NCBI GenBank assembly: GCA_024639515.1
Contig: JAHEIG010000002.1
Span: 1 to 40,113 of the forward strand
Reading direction: 5' to 3'
Length of the DNA stretch: 40,113 nucleotides
From: Rhodobiaceae bacterium
GTDB lineage: Bacteria; Pseudomonadota; Alphaproteobacteria; RS24
Each line of letters begins with the position of its first letter. The first letter of the stretch is position 1. The position numbers were made by a program, and so were the translations under genes. The notes below the pieces were generated by a model that was not told where the DNA came from, did no database searches, and saw only the letters and a list, made by a program, of their open reading frames with translations. Shown here in pieces: positions 1 through 40,113 of this stretch.

Positions 1-118
1 TGCCTGCACCTTACGATTTTACAGAGGTTAAGACTTGCGGCGTAGCGTCGCACAGATTAGGAAAAGGAACGCTAAGTGGCAAGCGTTGCGAATCTTAGGG
101 TTGTTTAACGGAGAGAAC

Positions 119-874
119 ATGTCAGGCACCGATACGGGGGCGAAAAACCCCATCATTCTCATACCTGCGCGCATGGCATCAATGCGATTGCCAAATAAGC
201 CAATGGCCTCAGTGGCTGGCCAGCCAATGATTGTGCAGGTCTGGAAACGGGCCATGGAAGCCGATTGCGCCCGTGTGGTGGTGGCCGCTGCCGAACAAGA
301 AATTGTCGAGGCGGTCAGCGATGCAGGCGGTGAAGCGATTTTAACCGACCCTGACTTGCCATCTGGCTCTGACCGTATCCATCAGGCGTTGATGCGAGTC
401 GACGGCGAAGGCGCGCATGACGCGATTATCAATTTGCAGGGCGATTTGCCCAATCTCGACCCCAAACATGTGCAAACCGTGCTGGATATTCTGCCCGGCT
501 TCCACATTTCCACTCTGGTGGCAGAAATCTCGTCGCCAGAAGAACGCGACAACCCGAATGTCGTGAAAGCGGTTCTTTCTATGGCCCCCGGGGCGACATC
601 TGGCCGGGCGCTATATTTCTCGCGCGCTGCTGTGCCAACTGGCGAGGGCGTGCATTATCACCATATTGGGATTTATGGCTATCAACGCTGGGCGTTGGAG
701 AAATTTGTCTCTTTGGCCCCCTCACCGCTGGAAAAACGCGAGCGCCTTGAGCAATTGCGGGCCTTGGAGGCGGGGATGAATATCTCAGCCGCATGTGTCG
801 AGACCGTGCCGGTCGGGGTCGATACACAAGCTGATCTAGAGCTTGCTGATCGTTTGTTAAGCGGTCAGAATTAG
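119..874 (+). CDS. kdsB: 3-deoxy-manno-octulosonate cytidylyltransferase (CMP-KDO synthetase)
   Basis: Protein reads IILIPARMASMRLPNKPMASVAGQPMIVQVWKRA, a KdsB nucleotidyltransferase start. ATG at 119 follows GGAGAG; the ORF track start at 35 looks too early. Confidence 0.92.
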   Translation: MSGTDTGAKNPIILIPARMASMRLPNKPMASVAGQPMIVQVWKRAMEADCARVVVAAAEQEIVEAVSDAGGEAILTDPDLPSGSDRIHQALMRVDGEGAHDAIINLQGDLPNLDPKHVQTVLDILPGFHISTLVAEISSPEERDNPNVVKAVLSMAPGATSGRALYFSRAAVPTGEGVHYHHIGIYGYQRWALEKFVSLAPSPLEKRERLEQLRALEAGMNISAACVETVPVGVDTQADLELADRLLSGQN

Positions 875-919
875 CCGCGTCGAAGATTGTGAAGACTGTA
901 TAGAATAGGAATTTCATTG

Positions 920-1762
920 ATGGCGAAAATAGCATTTCAAGGCGAAGCGGGCGCCAATTCGCATATTGCCTGCCAACGGCTGTATCCCGATATGGAGGTG
1001 CTGCCCTGCGCGACCTTTGACGACGCTTTCACCCATTTGCGCGATGGCGATGTGTCGCTTGCCATGCTGCCAATTGAAAACACCGTTGCCGGACGGGTGG
1101 CAGATATTCACCGCCTGCTACCGGGCGGCGGGCTGTATATTATCGGCGAGTATTTCATGCGGATTAACCATTGTCTGCTGGCCCTGCCGGGCACTCAAGA
1201 GGCCGAGCTGACCCATGTGCACAGCCATGAAATGGCACTCGGTCAGTGCCGCAATGTGATTGCCGAGCTTGGCCTGACGCCGATGGTGGCGGCTGATACG
1301 GCCGGTGCGGCGCGCGATTTGGCGGCGGCGCAAACCACCCATCACAGTGCCATTGCCAGTGAATTGGCGGCCGAGATTTATGGCCTCGATGTGTTGCGCA
1401 AAAATATCGAAGACAGTAGTACCAACACCACCCGGTTTTTGGTGATGTCGGCCTCGCCCGATGACGCTGAGCCTGATGATGGCGATGTGATTACCAGTTT
1501 CATTTTCCGTGTGCGCAATGTGCCAGCCGCGCTGTACAAAGCCTTGGGCGGGTTCGCCACCAATAATGTCAATATGACCAAGCTTGAGAGCTATCAGCCA
1601 AATGGGTTTTTGGCGACCCAGTTCTATGCCGATATTGAAGGCCACCCGCAAAGCGAGCCAGTGCGCCTCGCACTTGAGGAATTGAATTTCTATTGCTCCG
1701 AAATGGATATTCTCGGCGTCTATAAAGCCGCCCCTGAACGGGCCGACTTGCAGGACAAATAA
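920..1762 (+). CDS. pheA: prephenate dehydratase
   Basis: KIAFQGEAGANSHIA N-terminus, NTTRFLVMS motif, and ACT domain with LTKLESYQPNG-like MTKLESYQPNGF. Confidence 0.93.
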   Translation: MAKIAFQGEAGANSHIACQRLYPDMEVLPCATFDDAFTHLRDGDVSLAMLPIENTVAGRVADIHRLLPGGGLYIIGEYFMRINHCLLALPGTQEAELTHVHSHEMALGQCRNVIAELGLTPMVAADTAGAARDLAAAQTTHHSAIASELAAEIYGLDVLRKNIEDSSTNTTRFLVMSASPDDAEPDDGDVITSFIFRVRNVPAALYKALGGFATNNVNMTKLESYQPNGFLATQFYADIEGHPQSEPVRLALEELNFYCSEMDILGVYKAAPERADLQDK

Positions 1763-1765
1763 GGC

Positions 1766-2707
1766 CTAGCGGCCTTTACCGAAGGCTTTCATCAACTGAA
1801 AGGCAATGGCCATTTCTGGTGGCACGCCGAGCGGGCCATTGCCCGCCATGGAGCTTTGCACATCAGCCCGCGACACCCATTTGGCGTCTTCCAATTCATC
1901 GTCGCCCATATTGATTTCGCGGGTTTGCGCCTCGGCCATGCAGCCAATCATCAAAGAGCCGGGGAACGGCCATGGCTGGGTGCCGATATAGCTGACGCTG
2001 TTAATCTCGATACCGGCTTCTTCCATTAATTCACGCGCCACGGCTTCTTCAATGGTCTCGCCCGGCTCCATAAAACCGGCTAGGGCGGAAAACATATTTT
2101 CCGGCCAGCCCTTTTGCCGCCCAATCAGGCAGTCGTCGCCATGCGTCGCGAGCATAATCACCACCGGATCGGTGCGCGGGAAGTGCTCGCTCTGGCAAGC
2201 CCCGCAAATGCGCTTATAGCCGCCTTCTTTAATCTCGCTGGCTTGTCCGCATTGGGCGCAGAAACCGTGTCGCATGTTCCAATCGAGCATGCCTTTGGCT
2301 TGCGCCAGAATTGCCAGCTCAGTGCGTGGCATATCGCCAATGGCGGCCAATGCGCGCAAATCTTCAAACACGCCGAGACCTTTGAACGGGCCCATATCTT
2401 CAGGGTTGCTCATATGGCTGATATCGACCGCAAAAAGAGGTTTGCCGCGCCGGTTCAGCCCGAGAAACACGACCAGCGAATCGGGACGCAACTGATCGCC
2501 AAAGGCAGCGCGTGGCAACCAGCCGACATCGCGGCCTTCGCCCGGGGCGATTTCCGGCAAGACCAGCGGGGCGAGCCGCCACATCGGCACCAAAAGGGCG
2601 GTGTCGCTGGCGAATTGCCCGGCCAACCATTGTTCATCGCCGCGCAAATGACCGGCTCGGTCGAGCGGGTTATTGGCGAACATAATCGGATTTTCTGGCA
2701 AGGCCAT
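1766..2707 (-). CDS. nudC: NAD+ diphosphatase, Nudix family with zinc ribbon
   Basis: Zinc ribbon FCAQCGQ...KRICGACQSEHFPRTDPVVIML, then Nudix box GFMEPGETIEEAVARELMEEAGIE. Start set at MALPENP. Confidence 0.92.
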   Translation of the reverse strand: MALPENPIMFANNPLDRAGHLRGDEQWLAGQFASDTALLVPMWRLAPLVLPEIAPGEGRDVGWLPRAAFGDQLRPDSLVVFLGLNRRGKPLFAVDISHMSNPEDMGPFKGLGVFEDLRALAAIGDMPRTELAILAQAKGMLDWNMRHGFCAQCGQASEIKEGGYKRICGACQSEHFPRTDPVVIMLATHGDDCLIGRQKGWPENMFSALAGFMEPGETIEEAVARELMEEAGIEINSVSYIGTQPWPFPGSLMIGCMAEAQTREINMGDDELEDAKWVSRADVQSSMAGNGPLGVPPEMAIAFQLMKAFGKGR

Positions 2708-2875
2708 GATGGTCTCCTTCAAGGCGGGGGAATATGAGTACAAAATGGCTCTAAATCTGCCACGGGCAATGCAAACGGGCAAGCGATAGCGATAAATTCC
2801 TCACTTTAGTCACAAACATCTGTCGACAAAGCAGATAAGGGGCTGTCGTCGTCGCCTCTGTCTGTTATATTGGCG

Positions 2876-2974
2876 TTGGGAGATTGGCGGCAGACGTATC
2901 CCTCGCCAACCGGGTCAGGTCCGGAAGGAAGCAGCCCTAACGAGGTCGGTGCGGGTTGCCTGTCCAGTCTCCCA
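2876..2974 (+). ncRNA. ffs: signal recognition particle RNA (4.5S/SRP small type)
   Basis: Hallmark GGTCAGGTCCGGAAGGAAGCAGCC apical domain. Closing stem TTGGGAGATTGG / CCAGTCTCCCA. Located directly upstream of dnaX. Ends are approximate. Confidence 0.9.
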
Positions 2975-3042
2975 CCTTCACGCCAGCGCGCAAGCAGGGC
3001 GCGTGTTCGACAGCGCGTAGTAATAGGGAACCGCGAGCCACG

Positions 3043-4956
3043 ATGACTTCTGAAGATGACAAGCAGGCTTTGGCCGATGAGGGACCGCAAATCAGCGACG
3101 ACGCGCCCGGTTTCGACATGCTTGCTGATGCTGATGAAGAAAACCATGTCGCCGCCAGGCAGAGTTATCAGGTACTGGCGCGCAAATATCGGCCGCGCAA
3201 TTTTGACGATTTAATTGGCCAAGAGGCCATGGTGCAAACGCTGACCAATGCGTTTGATTCGGGACGGGTGGCGCATGCCTTTATGCTGACCGGAGTGCGC
3301 GGGGTCGGTAAAACCACCACGGCGCGTATTTTGGCGCGGGCGCTGAATTATCACACCGCCGACAATGACGCCCCATCGATGGATTTGTCGAGCATGGGCA
3401 CGCATTGCGAAGCGATTATGCAAGGCACTCATGTCGATGTCATTGAGATGGATGCGGCCTCGCGCACTGGCATTGGTGATATCCGTGAGATTATCGAGAA
3501 TGTCCGCTATATGCCGTCGTCGGGACGCTATAAAATCTATATTATTGACGAAGTGCATATGCTCTCCAAAGCGGCCTTTAACGGCCTGCTGAAAACGCTG
3601 GAGGAGCCGCCGGAACACGTCAAATTCATTTTCGCGACAACCGAAATCCGGCAAGTGCCGGTGACTGTGCTGTCGCGCTGTCAGCGTTTTGATTTGCGCC
3701 GTCTGGGGCCGGATGACACGCATAAATTGCTCGATAAAGTTTGCGCCGCAGAAGCGGTGAGCGTGCCCGAAGATGCACTAACGCTGATTGCCCGCGCTGC
3801 CGATGGCTCGGCCCGTGATGCGCTGTCGCTGCTCGATCGGGCGCTGGCCCATATCGACCCCGCGCAAGGCAATAGTGACGGGCTAACCGCCGACACTATG
3901 CGCTCCCTCTTGGGGCTGGCCGATAGAGGCCGGGTGTTTGATTTGTTCGACATGATGATGAGCGGGCAAGTGCCCGAAGCGCTGGCTGAGTTTGAAGCGC
4001 AATATAATATGGGCGCCGATCCGGCGATTATTCTGGCCGATTTGGCCGAGCTGACGCATTGGCTGACGCGGTTAAAATTCGTTGAAGCGGCGGGCGATGA
4101 TGTGACCTTCTCGCAAGCCCTGCGCACGCGTGGCCAACAAGCCGCCGAAACGCTGTCGACGCGGGTTTTGTCGCGGGCCTGGCAGGTGCTGTTGCAAGGC
4201 CTTGACGAAACCCTGCGGGCCGGCAATCCACGCGCGGCGGCGGAAATGGTGCTCATACGCATGGCGCATTTGGCCGATGCGCCAACGCCTGAAGAATTGA
4301 TGAAACAATTGGAAACCGCACCGGCGGGCACCCCGAGTGTTGCACCGGCGGCATCTGCGCCAGCAACTGGCGCGCCGCAGGCGTCTGCCGCGCCGAGTGG
4401 CGCATTTGCTGATACGCCGCAAACCACGGCATCTGCCGGACAGCCAGAAACCGCGCAATTGCAACAACCCATCCCGCAACAGACGACGGATTTCCATCCG
4501 TCGACCTTGCAGAACTTTGCGGCTTTGGTTGAGCTGGTCGGTGACAAGCGCGACCTCGGTTTGAAACACGCCCTGGAAAACAATGTGCATTTGGTTAAAT
4601 TCGAACCGGCCCATGGCGAGCGGGCCGGACGCATCGAATTTCGTCTGGTCGAAGGGCGCGATAATATCGCCCAAGAACTGACCCGCAAATTGCGCGCTTG
4701 GACAGGCCAAACATGGGTCATCACCCTATCTAGCGAAAAAGGCCAAGAAACCCTTAGCAATGTACGCCAATCGGAGGCTGAACGCCGCCATGACGCAGCG
4801 CTGCAAGATAAAAATGTGAAAGCGGCGTTGGATGTCTTCCCCGGCGCGCAAATTATTTCCGTCACCGATTTCTCGGGCGCGTTTTCTGATACGCTGGCCC
4901 CGAGCGACGCCGATGGCGACATCACACCAGACACCGCCTCAGATGAGGATGCGTAA
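3043..4956 (+). CDS. dnaX: DNA polymerase III subunit gamma/tau
   Basis: [26 protein letters not shown], Walker [28 protein letters not shown], and SRC sensor. The ORF track start at 2956 lies inside the SRP RNA; ATG at 3043 is more plausible. Confidence 0.93.
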
Positions 4957-4961
4957 GCCCG

Positions 4962-5549
4962 ATGGCCGGTCAGGAAATCGAAGATCTGGTTAAATATCTG
5001 GCTCGCCTGCCCGGCTTGGGGCCACGCTCGGCACGCCGTGCCGTCTTGCAATTAATGCGCAAGCGCGAAAGCCTGCTCAATCCGCTCTCAGAGGCGCTGC
5101 AAGTGGCGCGCGATAAAATTTTGACCTGCAGCTCATGCGGTAATATCGACACTATGGACCCGTGCACCATTTGCGCCGACCCGCGTCGCGATAATAATGT
5201 GATTTGCGTGGTCGAGGATGTCGGTGATTTATGGGCACTCGAACGCGCCCAAGCGATGAAAGGCCGCTACCATGTGCTGGGCGGCACTCTGTCGGCGTTG
5301 GACGGCGTCGGGCCGGAAGATTTGAACCTCGCATCCTTGCGCGCGCGCTGTGCCGCGCCTGAGGTGACAGAGATTATCCTCGCCAATAATGCCACGGTCG
5401 AGGGGCAAACCACGGCGCATTACATTGTCGACATGCTCGACGATGGTGCGCTGAAAGTGACGCGACTGGCGCATGGCGTGCCAGTTGGCGGCGAGCTGGA
5501 TTATCTTGATGACGGGACGTTGGTGGCGGCGATGAAATCGCGCAGCTAG
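4962..5549 (+). CDS. recR: recombination protein RecR
   Basis: [20 protein letters not shown] helix-hairpin-helix, [22 protein letters not shown] zinc finger, [18 protein letters not shown]. Confidence 0.95.
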
Positions 5550-6664
5550 CTTTGCTCGTCGAGCAGTGACGGCGATGGTTTATCCTCAACTTCGAGACTG
5601 GTGATTTTATCGCCGCGACTGGTGATTTTACGGGTCGAGGTCTCGATCGACTCAATATCCTTATTGGCCTGTTCAAAATGCGTGCGTAATTTATCGACGC
5701 GGTCATTCAGGCGGCCCACATCATCCAATAAAAGATGCACTTCTTTTTGAATCAAGCCAGCTTGCTCGCGCATTTTCACATCGCGCATAATCGCCCGCAC
5801 CGTGTTGAGGGTCAGCGACATGGTATTTGGCGACACCGGATAAACCCGCAAGGCGCGGCATTTATCAACCACATCGGGCAGGCGCAAATGCAGTTCTGAG
5901 AAAATACTTTCCGATGGCAGAAACATCAGCGCCGCATCAGCGGTTTCGCCGGGCAGAATATATTTATCGGAAATATCGGTGGCGTGTTTCAGCGTATCGG
6001 CTTTCATCTGCGTCAGCGCGGCGCGTGTGTCGGCTTCATTTTCTGCGGCCCGCAATTTCTGATACGCCTCCAGCGGAAACTTGCTGTCAATCACCACCGG
6101 CCCGGGCGGGTTGGGCAGATTAATCAGGCAGTCAGCCCGCTTGCCATTGGATAGCGTATGCTGGAATTGATAGGCGCTCTCGGGCAGGCCGTCGGACACA
6201 ATATCGGCCAGTTGCGCTTCGCCAAACGCCCCTCGCGCTTGTTTATTGTCGAGAACATGCTGAAGCTCCACCACTTGACCGGATAGGGCGGTAATTTCTT
6301 TCTGCGCTTTGTCGATAACTTGCAGGCGCTCGCCCAAATCGCCGAGCGAGCGGGTGGTTTTCTCGCGGCTTTCTTTCAAATTTTCATTCACTGTTTTGAA
6401 CACATTGCCTAATTGCTCGCTCATTGTGCGGCTCAACTCGCCTTTGGCGGTTTCCTGCAATTCGGCCAAATGCGTCAGGCGGCCGCTTAACTCGCTTTGT
6501 TGCTGCCGCATCATGTCCAGCATATGCGCCATATTTTGGCGTTCCGCCGCCTCTTGCGCTTGATGGTGCGGGTCGCGGGCGGGGGGTTTCTGCCGCATCA
6601 GCAAATACACCAGCGCCGCGAAAAACACCGCCAGCATAATCAATAAAAGGGTCACCGTATCCAT
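5546..6664 (-). CDS. rmuC: DNA recombination protein RmuC homolog
   Basis: N-terminal TM, coiled coil, then [19 protein letters not shown]...[14 protein letters not shown]...[11 protein letters not shown], characteristic of RmuC. Confidence 0.9.
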
Positions 6665-6678
6665 CGTCTGACTCTATC

Positions 6679-6710
6679 CGATTCGTGGCCGATTCGTGGC
6701 CGATTCAGGC
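6679..6710. repeat. Short tandem repeat, CGATTCGTGGC x2 plus a partial third unit
   Basis: CGATTCGTGGC CGATTCGTGGC CGATTCaGGC in the rmuC-def intergenic region. Confidence 0.8.
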
Positions 6711-6835
6711 AGGCAATGATGGCCCTGCCGGGCCGGTTGCCGAGCAAAATATACCCGACGATAAGCGGCGCAAAAGCGCGCCCAACGCCCGACGCGCCCC
6801 TTGACGCTGGCCAGTGCAGGGCTTATTTCAAGGTT

Positions 6836-7429
6836 ATGACAGTGCGTGCCATAATCGAAGTGCCGGATGAACGGCTAAAGACCATCTCGACCCCCGTCGA
6901 CGCGGTGACCGATGACACGCGGGCGCTGATGGATGACATGGTCGACACAATGTATGCCGCCAATGGCATTGGCCTGGCGGCCATTCAAGTTGGTGTCAGC
7001 CAACGCATTGTGGTGATGGATATTTCACCGTCTGAGGAAGAAGTGGCAGACGGCGATGCCTCTGGCGATGACGCACCGTCGCGAGAAGACCGCTATGATT
7101 TAGACGGTTTGGAAGAAGAAAAACTGCGTTATTTCGTCAATCCGGAAATCACTTGGGTGTCAGATGAAATGGCCAATTATCAAGAAGGCTGTTTATCGGT
7201 GCCGGGGTTTTACGACGATGTCGAACGCCCTGCCCAATGCCGCGTGAAATTTCTCGATTATCACGGCGTCGAACAAGAAATCGACTGCGACGGCCTGCTC
7301 GCGACCTGTATTCAACACGAGCTTGATCACCTCAATGGCATTGTGTTTTTAGATCATCTGTCGCGCCTCAAGCGGCAAATGATTTTGAAAAAAATCCGCA
7401 AAGCCAGCCGCGACGCTGAAGTCGCCTGA
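6836..7429 (+). CDS. def: peptide deformylase
   Basis: Motif I GIGLAAIQVG, motif II EGCLSVPG, motif III HELDHLNGIVFLD. Confidence 0.94.
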   Translation: MTVRAIIEVPDERLKTISTPVDAVTDDTRALMDDMVDTMYAANGIGLAAIQVGVSQRIVVMDISPSEEEVADGDASGDDAPSREDRYDLDGLEEEKLRYFVNPEITWVSDEMANYQEGCLSVPGFYDDVERPAQCRVKFLDYHGVEQEIDCDGLLATCIQHELDHLNGIVFLDHLSRLKRQMILKKIRKASRDAEVA

Positions 7430-7436
7430 GCCTCTG

Positions 7437-8363
7437 ATGTCTTTGCGTATTGTTTTCATGGGAACGCCGGACTTCGCTGTTCCCGCCCTTCAAACGCTGA
7501 TTGAAGCCGGCCACGAGATTGTCGCCGTCTATACCCGCCCGCCTGCCAAATCGGGGCGCGGCATGAAACTCACCGCCTCACCGGTGCAGCAATGCGCCGA
7601 TACCACCGGTATTGCCGTGCACACCCCGACCAGCCTGAAGTCTGACGATGATTTGGCGCAATTCAAAGCCTATGCCCCGGATTTGGCGGTGGTGGTCGCC
7701 TATGGGATGATTTTGCCGCAAAGCTGGCTCGACACACCAGCACTGGGCTGCTGGAATATTCATGCCTCGCTATTGCCGCGTTGGCGCGGGGCGGCACCGA
7801 TTCAACGCGCCATCATGGCAGGCGACGCGCAAACCGGCGTGGCAATCATGCAAATGCAGGCCGGTCTTGATACCGGCCCCGTCCTGCTCAGCCAGTCTCT
7901 GGATATCGCCGCCGATGACACGGCGCAGACATTGCACGACCGTTTGTCTGTGCTCGGCGGTCAGGCATTGCACGCGGCGGTGGCCCAAGCGGGTCAGTTG
8001 ACGGCGGTGGCGCAAGCCGAAGATGGCATCACCTATGCTGAGAAAATTGATAAGGCCGAAGCGCGGATTGACTGGAAGCGACCGGCGGCCACGCTCGATG
8101 CGCATATTCGCGGGCTGTCGCCATTTCCCGGCGCCTGGTTTGATGTCGATGGGGTGCGGGTCAAAATTCTGCAAGCCCGCCCTGTGGCGCAAAACGGCCC
8201 CGCCGGTGAGGTGGCCGATGGCGCGGTGATTTATTGCGGCGACGGGGCGCTGCAACTGGTGCGGGTGCAACGGGCCGGCAAAGCGGCGATGTCGGCGGAC
8301 GAATTTATCCGTGGTGGCGTGCTGCAAACCGGACAGGTTTTGACCTCTGACGAGGCCTCGTGA
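7437..8363 (+). CDS. fmt: methionyl-tRNA formyltransferase
   Basis: LRIVFMGTPDFAVPALQTL, CWNIHASLLPRWRGAAPIQRAI, DTGPVLL. Confidence 0.95.
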   Translation: MSLRIVFMGTPDFAVPALQTLIEAGHEIVAVYTRPPAKSGRGMKLTASPVQQCADTTGIAVHTPTSLKSDDDLAQFKAYAPDLAVVVAYGMILPQSWLDTPALGCWNIHASLLPRWRGAAPIQRAIMAGDAQTGVAIMQMQAGLDTGPVLLSQSLDIAADDTAQTLHDRLSVLGGQALHAAVAQAGQLTAVAQAEDGITYAEKIDKAEARIDWKRPAATLDAHIRGLSPFPGAWFDVDGVRVKILQARPVAQNGPAGEVADGAVIYCGDGALQLVRVQRAGKAAMSADEFIRGGVLQTGQVLTSDEAS

Positions 8364-9124
8364 TGCGCTATCGCTTGACCATAGAATATGACGGCAGCCC
8401 GTTTATCGGCTGGCAGAGCCAAGCCGATGGCGGCGGCGTGCAAGACGCTTTGGTGCGGGCGATTAAGAATTTTTGCGATGAGGAAGTCACGGTTTTCGGC
8501 GCCGGCCGCACGGATACTGGTGTGCATGCGCGCGGACAAGTGGCACATATCGACCTGCACTCGGCGCCACGGGCCGACAAATTGCGCGACGCGGTGAATT
8601 ATCATCTGAAACCGCTGCCAGTGGCGGTGCTCGACGCGGTTCCGGCGCGCGATGATTTCGACGCCCGTTTCACCGCCCTTGCGCGGCATTATGAATACCG
8701 CATCATCCCGCGCCGCGCCCCGTTGACGCTGGATAAGGCGCACGCCTGGTGGGTGCCGCGCCCGCTTGATATTGACGCCATGGACAGCGCCGCCAAGCAG
8801 CTGCTTGGGCGACATGATTTCACGACCTTTCGCTCGACCCAGTGTCAGGCCGCCTCACCGGTGCGCACGCTGAGCCAGCTTGATGTTTATGGCCAAGGCG
8901 ATGCGATTATTATCCGCACCTCGTCGCGCTCGTTTTTGCACAATCAAGTGCGCTCGCTGGCCGGTAGTTTGCGGATGGTCGGGGAGGGCAAATGGAGCGC
9001 CCAAGATTTGCGTGATGCGCTGGACGCGCGCGACCGCGCGGCGTGTGCCACCGTCGCCCCGTCCTGCGGCTTGACGCTGATGCAGGTCGATTATCCTGAA
9101 GATGTTTTGGCACCGCCTGTTTAG
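8363..9124 (+). CDS. truA: tRNA pseudouridine(38-40) synthase
   Basis: [48 protein letters not shown]. Confidence 0.94.
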
Positions 9125-10269
9125 GCGAAATAGCTGTTCAGCAAAATCCGATAAATGTCGTTCAACTGGCGAATATCGTCGAGCGGCACACGCTCGTCGA
9201 CCTTGTGCATGGTCTGACCGACCAGCCCAAATTCAACCACCCGCGTTACATCCTTGATGAAGCGGGCATCCGAGGTGCCGCCGCTGGTCGACAGCACCGG
9301 TTGGCGGCCCGTCACTTCACTGACTGCGGCACTGAGTTGTTCGACGAATGCGCCCGGCTCGGTCAAAAAGCAGTCGCCAGTGTGGTCGACGCTCAATTGA
9401 TAGTCCGAAGCACCTGCTGCGGCGTCGAGCTGGTCGCGAATCCACGCCTCAATGGTCTCGGCCTGCCAGTGATTATTATAGCGAATGTTAAACCGCGCTT
9501 GCGCCTGCGCCGGAATGACATTGGTCGTCATATTGCCGACATCGAAGCTGGTGACTTCTAAATTAGATGGCTGGAAATGCTCGCTGCCATCATCCAATTT
9601 GGCGTCGGCCAGATGCGTCATCAAACGGGCCAGTTGCGGCACTGGATTGGCCGCCAAATGCGGATAGGCGACATGGCCTTGCGTGCCATTTACCGTGACC
9701 ACGCCATTGACGCTGCCGCGACGACCAATTTTGATCATCTCGCCCAGCGTGTCCGGATTGGTCGGCTCGCCGACAAGGCAGTCGTCGATAATTTCGCCAT
9801 TTTCTTGCAACCAGCCGAGCATTTTGCGCGTGCCATTGACTGACGGGCCTTCTTCGTCGCCAGTAATTAGCAGGCTGATTGAGCCATCAGGGGCGCCATG
9901 CGCGTCAATATATTGCGAGGCGGCCCCAACAAAGGCGGCAATTGCGCCTTTCATATCAGCGGCACCGCGTCCCCATAATGCTTGCTCACGAATTTCACCG
10001 GCAAATGGGTCTACCTGCCAGTCAGCGCTGGCCCCGACCGGCACCACATCTGTGTGACCGGCAAAACAAATATTCGGCCCTGTCGTGCCGAGGCGGGCAT
10101 AGAGATTGTCGACATCGGCAGTGCCCTCCTGCGAGAAAGGCAGGCGTGTGCAAACAAAGCCGAGCTTTTCAAGCGCCGCTTGCAGCGTATCCAGCGCGCC
10201 AGCATCTTCCGGCGTCACTGATGGGCAACGGATAAGATCGGCGGCAAAGGCGACAGGATCGAGGGCCAT
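9121..10269 (-). CDS. dapE: succinyl-diaminopimelate desuccinylase
   Basis: [67 protein letters not shown]. Confidence 0.94.
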
Positions 10270-10270
10270 A

Positions 10271-11101
10271 TTAGTCTCGCAATAGCTCGTTAACAGAGGT
10301 TTTTGAACGGGTTTGCGCGTCGACTGTTTTCACAATCACCGCACAGGCCAGCGATGGCTGACCGGCTTCGCCAGGCAATGTGCCGGGCACGACAACCGAA
10401 TAGGCAGGCACTTCGCCGCGATAAATCGTACCGCTGGCGCGGTCGACGATTTTCGTCGAAGCAGAAATAAACACACCCATCGACAACACTGCGCCTTCGC
10501 GCACGATGACGCCTTCGGCGACTTCAGAGCGCGCGCCGATGAAGCAATTATCTTCAATGATAACCGGGCCAGCTTGCAATGGCTCCAACACGCCACCAAT
10601 ACCGGCGCCGCCTGAAATATGCACATTCTTGCCGATTTGCGCGCAAGAGCCGACCGTCGCCCATGTATCAACCATGGTGCCGCTATCAACAAAAGCGCCG
10701 AGATTGACAAAGCTCGGCATCAACACAACACCCGGCGCGATATAGGCAGAGTGGCGCACGATGCAATTTGGCACGGCGCGGAAACCGGCTTGGCTGAACT
10801 GAGCAGCATCCCAACCGTCGAATTTTGACGGCACTTTGTCCCACCAGCTCGAATCGCCGGGGCCGTTTGAAATGGTCGTCATGTCATTCAGCCGGAACAA
10901 CAGCAGCACAGCTTTTTTTAGCCATTGATTGACCTGCCAGTCATCGCCGTTTTTTTCGGCCACGCGCGCTTGCCCGCTATCCAGCAGGTTAAGCGTTGTC
11001 ATCACGGCGTCGCGCACATCTCCATGGGTGTCGGCGGTGACATTGGCGGCATCGTCAAAAGCGGTGTTGATTAGCTGTTCTAGCGCGTTCATATCCATCA
11101 A
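10271..11101 (-). CDS. dapD: 2,3,4,5-tetrahydropyridine-2,6-dicarboxylate N-succinyltransferase
   Basis: Left-handed beta-helix hexapeptide repeats; [67 protein letters not shown]. Adjacent to dapE. Confidence 0.94.
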
Positions 11102-11155
11102 AAAATTCCTATATCAAAAGTCTCTGGGCGGAAATTAACAGCGATTGGCGACAAG

Positions 11156-11884
11156 TCAATCAGCGGTTGCATGGGCGGCGTCTGAGGGGCTTTCAAGATG
11201 CGCCAAAATGGCCTGCAAAAAGCCCGTCAGGTTGGTGGTTTTGTGGTCAATGAAATTAGTTTCCTGCACCGGCAAACGCCCGTTCAGCCCCATATTTCCG
11301 GTGCCGTCATCATCTTCGCCATGCACCAGAACGGTTTTCATACCGAGCCGATGGGCAGGCGCGAGATTGCGCGCCATATCTTCAAAAAATACCGCTTCAT
11401 CGGCTTGAATATCAAACTTCTCGACCATCGCCGGATAGACATCAGCCTGCGGCTTGGGAATATAATTGGCCGCGACAATGTCAAACACATCATGAAACAA
11501 GTGATGCACGCCCAATCGGTTCGATACGCGCTCAGCATGGGCTTCTGTGCCATTGGTGAAAATAAACTTGCGGCCCGGCAGCGCATCAATCGCCGCCGCC
11601 AAGGCGGGGTCGGGCGATAGCACGCTAACATCAATATCATGGACAAAATCGAGAAACCGCTCGGGCGGCATACTATGCTGGTTCATCAGCCCCGACAGGG
11701 TGGTGCCATATTCGCCGAGATAATCTTTTTGGATTTTATAGGCCTCATCGCGGTCGACCTGTAGTTCCTCTTGGATGAACGAGGTCATCCGCACATCAAT
11801 TTGACTGAATAATTCGAGGGTCGTTGGATACAAGGTGTTATCGAGGTCAAACACCCACGCATTGATACGCTGGAACTCTTGCAT
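11156..11884 (-). CDS. HAD-superfamily hydrolase, pyrimidine 5'-nucleotidase-like
   Basis: WVFDLDNTLYP motif I, FTNGTEAHAERV motif II, EAVFFEDMARNLAPAHRLGMKTVLV motif III/IV. Confidence 0.85.
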   Translation of the reverse strand: MQEFQRINAWVFDLDNTLYPTTLELFSQIDVRMTSFIQEELQVDRDEAYKIQKDYLGEYGTTLSGLMNQHSMPPERFLDFVHDIDVSVLSPDPALAAAIDALPGRKFIFTNGTEAHAERVSNRLGVHHLFHDVFDIVAANYIPKPQADVYPAMVEKFDIQADEAVFFEDMARNLAPAHRLGMKTVLVHGEDDDGTGNMGLNGRLPVQETNFIDHKTTNLTGFLQAILAHLESPSDAAHATAD

Positions 11885-11896
11885 CAGTCTCTTTCC

Positions 11897-12937
11897 TTAC
11901 TCCAGAGTGACCCGACTTTTGCGCGTCGTGCCTGTGTCTATTTGCCGAAAGCCTGCCACTTCATAGCCGCGCGCTTGGCAATTCTGATTACCGCTAATGA
12001 CAAACTTAGTGCCTTTTACACACATATCGACATCGCCGGCCCAAATTTTTCGCCGTCCGTTTTCGACCACCACATCGCCTTGCGCGTCGACCGCTTCGGC
12101 ATAGTAGAAATAATAACGCTCATCAAGGTCTTGGTTAATCGCTTGGGCGCATTGGCGCGGCAACACACGCAGCCAGCCGCGACTTTCAAATGTATCGTTT
12201 TTCACCCGTCCGGTCGCGGCCCAGACGAGATAATCGGTGCTGTTGCAAAACAACAGACCACGGGCGCTGGCTTGTTGACGGGCGGTTTTTATCAGCGCTT
12301 CCAGTAATTGCTTATTCTGGCTGTCGCCGGTGATGTCAAAACGCTGGCGATAAGCGTCGATGGCCTCGCGGGTTTGGCGGCCACCAAAGCCATCAATGTG
12401 TTTAATGTCGAATTGCAAATCAGACAGCAAGCGCTGCACACCGGCCGTGCTGGCGCGTTGGCTGCCGTAATTTTGCTTTTCGGTAAAGCTCACCGAGCGG
12501 CGGCTACCGGATCCGGCAATCGGCGCGAAATCGGCTTCGACAAAGCCACGGCGGCGACATTCGCGGCGCCCCTCTATGGCAAAATCGTCCGCCTCGGCGG
12601 CGACACAAAAACGCTCATTGCCGCTAAACACCAAGCCTTCGCCAGCATGGGCGCGGTCGGAGCGGGCAAATACATAGCCTTGCGCGGCATCGGGAATGGT
12701 TTTGGCGGTGTCGCGGCATTGGCCGGGCATCACCACTTGCCAGCCATTAGAGCGCGCCGCCACGCCTTTTTGAAAAGCCGTTGCGACGTGCAAAACATAG
12801 CTCGTCTCATTGCATAATTTGACCGTGCTTTGAGCCGCCATGGCCGGACTGAGGCTCAACCCTATGAGAACAAATGCTCCCAGCCACAATACCTCAAGAC
12901 AGGCCGCAAAACTTAGCTGTCGAGGGAAATGTGTCAT
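11897..12937 (-). CDS. Exported DUF1036-type protein with two related domains flanking a peptidoglycan-binding-like segment
   Basis: Hydrophobic signal segment. N-domain VKLCNETSYVLHVATAFQ...GWQVVMPGQC; C-domain LLFCNSTDYLVWAATGRV...GWLRVLPRQC. Middle VQRLLSDLQFDIKHIDGFGGRQTREAIDAYRQRF resembles PG_binding_1. Confidence 0.65.
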   Translation of the reverse strand: MTHFPRQLSFAACLEVLWLGAFVLIGLSLSPAMAAQSTVKLCNETSYVLHVATAFQKGVAARSNGWQVVMPGQCRDTAKTIPDAAQGYVFARSDRAHAGEGLVFSGNERFCVAAEADDFAIEGRRECRRRGFVEADFAPIAGSGSRRSVSFTEKQNYGSQRASTAGVQRLLSDLQFDIKHIDGFGGRQTREAIDAYRQRFDITGDSQNKQLLEALIKTARQQASARGLLFCNSTDYLVWAATGRVKNDTFESRGWLRVLPRQCAQAINQDLDERYYFYYAEAVDAQGDVVVENGRRKIWAGDVDMCVKGTKFVISGNQNCQARGYEVAGFRQIDTGTTRKSRVTLE

Positions 12938-12939
12938 GC

Positions 12940-13887
12940 TTAATGAACCAGCGTACCGGCCCCTAATTCGGTGAACAGCTCGAGCAAAATCGCATGCGGC
13001 ACCCGTCCATCGAGAATGGCGGTGGCGTTGACGCCGTCTTTCACCGCATCAATGGCGGTTTGCAATTTCGGAATCATCCCGCCTTGCGCCGTGCCATTAC
13101 GGATCAGCGTTGCCGCTTTGCGTGTCGTCAGGGTTTCAATCAGATTGCCGTTTTTATCCTGCACGCCGCGAATATCGGTCAACATCAGCAGACGCTCAGC
13201 CCCCAAAGCAGCAGCCAGCGCACCGGCGGCGGTGTCGGCATTGACGTTCAATGTCTGCCCCGCCGCAGAAGTGGCGATGGGGGCGACGACCGGAATCAAA
13301 TCTGATTTCAGCATCACATCCAACACCTCTGTGTTGATTTTTGTCGGCGTGCCGACAAAGCCCAAATTCACCGCCTTGTCGAGATTCGACGACGGGTCTT
13401 TTTTGCTGGTGCGGGTTTTCTTGGCGACAATCATATCGGCGTCTTTGCCAGACAAGCCAACAGCCCGCCCACCAGCTTGATTGAGCGCGGTGACGATTTG
13501 TTTGTTAATGGCACCGGCCAGCACCATTTCGACAACCTCAATGGTTTGCGCGTCGGTGACCCGCAAGCCGTTTTGAAATTTGCTCTTAATGTTCAGCCGT
13601 TCCAGCATGCTGGCAATTTGCGGTCCGCCGCCATGCACAATCACCGGATTAATACCCGATTGCTTGAGCAGCACGACATCGCGGGCGAATAATTCAGACA
13701 AATGATCATCGCCCATGGCGTGGCCGCCATATTTGATGACCACGGTTTTGCGGTCATAGCGTTGCATGAAGGGCAGCGCTTCGGTCAGCACATGCGCCTG
13801 CTCGAGCCAGTCGGCGCTATTGGCGACTTGCTTTTTAGCAGCTTTTGGCTTGTTACCAGCTTTTACAGTTTTTTTCGTCGCCATCAC
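12940..13887 (-). CDS. argB: acetylglutamate kinase
   Basis: [31 protein letters not shown], Lys-rich N-terminal extension. Confidence 0.94.
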
Positions 13888-13908
13888 GCGTACCTCTTAA
13901 CCTAATGA

Positions 13909-14583
13909 TTAAGCCTTATACCCTAATTGGTCGACATCAACCAGACTTGCGAAAGCCCCGCGCACATCATCAATGCCGGTATTCTTTTCGCTGGAACTGA
14001 CCAACACAAAGGGGAAGGCGGCAGGGCGTTTTTTCAACGCCTCCTCGGTTGCCGACATCACCCGCTCGAGCTGGCCTTTTTTGATTTTGTCGATTTTCGT
14101 CAACACCACTTGATATGACACGGCGGCCACATCAAGGTCGTCCATCATCGCCAGATCATTGGCTTTCAGGCCGTGGCGACTATCGACCAGCATGAACACC
14201 CGCCGCAGGTTTGGCCGGCCACGCAAATAGGCGTTGAGCAGCTTATTCCATGCAGCGATTTTGTCTTTGCTCTCGCGGGCATAGCCATATCCCGGCAGGT
14301 CAACCAACCAAGCGGCGCCGTCGCCGCGCTGCGGGGCCAGCATGAAGAAATTCAGCTCTTGCGTGCGCCCCGGCGTGTTGGAGGTGCGGGCTAGGCCTTT
14401 TTGATTGGTCAGCGCGTTAATCAGGCTCGACTTGCCGACATTGGAGCGGCCAGCAAAAGCAATCTCGACATGGCTGGTCTCGGGCAGATGATCGAGCGCC
14501 ACCACGCCCAGACGAAACTCCGTGCCTTGGGCAAACAACCACCGTCCACGCTTGCGGAGCGCTTCCTCGGCGGCGGCCTCCAT
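13909..14583 (-). CDS. engB: ribosome biogenesis GTP-binding protein YihA/YsxC/EngB
   Basis: EIAFAGRSNVGKSSLINALTNQ P-loop, NTPGRTQELNFF, DLPGYGYA, LTKIDK. Confidence 0.94.
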   Translation of the reverse strand: MEAAAEEALRKRGRWLFAQGTEFRLGVVALDHLPETSHVEIAFAGRSNVGKSSLINALTNQKGLARTSNTPGRTQELNFFMLAPQRGDGAAWLVDLPGYGYARESKDKIAAWNKLLNAYLRGRPNLRRVFMLVDSRHGLKANDLAMMDDLDVAAVSYQVVLTKIDKIKKGQLERVMSATEEALKKRPAAFPFVLVSSSEKNTGIDDVRGAFASLVDVDQLGYKA

Positions 14584-16415
14584 TAGCTATCCTTAGGGTC
14601 GGCGGCAGATGATGCCTTGCGCTTCAGGCCGATATTGGCAAATAGCTCAATCTCGACACCATTGCGGCGCATGATGTAGCCCTGTTGCAAGACCGACAGC
14701 AAATTGTTCCACGCCCAGTAAATCACCAGACCGGCTGGGAAGCCTGCCAGAATAAAGGTGAAGACAATCGGCAGAATTTGGAACATCCGCGCCTGAATCG
14801 GGTCCGGCGGAGGTGGATTCATCTGCATTTGCACAAACATGGTGATGCCCATAGCCAGCGGCCACACACCGACCAGCAAGAAGCTCGGCACGTCAAATGG
14901 CAGCAGGCCAAACAGGTTGAACAACGATGTCGGGTCGGGCGCTGAGAGATCTTGCACCCAGCCGAAAAACGGCGCATGGCGCATATCAATGGTCACAAAC
15001 AGCACTTTATACAGCGAGAAGAACACCGGAATTTGCAGTAATATCGGCAAACACCCAGCCAGCGGGTTTAGTTTTTCTTCACGGTAGAGCTTCATCAGCT
15101 CTTGCTGCTGCGCCTGACGGTCATCTTTATAGGTCTCGCGCAACTGCACCATGCGTGGTTGCAGTTTTTTCATTTTCGCCATGGTCTCATAAGACCGGCT
15201 GGCCAGCGGGAAGAACGCCAGTTTGACCAAAATCGTCACAATCAAAATCGCTACGCCGTAATTGCCAATCAGCTCATAGAAAAGCTGCAAGGCTTTGAAC
15301 ATTGGCTTGGTCAAGAAATAGAACCATCCCCAATCGACCATCAGGTCGAAGCGCTCAATGCCTTGGTCGGCGTAATCGTCAATCAGGTCGACAACTTTGG
15401 CACCGGCAAAGAATTGGCTGGTCGTTGTATAGGCGGCGCCGCTGGCAATGCTTTCGCCTTCCAGCAAAAAGTCGCTGCGGAAAGTAATATCAGCAGGGTC
15501 GGCCGCATTACGGGCGGTGTAGCGGGCTGTAAAGGCATTGTTTTGCGGCGGGATAATCGCCGTGGCCCAATATTTATCGGTAATGCCGAGCCAACCGGTG
15601 GAGGCCTGCTCTTTCACCGGCCCGTCTTCTAGCAGGTCATCATAGTCGAGCTCTTGCAAGCCGGCTTCGCCGAGGAAGCCCAATGGCCCTTCGTGCAAAA
15701 TGAACAAGCCGCTGGTTTCCGGCAAGCCGGTGCGGACAATCTGACCGAATGGATAGACGGTGACTGCATTGGCTGACTTATTATCGACCGATTGCTCAAT
15801 GGTGAACATGAAATGCCCGTCAACGCTGATGCGTTGGTGCAGCACAATTCCCTCAACCGTGGTGAAGGACAGGGTAATTGGCGTGGCTGGGGTCAGCACA
15901 TCGCCTTGGGTTAGAACCCATAGGCTATTTTCGTCAGGCAGGGTGATGTTGCCACCGGCACCGGCGACAAAACCATGCCGCGCTTGCCATGCGCCGGTTT
16001 CACCAGTGCGCTGCAACAGCCGCTGCAATGGCGCGTCGGTGGCGGTTGTTTCGCGATACTCGGTGAGAATGAGGTCATCAAAGCGGGCGCCCATCAGCGC
16101 GATGGAGCCTTGCAATTCGTCAGTGCGAATGGCCACACGTGGCGAGCTGGCGAAAGCCACGTCGCGTGGCTGGGCTGTCGGGACGACGCCCGAGGCGCGC
16201 GGCGTTGGCATAGCGTCTGCTGATAAATCTGCTGATAAATCTGCCGCCTCACCAGTGGCCGATTGGGTAGCCAGATCAATCGCCTCAGCTTCAGCCAACA
16301 AGGCCAATTGCTGGCGCTCGGCTTCCATGCGTGGTTCGACAACAAAGAACTGCCAGCCCAGTAGAACACCGAGACATAAAACGATGGCAATCAGAAAATT
16401 ATTCTGCTCGTTCAC
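14583..16415 (-). CDS. yidC: membrane protein insertase YidC
   Basis: N-terminal TM MNEQNNFLIAIVLCLGVLLGWQFF; C-terminal NYGVAILIVTILVKLAFFPLASRSYETMAKMKKLQPRM and NPLAGCLPILLQIPVFFSLYKVLFVTIDMRHAPFFGW. Confidence 0.95.
   Translation of the reverse strand: MNEQNNFLIAIVLCLGVLLGWQFFVVEPRMEAERQQLALLAEAEAIDLATQSATGEAADLSADLSADAMPTPRASGVVPTAQPRDVAFASSPRVAIRTDELQGSIALMGARFDDLILTEYRETTATDAPLQRLLQRTGETGAWQARHGFVAGAGGNITLPDENSLWVLTQGDVLTPATPITLSFTTVEGIVLHQRISVDGHFMFTIEQSVDNKSANAVTVYPFGQIVRTGLPETSGLFILHEGPLGFLGEAGLQELDYDDLLEDGPVKEQASTGWLGITDKYWATAIIPPQNNAFTARYTARNAADPADITFRSDFLLEGESIASGAAYTTTSQFFAGAKVVDLIDDYADQGIERFDLMVDWGWFYFLTKPMFKALQLFYELIGNYGVAILIVTILVKLAFFPLASRSYETMAKMKKLQPRMVQLRETYKDDRQAQQQELMKLYREEKLNPLAGCLPILLQIPVFFSLYKVLFVTIDMRHAPFFGWVQDLSAPDPTSLFNLFGLLPFDVPSFLLVGVWPLAMGITMFVQMQMNPPPPDPIQARMFQILPIVFTFILAGFPAGLVIYWAWNNLLSVLQQGYIMRRNGVEIELFANIGLKRKASSAADPKDS
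16216..16244. repeat. 12-bp in-frame tandem duplication within yidC
   Basis: TCTGCTGATAAA x2 plus TCTGC; encodes the ADLSADLSAD linker on the minus strand. Confidence 0.85.
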
Positions 16416-16426
16416 GAGAAACTCCT

Positions 16427-16777
16427 TTACGCCGGATCGGCGTGAATGGCTTTGAGGGCCGACTTTAAATCACTTTTGAGGGCACCCCAATCACGATATT
16501 GCGTTTGGACGCGACCAATCAGAACATAGTCATAACCGGAATGGGCGTGTTTGGGGAACAAATCGACAGCTAGCGCGCGTAGTCGGCGACGAATACGATT
16601 GCGGATGACAGCATTGCCGATTTTTTTTGTCGCTGTAAGGCCAAACCGCGCTGGGGCGTCATCGCCACGCTGGCGGGCTTGCAAAACAAAACCGCGACGT
16701 ACTTGCTTTTCAGCTTTCGCCGCGGCTAGAAAATCCCGCCGCACGCGAATAGTTTCGGGCGCTTTACGGGAGGTCAT
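16427..16777 (-). CDS. rnpA: ribonuclease P protein component
   Basis: RFGLTATKKIGNAVIRNRIRRRLRALA signature; located between rpmH and yidC. Confidence 0.93.
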   Translation of the reverse strand: MTSRKAPETIRVRRDFLAAAKAEKQVRRGFVLQARQRGDDAPARFGLTATKKIGNAVIRNRIRRRLRALAVDLFPKHAHSGYDYVLIGRVQTQYRDWGALKSDLKSALKAIHADPA

Positions 16778-16785
16778 TATATTGC

Positions 16786-16920
16786 TTAGGCTGACAGGCG
16801 CTTGCGACCGCGTGCACGACGGCGAGAAAGCACCAGACGGCCACCTTTGGTTGCCATGCGCGCGCGAAAACCGTGGCGCCGTTTGCGTACCAGATTACTT
16901 GGTTGGAAGGTTCTTTTCAC
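16786..16920 (-). CDS. rpmH: 50S ribosomal protein L34, 44 aa, GTG start
   Basis: Not in the ORF track because it is short. Reverse-strand translation (M)[43 protein letters not shown]. Canonical rpmH-rnpA-yidC order. Confidence 0.96.
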
Positions 16921-17100
16921 GTCACCCACTCCTTGTCATGCGTCTTCACTTGCTGCGACGACGCCGAATTGATTAATTGATGAGCGGATGTAGCCAAAAA
17001 TAGCGACAAAGTCAATGATAGAAGCCGAATAGGTTGTACTTTCGTCGTGAGTTTCTATATTCATCCCCTATTACTCGTTTGCCGCGCCAAGGAGAAAACC

Positions 17101-17850
17101 ATGTCGGAGCAAGATAACAATAAAAATCATAGCCTGGTTAGCCCCAAACGGCTTGTCCTGATAGCGGTTTTTGTCGCCATTATTGCGGTATTTTTCACCT
17201 CTGATGTGGGCCAATATCTTAGCTATGAGGGGCTGGCCAATAATGAAGCAGCGATGAAACAAGCGGTGGCCGATGCGCCAGTGCTGACGGCGCTGATTTT
17301 TGTCGGCATTTATATCACTGTCGTAACCTTCTCTTTGCCCGGCGCTTTGTGGCTCAGCCTGGCTGGCGGCTTGATGTTTGGCACCTCGCAAGGCGGCATG
17401 CTGATTCTCGTCGGCGCCACTATTGGCGCGTCGCTTTTATTTCTCGTCGCCCGTTACCTGCTCGGTGACACGCTGCAGGCGCGGGCTGGCCCGAGCCTCG
17501 AAAAATTTGAAAAGAACTTCAACCGCGACGCGGTGTCTTATCTTTTAGTGTTGCGGCTATTGCCGATTTTTCCTTTTTTTGTCGTCAATCTCGGCGCCGC
17601 GCTGGTAGGCGTGCGCTTTCCGATTTTTGTCGTCACCACGTTTTTCGGCATTATTCCCGGCACGTTTGTCTTTGCTTCCGTCGGCAATGGCGTCTCGGTG
17701 TTGCTGCAACAGGGCCAACAGCCAGATGTATCGGTCATCACCAAGCCAGAAATTATGCTGCCGCTCGTCGGGTTGGCGCTGCTGTCGCTGCTGCCGGTTG
17801 TGTGGCGACGCTTTGGCCCATCGGTTGAGACCAAGAACGACAATGCTTAG
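17101..17850 (+). CDS. TVP38/TMEM64 (SNARE-associated/DedA-like) family membrane protein
   Basis: Multiple TM segments; SLPGALWLSLAGGLMFGTSQGGMLILVGATIGASLLFLVARYLLGD and LRLLPIFPFFVVNLGAALVGVRFPIFVVTTFFGIIPGTFVFASVG. Confidence 0.85.
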   Translation: MSEQDNNKNHSLVSPKRLVLIAVFVAIIAVFFTSDVGQYLSYEGLANNEAAMKQAVADAPVLTALIFVGIYITVVTFSLPGALWLSLAGGLMFGTSQGGMLILVGATIGASLLFLVARYLLGDTLQARAGPSLEKFEKNFNRDAVSYLLVLRLLPIFPFFVVNLGAALVGVRFPIFVVTTFFGIIPGTFVFASVGNGVSVLLQQGQQPDVSVITKPEIMLPLVGLALLSLLPVVWRRFGPSVETKNDNA

Positions 17851-17886
17851 AAACAAGTATAAAGCCTAAACAAGTAAGGACATAAG

Positions 17887-19317
17887 ATGAGCCAACACAT
17901 CATCACAGATATTTGTGTCATCGGCGCCGGTTCCGGTGGACTTTCGGTCGCCGCAGGGGCGGTGCAAATGGGCGCCAGCGTGGTGCTCGTCGAGGGCGGC
18001 AAAATGGGCGGCGATTGCCTGAATTATGGCTGCGTGCCGTCGAAAGCCTTGCTGGCTGCCGCGCATCGCGCCCGCGCACCGCAAAAAAATGCCCCTTTCG
18101 GCCTTTCCGCGCCGACGCCGGAGGTTGACTTTCCCGCCGTCATGCAGCATGTCCGCCGGACCATTGAAGCGATTGAGCCAATGGATAGCGTCGAGCGGTT
18201 TTCGCATCTTGGTGTGGATGTCATTGAAGCGCATGGTCGCTTTACTGGCCGCCAAACCCTGCAGGCTGGCGACACGGAAATCCGCGCTAAGCGGTTTGTC
18301 ATCGCCACCGGCTCGCACGCCTATATTCCCGATATTGAGGGACTCAGCGACACCGCCTATCTGACCAATGAAACCCTGTTTGATTTGCGCCAACAGCCGC
18401 GTCATCTGATGATTTTGGGCGGCGGGCCAATCGGCGTTGAAATGGCGCAAGCCTTTGCCCGCCTCGGCTCTCAAGTGACCTTGATTGAAGCGGCGCCGCG
18501 TATTCTGGGCCGTGATGATGACGAACTAACGCCGTTTGTGGAAGCGGCTTTACTGGATGATGGCGTCGAGATCAAAACCGGCGTGAGCGTGGCGAAAGTC
18601 TCGACCGTTGGCGACAACACCATCACCGTGCACACAAATGCTGGCGACATTTCCGGCGATCAATTATTGGTCGCCACGGGACGCGCCGCCAATTTGCACG
18701 ATTTGGGGCTTGAAGCCGCCGGCGTCGAGACGTCTGCAAGCACACCGGCCTCAATCAGCGTCGATGCACGTTTGCGTACAAGCAACCGCAAGATTTTTGC
18801 CATTGGCGATGTCTCGGGCGGGCCGCAATTCACCCATGCGGCGGGCTATCATGCGGGCATTGTTATTCGCAATATCTTGTTCCATCTGCCAGCCAAGGTA
18901 GACTACAAAGCCTTGCCGCGTGTCACCTACTCAATCCCTGAACTGGCCCATGTCGGCGTCAGCGAAGCCGACGCGCGGGCTGCCCACAAGACGATTAAAG
19001 TATTGCGCTGGCCGTTTGAAGAAAACGACCGCGCCCGAGCCGAACGCGATATGGCCGGCATGGTGAAAGTGGTTGTCGCCCAAAATGGCACCATTCTGGG
19101 TGCTTCGATCGTCGGCACGCAAGCTGGTGATCTGCTGTCGACATGGACGTTGGCGATTTCGCACGGGCTGAAAATTTCTGCTATGGCCGGTGTTATTGCG
19201 CCGTATCCGACACGCGGCGAAGCCAGCAAGCGAGCGGCGGGCGATTATTACACGCCGACCCTTTTTAGTGCGCGCACCCGGAAAATCGTCAAATTCTTGT
19301 CGCTGTTTCGCCGTTAA
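17887..19317 (+). CDS. FAD-dependent pyridine nucleotide-disulfide oxidoreductase, mercuric-reductase-like
   Basis: VIGAGSGGLSVAAGAVQMGASVVLVEGGKMGGDCLNYGCVPSKALL redox disulfide motif; ILGGGPIGVEMAQAFARLG NAD(P)H fold; C-terminal dimerisation domain. Confidence 0.88.
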   Translation: MSQHIITDICVIGAGSGGLSVAAGAVQMGASVVLVEGGKMGGDCLNYGCVPSKALLAAAHRARAPQKNAPFGLSAPTPEVDFPAVMQHVRRTIEAIEPMDSVERFSHLGVDVIEAHGRFTGRQTLQAGDTEIRAKRFVIATGSHAYIPDIEGLSDTAYLTNETLFDLRQQPRHLMILGGGPIGVEMAQAFARLGSQVTLIEAAPRILGRDDDELTPFVEAALLDDGVEIKTGVSVAKVSTVGDNTITVHTNAGDISGDQLLVATGRAANLHDLGLEAAGVETSASTPASISVDARLRTSNRKIFAIGDVSGGPQFTHAAGYHAGIVIRNILFHLPAKVDYKALPRVTYSIPELAHVGVSEADARAAHKTIKVLRWPFEENDRARAERDMAGMVKVVVAQNGTILGASIVGTQAGDLLSTWTLAISHGLKISAMAGVIAPYPTRGEASKRAAGDYYTPTLFSARTRKIVKFLSLFRR

Positions 19318-19421
19318 AACCGCGTTAACCTCTCCTAAACTTTTATCCGTCCAGTCTAGGCCCGGTGTGCCTTTGGTTAACATTTGTGCCTTTGGGCAGG
19401 TGCGTTTCGTGTGAGGGTAGG

Positions 19422-19613
19422 ATGCGTTATGAATGGCTAAATCTGCAACTTTTGGCGATACTCTTCGGCCTTTTCACGCTGCTTTTCTGGGTCGGCCTTT
19501 TGTCGCTTTTATACCCACTGGTAATAAAAACGTGGTTTGAAACCAACCTAAATGCCGAAGCAAACAGCCTCATGCCGCGCCCGACATCATCCAATCATCA
19601 GGCGCCTCATTAA
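19422..19613 (+). CDS. Small hypothetical membrane protein, 63 aa, single TM
   Basis: MRYEWLNLQLLAILFGLFTLLFWVGLLSLLYPLVIKTWFETNLNAEANS...; one clear hydrophobic helix. No homology recognised. Confidence 0.4.
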   Translation: MRYEWLNLQLLAILFGLFTLLFWVGLLSLLYPLVIKTWFETNLNAEANSLMPRPTSSNHQAPH

Positions 19614-19918
19614 TCGGGCAAAAGTATAGGGCTGGGGTTGCGCATAGCGCATGATATTCTGGAATGGATGGGCGGCTCGCTGTATGTGCTCAGTCTTAAA
19701 GCGGGAGGGGCTTGCTGTCATGTCAGCTTCCCATTTGGCATGGCTTATAAGCCCGAGGTTATAAATAGCTTAGCGGGTAATAAAAGAATGTGGGATTCTG
19801 ACGAATGGATAGAGATGTTTTGAACCGACGTCCTATCCGCGCTTAGCAGCGAGTTTGGTTTCAAGATGTCAGCCAACAAATAATTGACGCTTGTCGGACA
19901 ACTGGCTAGCTTTTGCCA

Positions 19919-20992
19919 ATGCAGAAACAACCACAAAACAGTCCTCAATCGCTAGCCCGTGTACGCCCGGGCCGGCGCAATCTGATTACCGATATTGACG
20001 GTTTGACGGTCGGCCATGCTGTCGATGAAAAAGCTCGCACGGGAGTCAGCGTGATTGTGCCCGCGCAACCGGCAACCGCTGCCTGTAGCGTACCGGGCGG
20101 TGGCCCGGGCACGCGCGAAACCGACGCCCTGCAGCCGGCCAATTTGGTTGAGGCGGTGGATGCAGTGACGCTGGCTGGCGGCTCGGTTTTTGGGCTTGAT
20201 GCCGCCTCCGGCGTGACGGCGGCATTGGCAGCGGAAGGGCGCGGGTTTCAAACCGGTGCGCCCATGCCCTCGCCGATTATACCCGCGGCGATTCTATTCG
20301 ATGTGACCAATGGCGGCGACAAGCAATGGGGCATGACCCCGCCTTATCGCCAGCTCGGCATCGACGCTTATGGCGCCGCTGATACCGACTTTGCCATGGG
20401 CAATGCTGGTGCCGGCTATGGCGCCATGGCCGGCGCGATGAAGGGCGGGCTGGGCAGTGCCTCGGCGCATTTGCCAGATGGATGCATGGTTGGGGCGCTG
20501 ATCGCTGCCAATCCGGTCGGCTCAGTGGTCGATGGGTCAGGGCGGTTTTGGGCGCAACCGTTGGCGGCTCAAAGCGCAGATGGGCTGGAGTTCGGTCACC
20601 CGCATCTGGCGACGCAATCGGCGGAGGCCAGCGGCCAGCATCCGCTATCCGGCACCAAGCTGGGTGGCTTGGCGGCGGCGGCCAATACCAGTATTGGCGT
20701 GGTCGCCACCGATGCCGATTTGACCAAAGCCGAAGCCCAGCGCGTGGCGATTATGGCGCAAGACGGGCTGGCCCGTGCGGTGCGGCCTATTCATACGCCA
20801 TTTGATGGCGACGCGATATTCGTGCTGGCGACGGGGGCACGCGCCTTGAGCGAGACACCGGCGCAACGGCCAATTGATTTGGCGATATTAGGCGCGATGG
20901 CGGCAGATTGTGTGGCTCGCAGCGTCGCCCGCGCCGTCTGGCTGGCCGAAGATCTGCAGTCGGCAAAAGCCTATCGCAGTATTTTCGGGTGA
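19919..20992 (+). CDS. P1 family peptidase (DmpA/ArgJ-like fold)
   Basis: NLITDIDGLTVGHA, GGGPGTRETDALQPANLVEAVDAVTLAGGSVFGLDAASGV, TSIGVVATDADLTKAEAQRVA. Confidence 0.85.
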   Translation: MQKQPQNSPQSLARVRPGRRNLITDIDGLTVGHAVDEKARTGVSVIVPAQPATAACSVPGGGPGTRETDALQPANLVEAVDAVTLAGGSVFGLDAASGVTAALAAEGRGFQTGAPMPSPIIPAAILFDVTNGGDKQWGMTPPYRQLGIDAYGAADTDFAMGNAGAGYGAMAGAMKGGLGSASAHLPDGCMVGALIAANPVGSVVDGSGRFWAQPLAAQSADGLEFGHPHLATQSAEASGQHPLSGTKLGGLAAAANTSIGVVATDADLTKAEAQRVAIMAQDGLARAVRPIHTPFDGDAIFVLATGARALSETPAQRPIDLAILGAMAADCVARSVARAVWLAEDLQSAKAYRSIFG

Positions 20993-21109
20993 TTTTACCT
21001 GAGCCGCGCCTTAGTTCTTGCCGATTGCAGCGATTTATCTTTGTGCGCGAACAAGGCTTGCAATCCGACTGGCAAAACAGTATGAACTAGCTCTGCTTAG
21101 GCAGACATA

Positions 21110-21186
21110 GCACCGGTAGCTCAGCTGGATAGAGCACTAGACTACGAATCTAGGGGTCGGGAGTTCGAATCTTCCCCGGTGCGCCA
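21110..21186 (+). tRNA. tRNA-Arg (anticodon ACG), CCA encoded
   Basis: GCACCGG...CCGGTGC acceptor stem, D-arm AGCTCAGCTGGATAGAGC, anticodon arm CTAGA-CTACGAA-TCTAG, T-arm with GTTCGAATC, terminal GCCA. Confidence 0.95.
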
Positions 21187-21337
21187 CTTCTCTCTCTGCT
21201 TATCTCTATCTATTACGTCTTCCGCCTCGGTGCGCGTTGATGCGAATCCGCTTGCCACGGAAAAATTTCTGTTTCATTATTAATTATTGGCCTCGTTGGG
21301 AGTGAATGCGGCCATGCGTAAATAGGGAGTGGGGTGT

Positions 21338-22240
21338 ATGGAGACCAAGCAGCAAAGAGAAATTATCAAACAAGTTCGCACATCGCCGTCATTGGCCGAT
21401 GCCTTTGGGGCACCGCTCATCGCTTGGCCAACCGTTGGCGTGATGCTGTTTTCTTTTATTGGTTTCGCGCTGACCGCCTATGCTTTTCTCAGCGGGTTGC
21501 TACCGGCGTGGATCACCATTCCAGTCAGTGGCTTTTTCGTGTTTTGGAGTTTCACGCCGCTACACGAGGCGGTTCACCGCAATGTCTCTTATATCGGCTG
21601 GCTCAATGATTTGATTGGCAGCCTCTGCGCGCAACTGATGTTGCCGGGCTTTAGTTCGGCGCTTTACCGCTATTTGCACGTTACTCATCACGCTCGCACC
21701 GGCCAGGTCGATGACCCGGATTATAAATTCAACGGCACCGGGCTGCCACAACGGCTGTTAAATTCAGCCTTTCTCGATGTTTTATGGACGCGGTTTTATT
21801 TCGCCAATTGGAACACGCGGCCACGCGGCGAGCGGGCCCGCTTTGCGCTTGGCCTGACACTCTATATTGCGCTGTTTGTCGTCGGCTTTTCGTCGCCTTA
21901 TGCGCTGGAGTTCACCCTTGCCTTTGTCCTGCCCATGTTGCTCGGACGGATTATCACGGTGCATTTATTCGCCACCATTCAGCACAAACAAGGTGTCGAA
22001 CAACGCCACGACCCGCTCAGCGCAACGCTGATGCAAGATGTTTTCTCATCACCTTGGCAGCGTTATTTTATGTTCGGGCAGGCGCAACATCTTATTCACC
22101 ATCTCTATCCAAATTTGCCTTGGTACCAGTACGACCGCGTGTGGCGCCATGCGATGACTCAGTTTCCGGCTGAAAAGATTGGCCATGGTGGCTATGTGAG
22201 CAATGCCGCGCGGCCGTTTGAGCCAAAATCTCAAGCCTGA
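21338..22240 (+). CDS. Membrane fatty-acid desaturase / hydroxylase family protein
   Basis: Three histidine clusters, HEAVH, HVTHH and HLIHH, with hydrophobic segments between them. Confidence 0.85.
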   Translation: METKQQREIIKQVRTSPSLADAFGAPLIAWPTVGVMLFSFIGFALTAYAFLSGLLPAWITIPVSGFFVFWSFTPLHEAVHRNVSYIGWLNDLIGSLCAQLMLPGFSSALYRYLHVTHHARTGQVDDPDYKFNGTGLPQRLLNSAFLDVLWTRFYFANWNTRPRGERARFALGLTLYIALFVVGFSSPYALEFTLAFVLPMLLGRIITVHLFATIQHKQGVEQRHDPLSATLMQDVFSSPWQRYFMFGQAQHLIHHLYPNLPWYQYDRVWRHAMTQFPAEKIGHGGYVSNAARPFEPKSQA

Positions 22241-22348
22241 TAAAGCCACCTAAAAAACCGCTCTTGTCTTTATATATAGGCTGACCTGCCCCCCCCCAAC
22301 CGAACTGACAAAATCCCTCTGCGTGCCGCCGAAAGGTGCATGTTATTA

Positions 22349-22385
22349 ATTATGTCAAAATAACACAATTATGTTTTGACATAAT
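22349..22385. promoter_or_regulatory. 12-bp perfect inverted repeat, candidate operator
   Basis: ATTATGTCAAAA (22349-22360), 13-nt spacer, TTTTGACATAAT (22374-22385); upstream of the ORF at 22427. Confidence 0.6.
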
Positions 22386-22426
22386 GTTAAAGGTAGATTA
22401 TTCCATTAAGACGTAACAAATGTTGA

Positions 22427-23053
22427 GTGTTGCATTCGGAGGGAAGTGATATTTCTGGGTTAAGGTATAAGGCTGCCGCACCAAAAATTCGGCATTGTGT
22501 TTTGTCGCTTGTCATGCTGTCAGCAATCACGCCGGTTTTTGGTTGGGGAATGAAGGACGTTGAGTTACGGACAATTTTCTCTTACCCACTGACAAATAAT
22601 CATCCTTTTGTGAAAACCTACAAAGACCAACCAAATTTTGGAGGCCTGCTGACGGTGATCATTATTGAGGAAAACAAAAACGGCGATGTGTTCGACGCTG
22701 AGACGCTGCAAAAAGTCGGGGACCGGACCCATGGCATTGATTTGGTAACCGGCGTCGACTACGATCAGATTCTTTCTATTGCGGCTGAGAAAGCTCACTA
22801 TTCTGAAGCCTCACCATTTGGCGTCTATAGCCAACCCTTGATTGGCGATCGCCCGCCGGTTACTCAGTCTGAAATTGATGAGCTCCGCCTGCTTATTAAC
22901 AAGGCTCCCAATGCGCGAGCCTTCTTGCTCTCCCAAGACGGCAGTGCGGGGCTCATCAAAACCACCTTTATTGAAAGCCTGGCTGATTATGGCGCTGTGT
23001 TCGATTACGGGCAGCCAATTGTCGAAGCGGCCCATGCGTTGGAAACGACATGA
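22427..23053 (+). pseudogene. N-terminal fragment of an RND/MMPL-superfamily exporter (truncated)
   Basis: N-terminal TM, then IFSYPLTNNHPFVKTYKDQPNFGGLLTVIIIEENKNGDVFDAETLQKVGDRTHGIDLVTGVDYDQILSIAAEKAHY, typical of the first periplasmic loop of predicted RND exporters. The ORF stops before the core TM region. GTG start. Confidence 0.55.
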
Positions 23054-23139
23054 GACGACCAAGTGAAAGATAGCCAACAACTTCAGGTCAATATTTGATA
23101 TTTTGTGGGTAAACCATGTTATTTCAACACTATTTTTTA

Positions 23140-23168
23140 TTGACACTAAAATAAGCCATTCATATTCT
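23140..23168 (+). promoter_or_regulatory. Candidate sigma70-like promoter for the SDR-P450-BVMO genes
   Basis: TTGACA (23140-23145), 17-bp spacer, TATTCT (23163-23168), 48 bp before the SDR ATG, which has an AGGAGGGG RBS. Confidence 0.4.
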
Positions 23169-23215
23169 AGACGAGCAAATCTGCGGAAGATTACCTCTAG
23201 GAGGGGAAAATTAAG

Positions 23216-24037
23216 ATGAGTTATGATTACAAAAATGCCCATTCGTTGGCCGATAAAAAAGTTATTGTTACAGGCGCTGGCGGCAATCTGGGCGCCGAAA
23301 TTTGTCGCGGTTTGACGGCTATGGGCGCCTCTGTGCTGGCGACCGACATCTCAGCCGATAAAGGCATGGCGCTGGTTGAAGAACTGACTGCAGCCGGTGC
23401 CAACGCCAGTTTCCTGCGACATGATGTGACCAATGAAGAGCAGTGGGAGGCCGTTGTCGCGACCGCCATTGACAAAATGGGTGGCCTCAATGGTGTGGTC
23501 AATAATGCCGCCATCGTGCCGATGCAATATCTCGCTGATCTCGACGTTGAAGAGTTCAAGCAGGTGCAAAATGTCAATGTGGCTGGCTCCATGCTGGGCT
23601 GCAAACACGGTTTCCGCGCTATGCGCCCTGAAGGTAGCGCTGGCGGCGGCGGTTCGATCATCAATATGTCATCGGTGATGGGTCTCGCAGGCACCATTGC
23701 GTTGGCCTCTTACAACTCTTCAAAAGGTGCTGTGCGCTTGCTAACTAAATCGGTGGCGGCAGAGTGTGCCATGCTGAAAACTGGCATCCGCTGCAATTCG
23801 ATCCATCCAGGTATTGTCGAGAGTGAAATGGGTTCATTATTTCATGAGCAACTCGTCGACCTCGGCGTTGCGCCAGACATGGCTGCATCAGAAGCTGGCT
23901 TCTTGGCCGGCGTGCCGATGGGTGAGGCGGCCAATGTGACAGACATCGCCAATGGCGCCATTTATCTGATTTCAGACGCAAGTCGCTACGTGACTGGTAC
24001 CGAACTCGTCATCGATGGCGGCTTCTATGCAACTTAA
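23216..24037 (+). CDS. Short-chain dehydrogenase/reductase
   Basis: VIVTGAGGNLGAEI cofactor loop, NNAAIV, SIINMSSVMG, YNSSK catalytic Tyr/Lys, IHPGIVESEM, ELVIDGGF. Confidence 0.92.
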   Translation: MSYDYKNAHSLADKKVIVTGAGGNLGAEICRGLTAMGASVLATDISADKGMALVEELTAAGANASFLRHDVTNEEQWEAVVATAIDKMGGLNGVVNNAAIVPMQYLADLDVEEFKQVQNVNVAGSMLGCKHGFRAMRPEGSAGGGGSIINMSSVMGLAGTIALASYNSSKGAVRLLTKSVAAECAMLKTGIRCNSIHPGIVESEMGSLFHEQLVDLGVAPDMAASEAGFLAGVPMGEAANVTDIANGAIYLISDASRYVTGTELVIDGGFYAT

Positions 24038-24064
24038 GATCGACCGATCAAAAGGAGGAAGTAA

Positions 24065-25342
24065 ATGTTAGAGATTAATGGTAAAGAATTCATTCCAGAT
24101 GATGATTTAATCATTCAGGGGGACGAGTTTTCGGCATGTGATATTGAGCAGCCGGCAGTAATTCGCAATCCCTTTCCGTATTACGATTTGATGCGTGAAA
24201 AACCAATACAGTATGGTGTGCGGGGCTATCCGCCCGGAACAGTGCAGGGCGTCGATGAACCTATCCCTGCGTGGGGCATTTTTCGCTATGATGATGTCAA
24301 ACAAGTATATGCCGACCATAAGACTTTCTCCTCCCAAGACCGCATGCAAGAGGCCTCAGAAGCGCCTTCCATGATGCTTGTGAACCACGATCAACCTGAG
24401 CACACTTTTTTACGCACAGTGGCGCGTCAAGCATTCTCACCGAAACGCGTCGAGCAGGATGTGGCTCCATGGCTAGCTGAAATTTGCCACCATATGTTGG
24501 AAGCGGAAGGGTCTGGAAACGTCGATTTCATGACTAATCTCGCCGCAGACTTGCCGGCACGTTTTATTGCTAAGTTGCTTGGTACGCCGGCAGATGAGTA
24601 CCGAAAAATTCGTCAGTTTGCTGATGCCTACATGGGAACATCCACTCAGACGACAGAAGAAAAGTTGGCAACGAGTATCGAATTTAATGATTACTTCACC
24701 TATCACGTTGAAGAGCGCTACAAACAAATCGAAGCCGGAACAGCTGAGGATAACCTAATGACAGGGTTTATTGTCGCTGAGGGTGACGACGGTAAAAAAC
24801 TGACGCCTGAAGAGGTGAAAAAGTTTTGCATCACGATGGTTGCTGGTGGGGCTGAGTCCAGTGTTTTTCTGCTCGGCAACCAAGTCGTATCGTTTTTAGA
24901 GATGCCTGAGCTTTATCAAAAAATGCGTGAAAACCGATCTTTGATTCGCCCCTTTCTTGAAGAAAATATTCGCCGCACTGGGCCCATTCAACGCTTGTTC
25001 CGTGAATGTTTGGAAGACACGATGATCGGGGGCCAAGAAATTAAACAGGGTGAGTGGGTTTGTGTGTTTAATGGCTCGGGAAATCACGATCCTAGAATGT
25101 TTAAAAACCCATCAGAGTTTATTATGGACCGTCCAAACGTGGGCAAGAACCTGACCTTTGGTCATGGCATACACCATTGCATTGCAGCCCTGGTTGCTCG
25201 CAATGAAGCAGCAGCCATGATGAATGGTATTTTGGATCGATATAAAGCTGTTGAACCCGGTGACGGAGATGTCATTTTCCAAGACCGCAATTTCATTAAT
25301 TATGGACCCTCGACAGTTCCGGTAAATTTCGTACCGGCATAA
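24065..25342 (+). CDS. Cytochrome P450
   Basis: ExxR in EENIRR, heme loop LTFGHGIHHCIAALVAR, I-helix VAGGAESS, HPEHTFLR-like HDQPEHTFLRTVARQAFSPKRV. RBS AAAGGAGG. Confidence 0.92.
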   Translation: MLEINGKEFIPDDDLIIQGDEFSACDIEQPAVIRNPFPYYDLMREKPIQYGVRGYPPGTVQGVDEPIPAWGIFRYDDVKQVYADHKTFSSQDRMQEASEAPSMMLVNHDQPEHTFLRTVARQAFSPKRVEQDVAPWLAEICHHMLEAEGSGNVDFMTNLAADLPARFIAKLLGTPADEYRKIRQFADAYMGTSTQTTEEKLATSIEFNDYFTYHVEERYKQIEAGTAEDNLMTGFIVAEGDDGKKLTPEEVKKFCITMVAGGAESSVFLLGNQVVSFLEMPELYQKMRENRSLIRPFLEENIRRTGPIQRLFRECLEDTMIGGQEIKQGEWVCVFNGSGNHDPRMFKNPSEFIMDRPNVGKNLTFGHGIHHCIAALVARNEAAAMMNGILDRYKAVEPGDGDVIFQDRNFINYGPSTVPVNFVPA

Positions 25343-25374
25343 TTGTGGGCCACCCTTAAAGAAGGTAAAAGTAT

Positions 25375-26985
25375 ATGAGTGATAAAGCAGTAGAACATGT
25401 GGATGTAGTTGTAGTGGGCGCCGGTTTCGCTGGTATTTATGCCGTCTATCGAGCGGGCCAAGACAACCATAGTGTGAAGTGCTTTGAGGCAGGTACCGAA
25501 GTCGGCGGAACGTGGTATTGGAACCGCTATCCCGGTGCGCGCGTTGACATTGAGTGTTTGGAATACTCCTACTCATTCGATGACGAATTGCAGCAAGAAT
25601 GGGAGTGGACGGAACGTTATGCAGGTCAAGATGAGATCCTCAGTTATGCCAAGCATGTCGCCGACAAATACAATTTGCGTGAGCATATGCAGTTTGAGAC
25701 GCGTGTTGTATCGGCCGTTTTTGATGAAGACAGTCAACGTTGGTTGGTGAAAACCAACCGCGGTGACCATGTGTCTGCCAAGTTTTGCTTCATGGCGACT
25801 GGCCTTATCTCAGCGCCGGTCGACCCTGACTTTGAGGGCTTGGACGCCTTCAAAGGTGAGCAGTATATGACCAGCCGTTGGCCGAAGGATGAGATTCAAT
25901 TCGCTGGCAAGCGGGTTGGAGTCATCGGCACCGGCTCCAGTGGTATTCAGGTGATTTCTGAAATCGCTGACAAAGCTGGTGAGCTTTTGGTGTTCCAACG
26001 CACGCCCTCTTATGTCATTCCGCTGCAGAACCACTCGATTGATAAATCGCAGGTGAAGAAAATCAAAGACAAATATGACGAGTTGCGTGATCTCGAAGGC
26101 CAGAGCTTTGGTGGCTTTACCCTAATGCACTCTGATCTGTCGCCATTGCCATCAAAATCGGCCATGGAAGTCAGCGAAGACGAACGTCGCGCTGAATACG
26201 AGGATCGTTGGAAGTCAGGTGGCTTGTCACCTTACTACGCCTATACAGATACGCTGCTCGACGAGGACAGTAATGCGACATTAGCAGACTTTGCCCGAAA
26301 AAAAATCCGCGAGCGTGTGAATGACCCTGTGGTGGCCGAGAAGCTGTCGCCCGATTATCACATTCTGACCCGCCGCTTGTCGCCGGAAACCAACTTCCTT
26401 GAAGCGTTTAACCGCGATAACGTGGATTTGGTGGATCTGAAAGAAAAGCCGATTCAGCGCTTTACTGAAAACGGTATTATTGTCGGCGATGAAGAAATCG
26501 CCCTCGATATCGTCATCTTCGCCACCGGCTTTGACGTGATGACAGGGGCCATGGACCGGATTGACATTCGCGGCCGTGAGTCACAATCGCTGAAGGCACG
26601 TTGGCAAGAAGGTTTGACCAGCTATCTCGGCATGATGACGCGCGGGTTTCCGAACTTTTTCTGGCTCAATGGCCCACATAGTCAGTTCTACAATCCGATT
26701 TTGCTGGCCGAGTTCCAGTGCGATTTGATTTTCGATGCGCTGACTCAAATGGAAGCTGAAGGTAAGAAGTCGCTAGAAGCGACCGACGAAAACGAAAAAG
26801 CCTGGGTCGAACTGACCAATCAGATTGGGAATATGACGTTGTTCCCGAAATCTAACAACTATTACATGGGCGATAATATTCCGGGCAAGCCACGCCAAAC
26901 GGTATTCTTCATGGGCGGGTTCCCCATGTATCGCGAGCAGTGCTTGGCCGCCTTTGATGACCTAGGCGCCTTTGATGTGGTTTAG
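25375..26985 (+). CDS. Flavin-containing monooxygenase, class I Baeyer-Villiger-type
   Basis: GAGFAGIYAVYR, GGTWYWNRYPGARVDIE, FKGEQYMTSRWP (variant fingerprint), GTGSSGIQVISEI, LDIVIFATGFD. Confidence 0.9.
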   Translation: MSDKAVEHVDVVVVGAGFAGIYAVYRAGQDNHSVKCFEAGTEVGGTWYWNRYPGARVDIECLEYSYSFDDELQQEWEWTERYAGQDEILSYAKHVADKYNLREHMQFETRVVSAVFDEDSQRWLVKTNRGDHVSAKFCFMATGLISAPVDPDFEGLDAFKGEQYMTSRWPKDEIQFAGKRVGVIGTGSSGIQVISEIADKAGELLVFQRTPSYVIPLQNHSIDKSQVKKIKDKYDELRDLEGQSFGGFTLMHSDLSPLPSKSAMEVSEDERRAEYEDRWKSGGLSPYYAYTDTLLDEDSNATLADFARKKIRERVNDPVVAEKLSPDYHILTRRLSPETNFLEAFNRDNVDLVDLKEKPIQRFTENGIIVGDEEIALDIVIFATGFDVMTGAMDRIDIRGRESQSLKARWQEGLTSYLGMMTRGFPNFFWLNGPHSQFYNPILLAEFQCDLIFDALTQMEAEGKKSLEATDENEKAWVELTNQIGNMTLFPKSNNYYMGDNIPGKPRQTVFFMGGFPMYREQCLAAFDDLGAFDVV

Positions 26986-27021
26986 TGAGGCCGCGCTGTA
27001 ATTTATCTTCAGGAGATTGAA

Positions 27022-27477
27022 ATGAGCGATAAGGAACTGAAAAGTAGCTGGTTGTGCAGCATTGACATTGAGTTTGATGCGCCAACCGTTGCGACCACCT
27101 CATTAGTTGTCATTAATGTCAGCAAAATGAACTTGGAAGGCCCACGTTTGAAAGCCAAAGGCATTATGCCTTCTGGTGACTGGGCGCAAATTCAGGACAA
27201 TGGCAATTGGAAGGTTGACGCCCGTCTGGCTTTTGAGACAGATGATGGCGAGACAATTTATTGCTATTATCAAGGCGTTGTTAGGATGACTGAAGAACTG
27301 AATGAGCGCTTTGCCAATGGCGAAACGCTGACCAGTGACGACATCTATATTGCCACCTCGCCAAACTTCTGGACGGCGTCTGAGAAATATGCGTGGGTCA
27401 ATGACATCATCTCTGTTGGTCGAGCGGCCAGTTTTGGTGGCGGTAAATTGACATACGATTTATACGAAATACTGTAA
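27022..27477 (+). CDS. DUF3237-like protein
   Basis: GPRLKAKGIMPSGDWAQIQDNGNWKVDARLAFETDDGETIYCYYQGVVR...YIATSPNFWTASEKYAWVNDIISVG matches my recollection of the DUF3237 pattern. RBS CAGGAG. Confidence 0.7.
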   Translation: MSDKELKSSWLCSIDIEFDAPTVATTSLVVINVSKMNLEGPRLKAKGIMPSGDWAQIQDNGNWKVDARLAFETDDGETIYCYYQGVVRMTEELNERFANGETLTSDDIYIATSPNFWTASEKYAWVNDIISVGRAASFGGGKLTYDLYEIL

Positions 27478-27550
27478 TAAACAGATCCTCACAATTTTCT
27501 ATTGTCGGCACCAGGGACGGCGATTGATCTATATATTTTGGAGACCGAAA

Positions 27551-27865
27551 ATGAAAATCCATGTCACAGACCGTGATGGTAACGAACACACAGTCGAAGG
27601 CCAAGCTGGAGACAATCTGATGCTACCTCTGCATGCCGCCGACTTGGTAGAGGCAACTTGTAGCGGGTCATGCTCTTGCGCAACCTGCCACGTTTTTGTC
27701 GATGCAGCTTGTTTGGACAAATTAGCCCCAGCCGAAGCGACTGAAATTGACATGCTGGACTTTATCATGCTGGCGCAATCAGACAGCCGCTTGGCTTGTC
27801 AGGTGCATTTGACGGAAGACACACCTGATCTGAGGGTAACGATTGCCCCTGAAGAGGGCTTCTAA
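27551..27865 (+). CDS. [2Fe-2S] ferredoxin, adrenodoxin/putidaredoxin type
   Basis: EATCSGSCSCATCHVFVD (C-x5-C-x2-C) plus distal RLACQVHL cysteine. Confidence 0.92.
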   Translation: MKIHVTDRDGNEHTVEGQAGDNLMLPLHAADLVEATCSGSCSCATCHVFVDAACLDKLAPAEATEIDMLDFIMLAQSDSRLACQVHLTEDTPDLRVTIAPEEGF

Positions 27866-27887
27866 GCCACTCATCATCCGAGCCTAA

Positions 27888-29072
27888 TCATTTGATCATA
27901 TTAAATGGTTCCATGTCACGGAACGGGCCCGGATATTTCTTGAAGATTTCATGCGTTCGTTTGAAGATGTAGACAACCATGTCGATTTCTTCCTGGCTTA
28001 ATTGCTCAATCACTTGCTGTAGGAAATGCTCGCCATTATCGAGCATTTCATCAATCGTCGCCTGGCCTTTGCGTGTCAATCGGATGATTTTTTCGCGCCC
28101 TGATTCTGGATGCTCGGTAATCGTCAGCAGATTAAGCGGCGCATCGGTTAGCGAGCGGATGGCCTTCGACACGGATGAGCTGGTAATCTCCAGCCAATTT
28201 TGCAGCGTGCGCTCAATCAATTTGCGCGACATTTGCTGGCCATCAATGCCTTGAGCCGCAATCGTCCATAGAATGATCACCTGCTGGCGGTTCAGCGATG
28301 CGGCACTGCGCAAGGCCGCCTCAACGCGGTTGCCGGCCTTATAGTGGATGGGGAAAAAGATATTCAAATGCATTAGCGGCGCATATTCGCGCGGGATATG
28401 CGGCAACTCGCCCCAATCGTAACTGCGATCAAGAAACTTATCGGCTAGCGGGTGCTGCAAAAATGCATCCGGGGTTACGCTTTCTTGCATTAATTCGCCT
28501 CGATCGCGGCGTTCGGCGTCAATCAGTCCGCTAAACAGCGCGTTGACTTTCGAATAAATATATAAAGACACATCCGGCTCGCCATCCCAACGGGCCATAT
28601 TATCGAGAAACCAAGCACACATAGATGAGCCGTTTTGCACCATGGCATGCACGAACTCTTCGCCGCGCGGGGTTAAAGAGACCAGTTTCTCGCGCGCCGA
28701 TTGGGGGTGTTCCTGAATAGTAATCAGACCCAGTGGCGGTTTAGCAATGGCCCGGATGGCTTTAGAAATCGCGCTGCTGCTAATGTCATACCAGCCGGTC
28801 ATGACGTTCTCGATATATTTGCGGCGCATCGAACGCCCGTTTATGCCTTCTGAGCGGATGGTCCAAAGCACAGCCACTTGATGACGATTAAGCGTGTCGA
28901 AGGTACGAAGCGTATCATTCACCTTCATGCCCACAATAAAGTGGATGCGGAAGAAAAGATTGAGCAGCGTGCGGGCAGCCTCATCGCGTGGGCAAGGTGA
29001 GATGTCGACACTGGCTATCGTATAATTCTTGGACAAGGCTTTAGATTCCTTCTGAGACTTGGGTCTAAACAT
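27888..29072 (-). CDS. Tandem-duplicated MarR-type winged-helix regulator
   Basis: Two related halves: NRHQVAVLWTIRSEGINGRSM...ISSSAISKAIRAIAKPPLGLITIQEHPQSAREKLVSLTPRGEEF and NRQQVIILWTIAAQGIDGQQM...ITSSSVSKAIRSLTDAPLNLLTITEHPESGREKIIRLTRKGQAT. Confidence 0.85.
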   Translation of the reverse strand: MFRPKSQKESKALSKNYTIASVDISPCPRDEAARTLLNLFFRIHFIVGMKVNDTLRTFDTLNRHQVAVLWTIRSEGINGRSMRRKYIENVMTGWYDISSSAISKAIRAIAKPPLGLITIQEHPQSAREKLVSLTPRGEEFVHAMVQNGSSMCAWFLDNMARWDGEPDVSLYIYSKVNALFSGLIDAERRDRGELMQESVTPDAFLQHPLADKFLDRSYDWGELPHIPREYAPLMHLNIFFPIHYKAGNRVEAALRSAASLNRQQVIILWTIAAQGIDGQQMSRKLIERTLQNWLEITSSSVSKAIRSLTDAPLNLLTITEHPESGREKIIRLTRKGQATIDEMLDNGEHFLQQVIEQLSQEEIDMVVYIFKRTHEIFKKYPGPFRDMEPFNMIK

Positions 29073-29462
29073 ATCGAGCGCCGTTTTCTATATCAAGTAT
29101 ACATATCTGTTTCCAAATAATAAGGTTTCTGAGAGACATAAATGGCTTATTTTGCCAAAATCGATGGAGACCCGTGGAATTGTTACCGACGCGGCGATAT
29201 TTTCCGCTCCTTTGGAGGTGCCTTCTCGCTATAGGACAAAGACGGTAAGCAATTTATGGATCGAAAACACTTTTATTGGTCATGACGCACCTGAATGCGC
29301 ATAATGTGCAAACCAATCAGGTAACACGCATAGAGCAACTGCGGCAAGTGGTCGGCGGATAACGGACAACAGTCAATGAGCAAAACCTCTATGACCGCTT
29401 CCTGACCCGCACGGCACTGCCGCGCCTTGGTAGTTAGATGTCTGATTTAGACGTTTTGGCAG

Positions 29463-30269
29463 TTAGGTCAGTTTTGCACCGGCAAAGCCGACTAGCTCAG
29501 CATTGTATTTATCGGTTTCTTCCCAGAACGGCGTGTGGCCGGAGTTCTCCATCTCGACGGTGACCGTATCGGCGTGGTATTCTTGCACCGAACGCGCCGT
29601 ATTTGGGTCAACCAAGGCATCTTGTGATCCGACAATTGCTAAAACTGGTTGCGTCAAAGCAGACAAAACATCCCTCTGGTCCAGCGTCAATAATTGCTCG
29701 AGCGATGCCGTGGCGGCGGGATCCGACTGACTAAACAACACAGTCATGGCATCCAATTGTTCTTGTGATGGATCAGCAAAACAAGCCAGTGACAGATTAG
29801 GCAGGGTTTCGGCGCGGGCGGTTTTGATGGCCCCTATGATGCCTGCGAATTCTTCCGCATTTTGACCATGCGGGAAGCCATCTTGCGGCACCATGGTTGG
29901 TGTAGCGGCGCAAGTCAACGCCACACCGGCGCAGACATCTTGCAGAGTATTAGCTGCTTCAACAGCCACAGCGCCGCCTATAGACCAGCCACTCAGCACG
30001 ACTTTTTTCAAGCCAAGCTCATGCGCCAACGCCACCACATCTGAGGCGATGCTCTCAATGCTGATGTCGTCGAAATTGGCGTCTGATTGACCACAGGCAC
30101 GGTGGTCAAAAGCCACGACGCGATGACCAGCAGCGGTGAGCGCAGGCACAGTCTGGTCCCAGACGCGCAAATTAACACCCCACCCATGGATTAGTACCAC
30201 TGCAGAGTCGCCTGATCCGCTATCCTCATAATAGATTTTGCTGCCGTTCTCGCGTGTCAAATGGCTCAT
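29463..30269 (-). CDS. Alpha/beta-fold hydrolase
   Basis: VVLIHGWGVNLRVWDQ, VVAFDHRACGQSD, nucleophile elbow GWSIGG, catalytic Asp/His regions GSQDALVD and SGHTPFWEE. Confidence 0.9.
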   Translation of the reverse strand: MSHLTRENGSKIYYEDSGSGDSAVVLIHGWGVNLRVWDQTVPALTAAGHRVVAFDHRACGQSDANFDDISIESIASDVVALAHELGLKKVVLSGWSIGGAVAVEAANTLQDVCAGVALTCAATPTMVPQDGFPHGQNAEEFAGIIGAIKTARAETLPNLSLACFADPSQEQLDAMTVLFSQSDPAATASLEQLLTLDQRDVLSALTQPVLAIVGSQDALVDPNTARSVQEYHADTVTVEMENSGHTPFWEETDKYNAELVGFAGAKLT

Positions 30270-30441
30270 GATGTCCTCCATAGGTGGCCGCTCACGACCA
30301 AATTTTTGCTACATTGCTTTTAAACAATAATATGATATGTAAAAGGTGTCAAAAAGACATTATATAATTTAGGTGGTATTTTTGGCGCCCATTCCTCCGC
30401 TTCTCACGGGCGGTGGGCGCGCTTGTTATTTGGGGGTTAGC

Positions 30442-31983
30442 GTGAACGGTTACGAAGTCAATTTCGGTATGGGTCAGATCATTCTTGAGAGGGCTCACTT
30501 GAATCCTTCGAATACAGCCCTCACTTTCAAAGAGCAAAGTACAGATTACGCAGCGTTTGCCGAGCGTATCCGTCGCGTGGCGAACGTGTTGCGCGGCAAG
30601 GGCATTAGCCGTGGTGACCGTGTCGGGCTGATTTCGCACAACCATCCAAGTTTTTTGGAAGTGCTTTATGCGTGCTCGTGTCTCGGGGCGATTTTTGTGC
30701 CGCTGAACTTCCGTTTGGCCTCTGCTGAGGTGGCGTTCATTGCCAAAGATGCCGGCGTCAAAGTGATTTTTGCCGACGATAATTGCTTACCGCTGATTGA
30801 AGCTGAGCGCGCGCAGCTGGCGTGCACTGATTTTATAGCCACCCAAACAGCGTCGGATAATTGGCAGCCTTATGACGGGCTGGTGGAGAACGCCGAGCCG
30901 CTTCAAACGGTGGAGCACATGCAAGCCGATGATGTGGCACTGATTATGTACACATCCGGGACCACCGGTTTGCCGAAGGGCGCCATGCTGACGCATGGCA
31001 ATGTGTTTTGGAACGCGCTGAATGTCGCGTTTATGGGCCTGCGCATGCGCGGTGCCACCCTAACTTGTGCGCCGCTGTTTCATATTGGTGGGCTTAATGT
31101 GACCACTCATATTTCGCTGTCTTTCGGCGTCGAAGTGGTGCTGCATGAGAGCTTTGAGGCCGGTGCGGTGCTGGCCGATATTGAACGGTACAAAGTCTCG
31201 ACCATGTTCGGCGCGCCGACTATGTTCTTGATGATGGCGCAGCATGACAATTTCGCGGCGGCCGATTTGAGCAGTATTATTTCTTTCAATGTCGGCTCGG
31301 CCCCTGTTCCTTTGTCGTTGCTGGAAGTCTATCACGGGCGCGGCATCCAAATGGAGCAGGGCTATGGCCTGACCGAAACCTCGCCTTATGTCAGCGTGCT
31401 TGGAGCTGAATTTGCCCTGAGTAAGCTGGGCTCGGCCGGCAATGGTTTGAGCTTTACTTCAATACGCATTGTCGATGAGGCCAATCAACCAGTCGCCATA
31501 GGCGAGCGCGGCGAGATTTGCATCAAAGGCCCGAACGTCATGCGCGGTTATTGGAATCGCCCCGATGCGACGGCAGCGGCGATTGATAAAGAGGGCTGGT
31601 TCCATAGTGGTGACATTGGCTATTTCGACGAGGACGGTTTCTTGTTCATTTGCGACCGCTTGAAAGACATGATAATTAGTGGCGGCGAGAATATTTTCCC
31701 CATCGAAGTGGAAAGCGTCATCCTCACGCATGCGGCGGTTAGCGAAGTGGCGGTGATCGGAATCCCTGACGATAAGTGGGGCGAGGCGGTGCTCGCGATT
31801 ATCGTGCCGCGTGATGGCGCCAGCGTGACCGATGATGAGATTCTCGACCATTGCCGCCCCCAAATCGCTAAATATAAATTGCCCCGTGCAATTACCATTC
31901 GCAGCGAGCCTTTGCCGCTGTCAGGTGCTGGCAAAGTGCTGAAACGCAAATTGCGTACCCCTTATTGGGAAGGCGTGCGCTAA
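30442..31983 (+). CDS. Acyl-CoA synthetase / AMP-dependent ligase
   Basis: MYTSGTTGLPKGAMLTHGN, QGYGLTETSPYV, GWFHSGDIGYFDEDGFLFICDRLKDMIISGGENIFPIEVE. GTG start at 30442 proposed after GGGGGTTAGC. Confidence 0.92.
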   Translation: MNGYEVNFGMGQIILERAHLNPSNTALTFKEQSTDYAAFAERIRRVANVLRGKGISRGDRVGLISHNHPSFLEVLYACSCLGAIFVPLNFRLASAEVAFIAKDAGVKVIFADDNCLPLIEAERAQLACTDFIATQTASDNWQPYDGLVENAEPLQTVEHMQADDVALIMYTSGTTGLPKGAMLTHGNVFWNALNVAFMGLRMRGATLTCAPLFHIGGLNVTTHISLSFGVEVVLHESFEAGAVLADIERYKVSTMFGAPTMFLMMAQHDNFAAADLSSIISFNVGSAPVPLSLLEVYHGRGIQMEQGYGLTETSPYVSVLGAEFALSKLGSAGNGLSFTSIRIVDEANQPVAIGERGEICIKGPNVMRGYWNRPDATAAAIDKEGWFHSGDIGYFDEDGFLFICDRLKDMIISGGENIFPIEVESVILTHAAVSEVAVIGIPDDKWGEAVLAIIVPRDGASVTDDEILDHCRPQIAKYKLPRAITIRSEPLPLSGAGKVLKRKLRTPYWEGVR

Positions 31984-32058
31984 CCGCGCTTGGGTTCGCT
32001 GTCGCTTGCTTCTAGCCGCTGCCAGGTTTTAGTATACTTCCGTGAGGTGAGTCAGTAT

Positions 32059-32198
32059 GCAAAGTGTTTAATCTTTAAGCAGTTTTTAATGTATTTGCTC
32101 GATTTGATCACTCACTTTGAGACTTCAGAGGCGACGACTCCAAGGCAGTCGCTATCGGACTATACGATTGTGCTGAACAGCGCTATTATACTTTAGTC
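32059..32198 (+). repeat. Diverged direct repeat, copy A, upstream of the OYE gene
   Basis: GCAAAGTGTTTAATCTTTAAGC...CTCACTCACTTTGAGACTTCAGAGGCGACGA...GAACAGCGCTATTATACTTTA aligns with copy B; about three quarters identical by hand alignment. Confidence 0.75.
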
Positions 32199-32288
32199 GT
32201 TTCTGCTGATCTCCCTAGGCCTCGCCGCCCTGGTGGCGACGGGATCACCGAGCTGGGGTGTCACCCGACGCACTAGATAGCTAAATCC

Positions 32289-32313
32289 ATGATGCTCAAC
32301 CATGAGGCATCAT
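32289..32313. promoter_or_regulatory. Inverted repeat / hairpin in the leader of the OYE gene
   Basis: ATGATGC-TCA-ACCA-TGA-G-GCATCAT, 10-bp arms with one bulged G, ending 24 nt before ATG 32338. Confidence 0.45.
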
Positions 32314-32337
32314 GAACAACCATAGGGAATGTACAAC

Positions 32338-33423
32338 ATGAGTGATGCGCTAACCTTTATCAGCGGCAAGAAAATGCCTAACCCTTTTATGTTAGCTCCG
32401 CTGACCAATATGCAAAGTAACGATGACGGTACTTTGTCCGAGGCCGAATATAAGTGGCTAACAATGCGTGCCATGGGCGGCTTTGGCCTGACAATGACTT
32501 GCGCCACTTTTGCCGAACAATCGGGCAAGGGTTTTGATGGCCAATTGGCGGCGGTGGATGACAGCCACATGGCAGGGCTAACACGCCTCGCGGAGGGGAT
32601 TAAGCAATATGACAGTCTGGCTTATACGCAAATCATACATGGGGGCATGCGGACATTCAAAGAATTCACAGGCCAGCAACCAGTTGGACCATCGGCCAAT
32701 GAGGAGTTCAAATCGCGGGCGATGACATTAGACGAGATTAAAGCCACTGAGAAAGCGTTCATCCATGCTGCGGTGATGTCTCAGAAGGCCGGATTTGATG
32801 GCATGGAAATACATGGCGCGCATGGCTACTTGCTTTGCCAGTTTCTGTCTTCTGAGATTAATAAGCGCGATGATGACTATGGCGGCTCGCTGGAAAACCG
32901 CACCCGTTTGATCGACGATATTATCACCGGTATTGGCGCCGCATGCGGGCCTGGCTTCAGTCTCGCCCTGCGCCTATCTCCTGATCGTTTTGGCATTGAT
33001 ATTGTCGAGATTGCTAGTTATTTTGAGAGACTGTGCGATGGCGGAGCCCTTGATTTTATTGATATGTCGCTATGGGACTCTTTCCAGAAGGTCGAAAGCG
33101 GGCCGTTCAAAGGCCAGCGTCTTGTCGATGTGTTTGCTGGTCTTGAGCGCCGACAAACCAAGCTGACTGTGGCCGGTAAGATCATGACGGGCGGCGAGGT
33201 GCAAGATGTGCTGGATTCTGGGGTCGATTTTGTGGCGCTTGGCCGCGCCGGTATTCTACATCATAATTGGCCGCAGAAATTTGCCGCCGACCAGAATTTC
33301 CAGAGCCTGCAACCACCTGCCTCGCGCGCTCACCTAGCAGCTGAGGGGCTAAGCGATGGATTCATCGACTATATGTCGACGTGGGAGGGATTTGTCGAAG
33401 AGGGTGGCTTGCAAAGGGTTTAA
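32338..33423 (+). CDS. NADH:flavin oxidoreductase / Old Yellow Enzyme family
   Basis: FMLAPLTNMQSNDDGTLSEAEYKWL, GFDGMEIHGAHGYLLCQFLSSEINKRDDDYGGSLENRTR, ALGRAGILH. Confidence 0.92.
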   Translation: MSDALTFISGKKMPNPFMLAPLTNMQSNDDGTLSEAEYKWLTMRAMGGFGLTMTCATFAEQSGKGFDGQLAAVDDSHMAGLTRLAEGIKQYDSLAYTQIIHGGMRTFKEFTGQQPVGPSANEEFKSRAMTLDEIKATEKAFIHAAVMSQKAGFDGMEIHGAHGYLLCQFLSSEINKRDDDYGGSLENRTRLIDDIITGIGAACGPGFSLALRLSPDRFGIDIVEIASYFERLCDGGALDFIDMSLWDSFQKVESGPFKGQRLVDVFAGLERRQTKLTVAGKIMTGGEVQDVLDSGVDFVALGRAGILHHNWPQKFAADQNFQSLQPPASRAHLAAEGLSDGFIDYMSTWEGFVEEGGLQRV

Positions 33424-33549
33424 TCTATAAACGGCTTTTGATTAATTTTGTTCGGTTTGCTCACTCACTTAGAGACTTCAAAGGCGACGATCCCAAGGAA
33501 AGCAATATCGGCCCATATGATCGTGCTTAACAGCGTTATTTTACTTCAT
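33411..33549 (+). repeat. Diverged direct repeat, copy B, spanning the 3' end of the OYE gene
   Basis: GCAAAGGGTTTAATCTATAAAC...CTCACTCACTTAGAGACTTCAAAGGCGACGA...TAACAGCGTTATTTTACTTCA; pairs with copy A at 32059. Confidence 0.75.
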
Positions 33550-33731
33550 GGCGTTCCCGTTGGCTCGTTAATGGATTAGTGTTGAGCGGCGGCGACTTCA
33601 TCGAAGCGGTCGGCCTGCTGCATGGCAGCGACACGGCGCCCAATAATTGTTCTCGCGCTTTAAATATGAGCCTGAGGGTCAGCAACAATAGAGCTAACTT
33701 TGGCGGCGCCTAGTGGCAGCTGGCCTGGGCC

Positions 33732-34031
33732 TTAAGTATGCATCACGAATTCATCGACCAAACGGATATTTCCGACAGATGCGGCGCGGCGATGTTTGGC
33801 GATATTTTGGTATGCATTAGACGAAAACCAGCCAATGGCGGCGTCGCGTTGGGCGAAGCTCAAAATCACTGAGCGCGATGCGGTCCATTCGCCTTCCAGC
33901 ATTTGCGGGTCTTCGTCGACGCTCACCAGCGTGCCGTTATGGGCATTTAGGATGTCGAAAAAATTGACTTCATATTTGCCATATTCCTCGCGGTCGTGAA
34001 TGGTCAATTCGGCGATAATGTAAACGCTCAT
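33732..34031 (-). CDS. DUF1330 family protein
   Basis: MSVYIIAELTIHDREEYGKYEVNFFDILNAHNGTLVSVDEDPQMLEGEWTASRSVILSFAQRDAAIGWFSSNAYQNIAKHRRA. Confidence 0.75.
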   Translation of the reverse strand: MSVYIIAELTIHDREEYGKYEVNFFDILNAHNGTLVSVDEDPQMLEGEWTASRSVILSFAQRDAAIGWFSSNAYQNIAKHRRAASVGNIRLVDEFVMHT

Positions 34032-34055
34032 CGGATACCTCTGTTTTACTGTGGT

Positions 34056-34973
34056 TTATAAATCGCCATCCCAGGCGCTAATCGTGGTGCGGTGCAACAG
34101 CCGTGCGTGGCCATCATAGCCGCCGCTGGCGCGGTGAAGCAGCGAGCGGTTATCCCACATCACCAAGTCGCCTTTTTGCCATTGATGGCGGTAGACAAAC
34201 TCGTCGCGGCCCTGCCATTCCTGCAATTCAATCAAGAGCGCCCAGCTTTCCTCGGCCTCCATGCCCTCAATGCCGATAATATAGCCAAAGGTTGAAAACA
34301 GCGCCGGTTCGCCGGTTTCGGGGTGAGGGCGAATAATCGGATGGCTCCATGTCTGCTTGGCGTCTTCTGACGGGCGAATATCCATAGAGCGGTCGCTGGC
34401 GGCGTCTTCATCGCCATAAGAGCCTTCTGGCGCATAGGCCAGCTGGGCCGAGTGAATGGCCATTTTGCCCTCTATTTTTGCGCGCAAGGCGTCTGGCATG
34501 TGCTGTAAGGCTTTGTGCTGGTCGGCAAATAGCGTGTCGCCACCGGTTGGCGGAATGGTGATGCCGTAAAGGCAGGTGCCGGCTGGTGGGCGTTCGAGGA
34601 AGCTCCAATCTGTATGCCAGTTTTCGGCAAAAATCGGCGCTTGCTCATTGGCTTCGCGTTTCACCGCGATAACATGCTCGCGTCCTTCAATCGGGGCGAT
34701 AAATGGGTCGTCGCCAAACGCCCCAAAGCACAAGGAATAGCGTTCCAAATCATTATCGCTTAATTGCTGATCAGGAAAGCAAATCACATGGTGTTCGAGC
34801 CATGCGTTGCGGATTTCTTCAACCACCCCGTCATCAGGCGGCTTTGACAGGTCAACGCCGGTGATGCGGGCGCCACAGGCTTGTCCACTTTGTTGTATTG
34901 TTAATGCCAATTTGCCCTCCCTAAATGCAAAATTGATGGATTTAAGTGTGCCACCACACAGACAGCGGCGCAA
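34056..34973 (-). CDS. TauD/TfdA-family Fe(II)/2-oxoglutarate dioxygenase
   Basis: ENWHTDWSFLERPPAGTCLYGITIPPTGGDTLFADQHKAL (HxD) and GDLVMWDNRSLLHRA distal His. The true start is probably downstream of 34973, possibly TTG near 34911. Confidence 0.88.
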   Translation of the reverse strand: MRRCLCGGTLKSINFAFREGKLALTIQQSGQACGARITGVDLSKPPDDGVVEEIRNAWLEHHVICFPDQQLSDNDLERYSLCFGAFGDDPFIAPIEGREHVIAVKREANEQAPIFAENWHTDWSFLERPPAGTCLYGITIPPTGGDTLFADQHKALQHMPDALRAKIEGKMAIHSAQLAYAPEGSYGDEDAASDRSMDIRPSEDAKQTWSHPIIRPHPETGEPALFSTFGYIIGIEGMEAEESWALLIELQEWQGRDEFVYRHQWQKGDLVMWDNRSLLHRASGGYDGHARLLHRTTISAWDGDL

Positions 34974-34983
34974 GGCTGCTTGT

Positions 34984-36339
34984 CTATTTTGCCAGACCGA
35001 CGCGCCATGCGCCGAGCTTCACCGAAGCGGCAATCACCGAGCCATAAAACACCAAGCCGATGGACATCACCCAGCTCAGATTTTGCGCCGTCAGCGCATC
35101 ATAATGGAGCAGCAAAGTGCCGCCGAAAAAGGCGATGGAAAACCGCGTCACATTGCCAATGGCCGCCCACAACACCCGTCCGGTGCCTTGCGAGGCGAAA
35201 TACAGGCACAGGCCAAGGCCCAAAAAGCCGTAAAAGGGCGCGACAATGCGCAAATATGTGCTGGCCGCTAACCGCGCGGCGAGATTATCGGTGAACAAAT
35301 CGGTCAGAAGCGACGGGAATAAAGCGAAGAACATGCCGATGGTGCCGCTAATCGCAATCGCCACAGCAGCGCCAAACCAACCGATTTTATGCGCCCGATC
35401 AATTTGGCCAGCGCCATAATGGATGCCGATCATATTAATGCAGGCGGCGCCGACGCCGAATACCAGCGGAATCATGATGAATTCGAGACGCAGGCCGATG
35501 CCAAACCCGGCCAAGGCTTCCGGCCCAAGGCGGGCGGCAAAACCGGAAATCACAATATTCGTGCCAATCATACAAAATGAGGCGATGGAGGCGGTCAGGC
35601 CGATGCTAATGATTTCAACAAAATAACGCCGCTCTATCGGTGTGACGCGCAACCGGATTTGACGCGTGGCCCGCCTTAAATGGATGGCTTGCCCGATAGT
35701 GCTGACCCCATAAGCCAAGATGGCCGACCATGCGGCGCCGCCAATCCCCATGGCTTCTATCGGCCCAAGGCCGATGACCAGAACCATGCAGCTCACCACT
35801 TGCACGCTCGACGCCACAACCCCCCAAAAGGCGCTGGGTTTCATCTCGCCAAGGCCGCGCAAAATGGCGCCGAGAATATTCGACACCCAAATCGTGGCAA
35901 CCCCGGCAAAGCAGATATTGGAATAGACGATGGCTTGCTCAAGAACCCCGTCGCGCGCCCCCAGCAGGGTGAAAATCGCTTCGCCGCCAAGCAGAAACAA
36001 AGCCGCAAAAAACCCTGAAAAACCAACTCCGACCAGCACGGCGTGAAAGGCAATTGCCTCAGCCGAGGCGCGGTCATTGGCGCCGGCATAGCGCGCCATC
36101 AGGCCAGACACCGCCCCGCCAATGGCCCCGGCAGACAGCGTGTTCATCATCAAGAAAAGCGGGAACACCAGCGCCAAACCAGCCAGCGGCACCACCCCAT
36201 GCAGGCCAACAAAATAGGCTTCTGCCGAGATTGCCATCATATTGATGAACATGGCGATTGAATTGGGTGCCGCCAGATTAAACATGGTGCGGCCAATCGG
36301 GGCGCTCAAATGCGGGTGATCTGTGAGAGTGTCTGACAT
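34984..36339 (-). CDS. MATE family efflux transporter
   Basis: About 12 hydrophobic segments; LAAPNSIAMFINMMAISAEAYFVGLHGVVPLAGLALVFPLFLMMNTLSAGAIGGAVSGLMARYAGAND. Start set at MSDTLTDHPH. Confidence 0.88.
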   Translation of the reverse strand: MSDTLTDHPHLSAPIGRTMFNLAAPNSIAMFINMMAISAEAYFVGLHGVVPLAGLALVFPLFLMMNTLSAGAIGGAVSGLMARYAGANDRASAEAIAFHAVLVGVGFSGFFAALFLLGGEAIFTLLGARDGVLEQAIVYSNICFAGVATIWVSNILGAILRGLGEMKPSAFWGVVASSVQVVSCMVLVIGLGPIEAMGIGGAAWSAILAYGVSTIGQAIHLRRATRQIRLRVTPIERRYFVEIISIGLTASIASFCMIGTNIVISGFAARLGPEALAGFGIGLRLEFIMIPLVFGVGAACINMIGIHYGAGQIDRAHKIGWFGAAVAIAISGTIGMFFALFPSLLTDLFTDNLAARLAASTYLRIVAPFYGFLGLGLCLYFASQGTGRVLWAAIGNVTRFSIAFFGGTLLLHYDALTAQNLSWVMSIGLVFYGSVIAASVKLGAWRVGLAK

Positions 36340-36510
36340 GTAAAAGCCCCGTGCGAAAAAACTACTAACGCACATCAACGCTGGGCGCTGCAAGACTGTA
36401 ACGCCAGTGCTTAAAAATAGTCAAACCATGATCGATAAATCGGTTGAGGCAAGCGGCCATAAATGGATAATGAAGCAAGTTTAAAAAATCCATCACGGGA
36501 GGGAACGCAG

Positions 36511-37803
36511 ATGCAAGATGTTGCAGATTATATGAGCCAGGCCAATAAATCGGCATGGGAGATTGAAGGGCTGGCAGAGGGCACACCTCTCCGCGACATT
36601 AAAAAAGTTGGCGTCATCGGCGCTGGCACGATGGGCGGCGGCATTTCGATGAATTTCGCAACCGCTGGTATGCCTGTGAAAATTGTCGAGACCAAAGCCG
36701 AGGCGCTGGAGCGCGGGCTGGGTGTCATCCAGAAAAACTATCAGCGCAGTGCCGATCGTGGCCGTTTTCCGCAAGAGGAAGTCGGCGCGCGCATGGCGCG
36801 GCTTGAAGGCACGTTGGACATGGAGGCGCTGGCCGATTGCGATTTGGTGATTGAGGCGGTGTTTGAAGATATGGATTTGAAAAAAACCATCTTCACCAAG
36901 CTCGACGAGATTTGCAAAGACGGCGCGATTCTCGCGACCAACACGTCAGCCTTGAATATTGATGAGATTGCCGCTGTCACTAAGCGTCCGCAGGATGTCA
37001 TTGGCTTGCACTTTTTCTCGCCTGCCAATGTGATGAAATTGCTGGAAATCGTCCGCGCCGATGAAACCGCCGATGACGTGGTGGCGACGTCGATGGATTT
37101 GGCAAAGAAAATTGGCAAAATCGCCGCTTTGGTCGGGGTTTGCCAGGGCTTTGTCGGCAACCGTATTCTCGCCAGCCGCCAGCTTCAGGCGATGGATATG
37201 GTCAATCGCGGGGTCATGCCGTGGGATGTCGATGTGGCATTTAACGAGTTCGGTTTCAAAATGGGCCCGTTCCAAATGTCTGACCTTGCTGGCCTTGATC
37301 TGGGTTGGAAAAAAGGCGCAAAAACCGCCAGCCCGATCCGTGACGCATTGTGTGAGATGGATCGTCGCGGCCAAAAAACCGGCGCCGGATACTATGATTA
37401 TGACGAGAATATGCAACGCACGCCATCCGATGTGACGGCCAAGGTGATTGCCGAGGTAACCGGTGTTGAGCCGGGCGCGTCGAGCTTGTCGTCGCAGGAG
37501 ATTATCGAGATATGCATTTATCCGATGATTAACGAAGCGGTGAAAATCATGGAAGAAAACAAAGCCCAGCGGCCATCTGATGTCGACGTTATCTGGGCCT
37601 ATGGGTATGGCTGGCCGGGCGATAAGGGCGGGCCGATGTTTTATGGCGACCAAGTCGGGGCCGATAAAATTCTCGCAAAAATGCAGCAATTGGGCGCCGA
37701 TGATTCGCGCTTTGCACCGGCGGCACTGCTGGAAGAATTGGCCGCATCAGGCGGCAAATTCACCGAGATTAATACAGGCGGGCTGAAAACCGGCAACCGC
37801 TAA
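36511..37803 (+). CDS. 3-hydroxyacyl-CoA dehydrogenase without an N-terminal crotonase domain
   Basis: VGVIGAGTMGGGISMNFATAGMPVKIVE, NTSALNIDEIAAVTKRPQDVIGLHFFSPANVMKLLEIVR, CQGFVGNRIL, YGYGWPGDKGGPMFYGD. Confidence 0.92.
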   Translation: MQDVADYMSQANKSAWEIEGLAEGTPLRDIKKVGVIGAGTMGGGISMNFATAGMPVKIVETKAEALERGLGVIQKNYQRSADRGRFPQEEVGARMARLEGTLDMEALADCDLVIEAVFEDMDLKKTIFTKLDEICKDGAILATNTSALNIDEIAAVTKRPQDVIGLHFFSPANVMKLLEIVRADETADDVVATSMDLAKKIGKIAALVGVCQGFVGNRILASRQLQAMDMVNRGVMPWDVDVAFNEFGFKMGPFQMSDLAGLDLGWKKGAKTASPIRDALCEMDRRGQKTGAGYYDYDENMQRTPSDVTAKVIAEVTGVEPGASSLSSQEIIEICIYPMINEAVKIMEENKAQRPSDVDVIWAYGYGWPGDKGGPMFYGDQVGADKILAKMQQLGADDSRFAPAALLEELAASGGKFTEINTGGLKTGNR

Positions 37804-39971
37804 CGCTGTGTCGGCAACACCTCAATCGTGTGCGGGCCAGCGATGACATCATCGCGGGTCAGTGCCACGCTGCGGAATTTTTCTGCCGCGAATAGGCCCG
37901 TTTGGTCGGCGTAATGCGGCGATTGGGGGCGGGTTGAGGCGGCCCCGAAATTATGCACTGAACCAGCGCTTTGAGCGCCGGTTTTGTCCCATTGCACATA
38001 TAGCACCAGGCCATCGCCGGCGACGGCGCGCAAGCGCCCGTCTTCGTCGGGCAGGCCATAAATCGCCCGCAATGTATCCGGTCCACCGCCGAGCGGTATA
38101 TCGACGGCACCTCGGCGCAACCGATTGACCTCAGACCATAAAGGGTCGAGGCGGCCATAGTGGTGCTGCAAATTCTGCAAGCAGTTATCATAGACCGGCG
38201 CAATATCGGGGGCCGGTTTGCCGGCTTGTTCGGCCTTCCATTCTTCCGACAGCAGGCACACAGCCAACGGCGCGGCGCGGTTGTTTTGTGCGGTTTGGCC
38301 CGACCAGCCTTTCAGCAGGGCTTGACCGGCGGCGTGCGGCGTGTCGGCGTCATATTGCTTGTCTTGAATGCGCTGCACATAGCGATAGGCGCGCGATGTC
38401 GGGTGGTAGGTTTTATCCCATTTGATGGCGAGAAAATCAGCCTCTGAGAGGCGCGGCTTTGCCGCCATCATCGCCAAGCCTTGATCGGCGCGGTTGGTCA
38501 TCCGCGTCTGAAAGCCTAATTCCGGCTCGAAATTGTCGCGCTTCAGATTATCCGCCGAAGCGGTGACATTAAACGGCGTCTGATTGGTGCTCAGCAAATA
38601 GCCCGAGGCCGGATTGCTGATTTGCGGCATCTCGGCGAAAGAAATCTGCTGCTCCCAGATTAAATCGCTACGCCCACCCGGCAAATATTTCTGCCAATCC
38701 CAACCGGCGGTGCGCCGGGGTATTTTGCCATTATGCAGAAAATAAATATTCCCCATGCGGTCGGCATAGACGAAATTAAACGAGACGATGGCTTGCATCG
38801 CCATCGCCGCTTTGAACTCGTCGAGATTGCGCGCCTTGTTCATCGCCAGCCATTGGGCCGGTTGGCGCAGCTCATCCATACCGGCATAACGCAGGGCATA
38901 GACCCCGTGGCTGGTTTCAATGGCTGGCCCGTGACGGCTGGCCAAAACAGTGCGCGGTATCGGCAGATATAGATTACCAAGCAGTTTTAGCTTCAGCCAA
39001 ATCAACCGCTTTTCAAGCGCCACAGAGGCGCCATCGAGCATGTAATGGTCGCTATTGTCAGGGTCGAGGGTGAGTTGGTAGGTATCGACCAAATCCGGTT
39101 TATTGACCGTCACCCCCCAGCCAATGTCGGGGTTGAAGCCTTTCGAGACAAATGGGCTGCCGGGAAATAAGCCGCCATGCATATCCCAGCCTTGTTGGCT
39201 TTTCACATGCGCCTCATACCACGCCACCGGCCCGTTGAGCGGCTGGTGCGAGTTGATCATGATGCGGGTCGCGCCATCGCTGGATTTGGCACCGTTCACG
39301 GCAAACGCATTGGAGCCGACGGGCAGGCCATGGGCGCCGATGGCACGGCTCAGCGGGCTATCGGCAGGCGGGTGCGCCAGCTCGCGTTGCGGGCTGTCGG
39401 CGAAAAGCTCTGTGACATGGCGCTCGAAGCCATAAAACAACAAATGTTGCAGCGAAAAGCCAGTGGCGACATCTTGCAGCGTCATCGGGAAATAGGCCGG
39501 GTCTATTTCGCCCGGATGTTGCGCAGCGTAATAATTGACGCCATCGGCATAGGCCTGCAAATGCGCCCGCAGCGCCGGGGTTAATTGGGTGTCGAGGTTT
39601 TGCGCGACATTGTCACGGACATTCAACCATTCGATGAGATAGTCAATCGGCAGGCCATCCAGCCCCAGTGATCGGCCCAATTGGCCGCGATAAAACGGTA
39701 TCAGCCCTTGCATGGTCTCGAAATCATCTTGCGCGTGGGCATAGGCGACACCGAAGGCGACGTCTGCGTCACGGGCGCCGTAAATATGCGGCACGCCATA
39801 ATCGTCGCGGATGATCTCGACGCGATATTGCGCGGCAATGGTCTTGGCTTGCGCGCTATCCCAGTGCCGCGCTTCCCATAAATGAATCGCAAGATTGGCC
39901 GAAGCACTGATTGCCACGACAATCAGTCCGGCCCGATACAGCCACCCGATAAAGCTTTTAGCCTTGCGCAT
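37800..39971 (-). CDS. Penicillin acylase / N-acyl-homoserine-lactone acylase family (Ntn hydrolase)
   Basis: VEIIRDDYGVPHIYGARDADVAFGVAYAHAQDD, LPVGSNAFAVNGAKSSDG predicted autocleavage Ser, INSHQPLNGP. Start set at MRKAKSF. Confidence 0.88.
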   Translation of the reverse strand: MRKAKSFIGWLYRAGLIVVAISASANLAIHLWEARHWDSAQAKTIAAQYRVEIIRDDYGVPHIYGARDADVAFGVAYAHAQDDFETMQGLIPFYRGQLGRSLGLDGLPIDYLIEWLNVRDNVAQNLDTQLTPALRAHLQAYADGVNYYAAQHPGEIDPAYFPMTLQDVATGFSLQHLLFYGFERHVTELFADSPQRELAHPPADSPLSRAIGAHGLPVGSNAFAVNGAKSSDGATRIMINSHQPLNGPVAWYEAHVKSQQGWDMHGGLFPGSPFVSKGFNPDIGWGVTVNKPDLVDTYQLTLDPDNSDHYMLDGASVALEKRLIWLKLKLLGNLYLPIPRTVLASRHGPAIETSHGVYALRYAGMDELRQPAQWLAMNKARNLDEFKAAMAMQAIVSFNFVYADRMGNIYFLHNGKIPRRTAGWDWQKYLPGGRSDLIWEQQISFAEMPQISNPASGYLLSTNQTPFNVTASADNLKRDNFEPELGFQTRMTNRADQGLAMMAAKPRLSEADFLAIKWDKTYHPTSRAYRYVQRIQDKQYDADTPHAAGQALLKGWSGQTAQNNRAAPLAVCLLSEEWKAEQAGKPAPDIAPVYDNCLQNLQHHYGRLDPLWSEVNRLRRGAVDIPLGGGPDTLRAIYGLPDEDGRLRAVAGDGLVLYVQWDKTGAQSAGSVHNFGAASTRPQSPHYADQTGLFAAEKFRSVALTRDDVIAGPHTIEVLPTQR

Positions 39972-40113
39972 GATGAACCCCCACCAGAGCTTTGGCCAGA
40001 TTATACCAGCTGGCCTTACACACAATATGGGGCGCGCTTAAAGAATTGCCAAACAGCGGTCTAAAAGTTAGCATTCTTTCAACAAAAATCGGCTAAAGCG
40101 CGGCGCTGAAAGC

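Follow-up and report, generated by a model that had tools for sequence, protein, structure and literature searches.

We identified, in a 40,113-nucleotide stretch of DNA from a Rhodobiaceae bacterium (hereafter the window), a gene encoding a type I BVMO homologue in which the His of the fingerprint motif is replaced by Met. The replacement is genuine and is conserved throughout the clade to which the protein belongs. Sequence comparisons, a predicted structure and the analogy of a characterised enzyme together argue, with a probability of about 0.8, for a functional type I BVMO with a naturally replaced fingerprint His, which would carry out the standard catalytic cycle on a ketone made by a neighboring cytochrome P450 and SDR dehydrogenase. 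We have filed the protein as a variant type I BVMO homologue, which most likely functions as such an enzyme does. Apart from the clade-shared His-to-Met change, the evidence from this marine bacterium points to an ordinary BVMO in a gene set for the breakdown of ring compounds.

The variant fingerprint and the integrity of the enzyme

The open reading frame, which was read directly, specifies a protein of 536 amino acids with the following features.

25375-26985, +, type I BVMO homologue carrying Met165 (open reading frame; STMO and PAMO at E 2e-153 to 2e-148; AlphaFold pLDDT 88.7)
25417-25440, +, first Rossmann motif GAGFAGIY, residues 15-22 (translation, conserved in alignment)
25498-25548, +, first BVMO motif with its flanks, EVGGTWYWNRYPGARVD, residues 42-58, the last being Asp (PAMO D66) (alignment, invariant GG-W-YP-D columns)
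25849-25884, +, variant fingerprint FKGEQYMTSRWP (translation; aligned to PAMO H173)
25924-25950, +, second Rossmann motif IGTGSSGIQ, residues 184-192 (translation, conserved in alignment)
26365-26379, +, LTRRL, residues 331-335, with the catalytic Arg R334 corresponding to PAMO R337 (column analysis, alignment)

Direct translation places the motif F-K-G-E-Q-Y-M-T-S-R-W-P (DNA TTCAAAGGTGAGCAGTATATGACCAGCCGTTGGCCG) 12 bases downstream of the position given in the initial annotation (25837-25872), with the Met codon ATG at 25867-25869 as residue 165. Aligned with PAMO and STMO, the protein shows no gap across the motif, and Met165 falls on the column of PAMO His173, which bears out the Met-bearing fingerprint described there; two further segments quoted in that annotation, GGTWYWNRYPGAR and GVIGTGSSGIQV, are both found in the protein. 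Relative to the strict form FxGxxxHxxxW[P/D], the F, G, W and P are retained and the His is replaced by Met, so that the strict pattern taken alone would leave the protein out of the type I BVMOs. The motif ends in W-P, as in BVMOs, and lacks the ending of the FMO pattern FxGxxxHxxx[Y/F][K/R]. In the AlphaFold model a short strand (residues 162-165) ends in Met165.

The two GxGxx[G/A] Rossmann motifs (GAGFAG, residues 15-20, and GTGSSG, residues 185-190) flank the fingerprints as is required of type I BVMOs. The [A/G]GxWxxxx[F/Y]P[G/M]xxxD motif is present as GGTWYWNRYPGARVD at residues 44-58, and in the aligned columns the catalytic Arg and Asp (PAMO R337 and D66) are both retained. STMO and PAMO are the closest solved relatives. 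The AlphaFold model, built with 26 sequences (pTM 0.87), finds its best Foldseek matches among PAMO structures and superimposes on NADP-bound PAMO with a TM-score of 0.95 over 535 columns, a predicted two-domain FAD/NADPH fold of the type I BVMO kind. In two trees from which the fingerprint columns were left out, and all rows of which came from searches seeded with the protein, it falls within the type I BVMO homologues. The assignment to the BVMOs made from the window alone is supported, the protein being a type I BVMO homologue of class B. In NCBIfam no equivalog scored above its cut-off for this protein, the best being NF045818 (268 bits versus 1100).

The gene is under strong purifying selection. 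Two PS1 homologues (L009 and L012) differ by a dN of 0.019 and a dS of 0.41, for a dN/dS of about 0.05. Between the window gene and its PS1 homologues pN is 0.09 and pS about 0.72 (0.088 and 0.73 for L009), with synonymous sites near saturation in the wider comparisons.

Distribution of the fingerprint residue

A scan of genome contigs and whole-genome searches yielded 149 distinct homologues, and PAMO and STMO joined them as anchor sequences. The fingerprint column has a residue in 150 rows, with His in 129, Gln in eight, Met in five, Ile and Asn in two each, and Leu, Glu, Ser and Phe in one each; the sampling was seeded by the window protein, and these counts are not population frequencies. 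One homologue (L013) ends short of the motif and offers no residue to score. The lone Ser occurs in Amycolatopsis circi (L083, FEGETYSTARWP) and the lone Phe in L109 (FKGGSCFSGRWP).

Besides the window protein, Met is carried by two PS1/Rhodobiaceae homologues (L009 and L012, 84% identical to it), by HTCC2207 of SAR92 (L010, 72% identity) and by another genome of the family of HTCC2207 (L147, 73% identity), so that it is kept in relatives from both PS1-clade Alphaproteobacteria and SAR92/Porticoccaceae Gammaproteobacteria. In HTCC2207 the first Phe of the fingerprint is also replaced, by Tyr. A homologue binned as Akkermansiaceae (L011, 62% identity) has Leu, encoded by TTG, in place of the His; its contig is only 4 kb long and the binning is uncertain. 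With the fingerprint columns left out of the tree, all of whose rows come from searches seeded with the window protein, the window protein, the five relatives just named and L013 form one clade with 100/100 support, adjoining His-bearing BVMOs. Conservation of the His-to-Met change across a clade, which the initial annotation had raised as a point to check, is therefore found.

The largest other non-His group consists of proteins of about 850 amino acids with an N-terminal Abhydrolase_3 domain and Gln, Asn or Ile at this position (L091, L095-L100, L103, L105, L134 and L139, plus L002). L002 is the BVMO part of such a fusion in the source genome itself (contig C23, 28609-30192), where it is cut by the contig end. 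The group represents a second independent loss of the fingerprint His, and its hydrolase domain could open the lactone produced by the BVMO domain. The trees require four to five changes between His and non-His residues, three of which are forced by well supported branches. This indicates that loss of the His is recurrent, having occurred about four to five times among these homologues. In genome mining, pipelines let FxGxxxHxxxW[P/D] decide whether a sequence is a type I BVMO, and because the His has been lost in several independent lineages, strict motif screens miss members of the family. The Met/Leu and Gln/Asn/Ile lineages, both present in the source genome, are natural test cases of the need for the His in motion of the FAD and NADPH domains.

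The scan of viral contigs revealed no relatives, and plasmid records contained many BVMO homologues, none of them at 60% identity or above. No further clade member came from a sample of 399 genomes of the phylum or from 145 genomes of the family of the Akkermansiaceae-binned relative. Two genomes of the same genus (99-100% complete) gave no BVMO match at E 1e-100, which makes the gene an accessory one in this lineage.

The surrounding gene cluster

The BVMO gene is accompanied by the following genes.

23216-24037, +, SDR dehydrogenase, predicted alcohol-to-ketone step (PF13561/PF00106; syntenic in PS1 and SAR92, 70-85% identity)
24065-25342, +, cytochrome P450, predicted hydroxylation (PF00067; syntenic, 67-95% identity)
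27022-27477, +, DUF3237 protein (PF11578; synteny shared by SAR92, by Porticoccaceae and by the contig binned as Akkermansiaceae)
27551-27865, +, 2Fe-2S ferredoxin, predicted P450 electron donor (PF00111; alignment of homologues begins with the ATG at 27551)
27888-29072, -, tandem MarR/winged-helix regulator (PF13463, two stretches; syntenic, 62-69% identity)
29463-30281, -, alpha/beta hydrolase (BioH/PcaD-like), candidate lactone hydrolase (PF00561; beside the cluster in SAR92)
30373-31983, +, acyl-CoA ligase, predicted to activate the acid left by ring opening (PF00501; NF004837 above cut-off)

The order SDR-P450-BVMO-(DUF3237)-ferredoxin-MarR is conserved between the alphaproteobacterial and gammaproteobacterial loci. 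The hydrolase, which matches TIGR01738 and TIGR02427 below their cut-offs, and the ligase also occur near the SDR-P450-BVMO cluster in SAR92 genomes, where they again adjoin each other (60-63% identity). The SAR92 cluster additionally includes a ferredoxin reductase (Pyr_redox_2/Reductase_C), two DUF1329 proteins, a DUF1302 protein, a YCF48-like protein and an MMPL transporter. At the PS1 locus (L009/L160), no nearby homologue of the DUF3237 protein, the hydrolase or the ligase was found.

This gene set suggests the catabolism of a hydrophobic alicyclic compound; we infer the activities of the cluster enzymes, their substrate class and the order of their reactions. The P450, supplied by the ferredoxin, would introduce a hydroxyl group into a hydrophobic ring compound, and the SDR would oxidise the product to a ketone. 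The BVMO would convert the ketone to a lactone, the alpha/beta hydrolase would open the lactone to a hydroxy acid, and the acyl-CoA ligase would form the CoA ester for beta-oxidation. Within the BVMO, NADPH would reduce the FAD, and O2 would then give a C4a-peroxyflavin. The retained Arg and Asp would hold this intermediate, which would insert oxygen beside the carbonyl of the alicyclic ketone. The residues that bear this chemistry are retained, and the change falls on a linker residue with a proposed part in domain motion.

The closest solved P450 to that of the cluster is 9lw0, which is named only Cytochrome P450 and so offers no link to terpenes; a literature search found no publication on this structure. 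In the cluster P450 the I-helix region reads AGGAESS and the heme cysteine stands in HHCIA, with Ala for the usual Gly, and both are kept in the PS1, SAR92 and L011 copies. A promoter-like TTGACA-17-TATTCT lies at 23140-23168 (+), some 50 bases before the SDR gene begins; promoter and terminator scans gave sites no more numerous than in shuffled sequences. Two remnants of decayed genes lie in the neighborhood. One (22427-23053) corresponds to about the first 190 residues of a 793-amino-acid MMPL/RND-type transporter, of which L160 has an intact copy next to its cluster. The other (29187-29434, +) is the C-terminal part of a DUF1329 protein, interrupted by stops and a change of frame, of which an intact copy occupies the matching place in the SAR92 cluster (L158, 14071-15447).

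Alternative readings and known systems

A working type I BVMO is favored by the nesting in both trees, the intact motifs, the catalytic Arg and Asp, the model, the purifying selection, the synteny and the activity of a natural H173Q enzyme. This enzyme, BVMOAf1 of Aspergillus fumigatus, is active, stereoselective and strictly NADPH-dependent (PMC3762062). With Gln at this position, it shows that activity does not depend on the strict fingerprint. Rhodococcal BVMOs with imperfect motifs are among those cited in the same paper. The fingerprint has been described as part of the linker between the FAD and NADPH domains rather than strictly of the active site, and the 2022 study that terms it a super-hallmark of type I BVMOs also remarks that it can be degenerate (PMC9044951). 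Mascotti and colleagues curated BVMOs in 2015 by the presence of this motif and kept only sequences bearing it (PMC4498894), so variants like the window protein would be left out there. Counted against a working enzyme are the impaired His mutants, with lowered efficiency in CHMO and inactivity in HAPMO, as cited in PMC3762062, and the inability of Met, unlike Gln, to form a hydrogen bond. The damage to CHMO and HAPMO is, however, that seen in enzymes that evolved with the His.

Also counted against it are five other changes that accompany H173M/L at near-invariant sites in the clade: S69C (absent only from L011), K336R, which places Arg at the residue preceding the catalytic Arg, A391V, S500N and W501Y (PAMO numbering, raised by two above 440, as the PAMO chain used appears to lack two residues, judging by W501 at index 499). 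Work on a characterised fungal BVMO has linked Lys336 and a mobile loop with the conserved Trp to the binding of NADPH (PMC4966971). W501, S500 and K336 lie within elements of the mobile loop and of NADPH binding. The enzyme could therefore handle its cofactor differently, and K336R, W501Y and the accompanying changes are the best hint that it does. W501Y, S500N, K336R and A391V may make up for the Met, or they may alter how the cofactor is retained and how tightly turnover is coupled. One proposal, which we regard as unlikely, is that the marine clade has rebuilt its linker and NADP-binding network (H173M/L with W501Y, S500N, K336R and A391V) to allow domain motion without the fingerprint His, altering cofactor retention, coupling or the type of reaction. 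Quite unlikely, in our estimate, is an enzyme functionally shifted by the Met with W501Y, S500N and K336R, through altered domain motion, weak retention of NADP+, high uncoupling (NADPH oxidase-like) or oxygenation of something other than a ketone. The co-occurring changes and the His mutants speak for such a shift; the intact Arg and Asp, the ketone substrate predicted from the operon, the natural H173Q enzyme and the many residues accepted at the His column across the family speak against it. A strict linkage of W501Y to H173M is weakened by L046, which combines Tyr501 with His173. On these grounds the type I BVMO homologue and clade-wide Met of the initial annotation stand, whereas the divergent functional class or altered oxygenase/oxidase that it envisaged is not supported, although a new functional class is possible.

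Decay of the BVMO gene, with Met as one step toward loss of function, could be imagined beside the transporter and DUF1329 remnants, but it is very improbable and is contradicted by the dN/dS and by clade-wide conservation; the intact 536-codon frame also speaks against it, as does the recurrence of this Met in distant genomes whose clusters are intact. Sequencing or assembly error, a private variant and a one-residue misalignment were tested and rejected as having a negligible chance despite the fragmented assembly (136 contigs): ATG differs from the His codons CAT and CAC at all three bases, which excludes a simple error, Met recurs in four other homologues, including HTCC2207, that differ in the synonymous codons around it, and no realignment gives back the His.

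The functional type I BVMO favored here resembles PAMO and STMO in fold (TM 0.92-0.95), in sequence (about 45% identity), and in both Rossmann motifs, the first BVMO motif, and the Arg and Asp. It differs from them in having Met for H173, Tyr for W501, Asn for S500, Arg for K336, Val for A391 and Cys for S69, and its active-site bulge is two residues shorter than in most relatives (GPHSQ--FYNP). BVMOAf1 shares a naturally replaced fingerprint His; however, it has Gln rather than Met, is fungal, is fused to another domain and has a modest kcat of 0.5 per s. The PS1-group fusions and their relatives (L095, L103 and L134) are likewise type I BVMO homologues without the His, but they have Gln, Asn or Ile, are about 850 amino acids long with an Abhydrolase_3 N-terminus and occupy a separate branch of the tree. 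The terpenoids camphor and cineole are catabolised through P450/dehydrogenase/BVMO pathways, and the window cluster would resemble these in the order of its chemistry, from hydroxylation through ketone formation and Baeyer-Villiger oxidation to ring opening.
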